Program-made: the position numbers and the translations under genes
Notes under the pieces: model-generated
Told to the model about the DNA's origin: nothing
Database searches by the model: none
What the model saw: the letters and a program-made list of their open reading frames with translations, nothing else
Assembly: GCF_003143855.1 (NCBI RefSeq)
Contig: NZ_QFRK01000001.1
Location: forward strand, 62,938-126,937
DNA: 64,000 nt
Direction of reading: 5' to 3'
Source of the DNA: Streptomyces sp. NWU339
GTDB lineage: Bacteria; Actinomycetota; Actinomycetes; Streptomycetales; Streptomycetaceae
Shown here: one piece after another, positions 1-64,000 of the stretch
Layout of the letters: the number at the start of each line of letters is the position of its first letter
Position numbering within the stretch: position 1 is the stretch's first letter

Positions 1-621
1 ACCTGCCCGGACGGCTCGTTTTTGTCCAGGATCGGTGACGTCGAGGTCCGCATCGTCATCTGCGAGATCACCATCGCCACCAGCGCGGGCCGCCGCACCG
101 GCGCCTACCGGCTGGCCACCACGCTCCTTGACCACCGCACCCACCCGGCATTCGACCTGGTCAGGCTGTACCACGAGCGCTGGGAAGTGGAATCGGCCTA
201 CTTCGAGATCAAGAAATCGATGCTCGGCCGACGCGTCCTGCGCTCGAGGACCTGGCCCGGCATCGCCCAGGAGATCTACGCGCTCCTGACCGCCTATCAG
301 GTGATCCGGATCGCCATAGCCGACGCGGCCCAGGCATCCGGCACCGATCCCGACCGCTGCAGCTTCTCCGTCGCCCTGAACGCCGCCCGCGACCAGATCG
401 TCCAGGCCCAGGGCGTGATCGCCGACACCGTCATCGACCTCGTCGGCACGATCGGGCACGCGGTCCTGGGCACCCTCATGCCCGCACGGCGAACCCGCCT
501 CGGCCCTCGCGCGGTCAAACGGCCTCTGTCCCGATACGCCTACAAGAGCCTCAAGGTCGACCGCCACACCTACAAGGCCACCGTCAGCATCGACATCTTG
601 ACGTCGGCTCCCGGACCGTAA
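1..621 (+). CDS. IS4-family transposase, 5' end outside window
   Basis: DDE transposase that cuts and joins the ends of its own insertion sequence. The frame is open from base 1 with no start, so only the C-terminal ~206 residues are present. The IS4 signature Y-(2)-R-(3)-E-(6)-K is complete in YHERWEVESAYFEIKK (169-216), which supplies the catalytic Glu; the two catalytic Asp lie outside the window. The C-terminus (YKATVSIDIL) looks natural for the family. Its last ~50 bases overlap, on the opposite strand, the end of a hydrolase gene, so the element landed inside that gene. I could not define the terminal inverted repeat. Confidence 0.85.
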   Translation, partial: TCPDGSFLSRIGDVEVRIVICEITIATSAGRRTGAYRLATTLLDHRTHPAFDLVRLYHERWEVESAYFEIKKSMLGRRVLRSRTWPGIAQEIYALLTAYQVIRIAIADAAQASGTDPDRCSFSVALNAARDQIVQAQGVIADTVIDLVGTIGHAVLGTLMPARRTRLGPRAVKRPLSRYAYKSLKVDRHTYKATVSIDILTSAPGP

Positions 622-1436
622 ACTTCACGGCCTTGGGCTTTGGCCCGGGAGGCCAGGCCGCGGAACCGGTACTCGTGGGCGGGCAGAGCCTCGGCCGAGC
701 CATAGCCCGCCGTTCGCTCCAGCGACTCCAGGTAGATGCCCAGCGGGGGCTCGGGGTTGAACGGGTGCAAGCCGATGTTCGGACTGATGCGGGGCAGCAC
801 GTGGTCACCGGTGAGCAGGACGTCCTCGTCCCGCTCGTACAGGCACAGGTGGCCAGGGGTGTGCCCGGGCGTCCACACAGCGGTCAGCCGCCGCCCCGGC
901 AGCGGGACGGTGTCGCCGTCCTCGATCAGCAGGTCCGGCTCCGGCATGTCCATGAACGGAACCATGCCCTCGGCGTCTCTGACCAGTTCCGCGATTGCAT
1001 CGGCCGGTATGCCCACCTCCAAGAACCATGAGTGGTCAGTGCTGTTGGCCCCCTCCGCGTGCCACACCCGCGAGGGAAGTGAGTCCCGCTCGGCCGGATG
1101 CATGGCCACCCAGGCACCCGAGGCCTCGCGCAACCGCGCGCTCAGGCCGTGGTGGTCGGGATGGACGTGCGTCGCCAGGATCCCGGTGACATCCCCGGGG
1201 GCGGCACCCGCTGCTTTCAGTCCTTGCTCCAGCGCCGCCCATCCGGCATCGGTGTCCCAGCCCGGGTCGACAGCCAGCAGGCCGGCATCACCGGTGAACA
1301 GGTAGCACAGGGTATAGCGCAGCGGGTTGTCCGGGATCGGTACCGGTACGGACCACAGACCCGGGCGCACCTGCTCCACAGGGGGATCTGTGCGGGCCCG
1401 CCACGCATTTCGCTGTGCGATTCCGGTCACCTGCAT
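570..1436 (-). pseudogene. Metallo-beta-lactamase-fold hydrolase, C-terminus cut by IS4
   Basis: MBL-fold metal hydrolase (glyoxalase-II-like group), substrate unknown. The ATG at 1436 is preceded by GAGGAG at good spacing; upstream frame extension is ignored. Metal ligands are present: THVHPDHHGL (residues 89-98, HxHxDH), TPGH (His196), GDH (Asp211) and PAHE (His254). About residue 272 onward (GADVKMSML...) is only the antisense of the neighbouring transposase, so the native C-terminal tail is lost. All metal ligands survive, so residual activity is possible. It is the distal gene of a leftward group with the LLM and MarR genes. Confidence 0.75.
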
Positions 1437-1558
1437 GCACCCGCTCCTCTGCCTCGTATCCGCGACGTACAGCGGCGGCGCCACGGTCGGGCGCGGATGG
1501 GACGAACACAACGGCTGGTCGGCCCTGTGTGATGTGTCGGGCCGGGCCGTATGACGGC

Positions 1559-2335
1559 TTACAGCCAGCTCCTGACCTTCTCGATCAGCGCGGCCGGATC
1601 GGACCCGATCGGGGTGACGTTGAGCATCGTCACCCCGGCCTCACGGTAGGCGGCGACACGTTCGCGTACGAAACCTTCGGGTCCGACCAGGTTGGTCAGG
1701 TCGATCAACTCGTCCGGGACGGCCGCTTCGGCTTCTTTCTTCCGGCCGGAAAGGTACAGGTCCTGGATGAGCCGGGCCTCTTTCGCGAAACCGTACCGGC
1801 TGACCAAGTCGTTGTAGAAGTTCTTGCCCTTGCTGCCCATTCCGCCTATGCACAGGGCGAGTTGGGGGCGGGCGAGGTCGCGCAGCGCCCCCCGGTCCTC
1901 ACCGATCGCGAGGGTGCCACCGGCCGCGATCTGCAATTCGCCCAGTTCGGCCGGGCGTCGTTTCCTGCCCTCGGCCATCGCCGCGCCCCAGGTCTCCTTG
2001 GCACGTTCGGGAAGGAAGAACAGCGGCAGCCAGCCCTCGATCACCTGCGGGCCGGATGCGCCCAGGCCGAGCAGGGCGCGGCCGCCGGAGACGGCGTCCA
2101 GACCCGCAGCGGTCTGCGCGAGCAGTGCAGGTGTGCGCGAATGCACGTCGAGGATGCCGGCGCCGATCTGCAGACGCTCGGTGCGTGCGGCCAGGTAGCC
2201 CAGGAGGGTTGGTGAGTCGAAGCCGTACGCCTCGGCGACCCAGACGGCATCGAGCCCCGCCTTCTCCAGGGCGACCGCCTCGGCGATGATCGTCTGCGGG
2301 TCACCCGCATACTGCAGAGGCATGCTGAGCCACAT
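1559..2335 (-). pseudogene. LLM-class F420-dependent oxidoreductase with internal in-frame deletion
   Basis: Luciferase-like (LLM) oxidoreductase using coenzyme F420; such genes often sit in CoA-ester degradation clusters. The start is placed at MWLSMPLQYAGDP, which matches the family N-terminus. The protein has 258 residues where the family has about 345. The text runs LGLGASGPQVIEGW directly into LPLFFLPERA; in relatives these two GW-ending blocks (EGWHG and DGWLP) are separated by about 90 residues, which carry much of the barrel. This looks like a clean in-frame deletion between two EGW/DGW sites. Frame is intact, so a shortened protein could be made but is unlikely to bind F420 properly. 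Confidence 0.75.
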
Positions 2336-2489
2336 GGGGAAGTGTGCTCCTCGGCCAGGGCGCAGGTCACGCCTTGCTGTGCGGATACGTCTGCAGCGGG
2401 CCATGGGCTTCCTGCGCGGGGCCTCTTGTGCTCTGCTTCTCGTTGGGTTTGCACAGCTCAGTGTTTGGACGGTGCCAATGTAGTCGTCT

Positions 2490-2504
2490 ACTCGACTATC
2501 ATCA
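2490..2504 (+). promoter_or_regulatory. Candidate dyad operator (LLM gene promoter)
   Basis: ACTCGA-CTA-TCATCA resembles the dyad ACTAGA-N3-TCTAGT found at five other promoters of the catabolic region. An overlapping perfect inverted repeat TAGTCG-N6-CGACTA spans 2481-2498. It lies upstream of the LLM gene and just beyond the 3' end of the MarR gene. Right half-site is degenerate. Confidence 0.4.
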
Positions 2505-2537
2505 AAGGGTGTCGGTCGGCCGAAGAGGCCGACGCGG

Positions 2538-3074
2538 TCAGCGGGGCCGGCCCGTGTCCCCGGCGGCGGTGCGAAGGGTGGACAACACGTCCATGAGCGC
2601 CTTCAGGTCGACCGAGGTGCTCCCCGGCAGTCCGAATTCGACTGCGTCCAGTGAGACCGTGGCCTCGTGGAGCAGGGCCCGCCCGGCATCGGTGATCGTC
2701 ACGCACGTTGCGCGTCGGTCCGTGGGGTGCGGACTGCGGTAGAGAAGCTTCTTCGCCTCGAGGCGGTCCGTGGCCAGGGTGGCGGTTGTGGCATGCACCA
2801 TGAGGCTGCGGGCGAGGCTGCTGATGAGCCTGGTTCCGGCTTCGCTGAGTTGAAGTGTCATCAGGAGGAGATAATCGGTCATGTTGAGACCGTGCTCCCG
2901 AAGTTTCCCCTCGACCAGGTCGACCATGATCCGCTGGTAGCGCAGCAGCGAGGACATCGCGAGGAAGTGCTGCTCATCTCCGCTGAGTCTCTGCTCTCGC
3001 CAGTAGTGCTGGGCCCAGTCGACCGGATCGGTGATCGTGTCCGGAGTCGGAGACGCCGTGCGGCGGGTGGCCAT
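2538..3074 (-). CDS. MarR-family transcriptional regulator
   Basis: Predicted DNA-binding regulator of 178 residues. ATG at 3074 follows GGGAG; the upstream extension of the frame lacks family similarity. The winged helix-turn-helix is seen as LNMTDYLLLMTLQLSEAG followed by LISSLARSLMVHATTATLATDRLEAKKLL and the wing with PHPTDRRATCVTITDAGRAL (about residues 105-130), the classic MarR DxRxxxVxLTxxG pattern. It sits inside the CoA-ester catabolic region and is the best local candidate for the protein that reads the shared AT-rich dyads, although a distant TetR-type regulator cannot be excluded. A dyad lies upstream of its own start, suggesting autoregulation. Confidence 0.85.
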   Translation of the reverse strand: MATRRTASPTPDTITDPVDWAQHYWREQRLSGDEQHFLAMSSLLRYQRIMVDLVEGKLREHGLNMTDYLLLMTLQLSEAGTRLISSLARSLMVHATTATLATDRLEAKKLLYRSPHPTDRRATCVTITDAGRALLHEATVSLDAVEFGLPGSTSVDLKALMDVLSTLRTAAGDTGRPR

Positions 3075-3176
3075 TCTGTCTCCCTTCGCACCGTCCGCCG
3101 AGGGGGGGCAGGTCCGGACCCCGTGGTGAGGGCAACCGGTTCCGTGGGCTCCTCGGGCTGGATCAAGTGGATGAAT

Positions 3177-3201
3177 CAATTATAGATAGGTGGAGTAATT
3201 G
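3177..3201. promoter_or_regulatory. Inverted repeat upstream of MarR gene
   Basis: CAATTA-N13-TAATTG is a perfect 6-bp dyad about 105 bp upstream of the MarR start. Inside it TATAGA-TAG (3181-3189) matches the left half of the operator seen at 20854. The remaining ~250 bp between here and 3448 shows no gene that I can support. Confidence 0.4.
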
Positions 3202-3448
3202 GCTCAGTTTAGCGCACCAGGTCCAGGCCGGTTACCGCTTCCGGAAGAGGGCCTCCGATCTTCGTCGTGTCCCATGAGGCCGCTGGTGCCTGGCAGGGAC
3301 CGCTTCCGAGCAGGGCGAGGAGGGCAGCGATGCACCGCGGATGTGGTGGGGCAGATGCCGGCCGGTGGCGCAGAGGGGCCGTTGTCCCGGGGGTGACATG
3401 CGGTAGCCCCCTGCGCCGGCCACGAAGACGCCGATCCGCGTCCGCGCG

Positions 3449-4210
3449 TCACACCTGGGGTCCTCCAGCGGCATAGATGACCTGGCCGGAGACGAAGGAA
3501 GCCTCCTCGCGGACGAAGAAGGAGACGACGGCTGCGATGTCCTGGGGCTGCCCCACCCTGGCGACCGCGGACTGCGCGGCGGCGGCCGCCATGAACTCCT
3601 CGAAGGGCACACCGAGTCGTTCGGCGGTGGCCGCGGTCATCTCGGTGGCGATGAAGCCCGGCGCGACCGCATTGACGGTGACACCGAACTTCCCCAGTTC
3701 GATCGCAAGCGTCTTGGTGAAGCCCTGCAGGCCGGCCTTCGCAGCGCTGTAGTTGGCCTGACCGCGGTTGCCCAGAGCGGAGATGCTGGAGAGGTTGACG
3801 ATCCGCCCCCACCGCGCTTCGGTCATGTACTTCTGGGTGGCGCGGCTCATCAGGAACGAGCCGCGCAGATGGACGTTCATCACTGCGTCCCAGTCGTCGG
3901 CGGTCATCTTGAACAACAAGTTGTCGCGGGTGACGCCGGCATTGTTCACCAGCACGGTCGGTGCGCCGAGTTCGTCGGCCACGCGTGCCACTGCGGTCTG
4001 GACACCCTGCTCGTCGGACACGTCGACGCCGACCGCGAGCGCCTTTCCTCCGGCCGACTCGATCTCCTGCACGATCGGCTTGCAGGCGGCTTCATCCAGG
4101 TCGAGAACCGCGACGGCGAAACCGTCATGGCTCAGCCGCTTGGCGACGGCGGCACCGATGCCGCGTGCTCCGCCCGTGACGATGGCGGTGCGGATGTTCT
4201 CTGTGTTCAC
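3449..4210 (-). CDS. SDR-family 3-oxoacyl-[ACP]/acyl-CoA reductase (FabG-like)
   Basis: NAD(P)-dependent short-chain dehydrogenase of 253 residues, interconverting 3-oxoacyl and 3-hydroxyacyl thioesters. GTG at 4210 is preceded by AAGGAG. Cofactor motif GGARGIG lies near residues 11-17, the NNAG motif (VLVNNAGVTRDN) near 85, and the catalytic Ser-Tyr-Lys appears in SSISALGNRGQANYSAAKAG. It lies directly downstream of icmF on the same strand with a 102-bp gap, so both are probably one operon feeding 3-oxo/3-hydroxyacyl-CoA metabolism. Exact substrate cannot be read from sequence. Confidence 0.85.
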   Translation of the reverse strand: MNTENIRTAIVTGGARGIGAAVAKRLSHDGFAVAVLDLDEAACKPIVQEIESAGGKALAVGVDVSDEQGVQTAVARVADELGAPTVLVNNAGVTRDNLLFKMTADDWDAVMNVHLRGSFLMSRATQKYMTEARWGRIVNLSSISALGNRGQANYSAAKAGLQGFTKTLAIELGKFGVTVNAVAPGFIATEMTAATAERLGVPFEEFMAAAAAQSAVARVGQPQDIAAVVSFFVREEASFVSGQVIYAAGGPQV

Positions 4211-4312
4211 TCCGACTCCTTGGGGATTGTGCGGTGTCTGGCTGATGCTCAGGCGAACCGGGCGAAGTTCTCCGCGGGGGCGGGAAGAGCATGTCCGGTG
4301 CACCAAGCGGGA

Positions 4313-7300
4313 TCACACGTTGCGGCGGTACTGGCCGCCGACCTCGAAGAAGGTCTCGGTGATCTGCTGCAGGGAGCAGACCCGGGCCGCGTCCATGAGG
4401 ACGGCGAAGATGTTGCGGCCGCTGGTGGCGGCATCCTTGAGGGCGGTGAGAGCAGCCTGGGCCTGGTCGCGGTGACGGTCCTGGAAGTTGCGGACTCGGG
4501 TGAGCTGAGACCGCTTCTCCTCTGCGGTGGCACGGGCCAGCTCGACGACCGGCTGGCCGCCGCTGTCCTCGACGTGGGGGTTGCGGAAGGTGTTGACGCC
4601 GATGATGGGCAGGGTGTCGTCGTGCTTGCGCTGCTCGTAGAGCATGGACTCGTCCTGGATGCGGCCGCGCTGGTAACCGGTCTCCATCGCGCCGAGCACG
4701 CCGCCGCGCTCGCTGATCCGCTCGAACTCCAGGAGGACCGCTTCTTCCACCAGGTCGGTGAGCTCGTCGATGACGAACGATCCCTGCAGCGGGTTCTCGT
4801 TCATCGCCAGGCCCCACTCCCGGTTGATGATCAGCTGGATCGCCAGGGCCCGGCGCACCGACTCCTCGGTGGGAGTGGTCACCGCCTCGTCGTAGGCGTT
4901 GGTGTGCAGGCTGTTGCAGTTGTCGTAGATGGCGATCAGCGCCTGCAGGGTGGTGCGGATGTCGTTGAAGTCCATCTCCTGGGCGTGCAGGGAGCGGCCG
5001 GAGGTCTGGACGTGGTACTTGAGCTTCTGGCTGCGCTCGTTCGCCCCGTACCGCTCGCGCATCGCCACGGCCCAGATCCGGCGGGCGACCCGGCCCAGCA
5101 CGGAGTACTCGGGGTCCATGCCGTTGGAGAAGAAGAACGACAGGTTGGGGGCGAAGTCGTCGATGTCCATGCCCCGGGCGAGGTAGGCCTCGACGTAGGT
5201 GAAGCCGTTGGCCAGGGTGAAGGCCAGCTGGCTGATCGGGTTCGCCCCGGCCTCGGCGATGTGGTAGCCGGAGATGGACACCGAGTAGAAGTTGCGCACC
5301 CGCTGCTGGATGAACCACTCCTGGATGTCGGCCATCATCCGCAGACTGAACTCGGTGGAGAACAGGCAGGTGTTCTGGCCCTGGTCCTCCTTGAGGATGT
5401 CGGCCTGCACGGTGCCGCGCACCTGCTGCAGGGTCCGGGCGCGGACCTCGCCCGTCTCCTCCGGCGTCGGCTCGCGGCCGTGCTCGGCGCGGAAGGCGTC
5501 GAGCTGCTGGTCGATGGCGGTGTTGAGGAAGAAGGCCAGGATGGTGGGGGCCGGCCCGTTGATGGTCATGGAGACCGAGGTGGTGGGCGAGGTGAGGTCG
5601 AAGCCGGCGTAGAGGGTCTTCATGTCGTCGAGGGTCGCGACGGAGACCCCGGAGGTGCCGACCTTGCCGTAGATGTCGGGCCGCTCGTCGGGGTCGCGGC
5701 CGTAGAGGGTGACGGAGTCGAAGGCGGTGGACAGCCGGGTCGCCTCGCTGTCCTTGGACAGGTAGTGGAAGCGGCGATTGGTGCGCTGCGGGTCGCCCTC
5801 GCCGGCGAACATCCGCGCCGGGTCCTCGCCCTCCCGCTTGAACGGGAACACCCCGGCGGTGAAGGGGAAGTATCCGGGCAGGTTCTCGGCCCGCAAAAAG
5901 CGCAGCAGCTCGCCGTGGTCGGCGTAGCGAGGCAGGGCCACCCGGGGGATACGGTTGCCCGACAGCGACTCGCGCACCAGCGCGGTGCGCAGCTCGCGGT
6001 CCCGGACGCTCACCACCAGCTCGTCCCCGGAGTAGGTGCGCACGGTGTCCGGCCAGGCCTCGAGCAGCCGGCGGGAGGCAGGCGTGAGCCGGTCCTGGGC
6101 ATCGGCCAGAAGACGGTCGACGTCGGCGGTGCCGGCCCCCACGGCCGCCAGCTCCCCCCTGACCGATGCCAGGGCCTGGGCCCGCCGGGCCGCCTCCGCC
6201 TGGGCGGTGGTCTCGGCGTGGTAGCCGCGCACGGTCTCGGAGATCTCGGCCAGGTAGCGCACCCGCGCGGGGGGCAGGATCTGGGCGGCGCCGCTGGAGT
6301 GCCGCACCGCCACCTCCGGCAGCAGGCCGGGCCGCAGCGGCAGACCGCGCTTCGCGAGCAGCCCGCGCAGATGCTGGTACAGGGCGGTGACGCCGTCGTC
6401 GTGGAACGTCGCCGCGCTGGTGCCGAACACCGGCATGTCCTCGGGACGCGAGTCGAACGCCTCCCGGTTGCGCACCAGCTGGCGGCCCACGTCACGCAGC
6501 GCGTCCTTGGCACCGCGCCGCTCGAACTTGTTGATGGCCACCACGTCGGCGAAGTCGAGCATGTCGATCTTCTCCAGCTGCGAGGCCGCACCGAACTCCG
6601 GCGTCATCACGTACAGCGAGACATCGACGTACGGCACGATGGCAGCGTCCCCCTGCCCGATGCCCGGCGTCTCCACGATCACCAGGTCGTGGCCGGCCGC
6701 CTTGCAGGCGGCGATCGCCTCCTGCAGCCCCTCGGGCAGCTCGTGGCCGCCGCGGGTGGCCAGCGAACGGAAGAAGACCCGGTCCCCGTCCAGGGCGTTC
6801 ATCCGGATCCGGTCGCCCAGCAGCGCCCCGCCCCCGCGCCGCCGGGTGGGGTCCACGGCCAGCACCGCTACCCGCAGCTTGTCCTGCTGGTCCGTGCGCA
6901 GCCGGCGCACCAGCTCGTCGGTCAGCGAGGACTTGCCCGACCCGCCGGTCCCGGTGATCCCCAGCACCGGCACCGGGCGCGCCGCGGCGGCCTCGCGCAG
7001 CATGGCCACCTGTGCTTCCGGGACCGCGCCGGCTTCCAGACCGGTGAGCAGCCTCGCCAGTGCCGGACGCCGCCCGGCCAGCACGCTGTCCAGCCCGGCC
7101 GGAGCCTGCTCCCACAGGTCGGTGTCACACGTCTGGATCATGGAGTTGATCATCCCGGCCAGGCCGAGCCGCTGCCCGTCCTCCGGGGAGAAGATCCGCA
7201 CCCCCGCCCGGGCGAGCCGGGTGATCTCCTCGGGAACGATGACCCCGCCCCCGCCACCGAAGACCCTCACGTGACCGGCGCCGCGCTCGCGCAGCAGCTG

Positions 7301-7567
7301 CACCAGGTACTCGAAGTACTCGATGTGACCGCCCTGGTAGGAGGAGACGGCCACGCCCTGCACGTCCTCCTCCAGCGCGGCGTCCACCACCTCGGCCACC
7401 GAGCGGTTGTGGCCGAGGTGGATCACCTCGGCCCCCTGCGCCTGCAGGATCCGGCGCATGATGTTGATCGACGCGTCGTGCCCGTCGAACAGGCTTGAGG
7501 CGGTCACGAACCGGACCGGGCCGGAAGGGGTACGAACAGCGGGAACGCTGACGGGCGAAGTGGACAT
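4313..7567 (-). CDS. icmF: Fused isobutyryl-CoA mutase (IcmF), B12-dependent, with G-protein chaperone domain
   Basis: Adenosylcobalamin radical enzyme that rearranges isobutyryl-CoA and n-butyryl-CoA, or a close branched acyl-CoA such as pivalyl-CoA. 1084 residues, the usual length of IcmF. Domain order: B12-binding domain (FDGHDAS at residues 27-33, IcmF form of DxHxxG; GGGG near 104-108), MeaB-like GTPase (Walker A GITGTGGSGKSS at 203-214, NKFE base motif), then the mutase barrel with acyl-CoA-binding repeats at the C-terminus. ATG at 7567 follows GAGGG. The fused chaperone maintains cofactor loading. It anchors the catabolic region: branched C4 acyl-CoA could leave toward thiolase and reductases next door. 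Pivalyl-CoA mutase activity cannot be separated by eye. Confidence 0.93.
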   Translation of the reverse strand: MSTSPVSVPAVRTPSGPVRFVTASSLFDGHDASINIMRRILQAQGAEVIHLGHNRSVAEVVDAALEEDVQGVAVSSYQGGHIEYFEYLVQLLRERGAGHVRVFGGGGGVIVPEEITRLARAGVRIFSPEDGQRLGLAGMINSMIQTCDTDLWEQAPAGLDSVLAGRRPALARLLTGLEAGAVPEAQVAMLREAAAARPVPVLGITGTGGSGKSSLTDELVRRLRTDQQDKLRVAVLAVDPTRRRGGGALLGDRIRMNALDGDRVFFRSLATRGGHELPEGLQEAIAACKAAGHDLVIVETPGIGQGDAAIVPYVDVSLYVMTPEFGAASQLEKIDMLDFADVVAINKFERRGAKDALRDVGRQLVRNREAFDSRPEDMPVFGTSAATFHDDGVTALYQHLRGLLAKRGLPLRPGLLPEVAVRHSSGAAQILPPARVRYLAEISETVRGYHAETTAQAEAARRAQALASVRGELAAVGAGTADVDRLLADAQDRLTPASRRLLEAWPDTVRTYSGDELVVSVRDRELRTALVRESLSGNRIPRVALPRYADHGELLRFLRAENLPGYFPFTAGVFPFKREGEDPARMFAGEGDPQRTNRRFHYLSKDSEATRLSTAFDSVTLYGRDPDERPDIYGKVGTSGVSVATLDDMKTLYAGFDLTSPTTSVSMTINGPAPTILAFFLNTAIDQQLDAFRAEHGREPTPEETGEVRARTLQQVRGTVQADILKEDQGQNTCLFSTEFSLRMMADIQEWFIQQRVRNFYSVSISGYHIAEAGANPISQLAFTLANGFTYVEAYLARGMDIDDFAPNLSFFFSNGMDPEYSVLGRVARRIWAVAMRERYGANERSQKLKYHVQTSGRSLHAQEMDFNDIRTTLQALIAIYDNCNSLHTNAYDEAVTTPTEESVRRALAIQLIINREWGLAMNENPLQGSFVIDELTDLVEEAVLLEFERISERGGVLGAMETGYQRGRIQDESMLYEQRKHDDTLPIIGVNTFRNPHVEDSGGQPVVELARATAEEKRSQLTRVRNFQDRHRDQAQAALTALKDAATSGRNIFAVLMDAARVCSLQQITETFFEVGGQYRRNV

Positions 7568-7620
7568 GATGCACCCTCAAGGCAATGGAGAAAGCGGGAC
7601 TCATGGGGGTTGCGGCAGGA

Positions 7621-8796
<1,176 letters not shown>

Positions 8797-8834
8797 GGAA
8801 GGCCCTCCCTGAAGGAGCAGAAAAATACTAACGA

Positions 8835-8849
8835 GATAAATAATCTAGT
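8835..8849 (-). promoter_or_regulatory. Candidate dyad operator (thiolase promoter)
   Basis: GATAAA-TAA-TCTAGT on the plus strand; the TCTAGT half is exact and the whole lies 39-53 bp upstream of the thiolase start in a conspicuously AT-rich patch. A wider TACTA...TAGTA pair (8826-8850) surrounds it. Confidence 0.5.
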
Positions 8850-8984
8850 ATCAGACCAATGCCTCTTGGGGAAGAGGGTCGGCGTGCGAGTCTCCTCGGG
8901 TTCGGATCTTCGTCGATGCCCGCCTTCTTCGGCGGGTGGGGAGAACGGGCCGGTCGTGCGGCTCCCCCGGTGTGCGGGAGGGGC

Positions 8985-9164
8985 TGGCTGGCGGATCTGG
9001 GCGGGTTGACGTGGTTTCGGGTTCACTTGTTCGACCGCTGTCTGGTCGGCGTAGCGCTTCCCCTCGAACTCGATGGGTTTGAGGTGGGCGAGCCGTTCCT
9101 TGGATGCGGCGGGGTTGCGGAAGTCGTCGATGCGCTCGAAGAGTGCGAGATCCGCCTCGGTCAT
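8985..9164 (-). pseudogene. IS3-family transposase ORFB, C-terminal remnant
   Basis: About 60 residues, LFERIDDFRNP...AHLKPIEFEGKRYADQTAVEQVN, followed by PKPRQPA, read like the end of an IS3-type ORFB (relatives end ...IDGFYNPRR...LGYLSPIEYE...ADQATAEQVNLKPRQPALTS). The catalytic part is absent and the frame beyond ~8985 is unrelated. It lies in the 457-bp divergent region between the thiolase and thioesterase genes, so an IS once inserted between these two promoters. Confidence 0.6.
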
Positions 9165-9194
9165 GATCGCGCGGGCTCTGCATTATTGTCGCTC

Positions 9195-9209
9195 ACTAGA
9201 CTATCTAGT
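9195..9209. promoter_or_regulatory. Perfect dyad operator (thioesterase promoter)
   Basis: ACTAGA-CTA-TCTAGT is a perfect 6-bp inverted repeat with a 3-bp centre, 45-59 bp upstream of the thioesterase start. It is the best copy of the motif and defines the consensus. Confidence 0.6.
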
Positions 9210-9253
9210 ACTATGGTTAATATGATGCTGATGCTCACGCTCCCCGCAGCCCG

Positions 9254-10168
9254 GTGACCGACCTGGCGGAGGTGGTCGAGCTGCTCGAGGTCGAGCAGCT
9301 CGATGCCGGTCTCTTCCGGGGTTCACAGCCCGAGGCCCGGCCGCCCCGGGTCTTCGGTGGCCAGGTGCTGGCCCAGGGGCTGCGCGCGGCGGGACGTACC
9401 GTCCCTGACGGGAGGCTTCCGCACAGCCTGCACGCCTACTTCATCCGCCCCGGGCACTGCCGGACGTTGATTGTCTACGACGTCTCCCGGCTTCGTGACG
9501 GCGGCTCGCTGTCTGTGCGTCGCGTCTCCGCGATCCAGGATGGCGAGGTGATCTGCGACATCACGTGTTCCTTCGCCGAGCCCCGCGAGGCAGTCGCTTC
9601 GCGCTGGGAAGCGCCTGTGGTGGATGGCCCCGACGAACTGCCGGACGTGGCCGCTCGCCTCACGGCGTACGCTGCAGAGCTCGACGGCTGGTGGGTGCGC
9701 GAGCGTCCCTTCGACATGAGGCCGCTGGATCCGCCGCCGCGCGCAGCCCTCGACGAGCTCGACGACCCTGCAGTCATCGACCCGGTGAGCAGACTCTGGC
9801 TGCGTGCTGACGGACCTGTGCCCAACGACGCCCTTCTGCACACGTGCCTGCTTACCTACGCCAGTGACATGATCCTGCTCGAGCCGGTGCTGGTGGCGCG
9901 TCGGACAACGACGCTGGGCCCGGGGTCGGTCGCCTCCCTCGACCACGCGATGTGGTTCCACCGCACGCCGGACATCGCTGAGTGGCATCTCTACGACAGG
10001 CGGGTGGTCGGGGAAGCCGCGCGCCGAGGTCTGGCCTCGGGCCGCTTGTTCACCCGCGCCGGCGATCTGGTCGCCACCGTCAACCAGGAGGGCTACCTGA
10101 GCCCTCACGATCCACGCGACTGGGCGGGCCCGCGGCTGCGCGCACCCGACCGGACCGCAACCAGTTGA
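9254..10168 (+). CDS. Acyl-CoA thioesterase II (TesB-like)
   Basis: Double-hotdog thioesterase of 304 residues that releases free acid from acyl-CoA. The N-terminal block RVFGGQVLAQGLRAA and the hotdog pairing HSLHAYFIRPG are typical of TesB, as is DHAMWFHR in the second hotdog; the family Asp, Thr/Ser and Gln sites appear kept (VFGGQ, DHAMWF). GTG at 9254 is the first usable start in frame; no strong ribosome site is visible, and the dyad operator lies 45 bp upstream. First gene of a rightward run thioesterase, nitronate monooxygenase, NTF2-like, phosphatase, crotonase. Confidence 0.85.
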   Translation: MTDLAEVVELLEVEQLDAGLFRGSQPEARPPRVFGGQVLAQGLRAAGRTVPDGRLPHSLHAYFIRPGHCRTLIVYDVSRLRDGGSLSVRRVSAIQDGEVICDITCSFAEPREAVASRWEAPVVDGPDELPDVAARLTAYAAELDGWWVRERPFDMRPLDPPPRAALDELDDPAVIDPVSRLWLRADGPVPNDALLHTCLLTYASDMILLEPVLVARRTTTLGPGSVASLDHAMWFHRTPDIAEWHLYDRRVVGEAARRGLASGRLFTRAGDLVATVNQEGYLSPHDPRDWAGPRLRAPDRTATS

Positions 10169-11161
<993 letters not shown>

Positions 11162-11173
11162 TGAGGATGCAGC

Positions 11174-11581
11174 GTGGTGACGCTGCCGGCTGGTCCGACT
11201 GCACTCGCCGCCCACGACTGGGAGCTGTTCGCAGGCCTGTTCACCGACGACGTGGTGCTCGAAATCGCGGAGTCCTCCAGCGGTGTCGGCACCAAGACCC
11301 AGCTCCTCACTGCGCTGCGCAAGCGCCTGAACTCAGCGATCTCGGTGCACCACGGGCACATGCCAGAGATCGAGATCACTTCCGAGACAACCGCGACCGA
11401 TGTCTGGGCGATGTTCGACTCCGTGACTCCGCCGGCAGGCAGCGAATACCCGGTGCTCACCGGCTTCGGCCACCACCACGAGGAATGCCGCCTCAAAGGC
11501 GGCCAATGGCGGATCAGCCGTCTCGAGCCCACCCGGATCAAGAGGGAGACCACCCCCCCGCATGAGCATTCACGATGGTGA
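11174..11581 (+). CDS. NTF2/SnoaL-like small protein
   Basis: Predicted cone-shaped alpha+beta fold protein of 135 residues with HDWELFAGLFTDDVVLEI near the N-terminus and the HHHEECRLKGGQWRISRL strand at the end, as in SnoaL_4/DUF4440 proteins. Members act as small isomerases, dehydratases or hydrolases. The usual first helix (KARYFRxxD) before the W is short or missing, so the start may be damaged or a different GTG may be used. Start codon GTG 11174 is 12 bp after the upstream stop; its 3' end overlaps the phosphatase gene by 20 bp. Confidence 0.65.
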   Translation: MVTLPAGPTALAAHDWELFAGLFTDDVVLEIAESSSGVGTKTQLLTALRKRLNSAISVHHGHMPEIEITSETTATDVWAMFDSVTPPAGSEYPVLTGFGHHHEECRLKGGQWRISRLEPTRIKRETTPPHEHSRW

Positions 11582-12317
11582 GGCGCTGAAGCTCGCCTCC
11601 GTTCCGAACTTCCGGGACATTGCCGGCCCCGGCTACCTCACTCCCAGGGGAGCCATGCGCAGGGGGCGTCTGTTTCGTGCCAACGCCTTCCTGGCGACGC
11701 CCGAGGACCTCGAGCAGATTGCCCCGCTCGGCATCCAGGCCATTCATGACCTCCGTGGCAAGGGTGAGGTGGACCTCCGTCCGGACACGGTGCCCGAGGG
11801 CGCGGTCTGGCGACACACCTGGGTGCCTGGTCTGAGCAGCGACACCATGCGATCCCTGGAGTCCTCGGCGGACCTCAGGGAGGCGATGATCAACCACTAC
11901 CGCGGGTTCGTGAACAACGCCGACAAGCGGGCGGGATTCGCTTCCCTGTTCGCCGGAATCGCCGAAGTGGAGGGGCCCCAGGTCTTCCACTGCGCGGAAG
12001 GCAAGGACCGCACCGGGTGGGCTGCGATGCTGCTGCAAACCTTTGCCGGAGTCTCGCAGCACGAAGTCGTCGCCGACTTCATGCTCACCAACGAGCTGAT
12101 GCAGCGCACGGGCCCCACGCTCGAGATGGCTCGAAAGTTCTTCGGCGACAAGACCGACGAGTTCTTCCTGCCAGCCATGGTCGCGGACGTGGAGTACCTC
12201 GAGGCCGGCCTCGAGCAACTCGAGGCCGACTACGGAGATGTGGAGACCTACCTCCGCATCGGCCTCCGGCTCGACGACGACCAGCTCGATCGCCTCCGCA
12301 ACCACCTCCTCGGCTGA
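11562..12317 (+). CDS. Protein-tyrosine/dual-specificity phosphatase (MptpB-like)
   Basis: Phosphatase of 251 residues. The loop HCAEGKDRTG (Cys144, Arg150) is the tyrosine phosphatase signature in the HCxxGKDR form of the MptpB/Siw14 group. NFRDIAG near the N-terminus is also typical. Overlap with the gene before and 5 bp to the crotonase gene after indicate one operon. In Streptomyces catabolic clusters this family is common but its substrate there is unknown; phosphoinositide or sugar phosphate are possible. Confidence 0.8.
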   Translation: MSIHDGEALKLASVPNFRDIAGPGYLTPRGAMRRGRLFRANAFLATPEDLEQIAPLGIQAIHDLRGKGEVDLRPDTVPEGAVWRHTWVPGLSSDTMRSLESSADLREAMINHYRGFVNNADKRAGFASLFAGIAEVEGPQVFHCAEGKDRTGWAAMLLQTFAGVSQHEVVADFMLTNELMQRTGPTLEMARKFFGDKTDEFFLPAMVADVEYLEAGLEQLEADYGDVETYLRIGLRLDDDQLDRLRNHLLG

Positions 12318-12322
12318 TCGCC

Positions 12323-13201
12323 ATGCCCGCTGAGTCAGCCCGGGAGCACGACGGCTTCAGCCTCGCCCTGGAAGCCGGCGTCGCCGTGATCACCTTCAAC
12401 CGCCCCGAGAAGCTCAACAGCCTCAGCCGGCAGACGGTTCTCGACCTCTGCGCGGCCCTCGACAGCATCGAGGCCAATGGCCAGGCACAGGCTGTCGTGT
12501 TCACCGGGACCGGCCGGGCCTTCTCCGCCGGGGCCGACCTCTCGGGGGGAGTGGACACCTTCCGTGACCGACGCGACGCCGCCCCCGGCGCCAAAGCCGT
12601 GGACAGCCGTGACTTCGGAGGGATCCTGGCCCTGCGACTCTTTGCCTCAACGCTGCCACTGGTCGCTGCCGTCAACGGAGACGCGGTCGGCCTCGGCGTG
12701 ACCATGACTCTTCCGATGGATGTCCGGATCGCTGCGGACACCGCACGCTTCGGCTTTGTCTTCGCCCGCCGCGGCATCGTGCCCGAGGCGTGCTCGACCT
12801 GGTTCCTGCCACGTGTGGTCGGGGTCAACCGGGCGCTCGAGTGGACGATGAGTGGTCGGTTGGTGCCGGCCGAGGAAGCACTGGCGGCCGGCCTGCTCCG
12901 TGAGGTGGTGCCCCCGGACGATGTTGTATCCACGGCACTGGATCACGCCCGTTCGCTGGTCGAGGCCAGTGCGCCGGTCTCGGTCGCGGCCACGCGCCAG
13001 ATGATGTGGCACGGGCTCACCCAGTCCCACCCGATGGAGGCGCACAGGGTCGAGTCCGACCTCGTTCGCAGCCTCGGGGCGGGTCCAGATGCGATCGAGG
13101 GCATCAGTGCGTTCATCGAGAAGCGGGCGCCACGCTTTCCGACACCCACCGCCGAGGGACTGCGCCCCTTCCGGCGGTGGTGGACGCGGCCGGACTTCTG
13201 A
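12323..13201 (+). CDS. Enoyl-CoA hydratase/isomerase (crotonase)
   Basis: Crotonase-fold enzyme of 292 residues acting on acyl-CoA thioesters. The true start is the ATG at 12323, five bases after the phosphatase stop; the long upstream extension of the frame is antisense-like and ignored. Oxyanion-hole segments are FSAGADLSGG and AAVNGDAVGLGVTM; the Glu seen in FARRGIVPEACSTWFLP matches the second catalytic position. Length is a little greater than the 255-270 usual because of a C-terminal extension ending RRWWTRPDF. Last clear gene of the thioesterase operon. Confidence 0.85.
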   Translation: MPAESAREHDGFSLALEAGVAVITFNRPEKLNSLSRQTVLDLCAALDSIEANGQAQAVVFTGTGRAFSAGADLSGGVDTFRDRRDAAPGAKAVDSRDFGGILALRLFASTLPLVAAVNGDAVGLGVTMTLPMDVRIAADTARFGFVFARRGIVPEACSTWFLPRVVGVNRALEWTMSGRLVPAEEALAAGLLREVVPPDDVVSTALDHARSLVEASAPVSVAATRQMMWHGLTQSHPMEAHRVESDLVRSLGAGPDAIEGISAFIEKRAPRFPTPTAEGLRPFRRWWTRPDF

Positions 13202-13709
13202 TCTCCATCGTGCACCACCACCCTCGAGAACGAGGTGTACCGGAGCGCTCGCGAGGTCGTCCGGGGCTCCTGTCACGACGACATCGTGGAGTGGTTGGAA
13301 AGTACCGGCCGGAGTGGGGCATCGGGCGTGACGCCCGAGCGGAGGGAGCACACGGACTCATGCTGCTGCGAGTGCCGATCAGCATCGCACCGCCGGGCTC
13401 ATCACCGTTGTGGCTGTGGTGTCTCGCAGACGGCCGGCCCGTGACGGCCGCGCTGGAGACGACGGCCTTCATCTCACTCCGGTCCCAGAGCTCGACGGTG
13501 CCGATGGTCGTGCCCATGGCTGTGGCGCTCGGCGTCGGTTGCGCTGGGACGCGTCGCCCTCCTGGAGATGATGCGCGCCGGTGGCGAGCCCGCCCGGCCA
13601 CCGCGTCTGTCGCCACGGTGGGGGCTTTGGGCCAGAGCGATCCACGCCCCGGCCCCGGCAACGTGGCTGCCGTTGTCCGGCAAGGTCGAGTAGTGGTTGC
13701 GGTGGACTG
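13202..13709. other. 508-bp stretch without supported gene
   Basis: Several short frames exist on both strands, but none has a ribosome site, recognisable motif or Streptomyces-like codon pattern throughout. It may be a decayed gene; I see no operator copy. Confidence 0.4.
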
Positions 13710-14486
13710 ATGGACCTACATGAACAGGCGGCGCTCGTTGTCGGCGGGACATCGGGCATCGGAAAGGCCACGGCGCGCAGGCTGCTGTCCCAAGGCTGTC
13801 AGGTCGTGGTCACCGGCCGGGACCGGGAGAAGGGAAGCCGCGCTGCTCGCGAGATCGGCGCCGTCTTCTGCCGTGCAGAGGTCCTGGACACCGAGTCCTT
13901 GCTGGCTGCGATCGGCCTTGCAACCGAGCTTGCGCCTCTGAGGGCGCTGGTCCACTGTGCCGGTGTCGGTCATGCGGATCGGACTACCGGACGTGACGGT
14001 TCCTACGAATCGGCGCACCCTCTTGAGGATTTCCGCGGCGTTGTCGACACCAACCTTGTCGGGACCTTCAACGTCGTCCGGTTGGCGGCTTCAGCGATGG
14101 GCAGGACGGAACCCGACGGATCAGGGCAGCGGGGCGCGGTCGTCATCGCCTCCTCCCTCGCAGCAACCGTGGGCCAGACGGGCCAGGTCGCGTACGCTGC
14201 GTCCAAAGCCGGCCAGCTGGGCATGCTGCGGCCGTTGGCACGGGACCTGGCCACTTTCGGTATCCGGGTCAATGCCATCGCTCCCGGTGGCATCGACACG
14301 CCGATCTACGGGGAGGACGGCGTCGATGACGACCTGCGGGAGCGGATCGCTGAATCAGCGATCTTTCCGAAACGGATGGGAGTGCCCGACGAGTTCGCCT
14401 CGCTGGCTGTGGAACTGTTGCGCAACGACTACATCAACGCGTCTTGTGTCGAGCTGGCGGGCGGCACTGTTCAGCTGCCCCGTTGA
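13710..14486 (+). CDS. SDR-family oxidoreductase (3-hydroxyacyl-CoA dehydrogenase type 2-like)
   Basis: Short-chain dehydrogenase of 258 residues. Rossmann motif GGTSGIG near residues 12-18, catalytic Ser in IASSLAATVGQ, and YAASKAG with the Tyr-Lys pair; RVNAIAPGGIDTPI follows. The insert GRDGSYESAHPLEDFRGVVDTNL and IFPKRMGVPDEFASL are typical of 17beta-HSD10/3-hydroxy-2-methylbutyryl-CoA dehydrogenase-like proteins, which would suit branched acyl-CoA oxidation beside IcmF. ATG at 13710 lacks a strong ribosome site. Separated from its neighbours by non-coding stretches on both sides. Confidence 0.8.
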   Translation: MDLHEQAALVVGGTSGIGKATARRLLSQGCQVVVTGRDREKGSRAAREIGAVFCRAEVLDTESLLAAIGLATELAPLRALVHCAGVGHADRTTGRDGSYESAHPLEDFRGVVDTNLVGTFNVVRLAASAMGRTEPDGSGQRGAVVIASSLAATVGQTGQVAYAASKAGQLGMLRPLARDLATFGIRVNAIAPGGIDTPIYGEDGVDDDLRERIAESAIFPKRMGVPDEFASLAVELLRNDYINASCVELAGGTVQLPR

Positions 14487-14559
14487 TGGCATACACCGAT
14501 CCAGGGGCCGAGCTCCTCGTCATCACCTCGGCACCACGTCACTCCCGGCGAGGCATTTG

Positions 14560-14721
14560 TCAGGCGATGGTCCAGGTGTTGCCGGCGCCGATGAGGGCGG
14601 TGAGGCGCTGGGCCTGGGCCTCGCGGTCGGGTGTCTCGCCACCACGGACGGTGGTGACCTGCTCGCGGGCCTGATCGTCGTACGTCGGCCACCCGATCTG
14701 GCGGAAGACGCCGATCGGTGA
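14560..14721 (-). pseudogene. KorB C-terminal remnant (2-oxoacid:ferredoxin oxidoreductase beta)
   Basis: 53 codons in frame ending at a stop: SPIGVFRQIGWPTYDDQ ... LTALIGAGNTWTIA. This matches the C-terminus of Streptomyces KorB (TPIGVFR...RPVYD... LLAGGDTWTV). The rest of KorB, including thiamine diphosphate and Fe-S motifs, is absent; an adjacent frame just upstream (FADHDILTTDDAPDG) suggests a frameshift or junction at about 14722. No other gene is visible between 14487 and 14864. Confidence 0.65.
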
Positions 14722-14864
14722 CCGTCAGGAGCATCGTCCGTAGTGAGGATGTCATGGTCGGCGAAGCGCACTTGAAACGACGACACACCCGGCAGACGCC
14801 GGACGTACCGCCCGTGTCCCCGCCTCGATGGCTGAGAGCAGTGCGGATGATCTTCGGGTCCCGA

Positions 14865-15539
14865 TCAGTGTTCTGCCAGGCCGCTGATGCGGATGCCGGA
14901 GCGGGCCCTGTAGCGCTTGTTGACGCTGATGAGGACGGCGGTGAGCGGCTCCAGTTGACGGGCGAGCCGCAGGGCGCCGGCATCGATGCCGTCGCGGCCG
15001 GTGATCGCTCGTGCCAGTGTGATGGCCGTGGTCTTGGCGTCATCGTCGTCCCCGCACACCAGCACGTCCTCGTGGTCGAGCGCCTCAGCCTCGCTCCAGA
15101 GGCTCACGGCCGACAGATGGTGGAAAGCGCCCACCACTCGTGCGCGGGGAACAACGCGCTGGGCCTCCTCGGCGGCGCTGCCGTCCGGGACGTCGAGGCC
15201 GTACGGTCCACGCTTGTCGAAGCCGAGGGGGTTCACGCAGCTGATCACCACCTTGCCGGTGAGACTGGCGCCCAACGACTCGACCAGAGCTGCGTGGCCG
15301 GCGAACGGCACGGCCAGCAGCACGACGTCGGCCTTCTCAGCCGCTGTGTTGTTGTCCTCGCCGGTGATGGGAACGTGACTGTGAGCCAGGCGCTCGGCGA
15401 TCTCCGCGGCCGTTGTCCGGGCGCGTTCGGCTTCTCGGGAGCCGATGACGACGTGGTGTCCCGCCTTGGCGAAGCGGTAAGCCAGCCCCTTGCCCTGCGG
15501 GCCGGTGCCGCCGATGACGGAGAGTCGGAATGCGGTCAT
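14865..15539 (-). CDS. NADPH-dependent F420 reductase (F420:NADP oxidoreductase)
   Basis: 224-residue enzyme moving hydride between NADPH and coenzyme F420. ATG at 15539 after GGGAAG. N-terminal Rossmann motif SVIGGTGPQGKGLAYRFAKAGH with SREAER right after (NADP phosphate site), then NPLGFDKRGPYG and the C-terminal ISVNKRYRARSGIRISGL typical of this family. It would recycle F420H2 for LLM-type oxidoreductases, such as the neighbouring gene at 1559-2335 that is now broken. Last gene of the leftward group that begins at the 20762 crotonase, though separated from its neighbour by ~190 bp. Confidence 0.85.
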   Translation of the reverse strand: MTAFRLSVIGGTGPQGKGLAYRFAKAGHHVVIGSREAERARTTAAEIAERLAHSHVPITGEDNNTAAEKADVVLLAVPFAGHAALVESLGASLTGKVVISCVNPLGFDKRGPYGLDVPDGSAAEEAQRVVPRARVVGAFHHLSAVSLWSEAEALDHEDVLVCGDDDDAKTTAITLARAITGRDGIDAGALRLARQLEPLTAVLISVNKRYRARSGIRISGLAEH

Positions 15540-15726
15540 GATGAGCTTCCCTGTCGAGGTCCGTAAAGGTGCGCTCGCCTGTCGGTCCACTGCTCCGGTC
15601 TCTTGGCCAGGTGCCACCGCGTAGACGGCCAGGGCCTGTCGCGGGCGGCGTGGGCGGACGGTAACCATGAGGACTGCCCGGGCCCGCTGGCATTGCAGAG
15701 GCAAGGGAGAGCGCGGCCGGCGATTG

Positions 15727-16161
15727 TCAAGCAGGCATGTGACGCATCAAGCGCAGCAGGAGTTCACGCCCACCGGGATTCTCAGGGTGGGAGCGGGTCC
15801 AGGCGGCGAGCCGGTCGGCGACGTTCGCGAGTAGCTCCCCGCACCGAACCCGGATGGCGTTGAGCTCAGCGAAGGACTCTGTCCCCCGGGCCGGGACGGG
15901 TGGCTGTAGGTCCACGTCGGCGAACTCGCGTGCTCGGACGGGGTCGGCGTCGATCCACGCGCGCGTCTCGGCAAGCAACTCGAGCATGGCGTCGCTCTGG
16001 CGGCGAAGGTGCAGGGCCGCGTCGTCCCAGTCGATCTGGGCGAGCACGGCACGCACTTCCCGCAGTCGGCTGCGGGCGTACTCGGAGCCGACCTCCGGTT
16101 CGACGACGTCGCGCAGGATCCGGCGGACGCCGGCGATCGTCTCGGCTGGTGTGGGGCGCAT
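15727..16161 (-). CDS. DUF6285-like helical protein
   Basis: 144-residue, all-helical, charged protein beginning MRPTPAETIAGVRRILRDVVEPEV. Such proteins regularly follow an acyl-CoA-dehydrogenase-linked aminoglycoside-phosphotransferase-like gene, as here (ATG 2 bp after its stop, TGACCATG). Function unknown; a small partner of the kinase-like protein is a reasonable guess. No membrane segment or known catalytic motif. Confidence 0.7.
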   Translation of the reverse strand: MRPTPAETIAGVRRILRDVVEPEVGSEYARSRLREVRAVLAQIDWDDAALHLRRQSDAMLELLAETRAWIDADPVRAREFADVDLQPPVPARGTESFAELNAIRVRCGELLANVADRLAAWTRSHPENPGGRELLLRLMRHMPA

Positions 16162-16163
16162 GG

Positions 16164-17204
16164 TCACGTACCTTCCGCTTCGAGTATGGCGGTGAGGACC
16201 TGCCGGATCACCGCGTCGGCCGGTGCAGTGGGGCGGTCGCTGGTGCCCTCGCAGAAGTTCCGTACGCCGGTCAGGGCGATGACTGCCAGCCGGAAGGTGG
16301 ACAGGACCTGCCAGAACCTCAGTGCGGCCGGATCGACCTCGATGCCGGTCAGCTCGGTGTAGCGGTGCAGGAAGTCGGCGGGTTCCCACCGGCCGCCGAT
16401 GAAGTGCTCGCGACGGTAGAGCGGGGCGGTGTACCAGCCCAGGTCGTCGAGCGGGTCGCCCACGTGGGCGAGCTCCCAGTCCAGCAGCACGTCCAGGACC
16501 CCGTCGCGCACCAGGATGTTCGCGGGGCGGAAGTCACCGTGCACGAGCACGGTGTGCTGCGGGGGAGAGGGAAGGTTGTCGTGCAGCCAGGCCGCGGCGA
16601 GTCGTAGTTCGGGCTGGGGTTCGAGCTCCTGGGTGTCGAGTTCACGCTCCCAGCGGGTCAGCTCGTGCTCGGCGGGGTTGGCTCCCGGATCGTCGAACTC
16701 GGCACGCAGTCCGGTCGTGTCGACGTCGACGCGGTGGAGTTCGGCGAGTACCTCGCACATCCGTCCTGCCAGCGCGAGGCGCCCTTCCTCGCCGAGGCGG
16801 AGGGGGTCGGTGGAGCGCAGCACCGCGCGGTGTGCGGCTCCCTCGTACCGGCTGACGATCATGGTGGGGCGCAGGAGGAACTCGCCGGTGTCGTCGAGCC
16901 AGTGCACCTCGGGTGAGGGGACGGCGGTGTCGGCGAGCCGCTGGAGCAGCCGGAACTCCCTGTCGCGCCCGGTGTCCACGACGGCCGCGGGAGGGTCGCG
17001 GCGCATGAGCAGCCGGTGTGTGAGCCGTTCGCCGTCGACGTTCCAGGCGGCGTCGAACGGCCAGTTCTCCCGGGAGCTGCCGGTGCCCGAACGGCGCAGC
17101 CCGGTGACCTGCGGGGCGGCGCCGTCCGGCAGTCGGCGGTGCAGGAAGTCCTGCAGCGCCGCCGCGACCTTTTCGGCCTCCGGTTCCGTTGCGGGCACGC
17201 TCAC
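16164..17204 (-). CDS. Phosphotransferase (APH/ACAD10-like kinase fold)
   Basis: 346-residue protein-kinase-like fold enzyme. Brenner loop HGDFRPANILV and the DFG-equivalent LLDWELAHVGDPLDDLGW are intact. The family occurs in CoA catabolic clusters and resembles the kinase domain of ACAD10, which phosphorylates hydroxy fatty acyl groups before elimination; that role is plausible here. GTG start overlaps the upstream stop (GTGA), indicating translational coupling. Confidence 0.8.
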   Translation of the reverse strand: MSVPATEPEAEKVAAALQDFLHRRLPDGAAPQVTGLRRSGTGSSRENWPFDAAWNVDGERLTHRLLMRRDPPAAVVDTGRDREFRLLQRLADTAVPSPEVHWLDDTGEFLLRPTMIVSRYEGAAHRAVLRSTDPLRLGEEGRLALAGRMCEVLAELHRVDVDTTGLRAEFDDPGANPAEHELTRWERELDTQELEPQPELRLAAAWLHDNLPSPPQHTVLVHGDFRPANILVRDGVLDVLLDWELAHVGDPLDDLGWYTAPLYRREHFIGGRWEPADFLHRYTELTGIEVDPAALRFWQVLSTFRLAVIALTGVRNFCEGTSDRPTAPADAVIRQVLTAILEAEGT

Positions 17205-18346
17205 CGGTCACCGTCCCGTGTCGCGGGCCGGGGCGGGATGGCCTCCTGGTAGCGCGGATAGCCCGGCAGCACCATGTACTCCATGACCCCGTAGCCGGTT
17301 CGGCCTTCGTGCCGGACCTCCACCAGGTGGTCGCTGCCGGCCTTGGCGTAACGGTAGAACTGGTCCCGGTCGGTCAGGTCCCAGACCTCGTGCTCAAGAC
17401 TGTCCTCGCCCTTCCAGTGGCCCTGGTACCAGCCGTTCCAGCCCTCGTAGCCGCCGCCGCGCAGGTGGGCCCGCCCCGGCTGGGCGGTGAGGTCGAAGTC
17501 GAGCTGCTTGCCGCTGTCCAGGGCCAGGGTGATCCGCCCGCCCTCCAGGGTGGGGGCCGGGGCGCCTTCGACCCAGCGCAGGTCGTGGTCGACGCCGACG
17601 ATCAGGTCGTCCTCGCCTGTGGTGCCCCGTGGCCGGGAGATGGCGGCCGACAGGTGGAGCGGACGGCCGGGCTCGGCCTCTTTCAGGTAGAAGTGCAGGC
17701 CGAAGTCCGGCAGTTGCAGCGGACAGAACATCAGCATGCGCCATTCCGGCCGTTCGCCGGGGGGTGCGCCCTGCGCACGGGGCAGCGGGCGGGTGCCCCA
17801 GGAGTGGTCGCGCTCGCTCCACCAGGTCTCGGGGTCGAGGGTGTACTCGCGGCCGGGGGCGGCCAGGGTGCCGCCCGCGCGGCCGAGCTGCACGTAGCGG
17901 ATGGCGTCGTAGGTGGCCCGGGTCCGGCTGACCTCGAAGTGCCGCCCTTCCAGGATCGGCTCCAGAGTGCTGGTCCAGGTGATGTCGAAGGCCACGCCTG
18001 AGGGGTTTTCATCCAGGATGAACCGCAGTTCCTCGAAGGGCTTGACCACCTCGACCCGTAGTGGCCCCACGTGCATGCGGTCGTTGTGCGGAGCCAGCGC
18101 CCGGGCGACGCGGAGGTTGTGCTGGCGGTCGCCCGTGGACAGTACCGCGAAGCCTTCCTGGACATCCTGGTTGGGGTACTGGCCAAGCCCCAGTGTGAGC
18201 ACCGTGTCCTTGCCGACGGTGTCCTGGATGCTGACCCAGTAGCGCTCCCGCCAGCTCGGGTCGCTGGACCCGACCATGGCGTGCGGGTAGGCGACCTGGT
18301 GGGTGAAGTATTCGTCGGGGGAACTCAGCTGCACCATCGTCGTCAT
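17201..18346 (-). CDS. Conserved protein, DUF7064/7065-like beta-rich
   Basis: 381-residue cytosolic-looking protein, Trp-rich (TWWSERDHSWGTRPLPRAQG), resembling the lipocalin/tocopherol-cyclase-like pair of domains found next to acyl-CoA ligases in actinobacterial steroid and fatty-ester catabolism. No signal peptide. ATG at 18346 overlaps the acyl-CoA synthetase stop by 4 bp and its stop overlaps the kinase gene, so it is the middle of a tightly coupled operon. Function not known to me. Confidence 0.65.
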   Translation of the reverse strand: MTTMVQLSSPDEYFTHQVAYPHAMVGSSDPSWRERYWVSIQDTVGKDTVLTLGLGQYPNQDVQEGFAVLSTGDRQHNLRVARALAPHNDRMHVGPLRVEVVKPFEELRFILDENPSGVAFDITWTSTLEPILEGRHFEVSRTRATYDAIRYVQLGRAGGTLAAPGREYTLDPETWWSERDHSWGTRPLPRAQGAPPGERPEWRMLMFCPLQLPDFGLHFYLKEAEPGRPLHLSAAISRPRGTTGEDDLIVGVDHDLRWVEGAPAPTLEGGRITLALDSGKQLDFDLTAQPGRAHLRGGGYEGWNGWYQGHWKGEDSLEHEVWDLTDRDQFYRYAKAGSDHLVEVRHEGRTGYGVMEYMVLPGYPRYQEAIPPRPATRDGDR

Positions 18347-19974
18347 CCTCGCTCTGCTCGGTGCTCGGCGTCCGCGAACGTCGCGCGGAGCGTTTTCTTG
18401 TCGGTCTTCTCCCCGGCCAGGGTCGGAAGCTTCTCGGCCTGGATGCGCCAGCGAGTGGGGATCTCGAAGTAGGCCAGCGTGCCGGTGAGGTGCTTGCGAA
18501 GCTCCTCCTCCGTCGGTGCGGTGCCTGGGCGGTGCACCACGACTGCGGCGAGCTCCTCGCCCAGGTCGGGGTGCGGGACGCCGAACACGGCGACCTCCGT
18601 CAGGTCCGGGTGCCGGGCCAGGGCCAATTCGACGTGTGCGCAGGCGATGTTCTCGCCGCCGCGTATGACGATGTCCTTGCTGCGACCGTCCAGGAACAGG
18701 TACCCGTCGCCGTCGATGTGCCCGAGGTCCCCGGTGTGCAGCCAGCCCTCGGCGTCGACAGTCCCGTCGTCGAGCCCGAGATAGCCGAGCATGACGGTGG
18801 GGCTGCGGACCAGGATCTCCCCGCTGCCGGTCTCATCGGGATCGTCGATCCGCAGCTCGGCCACCGGGTACGGCCGGCCGACCGTACCCGGGCGCTGTGC
18901 CAGGTCGCGGTTGCCGGCCACGGTGAGGAAACCGCCGGACTCGCTCATGCCCCAGGTGTTGCCGAGGCCGCGGCGTTCCAGTTGGGGCAGCTTGCGGCGC
19001 ATCGAATCCAGCAGGCTGGCCGGCACGGGCGCCCCGCCGAGCGGCCACGAACGAAGACTGGACAGGTCGTGGGACTCGAAGTCCGGGTGCTCCAGCACCC
19101 GGATGGCCATCGTGGGGACGCCGCCGAAGCTCTGCACCCGCTCGGTCTCGATGAGTTTCAATACCTGCCCCGCATCGAACTTGCCCGCGTTGAGAACCAG
19201 CTTCCCGCCGATGATCAGGTTGGTGATCAGGTTCGAGACTCCGCCGATGTGGAACAGCGGAGTACACACCAGGGTGACCGGCTGCGGGGGGGCCTCGGCA
19301 AGGTCACGGGGCAGGCGGCCGGAGCGAGACAGCAGGTTGTGCTGGTTCGCGATCACTGAGCGGTGCGAGAGCACAACGCCCTTGGGCGCGCCCGAGCTGC
19401 CGGAGGTGAAGATGACCAGCGCAGGGGCGTCCTCGTCGGGTTTCGGAAAGCCGGTCAGGACCGCGCCGAGGCTGCCCGCGGGCGTGGCGTCGAAGGTGTG
19501 GGCCAGATCGGCGGGGGAGATCGCGTCGGTGATGCCGTGACTCGCGGCGTCGGGCAGGTCGGTGATCACCAGGGCGGGACGGGTCAGTTCCAGCGCGTGG
19601 TCGATCTCGCCCGTGCTCCACCACCGGTTGCCCAGCACCGGCACCGCGCCGACCCGCCAGGCGGCCCACAGGGCCAGGACCCAGTCGGGGCTGTTGTAGG
19701 CCAGGATCAGTATGTGGTCGCCCGCCCGGACGCCGCGGTCGGCCAGGTCGGCGGCTGCGGGCTCCAAGGCGCCGAGGAACTGCGCGAAGGAGATCCGGCG
19801 CTCGCCCTGTACCAGGAAGCAGCGGTCCGCCCAGCGCTCCACCCCGGTAAGCATCGTGGCCAGCGAGGTCGGTCGCGGTTCCAGGACCAGGCCCGGGTGG
19901 CCGGCGTAGCCGGTGTTCACGGCTTCGGTGCCCCACAGGTCGGCGAACCGGGCCCCGGCCCGGGGCGCGTTCAT
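18343..19974 (-). CDS. AMP-forming acyl-CoA synthetase
   Basis: 543-residue ANL-superfamily ligase that activates a carboxylic acid to its CoA ester through an acyl-AMP. ATP P-loop VIFTSGSSGAPKGV, hinge region LHTGDLGHIDGDGYLFLDGR, and the C-terminal Lys region LPTLAGEKTDKKTLR are present. ATG at 19974 overlaps the crotonase stop (ATGA). In a coupled operon crotonase, synthetase, DUF7065, kinase, DUF6285. Confidence 0.9.
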   Translation of the reverse strand: MNAPRAGARFADLWGTEAVNTGYAGHPGLVLEPRPTSLATMLTGVERWADRCFLVQGERRISFAQFLGALEPAAADLADRGVRAGDHILILAYNSPDWVLALWAAWRVGAVPVLGNRWWSTGEIDHALELTRPALVITDLPDAASHGITDAISPADLAHTFDATPAGSLGAVLTGFPKPDEDAPALVIFTSGSSGAPKGVVLSHRSVIANQHNLLSRSGRLPRDLAEAPPQPVTLVCTPLFHIGGVSNLITNLIIGGKLVLNAGKFDAGQVLKLIETERVQSFGGVPTMAIRVLEHPDFESHDLSSLRSWPLGGAPVPASLLDSMRRKLPQLERRGLGNTWGMSESGGFLTVAGNRDLAQRPGTVGRPYPVAELRIDDPDETGSGEILVRSPTVMLGYLGLDDGTVDAEGWLHTGDLGHIDGDGYLFLDGRSKDIVIRGGENIACAHVELALARHPDLTEVAVFGVPHPDLGEELAAVVVHRPGTAPTEEELRKHLTGTLAYFEIPTRWRIQAEKLPTLAGEKTDKKTLRATFADAEHRAERG

Positions 19975-20762
19975 CGCCCGCTCCAAACGCCGGCGCGCTT
20001 CTCCTTGAACGCCGCGACCGCCTCCCGCAGGTCGGCGGTGGAGGCGCTGATCGCCTCCAGATAGAACGCGGTGTCGAACACCTCGTCGATGCGGGCTGCC
20101 AGCACCTTGTTCAGGGCTCGTTTGGTGAGCTGGACCGCCACCGGGGGAAGGGCGGCCACCCGCTCCGCGAGTTCCAGCGCCAGCGGGCGGACGGCGTCGG
20201 CGGACTCCGCGAGCTCGGTCACCATGCCCAGCTGGTGGGCGTCCTCGGCGAGCAGCGGCTCGCCCCAGAGAAGTTGCCGCTTCGCCCGGATGAGCGGGAG
20301 GCTCGCCGGCCAGGTGACGCAGCCGCCGTCCCCCGCAACCAGCCCGAGGTGCACATGTGGGTCGGAGATCCTCACTCCGGCGGTGGACACGACGGCGTCC
20401 GCGGTCAGGGCCAGGCTGGTGGCCACTCCGAACACATGGCCGTGCACGGCGGCGACGAGCGGCTTCGGGAAGTCCGCGAACGTACGGAACAGCCGACGGC
20501 CCTCGTCCACCTGGGCCAGCAGGACCTGCAGGTCGGCGTTGGCGCTCAGCATCGCTTCGGTGTCGCCGCCGGCCGAGAAGTGCTTTCCGGTGGAGGACAG
20601 CACGACTGCGCGTACCGCGGTATCGGCGCTCAGCTCCTCAAGTGCCCCGCCGAGCTCGCCGAGCAGGACCCCGTCGAACCTGTTCTGCAGGTCCGGGCGG
20701 GAGAGCCGGAGCTCGCCCACGGGACCGCTTCTGATCAACTCTACTGACTCGTAGCGCGTCAT
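19971..20762 (-). CDS. Enoyl-CoA hydratase/isomerase (crotonase)
   Basis: Crotonase-fold enzyme of 263 residues. Oxyanion segments KHFSAGGDTEAML and AAVHGHVFGVATSL; the second acid position of hydratases is occupied by the sequence LVAGDGGCVTWP, so Asp/Glu arrangement suggests isomerase or dehydrogenase-like chemistry rather than classical hydratase. ATG at 20762 is preferred to the TTG 12 bases upstream. First gene of the leftward operon; operator copy about 92-106 bp upstream. Confidence 0.8.
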   Translation of the reverse strand: MTRYESVELIRSGPVGELRLSRPDLQNRFDGVLLGELGGALEELSADTAVRAVVLSSTGKHFSAGGDTEAMLSANADLQVLLAQVDEGRRLFRTFADFPKPLVAAVHGHVFGVATSLALTADAVVSTAGVRISDPHVHLGLVAGDGGCVTWPASLPLIRAKRQLLWGEPLLAEDAHQLGMVTELAESADAVRPLALELAERVAALPPVAVQLTKRALNKVLAARIDEVFDTAFYLEAISASTADLREAVAAFKEKRAGVWSGR

Positions 20763-20853
20763 CGCGTCGCACAAGCCCTTTCTCTCTTCGGCTTGGGCAG
20801 GTGGTATCTGGCGTATCAGACCATGCCTACGGCGCTCAGCATAGACGTTGTGT

Positions 20854-20868
20854 CATAGATAGTCGATG
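20854..20868. promoter_or_regulatory. Candidate dyad operator between crotonase and acyl-CoA synthetase
   Basis: CATAGA-TAG-TCGATG, a 5/6 dyad, lies in the 163-bp divergent region, 92-106 bp from the leftward start and 58-72 bp from the rightward start. It can serve both promoters. Confidence 0.5.
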
Positions 20869-20925
20869 TGTAGAGTTCTTTTCCCGGCCGCGTGACTCGG
20901 CGGCCATCCACAGTGGGACGACGAG

Positions 20926-22485
20926 GTGATCGGATTGACGTTCGCGGCCGGGTTCGCCGCTTCGCGGCCGACGGAAATCGCGGTGCGCGACGCCAGGACG
21001 GAGCTGACCTGGGGGCAGGTCGATGACGTGCTTCGACCGGCGGTGAATGCACTACTCGAACTGGAGCTCGGACCGGACCGACGCATCGCCGTGTTCGCCG
21101 AGAATTCCGTGACGACGCTGCTTGCCTACACCGCGGCGACCCTGGCCGGAGTCTCTGCGGTGCCGGTGAACTTCCATCTCACCGCGGCAGAGACGGCTTA
21201 TATCCTGGCCGACTCCGGCGCACGTGCCGTGTTCGTCGACGGGCGGACGGCGGAGACCGGCCTGCAGGCCGCGCACGAGGCCGGCATCGACACCGTGATC
21301 GGTTGGGGCGGTGTTCACGGGACCCCCGACGTCGTCGACTGGGCGCAGTGGTTGGCAGCCGCGTCCGATGCTGAGCCGCCCACCGGCGCGCAGCCCCGCC
21401 CCACCCTCGTCTACACCTCGGGCACGACGGGCCGTCCCAAGGGGGTGGAGCTGCCCCGCACGTCATTCGTAGGGGGCGCCGACATCGCCGAACACGTGCA
21501 GCGGCTGCGCTCCGGCTCGATGCTGAAGTACGGGCGGCACCTGATCGTCGGCCCCATGTACCACAGCGGTCCCCTGGCGGGGACTCGGCTTTTCATCGGC
21601 GGGGCGCCGGTGACGGTGCTCGGCCGCTTCGACGCCGAGACGGTCCTCGCGGCGATCGAACGGGACGGAATCGGCTCCTCGATCATGGTGCCCACCCACT
21701 TCCAGCGGCTGCTCGCCCTGCCCGACAAGGTGCGGGCACGCTACGACACCTCGTCACTGTGCTATGTGCTCCAAGTCGGCGCCAAGTGCCCGGCCGACGT
21801 CAAGCGGGCCATGATCGACTGGTGGGGCCCCTTGGTCTGGGAGTCCTACGGGGCCAGCGAAGTCGGGTCCACCTGCGTGATCAGCGCGCAGGAGTGGCTG
21901 GAACACCCCGGCTCCGTGGGGCGCCCGATCCCGCCGTTCGAGGCCTTCGTGCCCGATGCCCGTGGCGAGCACGCTCCTGCCGGGACGGAGGGCCCGCTGT
22001 ACTTCCGCGACACCACCGGCCACGGCATCGTCTACCACGGCTCGCCCGGGCAGCCCGGCGGCAGTGCCGAGCCGGGCGTCTTCACCCTGGGCGAGATCGG
22101 TTACATCGACGACGACGGCTACGTCTACATCACCGACCGGTTCTCGGACATGGTCGTCTCCGGTGGGGTCAACGTCTACCCGGCCGAGTCCGAGCAGGTT
22201 CTCGCCACGCATCCGGCCGTCGCCGACGTCGCGTGCATCGGGGTGCCGGACGCGGAGATGGGTGAGCGGCTCGTGGCGCTCGTCGTGCCGGTCGATCCGG
22301 CCTGCCCGCCGACGGAGCGTGAGCTGATCGAGTACTGCCGGGCGCGGCTCACGCACTACAAGTGTCCGCGCGGTGCGGAGGTCGTACCGTCGCTGGGCCG
22401 CAGCGTCATGGGGAAGATCAACAAGCGGGCACTGCGCAGGCCGTACTGGTCGACGGACCAGCAGACGGCGCGCCCCTCCGTGTGA
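20926..22485 (+). CDS. AMP-forming acyl-CoA synthetase
   Basis: 519-residue ANL-superfamily ligase. P-loop LVYTSGTTGRPKGVEL, the WESYGASE substrate/ATP motif, the YITDRFSDMVVSGGVNVYP hinge and the C-terminal catalytic Lys in LGRSVMGKINKRALR are all intact. GTG at 20926 is used. It is transcribed opposite to the other synthetase, with the dyad operator in the shared promoter. Two ligases in one region suggest either two substrates or a side chain plus ring acid. Confidence 0.9.
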   Translation: MIGLTFAAGFAASRPTEIAVRDARTELTWGQVDDVLRPAVNALLELELGPDRRIAVFAENSVTTLLAYTAATLAGVSAVPVNFHLTAAETAYILADSGARAVFVDGRTAETGLQAAHEAGIDTVIGWGGVHGTPDVVDWAQWLAAASDAEPPTGAQPRPTLVYTSGTTGRPKGVELPRTSFVGGADIAEHVQRLRSGSMLKYGRHLIVGPMYHSGPLAGTRLFIGGAPVTVLGRFDAETVLAAIERDGIGSSIMVPTHFQRLLALPDKVRARYDTSSLCYVLQVGAKCPADVKRAMIDWWGPLVWESYGASEVGSTCVISAQEWLEHPGSVGRPIPPFEAFVPDARGEHAPAGTEGPLYFRDTTGHGIVYHGSPGQPGGSAEPGVFTLGEIGYIDDDGYVYITDRFSDMVVSGGVNVYPAESEQVLATHPAVADVACIGVPDAEMGERLVALVVPVDPACPPTERELIEYCRARLTHYKCPRGAEVVPSLGRSVMGKINKRALRRPYWSTDQQTARPSV

Positions 22486-22527
22486 GGCAGGCCGGGCCGC
22501 GGCGCCACTCTCCACACAAGGTCAATC

Positions 22528-22542
22528 AATAGAATATCTAGT
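22528..22542. promoter_or_regulatory. Candidate dyad operator (acyl-CoA dehydrogenase promoter)
   Basis: AATAGA-ATA-TCTAGT has 5/6 dyad symmetry and an exact TCTAGT half, 36-50 bp upstream of the GTG at 22578. Confidence 0.55.
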
Positions 22543-22577
22543 ACGCAGCTATATTGCGTCATCGGAAGGGGACGGGC

Positions 22578-23825
22578 GTGCCCGAGAAACCACAGCAGCA
22601 GACCCCCGATCTCGAACAGTTCCGTGCGGAGGCGAAAGCCTTCCTCGACCGGGCCGCGCGCCCGCGTCGAGGCCACGGGGGCGGGGAGGCATGGGGTGAG
22701 GGCGACGACCGTGTGAGCCTGTTCCGCGGCGCCACGGTTGAGGAGGCAGACGAGGCACGCGACTGGCGGCGTACGGTCTTCGACGCCGGGTTCGGCTGGA
22801 TCACCGGGCCGGTGGAGCTCGGCGGGCGTGGCCTGCCCGGGCGCTACGAGCGGGCCTACCTGCAGCTGGAACGAGACTACGAGACCCCGTCCCGATCCCC
22901 GCTCGGCGTCAGTTTGGGCATGGTCGGCCCCACTCTGGCGCAGTTCGGCTCGCCGGAGGCCATCGAGCGGTGGCTGCAAGCGATCTACCGCGGTGACTCC
23001 GTCGGCTGCCAGCTGTTCAGCGAGCCCGGCGCGGGCTCCGACCTCGCCGCCGTCTCCAGCCGGGCCACCCGGCGCGGCGACGACTGGGTGATCAGCGGAC
23101 AGAAAGTCTGGACCTCTGGCGCGCACTTCTCCGACGTCGGCCTGCTGCTGGCCCGGACCTCTCCTTCGCCTCGGCACAAGAACCTGACCGCCTTCGTGAT
23201 CGACATGCGTGCCCACGGCGTCGACGTCCGTCCGCTGCGCCAGATGACCGGCGGCGCCGACTTCAACGAGGTCTTCCTCAACGACGTCATCGTCCCTGAC
23301 GCCTACCGCCTCGGCGACATCGACGGCGGCTGGAAGGTCGCTGTGGCGACCCTGTTGCATGAGCGCGGTGCGATCGGCGGTGCGGCGGGCGGCGGCAGCG
23401 GGCTGTTCCGGATGGAACGCCTGGTCGCGATGCTCCGGCAGCTCGGCCGTGCCGATGACCCGGAGGTGCGGCAGGCCTACGCTCGGCTTCACGCCGGCGT
23501 GGTGGCGGCAAAGCAGATGCGTGCCCGTGCCGAGGCCGCCGCGAAGGCCGGGAAGGCCCCGGGGGCGGAGATGTCGCTGTCGAAGCTCGCGCTGACGCAG
23601 AACCTGGCCGCGCTCGCGCACCTCGTCAGCGTTGCCCTCGGGCCGAAGCTGCTCACCGACACCGGCGAGTGGGGCACCTTCGCCTGGTCGGAGTTCGTGC
23701 TCGGTGTTCCCGGCTTCCGGTTGGGCGGTGGCACCGACGAGATCCAGCGCAACATCATTGCCGAGCGTGTGCTCGGACTGCCGAAGGAGCCGATGGTTGC
23801 ACAGTCTCCGAACGGCAACGGCTGA
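22578..23825 (+). CDS. Acyl-CoA dehydrogenase
   Basis: FAD enzyme of 415 residues that introduces the alpha,beta double bond into acyl-CoA. GTG at 22578 follows GGAAGGGG; the TTG upstream is rejected for lack of a site. Family blocks: CQLFSEPGAGSDLAAVSS, GQKVWTSGAHFSDVGLLLART, FNEVFLNDVIVP, and LGGGTDEIQRNIIAERVLGLP at the C-terminus. The usual catalytic Glu region (GFRLGGGTDEIQ) is kept. Residues 30-60 carry an extra charged insert (RRGHGGGEAWGEGDD). Rightmost gene of the catabolic region. Confidence 0.9.
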   Translation: MPEKPQQQTPDLEQFRAEAKAFLDRAARPRRGHGGGEAWGEGDDRVSLFRGATVEEADEARDWRRTVFDAGFGWITGPVELGGRGLPGRYERAYLQLERDYETPSRSPLGVSLGMVGPTLAQFGSPEAIERWLQAIYRGDSVGCQLFSEPGAGSDLAAVSSRATRRGDDWVISGQKVWTSGAHFSDVGLLLARTSPSPRHKNLTAFVIDMRAHGVDVRPLRQMTGGADFNEVFLNDVIVPDAYRLGDIDGGWKVAVATLLHERGAIGGAAGGGSGLFRMERLVAMLRQLGRADDPEVRQAYARLHAGVVAAKQMRARAEAAAKAGKAPGAEMSLSKLALTQNLAALAHLVSVALGPKLLTDTGEWGTFAWSEFVLGVPGFRLGGGTDEIQRNIIAERVLGLPKEPMVAQSPNGNG

Positions 23826-23984
23826 GAGGGCCAGGACGGCCCGAGCGCCGACCGCGTGGTGGGATCTGCTTGGGCCTATGGTTCAGGCCCGCACCCGGCT
23901 ACTTCACCGGACCAGCCACGGATTTCGATGCCCGTCCGGATGCTGGATCGGCCCTGGCGTGTTCCGCGTGCTGCTACCGGGTCT

Positions 23985-24026
23985 ATTCGCTTCACCACCG
24001 GGCTTCAGCCCGGTGGTGAAGCGAAT
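23985..24026. repeat. Perfect 20-bp hairpin, IS200-type end
   Basis: Two perfect 20-bp arms (23985-24004 and 24007-24026) with a 2-base loop, 60 bp beyond the 3' end of the TnpA relic. Subterminal palindromes of this kind are the DNA hairpins recognised by HUH transposases of IS200/IS605, so it is probably the right end of that element. Confidence 0.7.
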
Positions 24027-24086
24027 CTTTGGCCCGCTCTGACCTCAGCCGTGTGCATGGATCCGCACTGTTCGCCTCAACCGGCG

Positions 24087-24501
24087 TCAGAGCGGCCGGT
24101 TCTGCTGCTCGATGTACTGCTTCACGATGCTGAGCGGCGCGCCGCCGACCGACCCGGCGAAGTACGAGCCGGACCACAGGCGTTGCGCCCGCCAGTAGTG
24201 CCGGACGAGGTCGGGGAACTCTCCCCCGGCCTTCGGCCGGGAGGTGCCCCCAGCCGCAGACGGTGCGAGGACACGCTCTTGAGGGAGTTCACCAGCCTGG
24301 ACACGGCGACCTTCGGCGGGAAGTCCACGAGCAGGTGGACATGGTCGGCCTCGCCGTTGAACTCCACCAGCTCGGCATCGAAGTCCTCGCACACGGCCCG
24401 CACGATCTCCCCACAGCATCAGGTGCCGGCCGGTGAAGACGGAGTGCCGGGACTTCGTCACGAAAACCAAGTGGACATGCATGCGGAAGACGCAGCGACG
24501 A
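24087..24501 (-). pseudogene. IS200/IS605-family TnpA transposase, broken
   Basis: HUH single-strand transposase. HUH motif EADHVHLLVDFPP and catalytic Tyr in VKQYIEQQ are still readable, but the gene is dead: the N-terminus is cut at about 24502 by the adjacent IS3 element, an extra base in a G-run near 24414 shifts frame between RHLML and EIVRAVCEDFD, and a 32-nt palindromic insertion at 24222-24253 shifts it back before EFPDLVRHYWRAQRLWSGSY. The end IEQQNRPL is native. Confidence 0.85.
24222..24253. repeat. 32-nt palindromic insertion inside tnpA
   Basis: CTTCGG-centred palindrome (CCGGCCTTCGGCCGG) followed by GAGGTGCCCCCAG, inserted between the codons for ...SSHRLR and EFPDL. A 27/32 identical copy interrupts a second transposase at 60674-60705. 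Confidence 0.75.
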
Positions 24502-24545
24502 CCAGTGAGCTTGCTCCGCTTTGACAGACACCCTTGGTGTGGTGG

Positions 24546-25421
24546 TCAGGCCGCAAGGATGGTTTCGTACTCGGCGGGACTGTGGTAGCCGAGGCTGCTG
24601 TGCAGCCTTCGTATGCTGTACCAGCTCTCGATCCACTCGAAGATCGCAGTACGGACAGCGGACCGGTTCGGCCACGACCGTTCCTCGATCAACTCTCGTT
24701 TCAACGTGGCGAAGAACGATTCGGCAAGGGGCGTTGTCCCAACACTGGCCGGTCCGGCCGACCGATAGCCTGACGCCGAACTCGTGTGCCAGGTCGGCGA
24801 ATTCACGGCTGGTGTATTGGCAGCCGCGGTCGGAGTGGAAGATCACGGGCCCGTCCGGACGTCGGGTCTTGCAGGCGGCCCGTAGCGCGTCGGCGACCAG
24901 CTCGGTCCGCAAGTGGCCCGCAGTGGCCCAGCCGACGACGCGGTGGGAGAGGCGATGTCGATGACGGTGGCCAGGTAGAGCCAGCCCTCCTCGGTCGGTA
25001 TGTAGGTGATGCCGCCGCACCAGCGCACGTCGCGGGCTGTCGGGTCGGGCTGGAAGTTCCGTACCACCAGGTCGGGCCGTATAGCGGCCCGTGGGTCAGG
25101 GATCGTGGTGCGTCGGCGCCGTCTGCGGTGTCGGCCTTCGAGGCCGGCCTGGCGCATCAGCCGTGCGACCCGGCGACGGCCGCACTGCTCGCCGTCCTTG
25201 TGGAGCGCGGCGTGGACGCGGGGGGCTCCGTAGCTGCCGCGCGAGCGCGTGTGGACCTCGGTGATCTTCTCGGTCAGCTCCGCGTCGCGCGCTGCGCGAG
25301 GGCTGGGCACGGCAGTGCGGCGGGCGTAGAAGGCGGTGCTGGAGACCTTCAGCAGCTCACACGCCCGTTTGACGTTGTGGCCGCCCTGCTTCTCCGCCTC
25401 GATGAACGGGTGCACCGTCAC
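24546..25421 (-). pseudogene. IS3-family ORFB (DDE integrase), frameshifted
   Basis: rve-type integrase. Begins GTG at 25421, overlapping the ORFA stop (GTGA). The HTH_21 linker GSYGAPRVHAALHKDGEQCGRRRVARLMR is intact. Extra bases at about 24945-24950 and 24734-24738 each change frame, splitting the DDE domain into three frames. In addition the first catalytic Asp is replaced: RWCGGITYIPT instead of RWCGDITYIPT. Second Asp (FHSDRGCQYTS) and Glu (LAESFFATLKRE) are readable in other frames. Certainly inactive. Confidence 0.85.
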
Positions 25422-25726
25422 CGGGTCTCCTTCGCGAAGAAAGCCGTGGCCCGCTTGAGGATGTCGACGTCCTCGCGCAGACGGCGGTTCTCCCTGCGTA
25501 GCCGCGCGAGTTCCTCGCGCTCGTCGCTGGTCGGGCCGTCCCGCTCGCCGGCATCGACCTCGGCCTGCTTCACCCAGTCCCGCACCGCGGTCTCGGTCAG
25601 GTCGAAGTCCTTGGCGACCTGACCTATCGAGCGGTCACCTCGCCGGCACAGCTCGACGATCTCGGCCTTGAACTCCGACGTGAACGAACGGCGAGCGCGA
25701 CGAGACTTCTTCCCCGTGCTCTCCAT
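25418..25726 (-). CDS. IS3-family ORFA (HTH_8-type)
   Basis: 102-residue helix-turn-helix protein: RRSFTSEFKAEIVELC, then GQVAKDFDLTETAVRDWVKQ, then the leucine-zipper-like region ELARLRRENRRLREDVDILKRATAFFAKE. Intact, start at 25726 (other ATGs at 25735/25738 possible). In IS3 elements ORFA binds the ends and is normally joined to ORFB by programmed frameshift; here the partner is broken. Confidence 0.85.
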   Translation of the reverse strand: MESTGKKSRRARRSFTSEFKAEIVELCRRGDRSIGQVAKDFDLTETAVRDWVKQAEVDAGERDGPTSDEREELARLRRENRRLREDVDILKRATAFFAKETR

Positions 25727-25819
25727 GATGGACATCATCCCTCCGGGGGCGCAGCCCCCTGATCTCGGATGTCCGTCAAAGCGGATCAAGCCCACCGGTG
25801 ATCTGTCGGCAGGTTCTCG

Positions 25820-26287
25820 TCACCTGTCCTCGGGAGCATGTTCGTCGCCGCCGAATCCTGCCGCTCGCATGATCGCATAGGCGGCGAGTGACACCACGAT
25901 CCACGCTGCCGTCGCAGCTCCGAGCGCGAGCCACGCGGAATGGTGAGGAAGGAGGACCGTGGCGACGACGGCGAACGCCCAAAGCCCCAGGGTGCCCAGG
26001 GCAGCGCCACGCGCGTCGTCGCGGGCGGGTCTGAGACCCTCCTCCTCGGCCACGAGAGTCAAGCTGGCCAGCAGGATGGCGGGGAAGGCGAGGAAGACGC
26101 CGCCGACAAACGGCCCGAACAGTGCTGATACGACGGCCGCCAGGAGTGACACGCCCGCGCCGAAACCGAACCGGAGCAGCAGATCCTTGCGCGGCGTGTG
26201 CGTGGCTGCCCGCAGTTCCACCCGCACGCGGTCGGTGTCTTCGGCCTCTTCTCCGTTCCCGTCTGCAGAGTTCGCCGATCGCTTCAT
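25820..26287 (-). CDS. Membrane protein, DUF3147-like pair member
   Basis: 155 residues with four hydrophobic segments (LLLRFGFGAGVSLLAAVVSAL; GVFLAFPAILLASLTLV; LGTLGLWAFAVVATVLL; AWLALGAATAAWIVVSLAAY), charged N-terminus. ATG at 26287 overlaps the stop of the next gene upstream (ATGA). Two adjacent small DUF3147-type genes are commonly paired; function unknown, possibly a transporter subunit. Confidence 0.7.
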   Translation of the reverse strand: MKRSANSADGNGEEAEDTDRVRVELRAATHTPRKDLLLRFGFGAGVSLLAAVVSALFGPFVGGVFLAFPAILLASLTLVAEEEGLRPARDDARGAALGTLGLWAFAVVATVLLPHHSAWLALGAATAAWIVVSLAAYAIMRAAGFGGDEHAPEDR

Positions 26288-26628
26288 GGTGCCACCGCGA
26301 AGGCGATGGCGGCCGCTGCCGCGAACCACACGACGAGGGCCGCCGCGGACCCGCGCACGGCTCCGAGTCTGCCGAGAGCCGGGACATCGACGAGACAGTA
26401 GGCGGTGAACGCCAGCGCTCCAGCGACCATGCCCCGTGCCGCGGTCGCCGCGTCGAGGTTGCCTTTGAACACCACCGTCAGGATCAGCCCTGCCAGCGCC
26501 ACCGAGGGGGCCGCGGCAAAAACCCCGGCCAACCGTTTGGGTTGGACGGCTTCCGCCACCAGGGCGAAACCCACCACGAACAGACCACCAATGAACGCCT
26601 TCAGGACGATCTCAAGCAGGGTCTTCAT
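26284..26628 (-). CDS. DUF3147-family small membrane protein
   Basis: 114 residues, three to four transmembrane segments beginning MKTLLEIVLKAFIGGLFVVGF; PKRLAGVFAAAPSVALAGLILTV is the family-like core, also echoed in the downstream partner (GGVFLAFPAILLASL). Coupled to the partner by a 4-bp overlap. The ~200 bp upstream (26629-26833) shows no gene. Confidence 0.75.
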   Translation of the reverse strand: MKTLLEIVLKAFIGGLFVVGFALVAEAVQPKRLAGVFAAAPSVALAGLILTVVFKGNLDAATAARGMVAGALAFTAYCLVDVPALGRLGAVRGSAAALVVWFAAAAAIAFAVAP

Positions 26629-26833
26629 CCCGCAACCTCAGCGTCGAGGCGACGTTCGCGCAACAACCCACGCTGGCAGCCTGTTGAACGCACGCTGCCC
26701 GGATGCATGCGTCGTACCGGCATGCGGGCAGTCATTCACCCTCGCAACACGTCTCCCGGCCTTCGGCCTCGCGTACCAGCCGGCGCAGCAAGCCGTTGAG
26801 CCGGTCGAAGATGCCCGCTGAGCGCCTGGGTCG

Positions 26834-26940
26834 GTGGGACTGGACGACGCCGCGTTTGCGACGGAATTGATCATCAGCGAGCTGGTCACCCACGCCATCC
26901 GCTACGGAAGGGTTCTCGTCCAGATGCGCGATGACGGGTC
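26834..26940 (+). pseudogene. ATP-binding (anti-sigma/HATPase) protein fragment
   Basis: About 35 codons, LDDAAFATELIISELVTHAIRYG then RVLVQMRDDG, match the N-box of Streptomyces RsbW-like ATPases (...ATELIVSELVTNAIRYG...). It is cut at about 26940 by the truncated IS630 element and lacks both ends. Confidence 0.65.
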
Positions 26941-27553
26941 ACGTCACCAGTTCAAGCGCCCCAGTGCTGGTCTGCACGGCCGCGTCGGCACTACCAGCGC
27001 TCTCCGTGGTGTCAGTGGCCAAGCTCTCCTGCTGGAGCGCGATGGCTGCGGTCGTCGGGGCGGGGTTCGAAGGAGGGACAGGTCCCGTCTTCCCGGTCTT
27101 TATGCGTGGAAAGGACACGCCCTTCTCGCGGAGCAGGATGCGCAAGCCCTCGTGGCTGATGTCGTCGACCACCCCCTCGGTGACCAGGAAGTCGGCCGGC
27201 TTGGCCAAGCTCCAGGTCGAGAACGGCAGGCCGTGCTCGGCCGGCCTGGACTTGGCGATCTTCTTGATCTCGCGGTGCTCGGGCAGCGTGAACGTCCTTG
27301 GGCGTCCGCCCTTGTACTTGGGGTAGAGAGCCTCGAAGCCGTCGGCGTTGAAGTTGTGGATCACGTCCCGGACCCGATCGTCGCTGGTGGACGTCACCTT
27401 GGCGATCTTCGCCACGGGCATGCCCTGCGCGGACAGCAGCACCGTCTGGGCCCGCCGCCAGGTCATCACCGAGCCGGTGCCCCTGCGGATGATCCGCAGC
27501 AGCCGCAGGCCCTCATCGACATCGATCTCACGAACCCGCACACGCCCGGCCAC
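26939..27553 (-). pseudogene. IS630-family transposase, N-terminal half only
   Basis: Helix-turn-helix half of an IS630-type transposase: MTWRRAQTVLLSAQGMPVAKIAKVTSTSDDRVRDVIHNF and GRPRTFTLPEH...FSTWSLAKPADFLV. Family similarity stops after ISHEGLRILLREKGVSFPRIKT; the following ~50 residues are unrelated and the DDE catalytic domain is missing, so it cannot transpose. Confidence 0.8.
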
Positions 27554-27556
27554 CGA

Positions 27557-28224
27557 TCAGCAGCCTGGCTGCCCGGTCCGGCCGCCGGCACGACGCCGCA
27601 GCCACGCCGCCTCCGCAGGCGTAAGGTACGGGTCGGCCAGCTTGGCTTCGGCCACTTCCCGGATACGTCCCGCAGGATCGGTCCGACAGCCCTTGCGTAC
27701 GCTGTGCACCAGCAGACTCCGTCCCAGGCGGACGGCCAGTCCGGGGACCTCCGCGCTGCCGACAGTCACCATGGTCATCGCCACATCTGCAGCGGGATCA
27801 CCAGCGCCCGCATTGCGCCAGTCGATCACCACAGGGCCCCGCCGGGTCAGAAGCACATTGCCCGGATGCAGATCCAGATGCAGCACCCGGTCGTCACCTG
27901 CCGTCGCGAACCGCTGGGGCAGCCACTTCGGCGCCGGTAGCGCATGCAACCGGTCGTGCAGGCGGCCCAACGTCCGGCCGAGGGAGCCGACCTGCCACGG
28001 GCGCCGGGCCAGCACATCCAGCATCGTCGGCCCGGTCAGCCGCTCCAGGACCATGTCGGTATCGGTGATCTCGTACACCTTCGGCACGGGATACCCACAG
28101 GCCGCCAAATGTGTCATCAACCGCGCTTCCAGCTCCGTTGGTCCCCCTGCCGATAACGCCGCAACACCCTGGACTCGTCCAGGGCATACACGTCAGCGTC
28201 CCGCCCCCACGCGATCAACTCCAT
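27557..28224 (-). pseudogene. Small-molecule phosphotransferase (APH-like), frameshifted
   Basis: Aminoglycoside-phosphotransferase-like gene. ATG at 28224 begins MELIAWGRDADVYALDESRVLRRYRQG; the frame then breaks in a run of five C (28143-28147, GGGGG on the coding strand) and continues as PTELEARLMTHLAACGYPVPKVYEITDTDMVLERLTG. Brenner loop LHLDLHPGNVLL and VVIDWRNAGAGDPAADVAMT are intact. Apart from the single homopolymer slip the gene looks healthy, so this could be a recent mutation or a sequencing error. Confidence 0.75.
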
Positions 28225-28287
28225 GCAGAGCAGTCTGTCCTGACGGAGTACCAGCCGCCAACAGGGCGAACGTTGCCTGATGCGGCA

Positions 28288-28313
28288 CCAGGGCCTGTCT
28301 GGTGTTGTGATCA
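28288..28313. repeat. Left 26-bp inverted repeat of IS5-like unit
   Basis: Starts CCAGGGCCTGTCTGG and ends GATCA; pairs with 30205-30230 in inverted orientation (first 15 bp perfect, 23/26 overall). It abuts the stop codon of the IS5-type transposase. Confidence 0.75.
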
Positions 28314-29288
28314 GTGGTTGGGTTGGAGGCTGCGGAGCCAGAGGAGTGCGGCGCGGAGTGCGAGTCCGGCCTGGTAGTTGGCGGGGTCTTTGTCGTAGCG
28401 GGCAGCGAGGCCCCGCCATGCTTTGATCTTGTTGATGCCGCGTTCGACGGTGTTCCGCTCGCGGTAGAGGTCGGGATCCCAGGTGACCGGTCGGCCGCCT
28501 GCCCGGCCCTTGTTCTTCCGTTTCACGGTCTGGTCCCGCGGCTCGGAGATCACGGCTTTGATTCCGCGCCTGCGCAGGTAGGCACGGTTTTTCGGGATGA
28601 GTAGGCCTTGTCCCCGGCGACCGCGCCGGGCCGGGTGCGGGGCCTGCCGACCGGCTGGCGGATCCGGATCCGTTCCAGGACAGGAACGAATTGAGGGCTG
28701 TCGCCGGCCTGCCCGGCCGTGACCAGGATGGCCAGTGGGCGGCAGGCGGCATCGACGGCGAGGTGGATCTTCGTGGTGAGACCGCCGCGGGAACGTCCCA
28801 GGTCAGCGGCGGCCAGGCGAGCCCTGCGGCGGTGCCTTAACCGCCGGCGTTCTTCGCCCGCCGGGTCGGTTTGTCGGTCTTATCCTTTGCGTCGGCCCTT
28901 TTTCGGCGGCCGCTTTCTCCAGTGCCTCCAGGACTTCGGCGTCGACGGGTAGTCCGGCTGCATCGTGATGCGCGCGGGCCGTGGTCGAGTCCACGCTGAC
29001 CAGCGACAAGTCCGTCTTGCCCTGCCTCGCGGCCTCGGCGATCACACCCTCGAGGAGGGTCGTGAACACGCCGGCCTTCCGCCAGTACCGGAACCGGTCA
29101 TACACCGTCTGCCACGGCCCGAACCGGCCGGGCATCTCCCGCCACTGGGCACCCGACCGGAACTTCCACACCACACCCTCGAACTGGGCCCGAAGATTCT
29201 CCGGATACGGACCGAACTCCCCGATCGGCAGGAACGGAGCAATGAACTCCCAATCAGCATCAGTCAGTTGCGCACGCGTCACACTCAC
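28311..29288 (-). pseudogene. IS5-family transposase, multiply frameshifted
   Basis: Reads from LTDADWEFIAPFLP...FRSGAQWREMPGRFGPWQTVYDRFRYWRKAGV through VSVDSTTARAHHDAAG (first Asp), GRSRGGLTTKIHLAVD and GDKAYSS, to ERNTVERGINKIKAWRGLAARYDK (Glu) and LLWLRSLQPNH, but in at least three frames. Breaks lie near 28890, 28800 and 28600. GTG at 29288 is the likely original start. Confidence 0.85.
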
Positions 29289-29602
29289 AGTTCTGCCGGG
29301 CCCCGAACCCGCACGGGTCCGCAACCCGATAGATGGGGGGTCTCGCCGCTCGTGACATGTCGATCTTGCGTGACCTGGGTGTTCTTGGCTGTCTCACGGC
29401 CTTGTCACCCATGATCAGTCTCAAATCCGTGGCATTTCCTCGCGAGGGTGAGGTCGAGATCAGGCGGCTTGCCCGTGTCGGCCGAGTACACCACGCTGAG
29501 CCCCGAGCACGAGGACTACCGGCGAGCCCAGATCGCGCACCGATGAGTTTCCCGCGCCGCGCTGGTCCATACACCGGACACCCACGGACGGAAGGATGGG
29601 CC

Positions 29603-30169
29603 ATGCGGAAACTGACCTACGGTATGAACTTGACCCTGGACGGCTACATCGCCGCGGCCGGCGACGACATCGGCTGGAGCGGACCGCCGAGCCACGAGTT
29701 GTTCCAGTGGTGGCTCGACCACGAGCAGGCGAGTGGCCTGTCGCTGTATGGGCGCAAGCTATGGGAGACGATGAGCTCCTACTGGCCGACCGGCGACCAG
29801 CAGCCCGACGCCACCCCGGCGGAGATCGAGTTCGCGCGGAACTGGCGGGACACGCCGAAGGTGGTGTTCTCCTCGACGATCGACAAGGTCGACTGGAACA
29901 CCCGCCTGGTCACCGGCGACGCGATCGCCGAGATCACCCGGCTCAAGGCCGAGGACGGCGGCCCAATGAACATCGGCGGCGCAACGCTCGCCGGGGCGGC
30001 CATGCGCGCCGGGCTGATCGACGAGTACGCGATCGCCACCCATCCGGTCCTGGTGGGCGGCGGCACGCCGTTCTTCACCGCGCTGGACAGCTGGGTGAAC
30101 CTGAACCTGGTGGAGACGCGGACGTTTCCCGGCGGCGTGGTCCTGACCAGGTACGAGACGAGGCGCTGA
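29603..30169 (+). CDS. Dihydrofolate-reductase-like protein (RibD C-terminal family)
   Basis: 188-residue NADPH-binding reductase-fold protein: MRKLTYGMNLTLDGYIAA, LYGRKLWETMSSYWP, PKVVFSSTIDKVDWNT, and GGATLAGAAMRAGLIDEYAIATHPVLVGGGTPFF. ATG at 29603 follows GGAAGG. Family members are abundant in Streptomyces and mostly of unknown substrate. Intact, and placed between the IS5 relic and the far inverted repeat, so it may be a passenger of that element. Confidence 0.88.
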   Translation: MRKLTYGMNLTLDGYIAAAGDDIGWSGPPSHELFQWWLDHEQASGLSLYGRKLWETMSSYWPTGDQQPDATPAEIEFARNWRDTPKVVFSSTIDKVDWNTRLVTGDAIAEITRLKAEDGGPMNIGGATLAGAAMRAGLIDEYAIATHPVLVGGGTPFFTALDSWVNLNLVETRTFPGGVVLTRYETRR

Positions 30170-30684
30170 GCAACAGCCCCCACGCGCTAGGGACTGTCTC
30201 AAAGTGATCGCAGCTCCAGACAGGCCCTGGGTGCTCCCGGGAAGTACCTGATGTGTCGTCAGGTGAGTCGGCAACTGATCCGCATCAGTCCTCGCATATT
30301 GCGAGACGGCTGCCCGAGCAGAGGCTTGGTGGGTGGCGTCACAACGGCCTGGTTCTCGCGGAAGTGCAGGCAGGGAGCCTTCTCGTCAGAGTGAAGCGAT
30401 GTTCCTCACGATCTCCGAGTCAGGCGCGTGCCAGTTGTAGGGTGATACCGCCCTTGACCTGCAGAAAGCTGGCAGGGAGCCGTCTTTCAGGAGTCCAAAG
30501 TGCTGCGTGCTCTGTTCAAGTCCAAGAGCTAGCGTTTGGATGTTTCCGCAGGTCAGAGCCCTGATTGCCGTGTCCGGGTCAGCAAATGGTCAGCATGAGG
30601 CCGGACGGTGTCCGGGCTTGCTGACCTGTATCCGGGGCGGGGGCCCGCTGCGCCGCCCGGCGCGCTGCTCGGAAGGCTTGATGC
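30170..30684. other. 515-bp non-coding stretch with IS ends
   Basis: No gene recognised. It contains the right inverted repeat of the IS5-like unit (30205-30230) and, abutting it, an inverted GGGACTGTCT (30190-30199) that looks like the end of a related element. Nothing is recognisable from 30231 to 30684. Confidence 0.5.
30205..30230. repeat. Right 26-bp inverted repeat of IS5-like unit
   Basis: Inverted partner of 28288-28313; the outer 15 bp (30216-30230) are a perfect reverse complement. The two enclose 1.94 kb holding the transposase relic and the dihydrofolate-reductase-like gene. Confidence 0.75.
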
Positions 30685-31044
30685 GTGGCTCGACAACTCG
30701 CCCGTGGGATGGGGTCCTTCTTCAAGGAGTGCGGTTGTTCCAGGCCGGCCCGTTGCCCGCACCCGTACACGATTCGGTTCCGGGATGCTCTCGGCAAGCA
30801 GCGTGAAGAGGCCGGCTACGGCACGCAGGACGACGCGATCGAGGGCCTGACGCAGATCTACGGGGAGAAGAAGAAGACGGCGCCATTCGTTGCCGAGATC
30901 CGCCGGGAACTCGGTCGGCAGACGGTCGCGGAATACGCGAAGCAGTGGCGGCCCGGCAGCGCAGGATGACGGAGTACTCCACGGGCTGGCACGTGGACAG
31001 CTCCATCAACGTGCACATCCTCCCCGTCTCGGATCAAGGAAGCG
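30685..31044 (+). pseudogene. Tyrosine-recombinase integrase, N-terminal remnant
   Basis: MARQLARGMGSFFKECGCS, YTIRFRDALGKQREEAGYGTQDDAIEGLTQIYGEKK and VAEYAKQWRP match the arm-binding/core-binding N-terminus of actinobacterial phage-type integrases. At about 30955 the frame shifts to RQRRMTEYSTGWHVDSSINVHILPV, still integrase-like, then similarity ends; the catalytic domain is gone. Relic of an integrative element. Confidence 0.75.
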
Positions 31045-31207
31045 GGAGGGGCGATCGGTATCGCGGCGCGATGTCATGCCTTGTGTTAATCTCATGCGTT
31101 TGCGTGGTCGTCGCGGCGGGCGATTCTGCCTGTTCGGTTCCGCTTGTGCGTGGACTGTTCAATCCTGCCGGGCCTTCCTCGGTACGTTCCTCTGCGGAAG
31201 GCTGTTC

Positions 31208-32623
31208 ATGAAGCACCCCGATGACTCCGGCATCGCTCACGGCGGCCCCGCCCAGCCCGAGGCCACGACCCCGGCGCTGCCCCCGGCCGTCTTCTTCGCC
31301 GGTCTGGAACTGCCGGTGGAGGTGCTGCGGACACTGAGCGGACTCGGGGTGCGCGAACCCTTTCCGATCCAGGCCGCCACACTGCCCGATGCCCTGGAGG
31401 GGCGCGACGTCCTGGGGCGCGGGCGCACCGGATCGGGCAAGACGCTCGCCTTCGGCCTGCCGCTGCTGACACGTACGGCCGGGCGACGCGCCGAGCCGAA
31501 GCAGCCCCTCGCTCTTGTCCTTGTGCCCACCCGCGAGCTGGCCCAACAGGTCACCCAGGCGCTGGCGCCGTACGCCGAGGCACTGCGGCTGCGGATGGCC
31601 ACGGTCGTCGGCGGCATGTCGATCGGCCGGCAGGTCGCCGCGCTGCGCCAGGGAGCCGAGGTGGTCGTCGCCACCCCCGGACGCCTGCACGACCTGATCG
31701 AGCGCAACGCCTGCCGCCTGGGACGGGTAAGGATCACCGTGCTGGACGAGGCCGACCAGATGTGCGACTTGGGATTCCTGCCGCAGGTTGCCGACGTGCT
31801 CGACCAGGTGCACCCCGACGGTCAGCGGATGCTCTTCTCGGCCACTCTCGATCGCGACGTCGATCAGCTGGTCCGCCGCTACCTCCACGACCCCGTCGTC
31901 CACTCGGTCGACCCGTCCGCGGGCACGGTCGCGACGATGGAGCACCACGTTCTGGTCGTCCACGGCCCTGACCGCTACGCCGTCACCACGGAGATCGCCG
32001 CCCGCGACGGCCGCGTACTGCTGTTCCTCGACACCAAGCACGCCGTCGACCAGCTCACCCGGCATCTGCGGGCCAGCGGGGTGCACGCCGGGGCCCTGCA
32101 CAGCGGCAAGTCCCAGCCACAGCGCACACGGACCCTGGCGCAGTTCAAGAACGGCCAGATCACCGTTCTGGTGGCGACCAATGTCGCGGCCCGCGGCCTG
32201 CACGTCGACGACCTCGATCTCGTGGTCAACGTCGACCCGCCCACCGACCCCAAGGACTATGTGCACAGGGCGGGCCGCACCGCCCGCGCCGGTGAGTCCG
32301 GCAGCGTGGTCACGCTCGTGCTGGCGGGCCAGCGCCGCGAGACGAGCCGCATGATGGCCGAGGCCGGCATCGAGGCGACCGTCATCAAGGTGCGCTCGGG
32401 TGAGGCGGAGCTGAGCCGGATCACCGGCGCCAAGGCTCCCCCCGGCACCCCGCTCGACGGCGGGCCCGCCGTCCCCCGGCCCAAGAACACCAACGCTCCC
32501 TTCCGCGGCCTCGGCACCAGCAAGGACACCTCCCGCGGCGCCGGCGGCAAGTCCCGAAAGGCCGGCGAGGCCCGCAAGCTCGCCGAGGCCCGCAAGGCCG
32601 CCCTCGTGCGTCGCAACGGCTGA
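31208..32623 (+). CDS. DEAD-box RNA helicase
   Basis: 471-residue ATP-dependent RNA helicase, likely for RNA unwinding/ribosome assembly in the cold. Motifs: Q motif PFPIQAATLPDAL, I GRTGSGKT (72-79), Ia PTRELAQQ, II DEAD, III SAT, IV/V VATNVAARGLHVDDLD, VI HRAGRTARAG. The C-terminal tail is Lys/Arg/Gly rich, as expected for RNA contact. ATG at 31208 follows GGAAGG; an in-frame upstream extension through the integrase relic is ignored. The 163 bp upstream may be a structured 5' leader. Confidence 0.92.
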   Translation: MKHPDDSGIAHGGPAQPEATTPALPPAVFFAGLELPVEVLRTLSGLGVREPFPIQAATLPDALEGRDVLGRGRTGSGKTLAFGLPLLTRTAGRRAEPKQPLALVLVPTRELAQQVTQALAPYAEALRLRMATVVGGMSIGRQVAALRQGAEVVVATPGRLHDLIERNACRLGRVRITVLDEADQMCDLGFLPQVADVLDQVHPDGQRMLFSATLDRDVDQLVRRYLHDPVVHSVDPSAGTVATMEHHVLVVHGPDRYAVTTEIAARDGRVLLFLDTKHAVDQLTRHLRASGVHAGALHSGKSQPQRTRTLAQFKNGQITVLVATNVAARGLHVDDLDLVVNVDPPTDPKDYVHRAGRTARAGESGSVVTLVLAGQRRETSRMMAEAGIEATVIKVRSGEAELSRITGAKAPPGTPLDGGPAVPRPKNTNAPFRGLGTSKDTSRGAGGKSRKAGEARKLAEARKAALVRRNG

Positions 32624-32835
32624 GAGGCGTTGCCCTGGCGCGAATCTCCTGGCCACGGGATCGACAACCCGCGGCCAGGCCCGAAGCCCGTCCTGCGCCC
32701 CCCGCCTACGAAGCGAACGTCCTCGGCCGCGAGAGGGATACCCGCCGAAACGGAGCAGGATGATGGTGCTGGCGCCCCGCACTGCTCCCGGCATGACAAG
32801 CTGTGCTGGCCTACTCCCGAACCCAGGAGGTCACC

Positions 32836-33078
32836 ATGACCGCAGAGCCCGTACCTACGGAAGGTTCGGAGCCGGCTGCCCCCGAGACCTCTCCTCTGGC
32901 GCCGGACAGCGACGGCAACTACGACCTCAAGCGCAAGTTCCGCGAGGCTCTGGCGCGCAAGCGCGGTGCGCAGGCGGCCGCCGCCGATGGTGCCGCCAAC
33001 CCCGGTGCGTCGAAGGTGCGTGCGGCGCACGGCCCGGCTGCGAGCCAGCGGTCGTTCAGGCGTAAGAGCGGCGGCTGA
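32836..33078 (+). CDS. DUF5302-like small protein
   Basis: 80-residue acidic-then-basic protein: PLAPDSDGNYDLKRKFREALARKRGAQ, then a low-complexity Ala-rich section and QRSFRRKSGG at the end. ATG at 32836 follows CAGGAGG. The family is common and short in Streptomyces; function unknown, probably nucleic-acid associated from the basic tail. Confidence 0.8.
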   Translation: MTAEPVPTEGSEPAAPETSPLAPDSDGNYDLKRKFREALARKRGAQAAAADGAANPGASKVRAAHGPAASQRSFRRKSGG

Positions 33079-33461
33079 GTCGATCAGTCCCGCGATCCGG
33101 CCGCTCAACCAGCACTCTGAGCGCCACCCACTCGCGCGCCCCGTGCCGTGGCCCGCAACGTGTGCGTGCCCGTGTGCGCGTTGCGGGTGAGGCGCAGCCG
33201 GCGGTCTCGCCTGTGGGAAGGGCACAGCTGCGGTTGGCGCGGGTCGGTGGCGCCGCCGCACTGGAATTCCGGCCAGGACGTCCGACCGCCGACGTTGCAC
33301 GGTGGCCAGGGCGTACACGGTGGCCAGGACGTAGCTGACGGTGCTGGTGCCGAAAACCCCGTCCATGGCCTGCGACGTGCAGGTTCTCGTGAACCGCCGT
33401 TGGCCGCAGGACGGGTGTGTCAGGCTGACCAATCGTACTGCTGCGACTGCCCTGCCTCGCC
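33079..33461. other. 383-bp stretch without supported gene
   Basis: Only weak frames. On the minus strand VSYVLATVYALATVQRRR near 33290-33340 faintly recalls FtsX-type permeases, too short to call. Contains a short imperfect tandem repeat (ACGGTGGCCAGG) around 33300-33330. Confidence 0.35.
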
Positions 33462-34521
33462 GTGTCGAGCGTGTTCGCCTTCATCCGGCTGCTGCCGATG
33501 AGCGATGTCGACAAGGACATCGAGATACTGACGCTGCGCCACCAACTGGCAGTCCTGCAGCGGCAGATCGACAGGCCCCGGGTCACCCCGGCGGACCGTG
33601 CTCTCCTTGCCGCACTCCTCCACCGGTTGCCTCGCGCCCGGCTGCGGCAGCTCCACCTGATCGTCTTCCCTGCGACGATCCTCCGGCGGCACCGCGACCT
33701 CATGCGCCGTCGCCACGCCGATGTCTCCCGACGTAAGCGTCCCGGCAGACCGCCCACCCGTCGCTCTATCCAGGCTCTCGTCCTGCGCCTGGCCCGGGAG
33801 AACGGCGGGTGGGGCTACAGACGGATCCACGGCGAGCTCGCCGTGCCGGGCATCAAGGTCGCGCCCTCGACCCTGTGGGAGATTCTGCGCACGCATGGGA
33901 TCCAGCCCGCACCCGAGCGCGACCGCCAGACCTGGGCTGCCTTCCTGCGCGGCCAGGCCCACGCGATCCTGGCCTGAGACTTCTTCACCGCCACCACCCT
34001 GAGCGGCGCGACTGTGTACGTCTTCGCCGTCATCGAGCACGCCGACCGCCGCATCCGCATCCTTGGTGCGACGGCCCATCCCACCGCGGCCCGGGTCACC
34101 CGGGCCGTCCGGAATCTCGTGATGGATCTTCAGGACGCAGGGGCCACCGTCACGCGCCTGATCCGGGACCGCGACAGCAAGTACACCCGAGCATTCGACA
34201 CCGTCTTCGAGGCCGCGGGCTTCGAGATGGTCACCACCGGTCTCCGCGTTCCCCGCATGAACTCGATCATGGAACGCCGGGTGCAAACCTGTCGGCACGA
34301 GCTCCTCGACCGCACCTTGATCTGGAACCTGTCCCACTTGCTGCACGCACTCGGCGAGTTCGAGTCGTTCTACAACGAGCACAGGCCGCACCACGCCCTG
34401 CACAGCGCCGCTTCGGCCGGCCCCCGAGCCCCTCACCGACCCCACCCGGCTCGACCACCTCGACATCCGCCGACGAGACCGACTCGACGGCATCCTCCAC
34501 GAGTACTCACATGTCGCTTGA
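33462..34521 (+). pseudogene. Integrase-core (IS3/IS481-like) transposase with stop and frameshift
   Basis: Starts MSSVFAFIRLLPMSDVDKDIEILTLRHQLAVLQR; the HTH linker GGWGYRRIHGELAVPGIKVAPSTLWEILR is intact. An in-frame TGA (33975-33977) interrupts ILA-DFF, where relatives have a Cys (ILACDFF, first catalytic Asp). The frame reopens through AVIEHADRRIRILG, LIRDRDSKYTRAFD (second Asp) and shifts again near 34415, before the family C-terminus LDIRRRDRLDGILHEYSHVA. The Glu position reads MNSIMERRVQTCR. Inactive. Confidence 0.85.
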
Positions 34522-34563
34522 CCTGCGAGGACGTAATAATCGGCACTCGCAGCGGCGGCCCGG

Positions 34564-35337
34564 TCAGCTCGCGCGGTCGACGGACGACCTGAGCACCGGG
34601 ACGGTACGGATCGCCCGCAGATGCTGCCCGAGCGCACGGACCACCGTAGCGGCCAGGATGGCCTGGCCGCGGCTGTTCGGAACGAGGCCGTCGGTGCCCC
34701 ACACCTCCTCCCTTGGGGCCGGATGCCGGGCGGCCAGGTCCACGTGCAGCGCCCCGTGCCGCAGGGCGAGGGTCGCGCAGATGTCCGACTGCACCCGCTG
34801 ACGAGTCCGCAACACCTTCTCGCCGAGCAGCCGCGCGCCCGGCAACCGGGTCAGGTCGAAGGGCGTCACCAGCATCACGTCGTAGCCGTGTTCGCGTAGC
34901 GGCGCGACGATCCGGACCACCTCCGTCCCGAGCGCGTTCTGGTCGAACGCCGGATGCAGCACGTCGTGGCCGGCCAGCTGGACCACCGCGAGATCGCCGC
35001 CGAACGCGAGCGCCCGCGGCAACTGCCGGGAGCGGACCGCGGCGGCGCTCTGTTGCCGGCCGCCGAGCAGACTGAGGCAGGCGAGCCGGGGATCCACCAC
35101 TCGGAGGGCGTCCGCGACCCGGTCGTACCAGGGAGTGCGGTCGTAGCCCCGCACCCGTTCCACGCGCCGGGGCGCCCTGCCGTCTCCGAGCACCACGAGT
35201 CGGCGCCAGCGCAGCCCGTCCAGCAGCCGGGCCGCCTCACCCTCCCTCAGGCAACCGGGGTCGTTCGCCTCACTGCCGGCGGCTACGGATGGTTCTGGCA
35301 CAAGCTCTCTCCTGTTCACGGGACTACGGGTCCGCAT
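34564..35337 (-). CDS. SGNH/GDSL hydrolase-like protein with substituted nucleophile
   Basis: 257-residue protein with the actinobacterial SGNH layout: RLLDGLRWRRLVVLGDGRAP (block I), DLAVVQLAGHDVLHPAFDQ (block III, GND position reads GHD), HVDLAARHP (block V, Asp-x-x-His-like). The block I Ser of GDS is Gly here (GDG, codon GGC), so esterase activity should be lost. Start uncertain; the N-terminal 25 residues are not conserved-looking. C-terminus SSVDRAS is near the transposase relic boundary but seems native. Confidence 0.65.
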   Translation of the reverse strand: MRTRSPVNRRELVPEPSVAAGSEANDPGCLREGEAARLLDGLRWRRLVVLGDGRAPRRVERVRGYDRTPWYDRVADALRVVDPRLACLSLLGGRQQSAAAVRSRQLPRALAFGGDLAVVQLAGHDVLHPAFDQNALGTEVVRIVAPLREHGYDVMLVTPFDLTRLPGARLLGEKVLRTRQRVQSDICATLALRHGALHVDLAARHPAPREEVWGTDGLVPNSRGQAILAATVVRALGQHLRAIRTVPVLRSSVDRAS

Positions 35338-35381
35338 CCGCCCGACGCGGCAGCGGCCCTCTTTTCCGGGATGTACCGCGA

Positions 35382-35425
35382 TCTCAGGCCCGTCTCAGCG
35401 AAATGTCAGGGCGGACCGGCAGGAT
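35382..35425 (+). promoter_or_regulatory. SARP-type promoter of tRNA-like gene 1
   Basis: Three heptamers in exact 11-bp register: TCTCAGG (35382), TCTCAGC (35393), TGTCAGG (35404), then 9 bp and CAGGAT (35420-35425) as a -10-like hexamer. Direct repeats with 11-bp pitch ending about 8 bp before the -10 are the known arrangement for SARP activators. RNA 5' end lies 48 nt after the first base of CAGGAT. Confidence 0.7.
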
Positions 35426-35467
35426 CATCAGCACGGCGGGACGGTCCGAGACCCCCTCCCACCGTGA

Positions 35468-35554
35468 GGAGAGGTACCCGAAGCGGCCCAACGGGGTTCC
35501 GAGGCAACTCGGATCGGGTGAAAGCCTTCGCAGGTTCGAATCCTGCCCTCTCCG
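35468..35554 (+). ncRNA. tRNA-like RNA 1 (serine-type body, no anticodon loop)
   Basis: 87 nt folding as a type II tRNA without decoding arm. Acceptor GGAGAGG pairs fully with CCTCTCC; discriminator G; no encoded CCA directly after it (reads CACCAC). D arm CCC/GGG with A14 and G18G19; T arm GCAGG-TTCGAAT-CCTGC is canonical; variable arm GGGT-GAAA-GCCT is a 4-bp stem. Where the anticodon arm should be there is UCCGAG-GCAA-CUCGGA, a 6-bp stem with a GNRA tetraloop, so no anticodon exists. G1-C, G2-C, A3-U, G4-C and C11-G are the nucleotides seryl-tRNA synthetase reads, and that enzyme ignores the anticodon. Charging is inference. Confidence 0.75.
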
Positions 35555-35559
35555 CACCA

Positions 35560-35601
35560 CACGCCCCCGGGACTCCGGTGAGCCGGAAGTCCCGGGGCGT
35601 G
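35560..35601 (+). terminator. Strong hairpin after tRNA-like RNA 1
   Basis: Long GC-rich stem (arms 35560-35578 and 35583-35601, one bulged C, 4-base loop) five bases after the tRNA-like gene. Makes the RNA a separate short transcript; also sits at the 3' end of the leftward membrane-protein gene, so it may serve both. Confidence 0.75.
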
Positions 35602-35626
35602 CGCGGGAGAGGCGACCTTCCGGCGG

Positions 35627-36016
35627 TCAGGCCCTTCTGCGCCAGACCAGGACCGCCGCCACCGCGAGCGCCGCGAACGCCCCGATGTCGATGCGTGCGA
35701 CGCGCATCGTCGAGTCGTTGAGCCCGGGGGTGGAGTACGCGAGCAGCAGGAACGTCCCCATGCTGACCGCGCCGGCGCTGAGGGCGGGCACCCGGAGCGA
35801 CCTGAGGAAGGCCGCGCAGAGCAGGCCGATTCCGACGAGTCCCAGCAGCACCGCGCGGTGCCGCAGCAGCACCGTCAGGTCAGCGGAGCCGGAGCCGGCG
35901 ACCGACACCCCGTATGCCGTCGTGATCTGCGACGGTGCGAGCGCGACGAAACCCGGCAACAGGTTCACCGCACCGACGACGAAGAAGAGCGCGGTGATGA
36001 GTCGGTCGATCCACAT
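35627..36016 (-). CDS. Small four-helix membrane protein
   Basis: 129 residues, MWIDRLITALFFVVGAVNLLPGF then three further hydrophobic segments (VLLGLVGIGLLCAAFL; LSAGAVSMGTFLLLAY; IGAFAALAVAAVLVW), ending RRRA. Resembles the DUF4345-like membrane proteins annotated widely in Streptomyces. ATG at 36016. No evidence that it belongs to the biosynthetic cluster except position. Confidence 0.7.
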   Translation of the reverse strand: MWIDRLITALFFVVGAVNLLPGFVALAPSQITTAYGVSVAGSGSADLTVLLRHRAVLLGLVGIGLLCAAFLRSLRVPALSAGAVSMGTFLLLAYSTPGLNDSTMRVARIDIGAFAALAVAAVLVWRRRA

Positions 36017-36217
36017 GTCTTGATTCCGTTCGCGGAGGATTCGGTCGAGGACGTGGTGCGAGGGCTCGTGGCCGGGGTCTGTGGCGGACGCGCGGCGAAG
36101 GATCACGGCGAGGGCGCGCGGCGGGGACCACGGCGGTCTCACGGTGGGGAAAGGGGGCGGCCGGGGCGTGCCGCGGCGGCCGTCGGGCCACGGCTCGCCG
36201 CTGTCGTGCCTCCGCCC

Positions 36218-37618
36218 TCACGGCGTACGACGGGCCTCCCGGTCCAGTCTGTCCAGGTAGGCCCGCAGAAGACCCCTGACCGGGCGCGCGGCGAGCGGTG
36301 CGCGGGGCGCCCGATCGCGATGCCAGGGGTAGGCGCGGGGACCGCGGGCCGTCGTGGAGGGCTCCGCGATCGACTCCGCCACGTACGAACCGTGGGCCAC
36401 CGACATGGCCAGACCGTGACCGCAGCAGCCGCCGATGTACCAGAGATCCGGGTGCCCCCCCACGTTCCCGACCACGGGAAGGTCGTCCAGGGTCATGCCG
36501 ATCTGCCCCGACCAGCGGTGGCTGACCGGTACCTCGGCGAGGCGGGGGTGCAGCAACCGCAGCCGCTCCTCCAGCCAGTTCCAGGTGGCGGTGCGCAGCG
36601 CGGCGGCCCGGTCGGGGCTCAGCCCCGGCAGGTGGACGGCCCGGCCGCCGCCCAGCACCAGGCGCCCGTCCTCGGTGAGACGGAAGTACGGCGCCAGGGA
36701 CATGCTGTTCACGACGGCGGTTGCGGTGGCGCCGCCCAGCGCCTCGCGCGCCTCCGCGTCGAGCGGGCCGGTGGCGACGGCGTGCACCTGGAGGGGCAGG
36801 ACCGTGCCCACGGGAAGCCCGAGCCGTCCGGCCGCCGCGTTGACGGCCAGGACGGTCTTGCGCGCCCGGAGCGTACCGCTGGGGAAGAGCAGCTCGCTGA
36901 CGGCGGCGCCGCTGCCGGGACGCAGACCGCGCAGCGGGCTGTCGTCGTGGAAACGGACACCCTTCGCAGCGCAGGCGGCCACCAGCGTGCCGCTCAGCGC
37001 GGTGGGGTCGAGGGTGGCGGCGGAGCGGTAGAGCAAACCGGCGTGGTACGGCACGTCGACGCGCTCGCGGATGGCGGCGGCCGACAGGACGGGGACGTCC
37101 AGGCCCAAGGCCCGGTAGGTCTCCGCCTGCCGGGCGAGGGAGGCCAGACCGGCCGCGCTGCGGGTCGCCACGATCTGTTCCCCGGTCCGCAGTCCGCACG
37201 ATGTGCCCAACTCACCGGCGAGCGTGATCACCCGCTCCACGGCGGTGACGGAGGCCAGATGCATGCGCCGCGCCGTGGACGGGCCGAAACGGCGGGCGGC
37301 CCGGTCGATGGACGGGCCGACCCGGGGTCCGAGGAGCCCGGTGCCCCGGCCGCTGGCGCCGGCTGCGGGATGCCGGGCGTCCACGACCACGACGTCCAGC
37401 GAGGGATCGCGTTCCACCAGGTGGTACGCGGTGGACAGGCCGGCCAGACCGGCCCCGACCACCGCGACGTCGGCGGTGAGCTCACCGGAGATCCGCGCGG
37501 CGGGCGCGACGGTGGTGAACCTGCCGGGCGCACCGTCCGCGGAGGGCGCCCAGCAGGGCACCCCGCCGGCCGGGGACGTCTCCCCGTCCCCGAGCTCCTC
37601 CCTGACCGGGGCCCTCAT
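36218..37618 (-). CDS. FAD-dependent oxidoreductase (DAO/glycine oxidase-like)
   Basis: 466-residue flavoprotein of the D-amino-acid/glycine oxidase superfamily, oxidising C-N bonds of amines or amino acids. Dinucleotide-binding motif VAVVGAGLAGLSTAYHL near residue 52, ADP-ribose segment VVVVDARHPAAGASGR, and the C-terminal LWYIGGCCGHGLAMS. No signal peptide although the first ~40 residues are unstructured. ATG overlaps the flavin reductase stop (ATGA). In the cluster it may oxidise the amine/hydrazine intermediate; that is inference. Confidence 0.85.
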   Translation of the reverse strand: MRAPVREELGDGETSPAGGVPCWAPSADGAPGRFTTVAPAARISGELTADVAVVGAGLAGLSTAYHLVERDPSLDVVVVDARHPAAGASGRGTGLLGPRVGPSIDRAARRFGPSTARRMHLASVTAVERVITLAGELGTSCGLRTGEQIVATRSAAGLASLARQAETYRALGLDVPVLSAAAIRERVDVPYHAGLLYRSAATLDPTALSGTLVAACAAKGVRFHDDSPLRGLRPGSGAAVSELLFPSGTLRARKTVLAVNAAAGRLGLPVGTVLPLQVHAVATGPLDAEAREALGGATATAVVNSMSLAPYFRLTEDGRLVLGGGRAVHLPGLSPDRAAALRTATWNWLEERLRLLHPRLAEVPVSHRWSGQIGMTLDDLPVVGNVGGHPDLWYIGGCCGHGLAMSVAHGSYVAESIAEPSTTARGPRAYPWHRDRAPRAPLAARPVRGLLRAYLDRLDREARRTP

Positions 37619-38154
37619 CGCACCGCCCCGTCCGCCAGGGCGTGGAATCCGCGGTCGTGCCAGATCAGCGGCCGCCCGTCGGCCAGGTGCAGGGCGGCGA
37701 CCCGCCCGACGACCAGGCAGTGGTCGCCGTAGGGGCGCACCTCCTCCGTCACACAGATCGACCAGGCGAAGGTGTCCGCGAGCACGGGGACGCCGAGCAC
37801 CTCCTCGTACGATTCCCCTGCGAAGCGCTCGGCGGGGGTGGCGCTGGAGAACAGCCGCGCCCGGCCGCGCTGTTCCTCGTTCAGCAGGTGCACCGCGAAG
37901 GCGGAACCCGGCTTGACCGCGGCGAGCGTGCGCGAGGAGTGGGACAGGCAGACGAGCAGCAGCGGCGGGTCGGCCGAGAGGGAGGTGACGGTCGACACGG
38001 TCGTTCCCACCGGCCCGTCGTCCGAGGGCGCCGTGACCACGGCGGTGCCGGAGGCGAGGCGGGCGTAGAAGTCCAGGCAGAGGCCGGTGCCGGGAGCGGG
38101 CATCTGGTCCACTTCCGGCCCGCCGGTACGCGCGTCGGCTATGACGTGCGGCAT
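37615..38154 (-). CDS. Flavin reductase (FMN/FAD, two-component partner)
   Basis: 179-residue flavin reductase of the HpaC/ActVB type: LASGTAVVTAPSDDGPVGTTVSTVTSLSADPPLLLVCL, HLLNEEQRGRARLFSS, and GDHCLVVGRVAALH. ATG at 38154 follows AGGAAGGAG. Would supply reduced flavin to the acyl-CoA-dehydrogenase-fold monooxygenase at 48928-50064, as VlmR does for VlmH in valanimycin biosynthesis. Co-transcribed with the FAD oxidoreductase; separated from the rest of the operon by repeats and a hairpin. Confidence 0.85.
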   Translation of the reverse strand: MPHVIADARTGGPEVDQMPAPGTGLCLDFYARLASGTAVVTAPSDDGPVGTTVSTVTSLSADPPLLLVCLSHSSRTLAAVKPGSAFAVHLLNEEQRGRARLFSSATPAERFAGESYEEVLGVPVLADTFAWSICVTEEVRPYGDHCLVVGRVAALHLADGRPLIWHDRGFHALADGAVR

Positions 38155-38220
38155 GAGGGGGCTCCTTCCTGTCCGGGTTCCTGTTCTCTGTTCGGGTGGA
38201 CCGGCGACATGCTCCGCACT

Positions 38221-38280
38221 GCGGACCGGTCCTCTGTGCCGCGGACCGGCTCTCCCGTCCTGGGGCCGGTTCTCCGTTCC
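38221..38280. repeat. Three tandem 20-bp repeats upstream of flavin reductase
   Basis: Three head-to-tail 20-bp units: GCGGACCGGTCCTCTGTGCC, GCGGACCGGCTCTCCCGTCC, TGGGGCCGGTTCTCCGTTCC. A half unit (GCGGCCCGG) follows at 38281. They lie 67-126 bp upstream of the flavin reductase start and could be regulator sites. Confidence 0.6.
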
Positions 38281-38302
38281 GCGGCCCGGCGAAGACCCGG
38301 CC

Positions 38303-38332
38303 CCCGGGGGCATGGCGTGATCCGCCCCCGGG
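38303..38332. terminator. GC hairpin between SRPBCC and flavin reductase genes
   Basis: CCCGGGGGC (38303-38311) and GCCCCCGGG (38324-38332) form a perfect 9-bp stem with a 12-base loop, 30 bp after the SRPBCC stop. Likely ends the leftward operon from the P450/MMPL side. Confidence 0.6.
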
Positions 38333-38362
38333 CCCCGGCCCCAGAACCTTTGCGGATACGCC

Positions 38363-38878
38363 CTAACGGCCGGACTCCAGGGAATCGCACAAGGCGACGA
38401 GGGTGGAGCGCATGGTCGCCCGGTTGCGTGCCCTGCGCCGTACGACGCCGGTCACCAGCGGGGTGACGGCGGTGAGCAGCATGCCGAACGGGCCGGCCCG
38501 GCGGTCCCGCCACTCCTCCCGCACCTCGCACCCCTCGGGCAGCGGCGAGAAGTGGTACGTCCACCCCGCCACCTGGATACCGAGGAAACTGACGTGGAAC
38601 GAGAAGACCCGGCCGGGATCGGCCTCGACCACCCGGCACAGGGTGGGCCACGGCAGCCAGCGCGCGCGGTTGCGGCCGATGAACCGCATCCCCGTCCTGG
38701 CCGGGCCACCCCGTCCGATGATCCAGGCACCACGGCACTCCGGGCTCCACTCGCCCATCCGCGCCACATCGCTGATCGCCGCGTAAGCGGTCTCCGGCGG
38801 TACGCGGATGACGATGCTCTCGGATATCCGTGAGGGGGTGCCAGGTTCCTCCTGCACCGGGGCGGTCCGGTCGGTCAC
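38363..38878 (-). CDS. SRPBCC-family (polyketide-cyclase-like) protein
   Basis: 171-residue START/Bet v1-like fold: ISESIVIRVPPETAYAAISDVARMGEWSPEC, GMRFIGRNRARWLPWPTLCRVVEADPG, GWTYHFSPLPEGCEVREEW. GTG at 38878 overlaps the MMPL stop (GTGA). Such small proteins bind hydrophobic ligands and act as cyclases, hydrolases or carriers; with a second SRPBCC gene at 47079-47594 the cluster has two. Substrate unknown. Confidence 0.8.
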   Translation of the reverse strand: MTDRTAPVQEEPGTPSRISESIVIRVPPETAYAAISDVARMGEWSPECRGAWIIGRGGPARTGMRFIGRNRARWLPWPTLCRVVEADPGRVFSFHVSFLGIQVAGWTYHFSPLPEGCEVREEWRDRRAGPFGMLLTAVTPLVTGVVRRRARNRATMRSTLVALCDSLESGR

Positions 38879-41397
38879 TGGGGGGCCGTCCTTTTCGTGC
38901 TGTCCGTGGGTTCGGGGTGTACGGATCCGGTTGATCCGGCCGTGGTGCCGTGGTCGGCGGCGCCTTGGACCGGAGTGTGCGCGCCCTGGGGCGTGAGCGG
39001 GCGGGCCGCCGGGTTCCCGCGGCCCGGCAACCACCAGTTCACCCTGCTCATCAGGCGCATCGACGCAGGGACGATCAGGAGCCGGACGACGGTCGCGTCG
39101 AGCGCGATGGCCAGCGCCATGCCGAGGCCCAGTTGCTGGATGGGGAGGATGCCGGTGAACGCGAAGGCTGCGAAGACCGCGACCATGAGGATGGCCGCGC
39201 CGGAAATCAGCGGCATCGTGGCGGACATGCCGCGCGCCACGCTGCCGATGTCGTCCCCGGTGACGACGTAGTCCTCGCGGACCCGGCTGAGCAGGAAGAC
39301 CTCGTAGTCCGTGCTGAGGCTGAACAACAGGGTGACCAGCAGGACGGGGACGAAGTTGGTGAGGTGTCCGTCCACGTCGAAGCCGAACAGGGCGTTGCCC
39401 AGACCGTCCTGGAAGACCAGCACCAGCACACCGTAGGTGGCGCCCACGGAGAGCAGGTTCATCGCGATGGCCTTGAGGGGCAGGAACACGGAGCGGAAGG
39501 TGATGAGCAACAGCAGGTAGATGACGCCGAGCATGGTCGCGATGACCGGCACGAGACCGTCCTCGATCACCTTGTTCGCGTCGACGCCCTCCGCGGTCTC
39601 CCCGCCGACGTCGACCGTCCACCCCCGGTCGCCGGCCGTGAAGCCGGCGGCCTCGGCGCGTACCGAGGAGAGCAGCTTCCGCGCCGCGTCGGAGGAGGCG
39701 GTGTCGTCGCCGACGACCTCGACGAGCGTGGTCCTGCCATCCCGGGAGACGAAGAAGTCGACGGTGGCGCGCGCGTCCCCGGGCAGCCGGTCCCGCCCCG
39801 CCAGGGCCGCGAAGGGGCGCTCCCGGTCGGCCTGGCGGAGCGTCCCGATCGCCGAGTCGGTCCGTACCACCCCGGGCAGGCCGGCGATCGTGTCGTGGAA
39901 GCGGAGCAGTCGGGCGACGTCCGTCCCGGAGCGCTGCTGGAGCGGTGTGTCCGACGAGACGACCACCTGGAGCGGCGCAGCGCCGCCCACCCCGAACTCG
40001 TCCCTGACCGCGTCGTACCCCTGGCGTACGGCCGCGTCCGCGGGCACGACCCGGGCGTCGGGCGTGAAGGTCTCCAGCCGCAGCGCGGGCAGGGCGAGAG
40101 CGGTCAGTGCCGCGACGCCGACCACCAGGAACAGCACGGGACGGCGCATGACCGCGCGGGTCACGGCGACCCAGCTCCCTTCGGCCCGTCCCTCGTCGCT
40201 CCGCCCCCGGCCGGTGCCGGTCCGACCGGAGTCCCGCTTCCGGCGGCCGATCCGGCCCCACTCGATCCCGGGGCCCAGCACGTGCAGCAGGACGGGCAGC
40301 AGCAGCACGCTGGTCAGGACGGAGAAGGCGACCACGACCACGACACCGAGAGCCATCGACTGGATGACGCTCAGGTCCACCAGGAACAGCGTGGACATGG
40401 CGGCCATGATGGTGAGTCCGGAGGCCACCACGGTCTCGCCCGAGGTGCGCAGCGTACGGGTGAGAGCGCGCTCGACGTTCGCCCGGGAGGCCGGCCCCTC
40501 CCCGGCGCGCAGCTCACTCTTGAAGCGCATGATCATGAAGAGCGAGTAGTCGACGCCCACACCGAGACCGAGCATGGTGGCGGCGTTCTGCACGAACACC
40601 GACAGTTCGGTCCGCCCGGCGACGACGGCGAGCACCGCCAGCGCGAAGACCACCGAGGTGACACCGACCAGCAGGGCGGCGAGCGCGGCGGCCACGCTGC
40701 GGAAGAGCAGCAGCAGGACCAGCAGGATCAGCGGCAGGGTGACCAACTCGGCGAAGATCAGACCGCGCTCGCTGAGATGGTTCACCTCGCCCCAGAGCGC
40801 GGCCTGGCTCACCAGGGAGACCTGGAGGCCCTTCGGCTCGAACCGGTCGCTCAGCTCCTCCTGGATGCCGGGCAGCACCCGGCGGGCGGTGCCGTCGTCC
40901 AGTTCGGAGCCGACGCGGATCGTCGCGGTCCGGCCGTCCTCGCCGAGGAAGGCGGCGCGCGGCCCCTCGCTGGTGAGCGTGGTGTAGCCGTATCCGCCCG
41001 TGGCCCTGAGGCCGTCGTCACGGAGCACGGCCTCGGCCGCTTCCCGTACCCGGGTGTCGAAGGCGGGGTCCCCGGCCCGGTGCCGGGTGTCCTTGACCAC
41101 CAGGGTCAGTGAGGTCGCGCCGCGCCCGGTGAAGCCCTCGGTGAGCCGCTCGGCGGCGACGGCGGAGCCCGAGCCGGAGACGTACCAGCCGCCGCCGCTG
41201 AGCAGGCCCGGCAGTGGAGCCGCCTGCCAGCCGGCCACCCCGAGCAGCAGCAGCCACAGCACGGCGAGCGGCCACCGGTGACGGCCGGTCAGCCGGGACA
41301 GCCACGTCGGTAACCGGGGCTCGCCCCCGCGCGTGGGCCGTCCCGGGCGGACCGGCCCGTCGGGCGGCCCGCCCGGGGCGGCGCGACCCTCACTCAT
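38875..41397 (-). CDS. MMPL-family RND transporter
   Basis: 840-residue inner-membrane exporter driven by the proton gradient, with two repeats each of one TM helix, a large outer domain and a five-helix bundle (LRRRE...; FAELVTLPLILLVLLLLFRSVAAALAALLVGVTSVVFAL, and the second half VIATMLGVIYLLLLITFRSVFLPLKAIAMNLLSVGATYG). GVGVDYSLFMIMR and STDYEVFLLSRVRE are the conserved GxxxDY and DY motifs of the proton relay. ATG at 41397 overlaps the AttH-like stop. Presumably exports the lipid-like product or gives self-resistance. Confidence 0.9.
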   Translation of the reverse strand: MSEGRAAPGGPPDGPVRPGRPTRGGEPRLPTWLSRLTGRHRWPLAVLWLLLLGVAGWQAAPLPGLLSGGGWYVSGSGSAVAAERLTEGFTGRGATSLTLVVKDTRHRAGDPAFDTRVREAAEAVLRDDGLRATGGYGYTTLTSEGPRAAFLGEDGRTATIRVGSELDDGTARRVLPGIQEELSDRFEPKGLQVSLVSQAALWGEVNHLSERGLIFAELVTLPLILLVLLLLFRSVAAALAALLVGVTSVVFALAVLAVVAGRTELSVFVQNAATMLGLGVGVDYSLFMIMRFKSELRAGEGPASRANVERALTRTLRTSGETVVASGLTIMAAMSTLFLVDLSVIQSMALGVVVVVAFSVLTSVLLLPVLLHVLGPGIEWGRIGRRKRDSGRTGTGRGRSDEGRAEGSWVAVTRAVMRRPVLFLVVGVAALTALALPALRLETFTPDARVVPADAAVRQGYDAVRDEFGVGGAAPLQVVVSSDTPLQQRSGTDVARLLRFHDTIAGLPGVVRTDSAIGTLRQADRERPFAALAGRDRLPGDARATVDFFVSRDGRTTLVEVVGDDTASSDAARKLLSSVRAEAAGFTAGDRGWTVDVGGETAEGVDANKVIEDGLVPVIATMLGVIYLLLLITFRSVFLPLKAIAMNLLSVGATYGVLVLVFQDGLGNALFGFDVDGHLTNFVPVLLVTLLFSLSTDYEVFLLSRVREDYVVTGDDIGSVARGMSATMPLISGAAILMVAVFAAFAFTGILPIQQLGLGMALAIALDATVVRLLIVPASMRLMSRVNWWLPGRGNPAARPLTPQGAHTPVQGAADHGTTAGSTGSVHPEPTDSTKRTAPQ

Positions 41398-42413
41398 GCG
41401 CGGATCCCGATTCCGTGTTCGCGGTCGTCGGTCAGGATCTCCATCAGCGCGCGGTTGCTCGTGGTGAGTCGCTGGATCTTGCGCGTCGCCTTGTTGAGGA
41501 TCTGCAGCTCGCACTTGCCGATCTTGGTGTTCAGGCAGTGCTTGATACCACCCGGGGGGTTGTAGTAGTTGAGCCCGACGAAGTCCTCGGGGGCCGCGGT
41601 GAAGCGGCCCCGGACGGCGGTGGACTCGTCGGAGCTGGCGAAGTTCCAGTAGAAGTAGCCGAAGTCGGCCTTGGCCTTGAGCGCCTGGCGGGGCGCGGAC
41701 AGGGTGTACTCACGGTCGTCGTGACGGAGCACCAGGAACGTGATCTTCGGCGTCTTGACCGGGCCCACCAGCCTCGTCGTGCCGGTGACGATCTCCAGGA
41801 AGCTGTCCGGGTGGTCGTCGAACCCGGCCACCTGGCCGAAGGCGTAGTGATCGGTGTGGCGGCTGCCCCAGTTGTGGTTCTGGCTGCCGGTCCAGCCGTC
41901 GACGTCGATCGTCTCGCCGTCGACCGTGAGCTTGCCGCTGTAGGTGGCCAGCGGGGTTCCGACCAGGCTCTTGGCCTTGGGGAACCCGCCGGTGTACATG
42001 GACGGCGGAAGCAGGAGCAGCGGCGGTTCCGAGCCCTCGTACGTCAGGTCCCAGCCGATGCGGCCGTTGCTGCCGACGGCCTCACCCTTCAGGCTGCTCG
42101 GCTCCAGGACCCGGTCGCCGACCCGGGCGCCGAAGGAGTCGGGGCTGAAGTGGCACTCGGAGATCGGGTACTCCTCCTTGGCCACCACATGACGGCCGGT
42201 GGTCCCGTCGAAGTAGATGGCCCACAGCTCACCGATGGCGGCGTCGGGCATCCCGGCCGGGCTGAAGATCGTGTACCGGATCCAGAAGGCCCGGGGCTCC
42301 GTCGGGTGGTTGCCCCGCTGGTAGAAGCTCTCGTAGTGGCCGGCTTCCTGGCCCGGACGGTACTGCGTCCAGTTCAGGCGATCCGCGTCCGCTGTGCTGG
42401 GGTCGTAGTTCAT
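41394..42413 (-). CDS. AttH/CrtC-like lipocalin-fold protein
   Basis: 339-residue protein of the AttH/carotenoid 1,2-hydratase-like (hydroxyneurosporene synthase) superfamily: AFWIRYTIFSPAG, GELWAIYFDGTTGRHVVAKEEYPISECHFSPDSF, and DGWTGSQNHNWGSRHTDHYAFGQVAGF. No signal peptide. Such proteins bind hydrophobic chains; hydration, cyclisation or isomerisation are possible. Sits between the P450 and MMPL genes in a leftward operon. Function in this cluster unknown. Confidence 0.75.
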   Translation of the reverse strand: MNYDPSTADADRLNWTQYRPGQEAGHYESFYQRGNHPTEPRAFWIRYTIFSPAGMPDAAIGELWAIYFDGTTGRHVVAKEEYPISECHFSPDSFGARVGDRVLEPSSLKGEAVGSNGRIGWDLTYEGSEPPLLLLPPSMYTGGFPKAKSLVGTPLATYSGKLTVDGETIDVDGWTGSQNHNWGSRHTDHYAFGQVAGFDDHPDSFLEIVTGTTRLVGPVKTPKITFLVLRHDDREYTLSAPRQALKAKADFGYFYWNFASSDESTAVRGRFTAAPEDFVGLNYYNPPGGIKHCLNTKIGKCELQILNKATRKIQRLTTSNRALMEILTDDREHGIGIRA

Positions 42414-42456
42414 CGGGTCCGTCTTCCCCTCCGATACCGGTACTGGTTCTGCCGTG

Positions 42457-43899
42457 TTACGTCTGCGTCTTGCGGAGCGTCGACGCGCCCGTACGCGCGT
42501 GCGCGGTCATGGACATCCCGTAGCGGGGCCTCAACGTGATCGACGCCTGGTTGACCACCCGGTGCGAGGGCACGTGCCGGAACTCGTACCGCCGTACCAG
42601 GGCGGCGAGCAGCAGGTGTGCCTCCATCAGGGCGAAGTGCTTGCCGATGCAGAGGTGGGGGCCCGCGCCGAAGGGCATGTGCGCGAAGCGGTGCCGTCCC
42701 TTCCTGCCCTCGGGGGAGAAGCGGTCCGGATCGAAGCGCTCCGGATCGTCCCAGTGCCGTTCGTGGCGGTGGATGTTGAAGAGGTTGACCAGCACTCGGG
42801 AGCCGGTCGGCACGGTGTGCCCGCCGAGCACGGTGTCCTTGCGCACCAGCCGTGGCACGATCGGCGCCGACGGGTAGAGCCGCAGCGCCTCCTCGAAGAC
42901 CTGGAGGGCGTACGGCATGGCCGCCAGGTCCGCCGTGGTGGGCATCCGGTCGCCGAGGACCTCGTCCACCTCCTCCTGCACCCGGCGCATGGCGAAGCGG
43001 TTGCCGGAGAGCAGGTAGAAAGCCCAGGTGAGGGTGATCGCGGTGGTCTCGTGCCCGGCGCCGAAGGTCGTGATGACCTCGTCCCGTACCTCACGGTCGC
43101 TCATGCCCTCGCCGGTGTCGGCGTCCCGTACGTCCAGCAGCATGTCGAGCAGGTCGGGCACACCGCGGCCGCGGGAGACACCGTCGGCAGCCGCCTTGCG
43201 GCGCTCCGCGATGATCCCGTACGTCATCTCGTCGATGTCCTTCATCACCGCCTGGAAGCGGCGGTTGCGCGGCGTGGGCCACCGGGTCGGGGGGCTGAAG
43301 GGGTTCTGCAGCCGGTCGAAGGCGTAGTTGATGGCGACGTCGACGGCCTCCGGACTGATGCCGTCCCTGGTCTGCTCGACATCGGTGCTGAACATGCACC
43401 GGCTGACGATGTCGAGGGTGACCCGCATCATCTCCTCGTGGACGTCCACCACGTCGCCGCTCCGGTACGTGGCGGCCATGTGGGCGAGCTGGTTCGCCGT
43501 CGACTCGGACATCGAGTCGAACATGGCTGCGATCGCCTGCTTGGTGTAGATCGGCTGCATCATGCGCCTGTTGCGCATCCAGCTCTCGTGGTCGTCGCTG
43601 GTGAGCAGGCCCTCGCCGAGGATCAACCGGAGCGGGTTGTCCGGACCGAGCTTGCCGTAGGTCGCGCTGTCCGTCAGCACCTCACCGGCGAGTTCGGGGC
43701 TGGAGACGCCGTGCACGACGACGGGGCCGAGCCGGTAGCGGACCAGGTCCCCGTGGTCGCGCCAGCCCTGGTGCATGGCGTCCAGGATGTCCTTGCGGAA
43801 GTCCAGCACGCTGCCCAGCACGGGCAGGGCACGTGCCTCCGGCGCGGCGGGGGCGGCTTCGGGGCGGACCGGGGTGGCGGTGTCGCGGGTGGTGGTCAT
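42457..43899 (-). CDS. Cytochrome P450
   Basis: 480-residue bacterial P450 hydroxylating or desaturating the product chain. I-helix FGAGHETTAITLTW (acid-alcohol pair as E-T), K-helix EEALR, PERF-like PERFDPDRF, heme loop FGAGPHLCIGKHFA with ligand Cys417. ATG at 43899 is chosen; the long upstream extension of the frame overlaps the methyltransferase gene and is discarded. Longer than usual class I P450s and lacking a membrane anchor. No ferredoxin gene is nearby. Leftward operon methyltransferase, P450, AttH-like, MMPL, SRPBCC. Confidence 0.92.
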   Translation of the reverse strand: MTTTRDTATPVRPEAAPAAPEARALPVLGSVLDFRKDILDAMHQGWRDHGDLVRYRLGPVVVHGVSSPELAGEVLTDSATYGKLGPDNPLRLILGEGLLTSDDHESWMRNRRMMQPIYTKQAIAAMFDSMSESTANQLAHMAATYRSGDVVDVHEEMMRVTLDIVSRCMFSTDVEQTRDGISPEAVDVAINYAFDRLQNPFSPPTRWPTPRNRRFQAVMKDIDEMTYGIIAERRKAAADGVSRGRGVPDLLDMLLDVRDADTGEGMSDREVRDEVITTFGAGHETTAITLTWAFYLLSGNRFAMRRVQEEVDEVLGDRMPTTADLAAMPYALQVFEEALRLYPSAPIVPRLVRKDTVLGGHTVPTGSRVLVNLFNIHRHERHWDDPERFDPDRFSPEGRKGRHRFAHMPFGAGPHLCIGKHFALMEAHLLLAALVRRYEFRHVPSHRVVNQASITLRPRYGMSMTAHARTGASTLRKTQT

Positions 43900-43916
43900 G
43901 GGAGGCCGCGTCCCCT

Positions 43917-44597
43917 TCACTTCCGCGCCAGGGCGCAGACCCAGCCGAACGAGCGGGTCGGCTCCGCGACGTAACGGCCTTCCCGGAAGCCGGCCTTGCC
44001 CAGCATCTCCACCAGATCGCCCCCCGAGAGGATGCGCAGGCCCTCGCGCTCGGAGCGCTCGGTGAACCGCCGCCCGAGGTAACGCTGCTTCAGTGTGGGC
44101 TTCTCGGCGGCCTCCCGGCTCATCTCCAGCGTGATCGACACCTGGCCGCCCGGCTTGAGCACCCGGTACGCCTCGCTGAGCCCGCGCATCGGGTCGGGCC
44201 AGAAGTAGAACGTCTCGATCGCGCTCACCTGGTCGAAGGACCCGTCCTCGTACGGCAGGTCGCCCGCGTCGCCCTGCTTGAACTCCACCCGCCCCGCAGC
44301 CACGCCCACGACATTGCGCCGCACCGACTGACGGACCATCTCCGTGGAGTAGTCCACTCCGGCGACGAATCCCTGACTCGCCCGCTCCGAGAGCAGCTTG
44401 ACGGCCATCCCGCCGCCGCAGCCGATGTCCAGGACGCGCTGGGAACGCCGTACCTCCATGTGCTCGATCGCCCACACGGTGAGCGTACGGTGCTGCTTGG
44501 CCATCACGTGGCCGATCAGCCGACCGGCATACCCGTTCGGCCGTTTGAAGTTGTTCTCCACCAACTCCAGTGGCGCCCTGAGCAACTTTTCGATCAT
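43917..44597 (-). CDS. SAM-dependent methyltransferase
   Basis: 226-residue class I methyltransferase. Motif I VLDIGCGGGMAVKLL (55-69), acidic loop GVDYSTEMVRQS, motif post-I GDAGDLPYEDGSFDQVSAIETFYFW, and VLKPGGQVSITLEM. Start ATG 44597 after AAGGGAAG. First protein gene after tRNA-like RNA 2 in the leftward transcript; might form a methyl ester or ether on the product. Substrate cannot be read. Confidence 0.88.
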   Translation of the reverse strand: MIEKLLRAPLELVENNFKRPNGYAGRLIGHVMAKQHRTLTVWAIEHMEVRRSQRVLDIGCGGGMAVKLLSERASQGFVAGVDYSTEMVRQSVRRNVVGVAAGRVEFKQGDAGDLPYEDGSFDQVSAIETFYFWPDPMRGLSEAYRVLKPGGQVSITLEMSREAAEKPTLKQRYLGRRFTERSEREGLRILSGGDLVEMLGKAGFREGRYVAEPTRSFGWVCALARK

Positions 44598-44780
44598 CCG
44601 GACTTCCCTTCACGGTTCGCAACGTCTGGGTGATGCCGCGGAACGGGCCGGCGACCCCGGGGGCGGTCCCGGCAGCTTCCGGGAAGGGGTGTACGGGCCG
44701 ACGCGCGCGGTGCGGCGCGTCCGTCGCCCGGTCTTGCCCGACTGCCCAGGGCCGGGCCCGGCACGGCATCGGATGGTCGG

Positions 44781-44867
44781 CGGAGAGCGCAGGATTCGAA
44801 CCTGCGCGGGCTTTCACCCGGTTCGGGTCGCCCCGGAACCCTGTTGGGTCACTTCGGGTACCTCTCC
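44781..44867 (-). ncRNA. tRNA-like RNA 2 (serine-type body, no anticodon loop)
   Basis: 87 nt, identical to RNA 1 at 76 positions. Same acceptor GGAGAGG with CUCUCC (pair 7 is a G-G mismatch), discriminator G, canonical T arm, D arm (G19 is A), variable arm CGGGU-GAAA-GCCCG. The anticodon position holds a hairpin capped by GCGA: relative to RNA 1 the A-U pair inside it is changed to G-C on both sides, and the tetraloop stays GNRA (GCAA to GCGA), while one outer pair becomes C-A. It precedes the methyltransferase gene by 183 bp on the same strand, so it may be cut from the leader of the operon mRNA. Slightly more degenerate than RNA 1. Confidence 0.72.
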
Positions 44868-44909
44868 CTGCCTCGGGGCGGAGCGAGCACCGTTCCCGCT
44901 GCGTCCCCG

Positions 44910-44953
44910 ATGCTGCCGCAGCGTTCTGAGATCACGCTGAGATCTTCCTGAGA
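44910..44953 (-). promoter_or_regulatory. SARP-type promoter of tRNA-like RNA 2 and downstream operon
   Basis: On the minus strand TCTCAGG (44953-44947), TCTCAGC (44942-44936), TCTCAGA (44931-44925), exact 11-bp pitch, then 9 bp and CAGCAT (44915-44910). Spacing to the RNA 5' end is 48 nt, the same as for RNA 1. Confidence 0.7.
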
Positions 44954-45011
44954 CCGCCCGCCGTCCGGCGCCGGGGTGCCGGACGGCGGCCTGCGGTCGG
45001 CCGCGGACCGG

Positions 45012-46268
45012 TCAGGTCGCGGTGAGGAGCAGTACGGCATTCTGACCGCCGAATCCGAAGGAGTTGCTGACGGCCACCTCGGCGCGTACGTCGCGCCCGG
45101 CCTTGAACACCACGTCCAGCTCCAGCTCCGGATCCGGGCTCTCCAGGTTGGCGGTCGGCGGGATGCGGCCCTCTTCGAGGGTGAGCGCCGTCGCCACCGC
45201 CTCGATGGCGCCGGCCGCGGCCAGGGAATGGCCCACCACGCCCTTGACGGAGGTGACGGCGGGCCGCTTCCCGAGCACTCGGCGGATCGTCCGGGCCTCG
45301 GCGGCGTCGTTCAGCAACGTCGCGGTGCCGTGCGCGTTGACGTGGTCCACCTCGTCGGCGCCGACCCCGGCGTCGCGCAGTGCGGCGCGCAGGGCGAGTT
45401 CGGCGCCCCGGCCGTCCGGATCGGGGGCGGTCGCGTGGTGCGCGTCGGCGGAGGCGCCGTAACCGCTGACCATGGCCCGGATGTCGGCGCCGCGCGCCCT
45501 GGCGTCCTCGGCCCGCTCCAGGACGAGTACGGCCGCGCCCTCGGCCGGTACGAAGCCGTTCCGGTCGGCGTCGAAGGGCCGGGAGGTGGTGGACAGGTCG
45601 TCGCGGCGGCCGGCCAGGGCCCGCATCTGGCTGAACCCCGTGATCAGCGAGGGAACCAGCGGTGCCTCGGTGCCTCCGGTGATCACCACGTCGCAGACCC
45701 CGCTGCGCAGCAACTCGCGCGCCATGCCCACCGCGGTGGTCCCCGAGGCACAGGCCGTCGCCGTCACCAGACTGGGCCCCAGGGCGCCGAACATCATGGA
45801 GATGTATCCGGCGCCCATGTTGGGCGACAGCATGGGGATGAGCAGCGGGGAGACCTTGCGCGGGCCCCGCTCCAGCAGCACGTGGTGCTGTTTCTCCCAG
45901 GTGGCGGCGCCGCCGATGCCGTTGCCGAGGACCACCCCGACCCGGGTGGCGTCCCAGGAGTCCCGGTCGAGGCCGGAGCTGGTGACGGCCTCGTGCGCGG
46001 CGACCAGCGCGAGCTGACTGCTGCGGTCCAAGCGCCACATCTGCTTGCGGTCGATGAACCCGCTGGGGTCGAAGTCGGTCACGGCGCAGGCGAAGCCGGC
46101 GGGTATGCCGGCGAGCGCGGGCACCCCGGTGGCCGCCGTACCGGCTCCGGCGCGCATCCGCTCCCAGCTCTTCTCGACCCCGACCCCGGCGGCCGTGACC
46201 ATGCCGACCCCGGTGATCGCGGCGTCGAACCGGGTCCGGGCCGGGGCGGTCGTCGGTGGACGGCTCAT
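45012..46268 (-). CDS. Beta-ketoacyl-ACP synthase (FabF-like KAS II)
   Basis: 418-residue condensing enzyme extending an acyl chain with malonyl-ACP. Full Cys-His-His set: Cys173 in TATACASGTTAVG, His313 in NAHGTATLLND, Lys342/His347 in VKGVVGHSLAAAG. SFGFGGQNAVLLL at the C-terminus. ATG overlaps the ACP stop by 4 bp. With its own ACP it probably builds or elongates the aliphatic chain of the product. Confidence 0.92.
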   Translation of the reverse strand: MSRPPTTAPARTRFDAAITGVGMVTAAGVGVEKSWERMRAGAGTAATGVPALAGIPAGFACAVTDFDPSGFIDRKQMWRLDRSSQLALVAAHEAVTSSGLDRDSWDATRVGVVLGNGIGGAATWEKQHHVLLERGPRKVSPLLIPMLSPNMGAGYISMMFGALGPSLVTATACASGTTAVGMARELLRSGVCDVVITGGTEAPLVPSLITGFSQMRALAGRRDDLSTTSRPFDADRNGFVPAEGAAVLVLERAEDARARGADIRAMVSGYGASADAHHATAPDPDGRGAELALRAALRDAGVGADEVDHVNAHGTATLLNDAAEARTIRRVLGKRPAVTSVKGVVGHSLAAAGAIEAVATALTLEEGRIPPTANLESPDPELELDVVFKAGRDVRAEVAVSNSFGFGGQNAVLLLTAT

Positions 46269-46507
46269 CGGACGGTGACCATCTTCTGCGAGATGATCTC
46301 GGCCGCCTGTCCGACGGTCGACTCCGGCTCCATCTCGTTGTCCTCGATCGAGACCTCGAACTCCTCCTGGGCGGCTACGGAGAGTTCCACGAGGGCGAGC
46401 GAGTCGAGTTCGAGGGCGCTGAGGGTGCTGGTCGGCGAGATGCTGTCGGCGTCCAGGCCGAAGGTACTGGTGAGCAGCTCGACCAGGCGCGTGTAGACGT
46501 CTTCCAT
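46265..46507 (-). CDS. Acyl carrier protein
   Basis: 80-residue acidic four-helix ACP. Phosphopantetheine site Ser36 in LELDSLALVEL. Translationally coupled to the ketosynthase. Carries the chain for KAS and, probably, for reductive release by the dehydrogenase at 50192-51874. Confidence 0.9.
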   Translation of the reverse strand: MEDVYTRLVELLTSTFGLDADSISPTSTLSALELDSLALVELSVAAQEEFEVSIEDNEMEPESTVGQAAEIISQKMVTVR

Positions 46508-46572
46508 GGGATTCCTTCCAGAGGCGTTCGCCGGTGTGCCGGCGGGCGGTGTGCCGGTGCGGTGCGAGGGGG

Positions 46573-47079
46573 TCAGCTTCCCTGGGGCTGCCGGAGGGCG
46601 GCCGCCGTCCCGCCGGCCGGTTCGGGGCTCGCGGCGGGCGGGGCGTCGAACCGGTCGGCGAAGCGGGCGTACTCGGGATGGACCACCGGTTCGAAGTCCA
46701 GCGCGAAGGGCTTGAGGAAGTTACCGAACAGCGCCCGGTCGCCGAAGAGGTGGATGGGGACGACCAGCAGCGCCCACTCGGGACCCCACAGCCAGATCCA
46801 CGCGAGCACCACGAGCGTCTGGGTGGCCAGGCTGTGCATCACGTTGTACGCGACGTAGTAGCCGCGGTGGATCCGCTTCGTCCTGCTGCGGTGGTAGGCG
46901 ATGGCCCCCGGGATGTAGCCGATGAGGTCGATGTACACGAACAACCCGATCGCCGGGAGCCACCTCACCTCGTCGATGTGGGCGAAGAAGAACACCACGG
47001 CGATCACCAGACCGAGCCCGTACTCCAGCCGGATCAGCCGGTAGGTGGTCCGCGTCTCGAAGAGGTTCTTCCCGTCCAT
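46573..47079 (-). CDS. Integral membrane protein of the cluster
   Basis: 168 residues, about four TM segments: YGLGLVIAVVFFFAHIDEV, LPAIGLFVYIDLIGYIPGAI, THSLATQTLVVLAWIWLW-type helix and LLVVPIHLFGDRALF. Conserved-looking His/Asp within or beside helices (HIDEV, YIDLIGYIPGAIAYHRSR, HRGYYVAYNVMHS, IHLFGD) could bind a metal, as in membrane diiron oxidases, but this is speculative. ATG overlaps the SRPBCC stop (TGATG). Small membrane proteins of this kind occur in azoxy-type clusters; I cannot assign a reaction. Confidence 0.6.
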   Translation of the reverse strand: MDGKNLFETRTTYRLIRLEYGLGLVIAVVFFFAHIDEVRWLPAIGLFVYIDLIGYIPGAIAYHRSRTKRIHRGYYVAYNVMHSLATQTLVVLAWIWLWGPEWALLVVPIHLFGDRALFGNFLKPFALDFEPVVHPEYARFADRFDAPPAASPEPAGGTAAALRQPQGS

Positions 47080-47594
47080 CAGCGCGTTCCGGACGCGGCC
47101 GTGACGGGCCCGGCCGTGACCTCGGCGACGGCACGGGCGACCGCCTCGTCGCCGACCACGGCGGCATTGCCCGCGAAGAGGCTGATGACCACCCGGGCGA
47201 TGGTCTCCTTGAAGACCCGCTCCGCGACCGGGTCGAGGATGCCCGCGAGGCTGGGGATGCCGAAGTCGAACTCGGCGCTGAAGTCGACCAGGCAGCCCGT
47301 GCCGTCCGCGGTGAGCCGCCACACGCCGGCGAACTCGGCGAAGTCACCGTCGGTCTGCTCGAAGGTGATGGTCAGGGTTTCGCGGTCGAACCGGTCGGTC
47401 TCGCTCCAACTCAGAATGCCGTTGCGGAAGTAGACGTCCCAGTCGCTGACCTCCTCGCCGTGGGACTCCCGGCGGGAGGTCACGGAGCGGATGACGTCGG
47501 TCAGTTCGGGGTACCGGCTGAAGGCGCCGACCCGCTCGAACGCCGCCGCGGCGTCGATGTCGTGTACGCGGATGATCACTCGTACGCTACGCAT
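47079..47594 (-). CDS. SRPBCC-family protein
   Basis: 171-residue ligand-binding/cyclase-like fold: HDIDAAAAFERVGAFSRYPELTDVIRSVT, DWDVYFRNGILSWSETDRFD, and GCLVDFSAEFDFGIPSLAGILDPVAERVFKETIARVV. Overlaps the aminotransferase by 8 bp and the membrane gene by 3. Second SRPBCC of the cluster; possibly a partner of the ACP-bound chain. Confidence 0.8.
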   Translation of the reverse strand: MRSVRVIIRVHDIDAAAAFERVGAFSRYPELTDVIRSVTSRRESHGEEVSDWDVYFRNGILSWSETDRFDRETLTITFEQTDGDFAEFAGVWRLTADGTGCLVDFSAEFDFGIPSLAGILDPVAERVFKETIARVVISLFAGNAAVVGDEAVARAVAEVTAGPVTAASGTR

Positions 47595-48915
47595 GGATGG
47601 TGCCGCCTTCCGCAGTGGGTGCGTACCGGGCGCTCTGCGCGCGGCACGCGCGGTCGACCGCCTCGTAGAAGAAGTCCAGGTCGCTCCTGGTCAGCACCGC
47701 GGGAGGGGTGAAGCGCAGGACCAGGTGCGAGTTGAGCGAGTGGTTGGCGATGACGCCGTTCATGATCAGCTCGATGAGCAGGTCGCCCGCCGGCCCGGGG
47801 TCGGTGAACTCGATCCCCAGCAGCAGCCCCCGGCCCCGGACCTCGCGCACGGCGGCGCCGTAGTGCGAGCGGACGATACGGTCCAGCTCCGGCAGGATCT
47901 CGGCGCCCAGGTCGCGGGAGCGGGCCACGAGGTCGTCCTCGTGCATCGCCGCGAGCGACCCGCGTACGGCGGCCATCGCCAGCGGCGCGCCCGAGAACGT
48001 GGAGGTGTGCAGGTACGGGTCCCGGTCGAAGGCGCCGAACGCCTCGCGGGTGGCGACGACGGCCGACACCGGGACGACGCCCCCGCTCAGCCCCTTGCCG
48101 ACCAGTAGCACGTCGGGGGAGACACCCTCGCGGTCCGCGCCCCACCAGGTGCCGAGCCGACCGAGACCGGTCTGGATCTCGTCCAGGACGAGGAGGGCCC
48201 CGTACCGGTCGCACAGGTCTCGTACCGCGCGCAGATAGCCCGCCGGGGGGATCACCACGCCGGCCTCGCCCTGCACCGGCTCGATGAAGACGCACGCTTC
48301 GCCGGGGGCCGCCGCCAGGAGCGGTTCGAGGGCTGCGGCGTCACCGTACGGGACGTGGGCGGTCTCGGGGAGCAGCGGCCGGAACGGCTCCTGGAAGACG
48401 TTCTTGCCGGTGAGGCTGAGCGCGCCCATGGTCTTGCCGTGGTAGCCGTTCTCCGTGGCGATCAGCCGGTGGCGGCCCCGGGTGCGGGCCAGTTTGACGG
48501 CCGTCTCGACCGCCTCGGCGCCCGAGCCGGCGAAGTGGACCCGCTCGAGCCCGCTCGGCGCGACCGACACCAGGGCGTCGGCGGCCAGCGCGACCTGCGG
48601 TTCGAGGAAGAGCCGGGTGGCCACGGGGTGCGTGGCCAGCTGCTCGGCGACGTGCCGGACGACCGTGGGGTGGCGGGCGCCGGTCAGGAAGACGCCGTAG
48701 CCCCCGCAGTTCAGGAAGTTCCTGTCGTCCGAGGTGGTGACCCAGGCGCCCTGCGAGGCCACCTCGATGTGCCCGCCGAACAGCTCGCCGAGAGTGGCGC
48801 GGCCCTTGCTCAGCCGGGACCGGTACAGCTTGCCCAGCTCCTCCCGCCCGAGGGCGGGCGTGGTGGTGGCGGAGGCCGGGGGCATGGCTGACGGAAGAAA
48901 GGGTGTCGTTGTCAT
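47587..48915 (-). CDS. Class III PLP aminotransferase
   Basis: 442-residue omega-transaminase-like enzyme converting an aldehyde or ketone to a primary amine. Pyridoxal Lys274 in LLVGKGLSGGVVP, Asp245 in LLVLDEIQTGLGR, phosphate region GSGAEAVETAVKLAR. With the upstream acyl reductase it would give a fatty amine, the substrate for N-hydroxylation. Start ATG 48915. Tightly linked to the monooxygenase-like gene. Confidence 0.9.
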   Translation of the reverse strand: MTTTPFLPSAMPPASATTTPALGREELGKLYRSRLSKGRATLGELFGGHIEVASQGAWVTTSDDRNFLNCGGYGVFLTGARHPTVVRHVAEQLATHPVATRLFLEPQVALAADALVSVAPSGLERVHFAGSGAEAVETAVKLARTRGRHRLIATENGYHGKTMGALSLTGKNVFQEPFRPLLPETAHVPYGDAAALEPLLAAAPGEACVFIEPVQGEAGVVIPPAGYLRAVRDLCDRYGALLVLDEIQTGLGRLGTWWGADREGVSPDVLLVGKGLSGGVVPVSAVVATREAFGAFDRDPYLHTSTFSGAPLAMAAVRGSLAAMHEDDLVARSRDLGAEILPELDRIVRSHYGAAVREVRGRGLLLGIEFTDPGPAGDLLIELIMNGVIANHSLNSHLVLRFTPPAVLTRSDLDFFYEAVDRACRAQSARYAPTAEGGTIHA

Positions 48916-48927
48916 GACGCTCCCTCG

Positions 48928-50064
48928 TCAGGTCAGACGCAGCGGGTCGCCCGCGACGTGGTCGAGGAACGGCCGGGTGAAGCTCGCCCGCGACGGCGGG
49001 TGGAAGGAGAGACCGTGGGCGGCGCCGGCCAGGTAGGACACGTCGGAGTCGGACATGAAGGCCGTACCGCCGAGCAGTTCGACGGCCTGGCACAGCGAGT
49101 CGCCCAGCGCGTCCTGGACGGCGTAGCGGGCGACGAGCGTGTCGGCTAGGTCCTTGTTGCCGGTGTCGCCGTCCCTGATCATGCGCGCGGTGCCCGCCAG
49201 CAGCAGGGCGGCCGTCTCCAGCCGGATGAGCACCCGGGCACGGTCGGAGTCGCTGCCCCGGCCGCCGTCGACGACCCGTTCGACCAGTCCGCTGACGATA
49301 CCGAGGTAGCAGGCGGAGATGAGCAGTTCGAACCAGATCAGCCCGACGGTCTGGAGGCTGTCCAGGTTCCCGGCGTCGCCCGGCTCGGTGCGCATGACGA
49401 GCTGCTCGTCGACGAAGACGTCCGTGAGCCTCACCTCGTCGCTCTCGGCGCCCGCGAGGGTGCGGCTTCCCCAGAACGGGTGGACGGTGATCCCCTCGGT
49501 GTTCCGGGGGATCAGGAGCACCGCCGTCCTCGGCTCACCGCCGTCGGTGGGCAGCACCACGCTCGCGGTGAGCAGGTCCATCGAGTGCGACAGGCTGCAC
49601 GGCTTCTTGGCACCGTTGATCACATAGCCGCCGTCGGCCTTCGTCGCCGTCATCATCGGCGAGAGGATGCCCCGGCCCGGTCGGCCCTCGGCGAAGCCGG
49701 AGGCCACCAGCAGGCGCTGCTCGGCGATCCCCTCGAGCAGCGCCCACTCCATGCCGCTGCTCTGGATGGACTCGGCGAGGGTGAACAGGGTCGCGACCGA
49801 GAAGTGGTGCATCGTCGTGGCGATCGCCAGGGACGGCGCCTTGGAGGCCAGGGCCTGTACGACGGCGAGGGCCTGGACCGGGTCGGCACCGGCCCCGCCG
49901 TAGGTCTTGGGGATCACGAGGCCGGGGCCGCCGGTCTCGCGGAAGTGGTCGAGGGCCGGGTTCCTCGGTGCTTCCAGCGCTTCCAGTGGCATGCCGGAGA
50001 GCAGGTCGAGCAGACCGGGCAGGAATGAATCACATGTCGCGCGTGCGGCTTCCAACGAGCGCAT
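48928..50064 (-). CDS. Acyl-CoA-dehydrogenase-fold flavoprotein, candidate amine N-hydroxylase
   Basis: 378-residue protein with the ACAD fold but atypical motifs: PGLVIPKTYGGAGADPVQAL, HHFSVATLF, ASGFAEGRPGRGILSPMM, INGAKKPCSLSHSMDLLTASVV. The catalytic Glu and the E-P-x-A-G-S-D block of true dehydrogenases are absent (reads FAEGRPGR), as in flavin-dependent N-hydroxylases such as VlmH that use reduced FAD from a partner reductase. Here the reductase is at 37615-38154. Chemistry is inferred from context. Confidence 0.75.
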   Translation of the reverse strand: MRSLEAARATCDSFLPGLLDLLSGMPLEALEAPRNPALDHFRETGGPGLVIPKTYGGAGADPVQALAVVQALASKAPSLAIATTMHHFSVATLFTLAESIQSSGMEWALLEGIAEQRLLVASGFAEGRPGRGILSPMMTATKADGGYVINGAKKPCSLSHSMDLLTASVVLPTDGGEPRTAVLLIPRNTEGITVHPFWGSRTLAGAESDEVRLTDVFVDEQLVMRTEPGDAGNLDSLQTVGLIWFELLISACYLGIVSGLVERVVDGGRGSDSDRARVLIRLETAALLLAGTARMIRDGDTGNKDLADTLVARYAVQDALGDSLCQAVELLGGTAFMSDSDVSYLAGAAHGLSFHPPSRASFTRPFLDHVAGDPLRLT

Positions 50065-50191
50065 GGAGCCTCCTCAGTTCCGTGCGTGGTGGCTTCTGGG
50101 GCGCGCGGACGTGCGCGCGAGGGGCCTTCCCGTACGGGGGGCCGGTGGTACCCGGGTGTGCCGTACGGGGGCGGCCCGGTACGGGGTGTCG

Positions 50192-51874
50192 TCAGCGTCC
50201 GGTGGCGGCCTTCAGGGCCTTCCAGGCGCCGAACACCGCTTCGGAGGGCCGGACGCCGGTGGCGACGCTCACACCCTGGACGTGGGAGGTACGCAGGATC
50301 GGGTAGTTGGCCTCGCCGAACACACCCCCGGTGAGTCCGGTCCCGCCGTGGGTCGGCAGGTAGGGCAGGAACCCGATGTGGGAGTCGTTCACCTTGAGCA
50401 GTCCGCCCTGGGTGATCCTGGTGACGATCCGGTCGACCACCTCGGGGTCCCGGGCCCACGCGGAGTTCCGCAGTCCGTAGGCGTTGCCGTTGACGAAGTC
50501 GATGAACCGGTCCAGCAGGACCTCGTCGGGGGCGGGCTCGGCCACGATCACCGGAAGCAGTGGGAAGAAGGTCTCCTCGCGGACGGCCTGGACCTCATGG
50601 GCCTTCGCCAGGCCCTGGACCCGCACGACGGTGGGCTCGAGGAAGATGCCGGCCGTGTCGCGGGTCCCGTCCTCCTGGATCGCGTGTCCGCCGCACACCA
50701 GCTCCGCGCCGTGGTCGACGGCGTCGCGCAGGCACGAGAAGAACTTCTCGTTGCGCAGCACCGGGGTGAGCAGGACGCCCTCCTGCGAAGACGGGCCGGG
50801 CCTGATCCGCGAGGCCTTCTCCGCCAGCAGGGCGACCAGGTCGTCGGCGATGTCCGGGTGGGCCACGACCTGGTTGGGGATCATGCAGAGCTGGCCGGAG
50901 CCGTAGAAGCTCTCCGTGATGGCCTCGGCAGCCAGGTCCAGGTCGGCGTCCTTCCACACCAGCACGATGTCGTTGCCGGCCAGTTCGAGGATCGGCTTCT
51001 TGCCCGCCGCGATGCAGCGCTCCTGGAAGCGCATCCCGTTCTCGCTGCTGCCGAAGTACATGATGTCGTCGACGAGCGGGCTCTCCAGCCAGGCATCCAG
51101 CATCGGCGCCGGGTCGCCGCACACCACGCCGAGGGTGCCGGGGGGAGCGTCCAGCTCCGCCAGGACCGGGGCCACGACCTCCTGGAGCACGTACATCGCT
51201 CCCAGCGGGGCGCTGCGGGGCGCCCGTACGACGAGGGCGTTGCCCGCCATGATCGAGGTCACGCCGAGCAGCGCGCTGGAGAGCGGCGCGTTCTGCGGGG
51301 GGTTGAGGCAGACCACACCGTCGGGACGACGGCGAACGGAGATCTGCCGCTCCCCTTGTCGGAACTCCTGGAGCATCTGGCTCCGGTAGAAGCCCAGCGA
51401 CTCGGGTCCGAAGACCTCCAGGGCCCCGGACACCTGCCAGCGGGCCAGTGCCAGCGGGTGCCCCTCCCGTACGAGAACCTCGGTGATCCGGTCGGCCTGC
51501 TCGACGAGCCGGCGGTACACCAGGGTGCCGAACTGCTCGATCCGGGTCTCCGGGGGGAACGCGGCCCAGACCGGGGCGGCCGCTGCCGCCGCTTCCAAGG
51601 CCAGGTCCGTGGTCCGGCGGTCGGCCCGCGCGACCCGGGCGACGATGGTGGCCGGCAGATTGTCGGGGGGAATGGTTCCGCTCTCCAGCTTCCGCTTCAG
51701 GGCGAGCGTGGAAAACGCGTCGTCGAGCAGGGCGTCCGAGTCGACCACGTATACCCAGGACCCGCTCGGGACGTTCTTTCCCTCGATGAGGGAAAGGTAG
51801 GTGGGGACTTCCGAACGAGACGCTCCGGAATCTTCTTCTCCTGACACTGAAGGCGTTGTGATATCGCTGCTCAC
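50192..51874 (-). CDS. Aldehyde-dehydrogenase-superfamily acyl reductase
   Basis: 560-residue NAD(P) enzyme. GTG at 51874 follows GGAGGGG. Catalytic Cys330 in GSGQLCMIPNQVV and general base Glu297 in ILELAGNDIVLV, plus NPPQNAPLSSALLG and GSSENGMRF; length and the acyl-binding region fit long-chain acyl-CoA/ACP reductase or succinate-semialdehyde-like group. First gene of the main biosynthetic transcript, with a four-repeat SARP promoter directly upstream. Reductive release of the chain as aldehyde, then amination by the transaminase, is the likely order. Confidence 0.82.
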   Translation of the reverse strand: MSSDITTPSVSGEEDSGASRSEVPTYLSLIEGKNVPSGSWVYVVDSDALLDDAFSTLALKRKLESGTIPPDNLPATIVARVARADRRTTDLALEAAAAAAPVWAAFPPETRIEQFGTLVYRRLVEQADRITEVLVREGHPLALARWQVSGALEVFGPESLGFYRSQMLQEFRQGERQISVRRRPDGVVCLNPPQNAPLSSALLGVTSIMAGNALVVRAPRSAPLGAMYVLQEVVAPVLAELDAPPGTLGVVCGDPAPMLDAWLESPLVDDIMYFGSSENGMRFQERCIAAGKKPILELAGNDIVLVWKDADLDLAAEAITESFYGSGQLCMIPNQVVAHPDIADDLVALLAEKASRIRPGPSSQEGVLLTPVLRNEKFFSCLRDAVDHGAELVCGGHAIQEDGTRDTAGIFLEPTVVRVQGLAKAHEVQAVREETFFPLLPVIVAEPAPDEVLLDRFIDFVNGNAYGLRNSAWARDPEVVDRIVTRITQGGLLKVNDSHIGFLPYLPTHGGTGLTGGVFGEANYPILRTSHVQGVSVATGVRPSEAVFGAWKALKAATGR

Positions 51875-51941
51875 GAAGCCCCTCCGCTCTCCATTTCCCA
51901 TCCACTGACGGGAAAGTTCGCATTTCCAAGTGCTGCTACGA

Positions 51942-51995
51942 CCATTACACGCCTCCCTGAGAATCCCCGGAGACGGCGCTGAGACGGCGCTGAGA
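51942..51995 (-). promoter_or_regulatory. Four-repeat SARP promoter of main biosynthetic operon
   Basis: On the minus strand four heptamers with 11-bp pitch: TCTCAGC (51995), TCTCAGC (51984), TCTCCGG (51973), TCTCAGG (51962), then 8 bp and TAATGG (51947-51942). About 60 bp from there to the GTG. Same heptamer as at the two tRNA-like genes. It lies in the divergent region and may also influence the rightward transferase gene. Confidence 0.75.
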
Positions 51996-52111
51996 CAGGC
52001 GTTTCAGAGAAATGGAAGAGGGATGGCGGAGAGTGCAGGGGAGCACGCCGCCGGGCACTCTGCCCCGTAACTCGGCACATCGGACGACGGGCATCAGGCA
52101 ACGGGAGTGAG

Positions 52112-53119
52112 ATGACGACGCGCAGCGGAGAGATATCCGACGAAGAAGTGCTCGAAGTCCTGGAAAGGCTCCGCAAGGACTGTGACAATCCCAGCGGCTT
52201 CCTCGCGCTCAACTCCGGTAACGCGTACTTCACCGATCCGGCGACGAACGGGGTCATCGCCTATCGCGAGGCGGGCTCGTACCTGCTCCAGTTCGGCGGT
52301 GTCCACGCCCCGCCGGACCAGCAGGAGACGCTGCTGCGGTCCTTCCTCGGCGACGCGTGCCGGCGGCGCCGCAAGGTGGTCGCCGTACAGGTCCTCACCC
52401 CGGACGTCGACCTCTATGTCCGGTGCGGTTTCACGGTCAACCAGGTCGGCTCGTCGTATTCGGTGCACCTGCCGGACTTCACCCTGCGCGGCACTCGCTT
52501 CATGAAGCTCCGCAACAAGATCTCACGGGCGCGGCGCAGCGGTCTGGAGGTGACGGAGGTCCCGTACGAGGAGTGCGCGGCGGAGGTCGCCGCCATCGAC
52601 GGCGCCTGGTTGCGGAGCAAGGGCCGGCATGCCAAGGAGATCGAGTTCTTGGTCGGCGAACTGGGCGGGCCGGTGCAGCACGCGCGCCGGCTGATGCTGG
52701 GCCGGCTGGGGGGCAAGGCCATCGCCTACATCTCGTACTCGCCCGCGTACGGTTCGCGTTCCGGGTGGTTGCACGACCTCAGCCGCCGGCTCCCGGAGGC
52801 GCCCCCCGGCGTGATGGAGGCCATCAACCTCACCGCGCTGGAGACGTTCCGCAAGGAAGAGGCGGAGTGGCTGCACTTCGGCTTCACCCCGTTCACCGGG
52901 CTGTCCGCCGAGCACGATCCGGCCGGGGCCAGCGCGCTCACCCGTAAGGTCATCGGGCTGCTGGCCGACCACGGGGACAAGGTCTATCCCGCGGCCAGCC
53001 AGCTCGCCTACAAGGAGAAGTGGGGCCCACAGCTCGTGCATCCCGAGTACATGGCCTTCCACGGTCGGGCGAGGCTGGGAGCCATCTGGCAGATCCTGCG
53101 GGTCACGAAATCGGTGTGA
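52112..53119 (+). CDS. MprF/VlmA-like aminoacyl-tRNA-dependent transferase (DUF2156 fold)
   Basis: 335-residue dual-GNAT protein resembling the C-terminal domain of phosphatidylglycerol lysyltransferase and the seryl-tRNA:hydroxylamine transferase VlmA. Blocks: FLALNSGNAYFTDPATNGVIAYREAGSYLLQFGGV, LYVRCGFTVNQVGSSYSVHLPDFTLRGTRFMKLRNKISRARRSGLEV, YISYSPAYGSRSGWLHDLSRR, EAINLTALETFRKEEAEWLHFGFTPF. Would take an aminoacyl group from a tRNA body and join it to the N-oxygenated amine. Directly beside the SARP promoter. The two tRNA-like genes are obvious candidate donors. Confidence 0.78.
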   Translation: MTTRSGEISDEEVLEVLERLRKDCDNPSGFLALNSGNAYFTDPATNGVIAYREAGSYLLQFGGVHAPPDQQETLLRSFLGDACRRRRKVVAVQVLTPDVDLYVRCGFTVNQVGSSYSVHLPDFTLRGTRFMKLRNKISRARRSGLEVTEVPYEECAAEVAAIDGAWLRSKGRHAKEIEFLVGELGGPVQHARRLMLGRLGGKAIAYISYSPAYGSRSGWLHDLSRRLPEAPPGVMEAINLTALETFRKEEAEWLHFGFTPFTGLSAEHDPAGASALTRKVIGLLADHGDKVYPAASQLAYKEKWGPQLVHPEYMAFHGRARLGAIWQILRVTKSV

Positions 53120-53131
53120 CCCTTCCGCCTC

Positions 53132-53902
53132 TCAGTACTGTTTCGTCAGGTGGGGAGCCTGACGCAGGATGTCCTGGAACGTGTCGCGCAGCCCGTTTCC
53201 GGGCTGCAGTCCCAGGTGCTGCGACAGGTATTCGCGGGTGCGGTGATAGGTGTTGAGCGCGTCGGCCTGGCGGCCCGCAAGGTAGAGCGCGGTGATGAGT
53301 TGTTCGCAGAAGCGCTCGTGCAGCGGGTACCTGGCGTGCAGCTGGTCCAGCCCGGGGATGACGGCCCGGGGGTGCTCCAGTCGGAGACGCAGGTCGAAAA
53401 GCCTTTCGTACGCCCCCAACCTGACCTCTTCCAGCTGGGTGTAGGCCACCTGGCAGATCATTCCGTTCCCGGCGTCGATCAATGCCGGGCCGCACCACAG
53501 GGAAACCGCCTCGTTCAGCAGATCGACGGCTTCCTGGGGACTGCTGGCGCTGGTCGCGTCGGCGCGGAAGACCAGCTGGAACAGCCGGGAGGCGTCGATG
53601 TTCTCCTCGGGCAGATCCAGGATGTATCCGGTCGGTGAAGTCTGGATGACATTCCGCAGTGTGGCCTTTCCCCCGTGCGCGACCAATACCCGCCGTAGCC
53701 GGGCAATGTGACCGTGCAGTGAATTTTTGGCGCTGTTCGGAGGCTCTTCGCCCCACAATTCGTCGATGAGCTCATCCCGTGAAACGGAGCGTCCCACCGA
53801 CAGGGAGAGAGCCGCCAGGATCGAGCGTAACTTCTCCCCGGGTACCCGGATCCGAACCCCGTCGTCGATGACTTCCATCGGTCCGAGAAGGTTAATCTTC
53901 AA
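53132..53902 (-). CDS. SARP-family transcriptional activator
   Basis: 256-residue pathway activator: N-terminal OmpR-type winged helix (MKINLLGPMEVIDDGVRIRVPGEKLRSILAALSLS...RDELIDELWGEEPPNSAKNSLHGHIARLRRVL) and bacterial transcriptional activator domain (residues ~100-245, LWCGPALIDAGN...RLGAYERLFDLRLRLEHPRAVIPGLDQL). TTG start preceded by GGGGGAAA. Convergent with the transferase gene. SARPs bind 11-bp-spaced heptamers, precisely the pattern at three cluster promoters; VlmI of the valanimycin cluster is also a SARP. Confidence 0.92.
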   Translation of the reverse strand: MKINLLGPMEVIDDGVRIRVPGEKLRSILAALSLSVGRSVSRDELIDELWGEEPPNSAKNSLHGHIARLRRVLVAHGGKATLRNVIQTSPTGYILDLPEENIDASRLFQLVFRADATSASSPQEAVDLLNEAVSLWCGPALIDAGNGMICQVAYTQLEEVRLGAYERLFDLRLRLEHPRAVIPGLDQLHARYPLHERFCEQLITALYLAGRQADALNTYHRTREYLSQHLGLQPGNGLRDTFQDILRQAPHLTKQY

Positions 53903-54240
53903 TTTCCCCCGTTGCCTTCCTGATGCGACCGCAGAGTGGGCACACGGAACGCCTCCCCGCCGGGGTCGGCGCCTATGTACAGGTGCTGTCTCGCCCGCTG
54001 GGGTGGGACACGCCGGAAAACCACTGGCGGCCCGGATTCACGATCAGGTCGCCATGCTACCCAGCGGGCATCTTTCTACTCGTGGGTAGGGCGTCAGAAA
54101 GGGAAAAATTCGATCCTCTGACTGCGCATTTGGCTCATTCTCGACCCTCGGCGGTGTGGGCTATCGAGCCGCCGACGGGTGCAGGGAGCTGGCGAAAAAT
54201 AACTCCTCGGTTTGGAAGTGCTGTTGGCTCGTAGGATGCG
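53903..54240. other. 338-bp region upstream of SARP gene
   Basis: Presumed promoter of the SARP gene. No 11-bp heptamer array seen here, so the activator may not autoregulate through that motif. No protein-coding signal. Confidence 0.35.
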
Positions 54241-54640
54241 GGGCGACGGAGGGGATCGAGGCGGGGGTGGCGGAGGCGTTCGGGCTGTTGTTGCCGCATC
54301 TGGATGAGCGGCAGCGGCGGCTGGAGCTGGGGGCTGCGGCCCGGGCGCGGGGGACGGGGTGGAGTTCGCGCGGTGGCCGAGGCTGCGGGAGTGACGGCGT
54401 CCACGGTGTCGCGCGGGCTGCGTGAGCTGGAGCGGGGCAAGGAGCCTGATGGCCGGATCGGGCGCAGGCCGCAAGCGGCTGCGGGATGTCGATTCTGGCT
54501 GGTTCCGGCCCTGCTGGAGCTGGTCGAGTCGGACCAGCGGGGAGATCCGGAGTCGCCGCTCAGGTGGACGGTGAAGTCCACCCGGGCCCTGGCCGCGGAG
54601 TTGTGCCGGCAGGGGCACCGGCGCTGTCACGTTGTTGGGT
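54241..54640 (+). pseudogene. ISAzo13-type transposase, N-terminal remnant
   Basis: Reads AEAFGLLLPHLDERQRRLELGAAARA, then in another frame GGVRAVAEAAGVTASTVSRGLRELERGKEPDGRI and LVPALLELVESDQRGDPESPLRWTVKSTRALAAELCRQGH, matching the start of ISAzo13 transposases. At least three small frameshifts and no catalytic domain. Confidence 0.7.
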
Positions 54641-54785
54641 GTGTGAGTGAACCGTTCCGGGTTCGGTAGAGATCTCAGAGGTTGGCTGTGACCTGACCTG
54701 ACTCTATGAGGGCCGGGCCCCTTCTCTGCTCAGCCCGGCGATGCCTACCGTCCGGGTATGTACGGGCTCGGGAAGGAGGCCCTCG

Positions 54786-55792
54786 ATGTCTGTCTACGTC
54801 GGTATCGACGTGCACCGCAAGCGGTCGCAGATCGCCGTGGTGGATCGCGATGGTGCGGTGCAGGTCAACCGGAATGTGCCCAACGGGGTCAAGACGGTGC
54901 TGTCGGTGATCGGGGATCTGCCGATCGGCGCCCCGGTCGCGTTCGAGGCCGCCTACGGCTGGGGCCGGCTGGTTCAGCTGCTGGAGGACTACGGCTTCGA
55001 GCCGCACCTGGTGCATCCGCTGCGCTGCAAGGCGATCGCCTCCGCACGGCTGAAGAACGACAAGGTCGACGCCGCGACCCTGGCCCAGCTGCTGCGGGCC
55101 GACCTGCTGCCGGAGGCCTGGATCGCCCCGCTGGACGTGCGGCAGCGGCGGGCCCTGCTGCGGCATTGCTGCCGGCTGGTGCGGCTGCGGACCCGGCTGC
55201 GCAACCGGGTCCACGCCGTCCTGGCGGACCACGGCCGCGACCGGCCGGACGGCTGCTTCACCGCCCCGGGCCGGCCTGGCTGGAGGGCCTGGATCTGCCG
55301 GACGCCTCCCGCCGCGTGGTCGAGGACCTGCTGGTCCTGATGGACGCCCTCAAGGAGCCGATCGACGCGCTCGACCGGCAGCTGCTCGCGCAGGCGCGGG
55401 GCGATCCGCGCATCCAGGCGCTCACCCGGCTGACGGGGGTCGGCGCGCTCACCGCCCTGGTCATCGTGGCCGAGGTCGGGGACGCCACCCGCTTCCCCTC
55501 CGCGCGCAAGCTCACCGCCTGGGCCGGGCTGACGCCCACCGTCCACGGGTCGGATCGGACCGTGCGGCACGGGCACATCTCCAAGCAGGGCTCGCCCTGG
55601 CTGCGGTGGATCTTGTGCGAGGCCGCGCAGAGCGCGAAGCGTTCCCCGGAATTCGCCCCCGCCTACCAGCGCCTCGCCCACCGCCGCGGCAAGAAGATCG
55701 CCACCACCGCCATCGCCCGCCGTCTGCTGGCTCGCGCCCACCACCTGCTGCGCGCCGTCCAGGAACAACTGGACCAGCAGGGGGCCCGATGA
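54786..55792 (+). pseudogene. IS110-family DEDD transposase, one frameshift
   Basis: IS110-type recombinase: YVGIDVHRKRSQIAVVD (first Asp), VAFEAAYGWGRLV (Glu), ARLKNDKVDAATLAQLL (Asp pair), and the transposase-20 part RIQALTRLTGVGALTALVIVAEVG...LTAWAGLTPTVHGS...ISKQGSPWLRWILCEAA with the catalytic Ser. A missing base near 55271-55275, in the GGCCGG tract, breaks LADHGRD...GR from LDLPDASRRVVEDLLVL. Otherwise complete. Confidence 0.85.
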
Positions 55793-56264
55793 CAGCAGCC
55801 GACAACCGCCACCGGCGGTCGCAGACCCCGGGTGAGCTCGCAACACCCCATGAGACGGCCTCACGGCCGCGCTCGATGACCTGACTGAGCAGCCCGGATC
55901 CCCGCACCACGGTCATGACGCCGGCCTGTGCGGCCAGACGTCGAATGGGTGGATGTGAGACCACTCCGCCGACCAGCCGGTACCGGGGATGCCAACGGCG
56001 GTATCCGCGGACATCCATGACGCTTCCTCGGCCTCCATGGCCGACCGCCGCTCGTCGGCCTCCAGCTCGTTCGTCCTCGCCCGGCTCGTTCCTCGCGGGG
56101 CTCCGGGCGCTCCAACTGGACCCCTCCCACGCGGCGGTCCCGCAGACAGATCACGAGGAAGAGCCACGAGGGAAACGCCCCGGCATCCAACCGAAAAGCC
56201 GCAGGCGGGGGTCGTTTACGCCCCTTGAGAGGCCCGGCCCTCATGGGTGGGCTGTTCAGATCAC
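55793..56264. other. ~470-bp stretch without supported gene
   Basis: Only low-quality frames, none with a recognisable motif. Presumably the non-coding end of the IS110 element and old flanks. Confidence 0.35.
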
Positions 56265-56303
56265 GGCGTGGCGGGCTCGGCCTTCCGCCGAGCCCGCCAC
56301 GCC
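56265..56303. terminator. 17-bp perfect hairpin after arabinofuranosidase gene
   Basis: Arms 56265-56281 and 56287-56303 are perfect complements around CTTCC. 35 bp beyond the stop of the leftward arabinofuranosidase gene. Confidence 0.8.
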
Positions 56304-56337
56304 GGCTCCCCCTCGGAGCCGGACCCCCGTCGTGCCG

Positions 56338-57804
56338 TCAGCGCCGCAGGGTCAGCAGACCCGGGCGGTAGGGCAGGAGGCCGTAGTCGCCGCCGGAGTT
56401 GGGGCTGCGTCCCTGGTAGAGCAACTGCAGATTGCAGGGATCGACGGTCATGGTCTGATCGGGGCTGGTGCGGATCAGTTCGCCGTGACTGATGTCGTTG
56501 GTCCAGGTGGCGCCACTGTTGGCCTTGCCGGCGAAGGGGTTGCTCTCGGTCGCGGCCTGGGGTGTCCATGAGCCGTTCAGACTGGTGGCCGTGAACGAGC
56601 GGAAGTAGCGGCCCTGCGAGCCGATCGCCTCGACGATCATGAGGTAGCGGTTCTGGCCCTGCAGCTTGTAGACCTGCGGGGCTTCGAACAAGTTGTTCGT
56701 CGTGTCGCTCATGATCACTGTCGAGGTCGAGCCGAAGCTGCCCGGGAAGTTCCCGATCGGCATACTGGCCCGGTAGATCTTGCCGTTGTCGCCGGCGAAG
56801 AACAGGTGCATGTTCGTGCCGTCACCGATGAGTGTCTGGTCGATGGGCCCTGTTCCGGAGCCGGAGATGCTTCCGGAGAAGAGCACCTGCTCGGACGACC
56901 AGCCATTCGGGTTGGTGGGGTCGCTCGACGTCCGGTAGGAGAAGGCGGTCCCGCCCCACTGGTAGGCGAGCACCCAGATGTTCTTCGGCGCGAAGTAGAA
57001 GAGCGTGGGTGCGACGGTGGAATTGGACATCGTGTTCTGGCTGGCCGAGGCCATCTCCGACCAGTTGGTGAACAGGCCGAAGTTCATCGAACCCCACCTC
57101 GTCCCCGTGTCGTGCGTGGTCGCGTAGACGAGTTGTCTGCCGTTGTAGGGGGCGACGGTGAAGTCCTTGAGCGAGACCCACCCCTGCTTGGGCTGCGCCA
57201 GCGCGCCCGTCGATGTCCAGCGGTAGCTCGACGGAAGATCGCACGAGCCGGGGGTGTCGGCGCCGACCTTGACGAGCCGCCACTGCTGGTTGGTGCCGCC
57301 CCAGTCGTCGTACTGGACGATGTTCGCGTTGTCGGCGGTGGAGGCGCCTTGTACTTCGAGGGCCTTGTTGCTGTGGCGCGAGATGAGCCTCACGTAGCCG
57401 TCCGAGCTGTCGGCCAGCCGCCACTGCTGGTTGGTGCCGTTCAGGTCGGCCCACTGGACGATCGAGCCGCCGTTCGCGGTGGACCAGTTGTGGACGTCCA
57501 GCACCTTGCCCGAGTGACGGGACTTGATGCGGTAGTAGCCGTCCCCGGAATCGACGAACTGCCACTGCTGCTGGTTCTGGTCGTTCCTGGTCCACTGGGT
57601 GATGCGGGCGCCGTCGCCGGTCGCCATGTTGTAGACGTCCAGGGCTTTGCCGCTGTTGCGGTTGACCAGCACGTACGAGGCATTGGGGTCCACGGTCGCG
57701 GCCTCGGCGGGCTGGGCACCGAGGAAGGTGGCCACCAGCAGCAAGGGCGCAAGGAGGCCGAGTAAGCGTCTTGGACGGACCGGGGACGGGTGGCGAAACC
57801 ACAT
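56338..57804 (-). CDS. abfB: Secreted GH62 alpha-L-arabinofuranosidase with CBM13
   Basis: 488-residue secreted enzyme that removes arabinose branches from arabinoxylan. ATG 57804 follows AAGGAGG. Signal peptide [30 protein letters not shown], likely cleavage near [10 protein letters not shown]. Then a ricin-type beta-trefoil (about 40-175) with three Q-x-W repeats (NQQQW, NQQW, NQQW), and the GH62 five-bladed propeller from [37 protein letters not shown] to the end; catalytic Asp in LKDFTV and Glu in [10 protein letters not shown] fit the family. Divergent from xlnA, as in S. lividans, with palindromic operators between. Confidence 0.9.
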
Positions 57805-57882
57805 CAGAGGGCCTCCTTGGGGGCGGGGTGAGGTGCCGCCGATGAACCGCGGAGCGGCAGCCGCGCCGGGGGCAGGGACGGA

Positions 57883-57897
57883 TTCGAAAGTTTCGAA
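57883..57897. promoter_or_regulatory. Palindromic operator TTCGAAA-G-TTTCGAA (abfB side)
   Basis: Perfect 15-base palindrome 79-93 bp upstream of the arabinofuranosidase start. Same core CGAAAGTTTCG is found on the xylanase side. Fits a LacI-type repressor of xylan-use genes. Confidence 0.7.
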
Positions 57898-58080
57898 GTG
57901 ATTCCGATTCTGTGACGCCACAAGCTAGGAAGGTGGGGCCCTCCGGTCAAGGTCTGTCACCGATCTGTCCGTAAACAGTTCCTCCCTTTGGGCGTGGCAA
58001 GCCCTTACGTCGACCGTAAATCCGCAGGTGGTGTGCGATACGGCTCACCGGTCCAGGGGTCCACCCGCCTCGACACAGCA

Positions 58081-58093
58081 TCGAAAGTTTCGA
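58081..58093. promoter_or_regulatory. Palindromic operator TCGAAAGTTTCGA (xlnA side)
   Basis: Perfect 13-base palindrome about 440 bp upstream of the xlnA start, followed at 58096-58113 by a weaker related site (GAAAGTGGAAACTTTTTC). The rest of 57805-58530 is non-coding and contains the promoters of both genes. Confidence 0.65.
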
Positions 58094-58500
58094 AATGAAA
58101 GTGGAAACTTTTTCTGCCGCGAGGGTTGACTAGTCACTGTCAACCTCTCAATCATCCTGTCTGGTAAACCGACCGTAGGACGAGATTTCGAACCACGCTG
58201 GTACCGGGCAGACCGTGCCGCGCTGCAGAGCCGCACAGCTGCACGACAGATCCGCGCCCCAAAGCACCTGCGCCACCCCGTTTTTTCGTCCCGGTGAGGC
58301 TCGCACCGACGCATCCCGACCCTCCGTGCAGTAGGAGAGGTGTGCGACGCCGCGTGACGGCCTCCCGGCTGAGCCGCGAGGGAGTCCACCGTGCCTGTGT
58401 CGAAGACCGTTGCCGCCCGGCCTGCGTGACTCGGCGGCCGGCCGGGCCCGTCCGTGCCGGTTGAGATCCTCCCGGGTCCCATGACCGCGGTGTCCGGTGA

Positions 58501-59961
<1,461 letters not shown>

Positions 59962-59988
59962 CAAGGCCTGCACGAAGACATCGCTGAT

Positions 59989-60031
59989 GATCGCGAGGGC
60001 CGCCGCCGTGGTGGCGGCGACCCTCGCGATC
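59989..60031 (+). terminator. Hairpin after xlnA
   Basis: Arms GATCGCGAGGG (59989-59999) and CCCTCGCGATC (60021-60031) plus an inner GCCGCC/GGCGGC pair; 28 bp after the xlnA stop. Confidence 0.75.
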
Positions 60032-60222
60032 GGCACGGCCCGGTGGGCGGCGTCATCACGGTCCGGTCCCCGCGGAAGCGCAGGAAGGTGACCTTCTCCT
60101 CGGAGTGATCTTCTTCGAGCTGGGCCCCGATCAGGTGACGCCCACCAAGCGCAACGAGCGAGGCCCCCGGGCAGTTGATCGAGATGTCTGACGTCTCAAC
60201 CACGCTGCTCAGGGGCCTCGTT

Positions 60223-61019
60223 GGTCATCTATCCTGCCGCACTCGACCTGCCCCACGCGCTCGTGGAGTGGGTCACCATGCTCATCGTCACCCGTGAGGA
60301 CGACCGGCGCTGTAAGCTCCGCCCGTCTCAGCGCGCGATGGTGGCACTGGTGTACCTGCGCGAGCACACCACCCTGGCGAAGATCGCTGCCGGGTTCGGA
60401 ATCAGCGAGTCCACCGCCCACGCCTACACCAGCGCGGTCATCCACCTGCTCGCCCAGCGCGCGCCGGGTCTGCTGAAGGTCCTGCGCGAGGCCGACCCCG
60501 ACTTCGTCCTGCTGGACGGCACCCTCGCCGAGTGCGACCGGGTCGGCGACTCACGCGCGGACTACTCCCACAAGCACCGTCGGCACGGAGTGAACGTGCA
60601 GGTGGTCACCGATCCGGACGGCCGACTGCTGTGGCTCTCACCCCCGCTGCCGGGCCGGGCTCACGACCTGACCTCCCCCAGCCTTCGGCCGGGGGTACCC
60701 CCCAGCCCGCACCCACCGCATCATCCGCATCTGCGAGCGCCAGGGCGTCCCCATCCTGGCCGATCTCGCCCACCAGGGCGGCGGCCCCTGGCTGACCACG
60801 GGCATCAAACGCAGGCCCCTGCCGGAACTCACCCCCACCGAGAAGACCGTCAACCGGGCCCTGGCCGCGGCACGGGCACCGGTCGAATGCGGCGTCGCCC
60901 GCCTGAAGTCCTGGCGGATCTTCCGCAGATCCCGATGCAGCCCCAACCCGTGCGGGACGCGGTCGTGCGGTGAGTGTTCGGCCGAACACCCACCGCGTAC
61001 AGAGGAGTTGCGCGAATGA
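60223..61019 (+). pseudogene. IS5-family transposase interrupted by 32-nt palindrome
   Basis: Reads [25 protein letters not shown]...[41 protein letters not shown] (HTH), [13 protein letters not shown] (first Asp), [29 protein letters not shown], then a 32-nt insertion (60674-60705) and, in a new frame, [38 protein letters not shown]...[25 protein letters not shown]. The native end is also lost. A 16-bp-type inverted repeat near 60150-60215 (GAGGCCCC.../GGGGCCTC) marks the element's left end. Confidence 0.8.
60674..60705. repeat. 32-nt palindromic insertion (copy 2)
   Basis: TCCCCCAGCCTTCGGCCGGG followed by GGTACCCCCCAG, same length and 27/32 identical to 24222-24253. Interrupts codons between RAHDLT and ARTHRI. 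Confidence 0.75.
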
Positions 61020-61084
61020 TCGGCGTTCGCCGGATCCGTTCGATCCGTGCAGGTCAGAGCGGTGAAGAGGGCCAGAGTCGAGGC

Positions 61085-61269
61085 ATGTCCACTCCACCTG
61101 GCACCTTCCTGTCCCTGCACACCGCCGTCGTCCTCCTGGCCGCCGTCGTCATCGGCATGGTCATCGGCTGCCTGACGGTCCTCACCGGGGCCCGGTCGCG
61201 GCGGCTGTCATCGCGGGTGTGTCCAGCGCCGGCGGCAGCGTTCCGGTCCTGCGCACCCTCATCGGATGA
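61085..61269 (+). pseudogene. Small hydrophobic protein, frameshifted
   Basis: MSTPPGTFLSLHTAVVLLAAVVIGMVIGCLTVLTG, then after one lost base near 61191 PVAAAVIAGVSSAGGSVPVLRTLIG and stop. Two TM-like halves; reads like a common short Streptomyces membrane protein of ~60 residues. Without the frameshift it would be intact. The following ~300 bp to 61566 have no recognised gene. Confidence 0.5.
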
Positions 61270-61566
61270 CCACCGGCACCACCGCTCCAGCTGTGAGCCG
61301 CTCCGCGCGGGGCGGGCGCGCGGTGGGCGGGGGAGCGACGGGCCAGTGCCGGTCGCGAGTTCCTGGATGAGGTTGCGGGCCGGCGAGATGCCGACGGGTG
61401 CGTCGAGTTTGGGCGGGGAGACCGGCGTCCCTGGAGCGACGTGCGAAGCCCTTGGTGTTCGGCGGGCTCTTGCGGGACACGAGTTGTGCGCTGCTGCCAA
61501 GCCGATCGTGGCGCTACATGCTGCTCAACGGAGTTGTAGTCGAGGAAGGTGGATCTGTCGCATCTG

Positions 61567-62986
61567 ATAAAGACGACTAGCGGGACGCGCTCGCGGACTG
61601 CGGTCTCCAGTTCCTGGGAGTTCATCAGGAAGGAGCCGTCGCCCATCATCGCCAGCACGCGTCGATCCGGTCTTGCCAGTTTGGCGGCGATGGCGCCCGG
61701 TAGCGCGAAGCCCGTGGTGGACAGGCCGTTGGAGACCAGGCAGGTGTCCGGTTCGTAGGTCGGGTAGAGGCGGGACATCCACATCTTTCCGGCGCCGGTG
61801 TCCGCGAGCACGATGTCCTGGCGGTCCAGGGCCGTGCGGACATCGTGCACCACACGCTGCGGCACCAGGGGGAAGGCGTCGTTGTCGCGTCCGTACCGGA
61901 GTTCCTCGTCGAGCAGTGTGCGGATCTTCGCGCTGCTTCCCGAGTCGAAGGTGAGTCCCTCGGGCAGTGCTGCCGCGAGTGCGTCCAGCGCCTGGGAGGG
62001 GTCGCCTTCGACGCCCACGGTGACGGGGTAGTGGGCGTCCACCTCGGCGGGGAACCGGTGCACGTGCAGGATGCGCTTGTCGCTGTTCGGATTGATTTTG
62101 GCGGGGTCGAACTCCTGGATCTCGTAGCCCACGCAGATCAGCACGTCGGCTGCGTCGAAGCCGAAGTTGCCGTAGTCGTGGCGCATGAAGCCGACGGCGC
62201 CGAGCGCGTTCGGATGGTCGTCGGGGAAGACGCCCTTGCCGTGGAAGGTGGTCGCCACCGGAACTTTCAGCTGTTCGGCGAAGCGTGCAAGAGCGGCTGA
62301 CGCGCCGGCTCTGGCGGCGCCGTGGCCTGCCGGCACGATGGGGTGCCGGGCATCGGTGAGGACCTCCGTCGCCCGCGCGATCTGGGTGAGCGAGGGGGGG
62401 TCGGCACGCACCGTGTCGATCTGCAGGGGTGCCAACGGCTCCGCGGGGCGATCGGCTTCGATGTCCTCCGGCACGGCCAGGAACACGGCGCCGGGGCGTT
62501 CACTCTGTGCGATCTTGAACGCCTTGCGTGTCATCTCCGGCACCGCGTCCGGACACTCGATACGAGCCGACCACTGAGTGACGGGAGCGAACATTGACAC
62601 CAGGTCGATGACCTGGTGCGACTCCTTGTGGATACGGCGAAGCGACCCCTGGGCGGCCAGAGCCACCATCGGCGCGCTGTTGGTCATGGCGTCCGCGGTA
62701 CCGAGCAGCAGATTGATCGCACCGGGCCCCAACGTGGCCGAACACACCCCCGCCCGACCAGTGAGCCGCCCGTAGATCTCCGCCATGAACGAGGCAGCCT
62801 GCTCGTGGCGCACGAGGATGTACCGGATCCCGGAGCCGTTCAGCGCGTCGACGAACCGGATGTTCTCCTCACCGGGAACCCGAAGACGTACTCCACACCC
62901 TCGGCCCGCAGACAACGCACCAGCAGATGCGCGACGTCCTCCACCGCTGCCGAGTTCCGCGACCCGGTGGCACCTTCGATACCCAT
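61567..62986 (-). pseudogene. Thiamine-diphosphate enzyme (acetolactate-synthase-like), broken at both ends
   Basis: ATG 62986 starts MGIEGATGSRNSAAVEDVAHLLVRCLRAEGVEYVFGFP; a lost base at about 62876 shifts frame, which resumes at GEENIRFVDALNGSGIRYILVRHEQAASFMAEIYGR (catalytic Glu), LGPGAINLLLGTADA and runs to MMGDGSFLMNSQELETAVRERVPLVVFI. Similarity stops there: the thiamine motif needs GDG plus NN about 27 residues on, and the last ~130 residues are replaced by unrelated sequence. Relatives are acetolactate synthase/phosphonopyruvate-type decarboxylases. Confidence 0.8.
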
Positions 62987-63199
62987 AGGACGAACGAAGG
63001 CACGCCTTGGCTCCGCCGACCAATCATCGGCAGCCAGTCGGGGCAGCCCGTGGCGGGCGTGCGAGCCACGTATGAGCTCGAGTACTGCCGGGTCCGTTCG
63101 GAGGTGCTGCGGTAGCGCCTACCGACGCTTGCCCGGACGCTGGATCCGGATGTGAACTCTCCGCCGCCCTTCGTGCGGCAGCAAGTCTGGGAGGCCTGT

Positions 63200-63937
63200 G
63201 TGACCGCTTCGTCGCCCGCCACCGACGCACCGCCGGCCCGGTACGACGACCTGCGTGCCCTGATGATCAACTGCACCCTCAAACGCTCGCCGGGGACGAG
63301 TAACACGCAAGGTCTGATCGACCGCAGCACCAACATCATGGACGCGCAGGGAGTCCATGTCGATGTCGTACGGGCCGTGGACCACGACATCGCGACCGGC
63401 GTGTGGCCCGACATGCGTGAGCACGGTTGGGAGACGGACGCCTGGCCCGATCTGTACCAGGAGGTCCTGGCGGCCGACATCCTCGTACTGGCCGGCCCTA
63501 TCTGGCTCGGCGACAACAGCTCCGTGATGAAGCAGGTCATCGAACGCCTCTACGCCTGCTCCAGTCTGCTCAACGAAGCCGGGCAGTACGCCTATTACGG
63601 CCGTGTCGGTGGCTGCCTGATCACCGGCAACGAGGACGGCGTCAAGCACTGCGCCATGAACGTGCTCTACAGCCTGCAGCATCTGGGGTACACCATCCCT
63701 CCGCAGGCCGACGCCGGATGGATCGGCGAGGCGGGCCCTGGTCCCTCCTACCTCGATCCCGGCTCGGGCGGCCCGGAGAACGACTTCACCCATCGCAACA
63801 CCACCTTCATGACCTGGAACCTGCTGCACCTGGCCCGGGCGCTGAAGGACCTGGGTGGCGTCCCCGCCTACGGCAACCAACGCACCGCCTGGGACGCGGG
63901 CTGCCGCCGCGACTACGAGAACCCCGAACACCGGTAG
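63200..63937 (+). CDS. NAD(P)H-dependent flavodoxin-like reductase
   Basis: 245-residue FMN-binding protein: LMINCTLKRSPGTSNTQGLIDRSTNIM (phosphate loop), DILVLAGPIWLGDNSSVMKQVIERLYACSS, and GGCLITGNEDGVKHCAMNVLYSLQHLGYTIPPQADAGWIG. GTG at 63200 follows GGGAGG. Family members reduce FMN or quinones for oxygenases. No obvious partner nearby; the broken TPP gene is divergent. Intact; the frame ends 60 bp before the window edge. Confidence 0.85.
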   Translation: MTASSPATDAPPARYDDLRALMINCTLKRSPGTSNTQGLIDRSTNIMDAQGVHVDVVRAVDHDIATGVWPDMREHGWETDAWPDLYQEVLAADILVLAGPIWLGDNSSVMKQVIERLYACSSLLNEAGQYAYYGRVGGCLITGNEDGVKHCAMNVLYSLQHLGYTIPPQADAGWIGEAGPGPSYLDPGSGGPENDFTHRNTTFMTWNLLHLARALKDLGGVPAYGNQRTAWDAGCRRDYENPEHR

Positions 63938-64000
63938 GAGAACAACGGCTGGGGCAGCGCGCCCGTCCGGGAGACAGCGTCTGCCGCTGAGCCCACCGCC

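What the first reader, a model, noticed from the sequence alone, without database searches (positions are those of the whole stretch)
35468..35554. tRNA-like RNA with a GNRA hairpin in place of the anticodon arm
Sequence: 87 nt with 7/7 acceptor pairs, canonical T arm, D arm with G18G19, long variable arm and discriminator G, but the anticodon arm is UCCGAG-GCAA-CUCGGA. No seven-base loop, no U33, no anticodon, so it cannot decode. It has its own promoter and terminator. Knowledge: SerRS recognises the acceptor stem (G1-C, G2-C, A3-U, R4-Y, C11-G, all present), variable arm and G73 and ignores the anticodon, so a seryl-charged non-decoding RNA is chemically possible. I know of no described RNA of this type.
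Basis: partly seen in the sequence, partly recalled or inferred. Interest (0 to 1): 0.95.

Follow-up and report, generated by a model that had tools for sequence, protein, structure and literature searches.

The report
Anticodon-free tRNA that feeds antibiotic synthesis
This bacterium and dozens of relatives encode a tRNA look-alike with a plain hairpin where the anticodon belongs, so it is predicted not to read the genetic code; it is found in genomes that also carry a VlmA-type enzyme, to which it likely hands serine for making azoxy-type antibiotics.

Summary
Window 35468-35554(+) holds a full tRNA-Ser-like fold (7-bp acceptor, D, long variable and T arms, G73) with a GNRA hairpin in place of the anticodon arm. 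A second, partly decayed copy lies at 44781-44867(-). It belongs to a family: 167 distinct full elements collected, from Streptomyces, Kitasatospora, Salinispora, Actinokineospora, Saccharothrix and others, 1-15 copies per genome. Acceptor and T arms hardly vary; the replaced arm is hypervariable yet stays a hairpin. Of 392 congeneric genomes, 51 have the RNA and all 51 have a VlmA-type (PF09924) transferase; by BLAST, 0 of 310 VlmA-free genomes have it. 18 of 18 further RNA-bearing genomes have VlmA. RNA-bearing and RNA-less VlmAs fall in different parts of the VlmA tree. A SerRS paralogue lies near 20 of 37 VlmAs of RNA genomes and 0 of 33 others. In the window, a SARP-type repeat array stands before both RNAs and between the ALDH and VlmA genes, nowhere else. 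Best explanation: a seryl-charged, non-decoding carrier RNA feeding azoxy-type biosynthesis. Charging and transfer are inferred. The literature searches made found no earlier description.

The parts
35468..35554 (+). tRNA-Ser-like RNA, copy 1, GCAA hairpin instead of anticodon arm
   Evidence: 89.7 bits with family model R1
44781..44867 (-). tRNA-Ser-like RNA, copy 2, GCGA hairpin, three mismatches in stems (partly decayed)
   Evidence: 73.5 bits
35382..35409 (+). three TCTCAG/TGTCAG direct repeats at 11-nt spacing, 58 nt before RNA copy 1 (SARP-type operator)
   Evidence: 4 matches in window, 0.12 expected; spacing rule from PMC10936776
44926..44953 (-). the same three repeats, 58 nt before RNA copy 2
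   Evidence: no mismatch
51957..51995 (-). the same repeats between the ALDH and VlmA genes
   Evidence: two overlapping one-mismatch matches
35557..35606 (+). strong hairpin after RNA copy 1, terminator-like
52112..53119 (+). VlmA-type aminoacyl-tRNA-dependent transferase (LPG_synthase_C, PF09924)
   Evidence: PMC9379638 assigns VlmA to PF09924
53132..53902 (-). SARP regulator (BTAD PF03704 + Trans_reg_C PF00486)
50192..51901 (-). aldehyde-dehydrogenase-like enzyme
48928..50064 (-). acyl-CoA-dehydrogenase-fold enzyme, VlmH-like N-hydroxylase (name by recall and neighbourhood)
47587..48915 (-). class III aminotransferase
46573..47067 (-). small membrane protein, VlmO-like (no Pfam hit; name by recall and neighbourhood)
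46265..46507 (-). acyl carrier protein
45012..46268 (-). ketosynthase (FabF type)
37615..38313 (-). flavin reductase, VlmR-like (name by recall and neighbourhood)

Best explanation
These RNAs are a family of tRNA-Ser-like molecules whose anticodon arm is replaced by a hairpin, and they likely act as dedicated serine carriers that a SerRS is predicted to charge and a VlmA-type transferase would discharge onto an aliphatic hydroxylamine in azoxy-type antibiotic synthesis. Shown here: the RNA architecture, its conservation and covariation, its one-sided co-occurrence with VlmA, the matching split of the VlmA tree, the SerRS paralogues near RNA-type VlmAs, and the repeats shared by RNA and pathway upstream regions. 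Inferred: transcription under SARP control, CCA addition, serylation (by housekeeping SerRS in this genome, where no paralogue was found; by the VlmL-like paralogue in many others), exclusion from the ribosome because there is no anticodon, weak EF-Tu binding (A51-U63 in the T stem), and use by VlmA. The gain for the cell would be a private, regulon-controlled pool of seryl-RNA that translation cannot drain and that cannot mistranslate.
For: Architecture: 80 of 80 elements in the first 60 flanks plus window have GGAGAG at the 5' end and G73, neither letter string being demanded by that script (the loci came from BLAST with copy 1). Mean pairwise identity over 54 aligned elements: acceptor 0.98, T arm 0.996, D arm 0.80, replaced arm 0.42 (the T-arm figure is inflated because collection keyed on it). 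Covariation: 97.1% of cells paired, 8 of 22 pairs with two-sided changes, 0 of 500 shuffles as high. Replaced plus variable arm fold better than shuffles, mean z -2.8 over 167 distinct elements. Co-occurrence: 51 of 82 VlmA genomes and 0 of 310 others carry the RNA, Fisher p 1e-42; 18 of 18 further RNA genomes, 11 of them outside Streptomyces, have VlmA. Proximity: 42 of 51 genomes have an RNA within 35 kb of VlmA on one contig, 23 within 500 nt. VlmA tree: 58 RNA-type and 33 RNA-less rows need 3 label changes, 27 in shuffles. SerRS paralogue in 20 of 37 flanks against 0 of 33, SARP 28 of 37 against 3 of 33. Repeats: two or more 11-nt-spaced TCAG before 139 of 153 elements, against 1.06% of random 130-mers. 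Serine identity: the nearest ordinary RNAs opened are tRNA-Ser; [quoted passage not shown]
Against: No RNA, aminoacylation or enzyme data. Published VlmA work used Ser-tRNA (PMC12945691, PMC4052509, passages), and 31 VlmA genomes of the 392 lack the RNA; VlmAs of three of them lie inside the RNA-type clade. So VlmA chemistry does not always need it. No SerRS paralogue in this genome. No VlmB-like gene found in the window. 12 of 167 elements allow a 5-bp/7-nt loop with T33, with unrelated triplets. In 9 of 51 genomes no RNA was found on the contig of VlmA; in G117 (2 contigs) this is not through fragmentation. 14 of 153 elements lack the repeats.
Confidence: 0.8

Rival explanations
1. A regulatory RNA: an uncharged or charged tRNA mimic that senses seryl-tRNA supply or titrates SerRS, VlmA or EF-Tu, rather than donating serine.
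For: Many copies per genome (up to 15), many among genes unrelated to the cluster; hypervariable middle arm.
Against: The aminoacyl-accepting half is the conserved half; strict tie to a seryl-transfer enzyme family and to SerRS paralogues; I saw no other conserved segment in the alignment.
Confidence: 0.1
2. Pseudogenes or attachment-site scars of tRNA-Ser left by integrating elements.
For: tRNA 3' ends are common integration sites (recalled), and this genome has scattered tRNA-Arg 3' ends of that look; copy 2 has three stem mismatches.
Against: Elements are full length with covarying stems, carry a specific upstream repeat array and co-occur with VlmA in all 51 RNA genomes of 392.
Confidence: 0.03
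3. A charged carrier, but for another amino acid or another enzyme of the cluster.
For: Azodyrecin synthesis is proposed to use alanyl-tRNA (PMC9379638), so the pathway is not serine-only.
Against: Position 3-70 is A-U, not the G-U that AlaRS needs (recalled rule); long arm plus G73 fits Ser, while the Leu and Tyr tRNAs of this genome have A73; the nearby synthetase paralogue is SerRS.
Confidence: 0.06

Closest known systems
Non-proteinogenic tRNA-Gly of Staphylococcus aureus (peptidoglycan bridge donors)
   Same: Dedicated aminoacyl donors kept from translation; A51-U63 in the T stem, described there as replacing a strong EF-Tu pair (PMC4052509, passage), is present in 54 of 54 aligned elements here
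   Different: Those keep an anticodon arm (recalled) and have lost G18G19; here the anticodon arm is replaced, G18G19 are kept, and the pathway is a secondary metabolite
Valanimycin system (VlmA with VlmL SerRS and tRNA-Ser, Streptomyces viridifaciens)
   Same: VlmA-type transferase; SerRS paralogue in 20 of 37 RNA-type flanks and SARP in 28 of 37
   Different: No special tRNA is mentioned in the passages read; PMC4052509 states that how Ser-tRNA is diverted from translation is unknown
tmRNA
   Same: tRNA-like acceptor half without anticodon (recalled)
   Different: No mRNA-like part or tag; ARAGORN calls no tmRNA; would work off the ribosome
tRNA-Sec
   Same: Long variable arm, G73, serylated by SerRS (PMC9976931, passage)
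   Different: tRNA-Sec decodes UGA through an anticodon; these RNAs have none

Membership tests
tRNA (decoding) | Acceptor, D, variable and T arms with conserved tertiary bases | tested here: met
tRNA (decoding) | Anticodon arm of 5 bp with a 7-nt loop and U33 | tested here: not met
   Both window copies fail; constrained folds of 69 distinct elements give loops of 3-6 nt in 68 and 7 nt without U33 in 1; 12 of 167 allow a 5-bp (4 or more pairs), 7-nt, T33 register, with unrelated triplets
tRNA-Ser identity | G73 and long variable arm | tested here: met
   G73 in 80 of 80 elements and 34 of 34, where it was not demanded; in the 167 it was part of the filter. Variable-arm stem covaries
tRNA-Ser identity | Charged with serine by SerRS | not testable with these tools
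   needs biochemistry
S. aureus-type non-proteinogenic tRNA | Weak EF-Tu T-stem pair A51-U63 | tested here: met
   54 of 54 aligned (collection keyed on the T arm) and 34 of 34 with a looser pattern; the own four tRNA-Ser have G51-C63
S. aureus-type non-proteinogenic tRNA | Loss of G18G19 | tested here: not met
   G18 invariant, G19 at least 90% in A1
tmRNA | tRNA-like plus tag-coding part | tested here: not met
Aliphatic azoxy (valanimycin-type) cluster | VlmA-type transferase (PF09924) | tested here: met
Aliphatic azoxy (valanimycin-type) cluster | Two-component N-hydroxylase and VlmO-like membrane protein | tested here: inconclusive
   candidates at 48928-50064, 37615-38313 and 46573-47067; never compared with the named Vlm proteins
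Aliphatic azoxy (valanimycin-type) cluster | VlmB-like diiron oxygenase | tested here: not met
   one tblastn query (a relative's VlmB-like protein), none in the window at 1e-4

The most novel reading that the evidence does not exclude
Actinobacteria run a second, private seryl-RNA economy: a multi-copy, SARP-switched regulon of anticodon-less tRNAs, in many species with its own SerRS, that supplies activated serine to antibiotic synthesis in parallel with translation. It would be the first known class of genome-encoded tRNA that has discarded decoding altogether.
Probability: 0.7. Interest if true: 0.96.

Novelty: categorically new. Interest (0 to 1): 0.93.

Why it matters
[quoted passage not shown] These RNAs give a concrete, testable answer. 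They would also separate the two halves of tRNA function in nature: the accepting half kept, the decoding half discarded. They offer a genome-mining marker for VlmA-type clusters, a possible natural orthogonal charging pair (RNA plus SerRS paralogue), and a correction for annotation: ARAGORN labels members as Ala, Thr, Arg, Val, Leu or untyped tRNAs, or misses them.

Tried and rejected
Leads that failed: T-arm matches on contigs C35, C131, C141 and C143 looked like more copies but are partial tRNA-Arg 3' ends. The 56-60 bit class-level hits (26 genomes, 25 loci given) are ordinary tRNA-Ser in the 12 loci opened with ARAGORN; the other 13 were not opened. G047's 62-bit hit reads as an ordinary tRNA-Ser. 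A first shuffle test of the replaced arm used badly cut segments (mean z -1.6, 47 of 82 below -1) and was replaced by the test on positions 29-47, which includes the variable arm. A first operator count used a pattern that missed TCTCAG (class I 9 of 45, class II 90 of 110) and was replaced. GTGAAC at -45 to -27 before 66 of 110 class II elements and 0 of 45 class I is unexplained; it may be leader or promoter. Literature: (open-licence PMC papers only) listed no description of such an RNA; the original valanimycin papers were not readable.

Full report
OBSERVATION. The RNA is at 35468-35554 as described. Its acceptor, D, variable and T arms and G73 are intact, and a 6-bp stem with a GCAA tetraloop stands where the anticodon arm belongs. 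ARAGORN returns 'tRNA-???'; Rfam tRNA 32.7 bits, above gathering, when 1 kb is searched, nothing when the whole window is scanned. A second copy lies at 44781-44867 on the other strand, 88% identical, also with a GNRA loop but with mismatches in acceptor, D stem and hairpin. The genome has ordinary tRNA-Ser genes for CGA, UGA, GGA and GCU, so the RNA is not needed for decoding.

THE FAMILY. A BLAST search with copy 1 in 392 same-genus genomes, the window's own included, gave 55 genomes at E<=1e-4. I dropped four (G040, G047, G211, G333) whose only hits were 31-32 nt; the covariance model finds no family member in them (best 62.2 bits, an ordinary tRNA-Ser). Of the other 51, 50 were confirmed as full elements by pattern or model, G102 by BLAST alone. 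I fetched 60 flanks; with the window they gave 80 elements (two flanks, L059 and L097, hold elements that its pattern missed, found). 54 were aligned (A1). The cloverleaf is supported by covariation: D stem CCCG/CGGG changes to CCCA/UGGG, CUCG/CGAG and UCCG/CGGA; 97.1% of cells pair; 29 cells with two-sided change against 5.2 in shuffles, 0 of 500 shuffles as high; slides of 1-3 columns drop pairing to 38-59%. Shuffles ignore relatedness. The replaced arm's outer three pairs are the weakest helix, 82.4% paired. RNAalifold on the same alignment keeps acceptor, D, variable and T stems and draws no common stem in the replaced arm, as expected for an arm whose sequence and length vary. U8, A14, G15, G18, A21 and C48 are invariant in A1 and G19 nearly so, so the elbow should form.

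THE REPLACED ARM. It is the least conserved part (0.42 mean pairwise identity, against 0.98 for the acceptor and 0.996 for the T arm), but it stays a hairpin. With D, T and acceptor arms fixed, 69 distinct elements give loops of 4 nt (36), 5 (16), 3 (14), 6 (2) and 7 (1). For 167 distinct elements the segment 29-47, variable arm included, folds better than shuffles: mean z -2.8, 136 below -2. Twelve of 167 allow a 5-bp stem with a 7-nt loop and T33, with unrelated triplets. Caution: the 167 were filtered for GGAGAG at one end and AGGTTC...CTCTCCG at the other, so their G73 and T arm are by construction. In one search, where neither the acceptor letters beyond GG nor the discriminator were demanded, 80 of 80 have GGAGAG and G73. 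In one search, with a looser T-arm pattern and almost all elements first located by the covariance model, 34 of 34 family members have GCAGG or GTAGG as T stem and G73, and 33 of 34 have GGAGAGG. The thirty-fifth sequence of that set is the ordinary tRNA-Ser of G047.

THE MODEL. Model R1 gives 73-91 bits to family members and up to 99.7, and at most 49.4 bits to the tRNAs of this genome in that test. In 394 genomes of the class, 5 have hits of 73 bits or more: four of the genus, the window's own included, and G653 of another family. All five have VlmA. The next best, 56-60 bits in 26 genomes, are ordinary tRNA-Ser in the 12 of 25 loci that I opened, so tRNA-Ser is the nearest ordinary relative seen.

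THE LINK TO VlmA. The window gene 52112-53119 is PF09924, the family to which PMC9379638 assigns VlmA (passages). No named VlmA sequence was at hand, so the name rests on that and on the neighbourhood. 82 of the 392 genomes have a homologue at E<=1e-20. All 51 RNA genomes are among them; 0 of 310 VlmA-free genomes has the RNA by BLAST (the model was not run on all 310). Fisher p is 1e-42; genomes are related, so this is not an independent-sample probability. In 42 of 51 an RNA lies within 35 kb of VlmA on one contig, in 23 within 500 nt, where by the listed strands it is divergent from VlmA. Twenty RNA-bearing genomes were then tested, 4 from the class scan and 16 picked from the pattern scan to cover other genera: all 20 have VlmA, and copies per genome run from 1 to 15. 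Two of the 20 (G775, G778) have the same contigs and positions as G257 and G326 and so repeat them; 18 are new, 11 of them outside Streptomyces. In one MAG (G771) the VlmA match is in two pieces. The 31 VlmA genomes without the RNA by BLAST have no family member by the model either (0 of 31, best 52.6 bits, ordinary tRNA-Ser). In a tree of 91 VlmAs, 30 RNA-less rows form one side and 58 RNA plus 3 RNA-less rows the other: 3 label changes, against 27 in shuffles; the root is the midpoint. Rows are labelled by genome, except that the second VlmA of G302 (L147, no RNA within 10 kb) is counted RNA-less; G086 contributes two RNA-less rows; the second VlmA of G516 was not included.

SerRS AND OTHER NEIGHBOURS. 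A SerRS paralogue (PF00587; PF02403 at 28.1 bits, just under its cut-off of 28.2; 40% identical to housekeeping SerRS over 354 residues) gives a tblastn hit in 20 of 37 flanks of VlmA from RNA genomes and in 0 of 33 flanks of RNA-less VlmA; SARP in 28 and 3, the 3 being exactly the RNA-less VlmAs inside the RNA-type clade. The 37 are those of the 58 RNA-type loci for which longer flanks had been fetched. In G653 the paralogue lies 1 kb from the triple RNA. The window genome has one SerRS at E<=1e-15, the housekeeping one, so here that enzyme would charge the RNA. Many RNA copies lie among genes unrelated to the cluster.

OPERATOR. In the window, TCTCAG-N5-TCTCAG-N5-TSTCAG with up to 3 mismatches matches four times in three places: 58 nt before RNA 1 and 58 nt before RNA 2 (both exact), and twice, overlapping, with one mismatch between the ALDH and VlmA genes (expected 0.12). 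SARPs bind direct repeats at 11- or 22-bp spacing (PMC10936776, passages), and a SARP gene lies beside VlmA (53132-53902). Across the family, two or more TCAG at 11-nt spacing lie within 130 nt upstream of 139 of 153 first-of-tandem elements (three or more: 108), against 1.06% (0.57%) of random 130-mers from the same loci. Among elements in loci where the fetched stretch held no VlmA it is 91 of 102; some of these belong to clusters whose VlmA lies beyond the stretch, others are dispersed copies such as L109, L192 and L193. So dispersed copies seem to belong to the same regulon. Elements are not independent of one another by descent.

MECHANISM. Serine identity rests mainly on the variable arm and G73 and does not depend on the anticodon (PMC9976931, passages). 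An RNA that keeps those parts, co-occurs with a transferase family known to take serine from Ser-tRNA (PMC4052509, PMC12945691, PMC11705231, passages), and has lost the decoding arm fits a dedicated carrier. T-stem pair 51-63 is A-U in the family and G-C in all four own tRNA-Ser; A51-U63 is named as a weak EF-Tu pair in S. aureus non-proteinogenic tRNA-Gly. Charging, EF-Tu escape and use by VlmA are inferred.

DOUBTS. There are no expression or biochemical data. VlmA enzymes without the RNA exist, and published VlmA assays used Ser-tRNA, so the RNA is not chemically essential in every system. The window cluster lacks a VlmB-like gene at the threshold used, so its product may not be a classical azoxide.

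NOVELTY. Seven literature searches listed no such RNA; the library holds open-licence papers only. It fails a defining feature of decoding tRNA (anticodon arm) and of tmRNA, and shares one of the two features tested with S. aureus dedicated tRNAs. Functionally it would work most like the latter. I rate the RNA class categorically new; a reader who weighs function over form may prefer 'new variant of a known kind'.

Noticed in passing
L204:7552-7641 (G000:C1:495551-495640, minus): A further type II tRNA-Ser-like gene downstream of housekeeping serS; matches in 76 of 199 same-genus genomes, with serS beside it in 11 of 12 loci checked, the own one included. Most of those read have a Ser(GCU)-like loop; this genome's copy has a 2-nt longer loop and is called Asn by ARAGORN.
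   Followed up: partly
G000 contigs C35, C131, C141, C143 (L009-L013): Scattered tRNA-Arg 3' ends of about 40 nt, six on C35, that look like a chain of attachment sites of integrating elements.
   Followed up: no
L100, L186, L190, L219, L266, L284; S. griseofuscus G774: RNA genes occur as head-to-tail doublets and triplets about 95-160 nt apart; in S. griseofuscus two copies are mirrored at both chromosome ends.
   Followed up: partly
upstream of class II RNAs (those starting GGAGAGGTGCCCGGAG or alike): GTGAAC box 27-45 nt before 66 of 110 class II elements and 0 of 45 class I elements; role unknown.
   Followed up: partly
54758-55792: IS110-family transposase (PF02371) near the SARP gene.
   Followed up: no
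L246, Streptomyces atratus JCM 3386: An RNA lies about 0.3 kb from a VlmA homologue (58% identical) in S. atratus, a species named as elaiomycin source in PMC11705231; whether this is the elaiomycin cluster was not tested.
   Followed up: no
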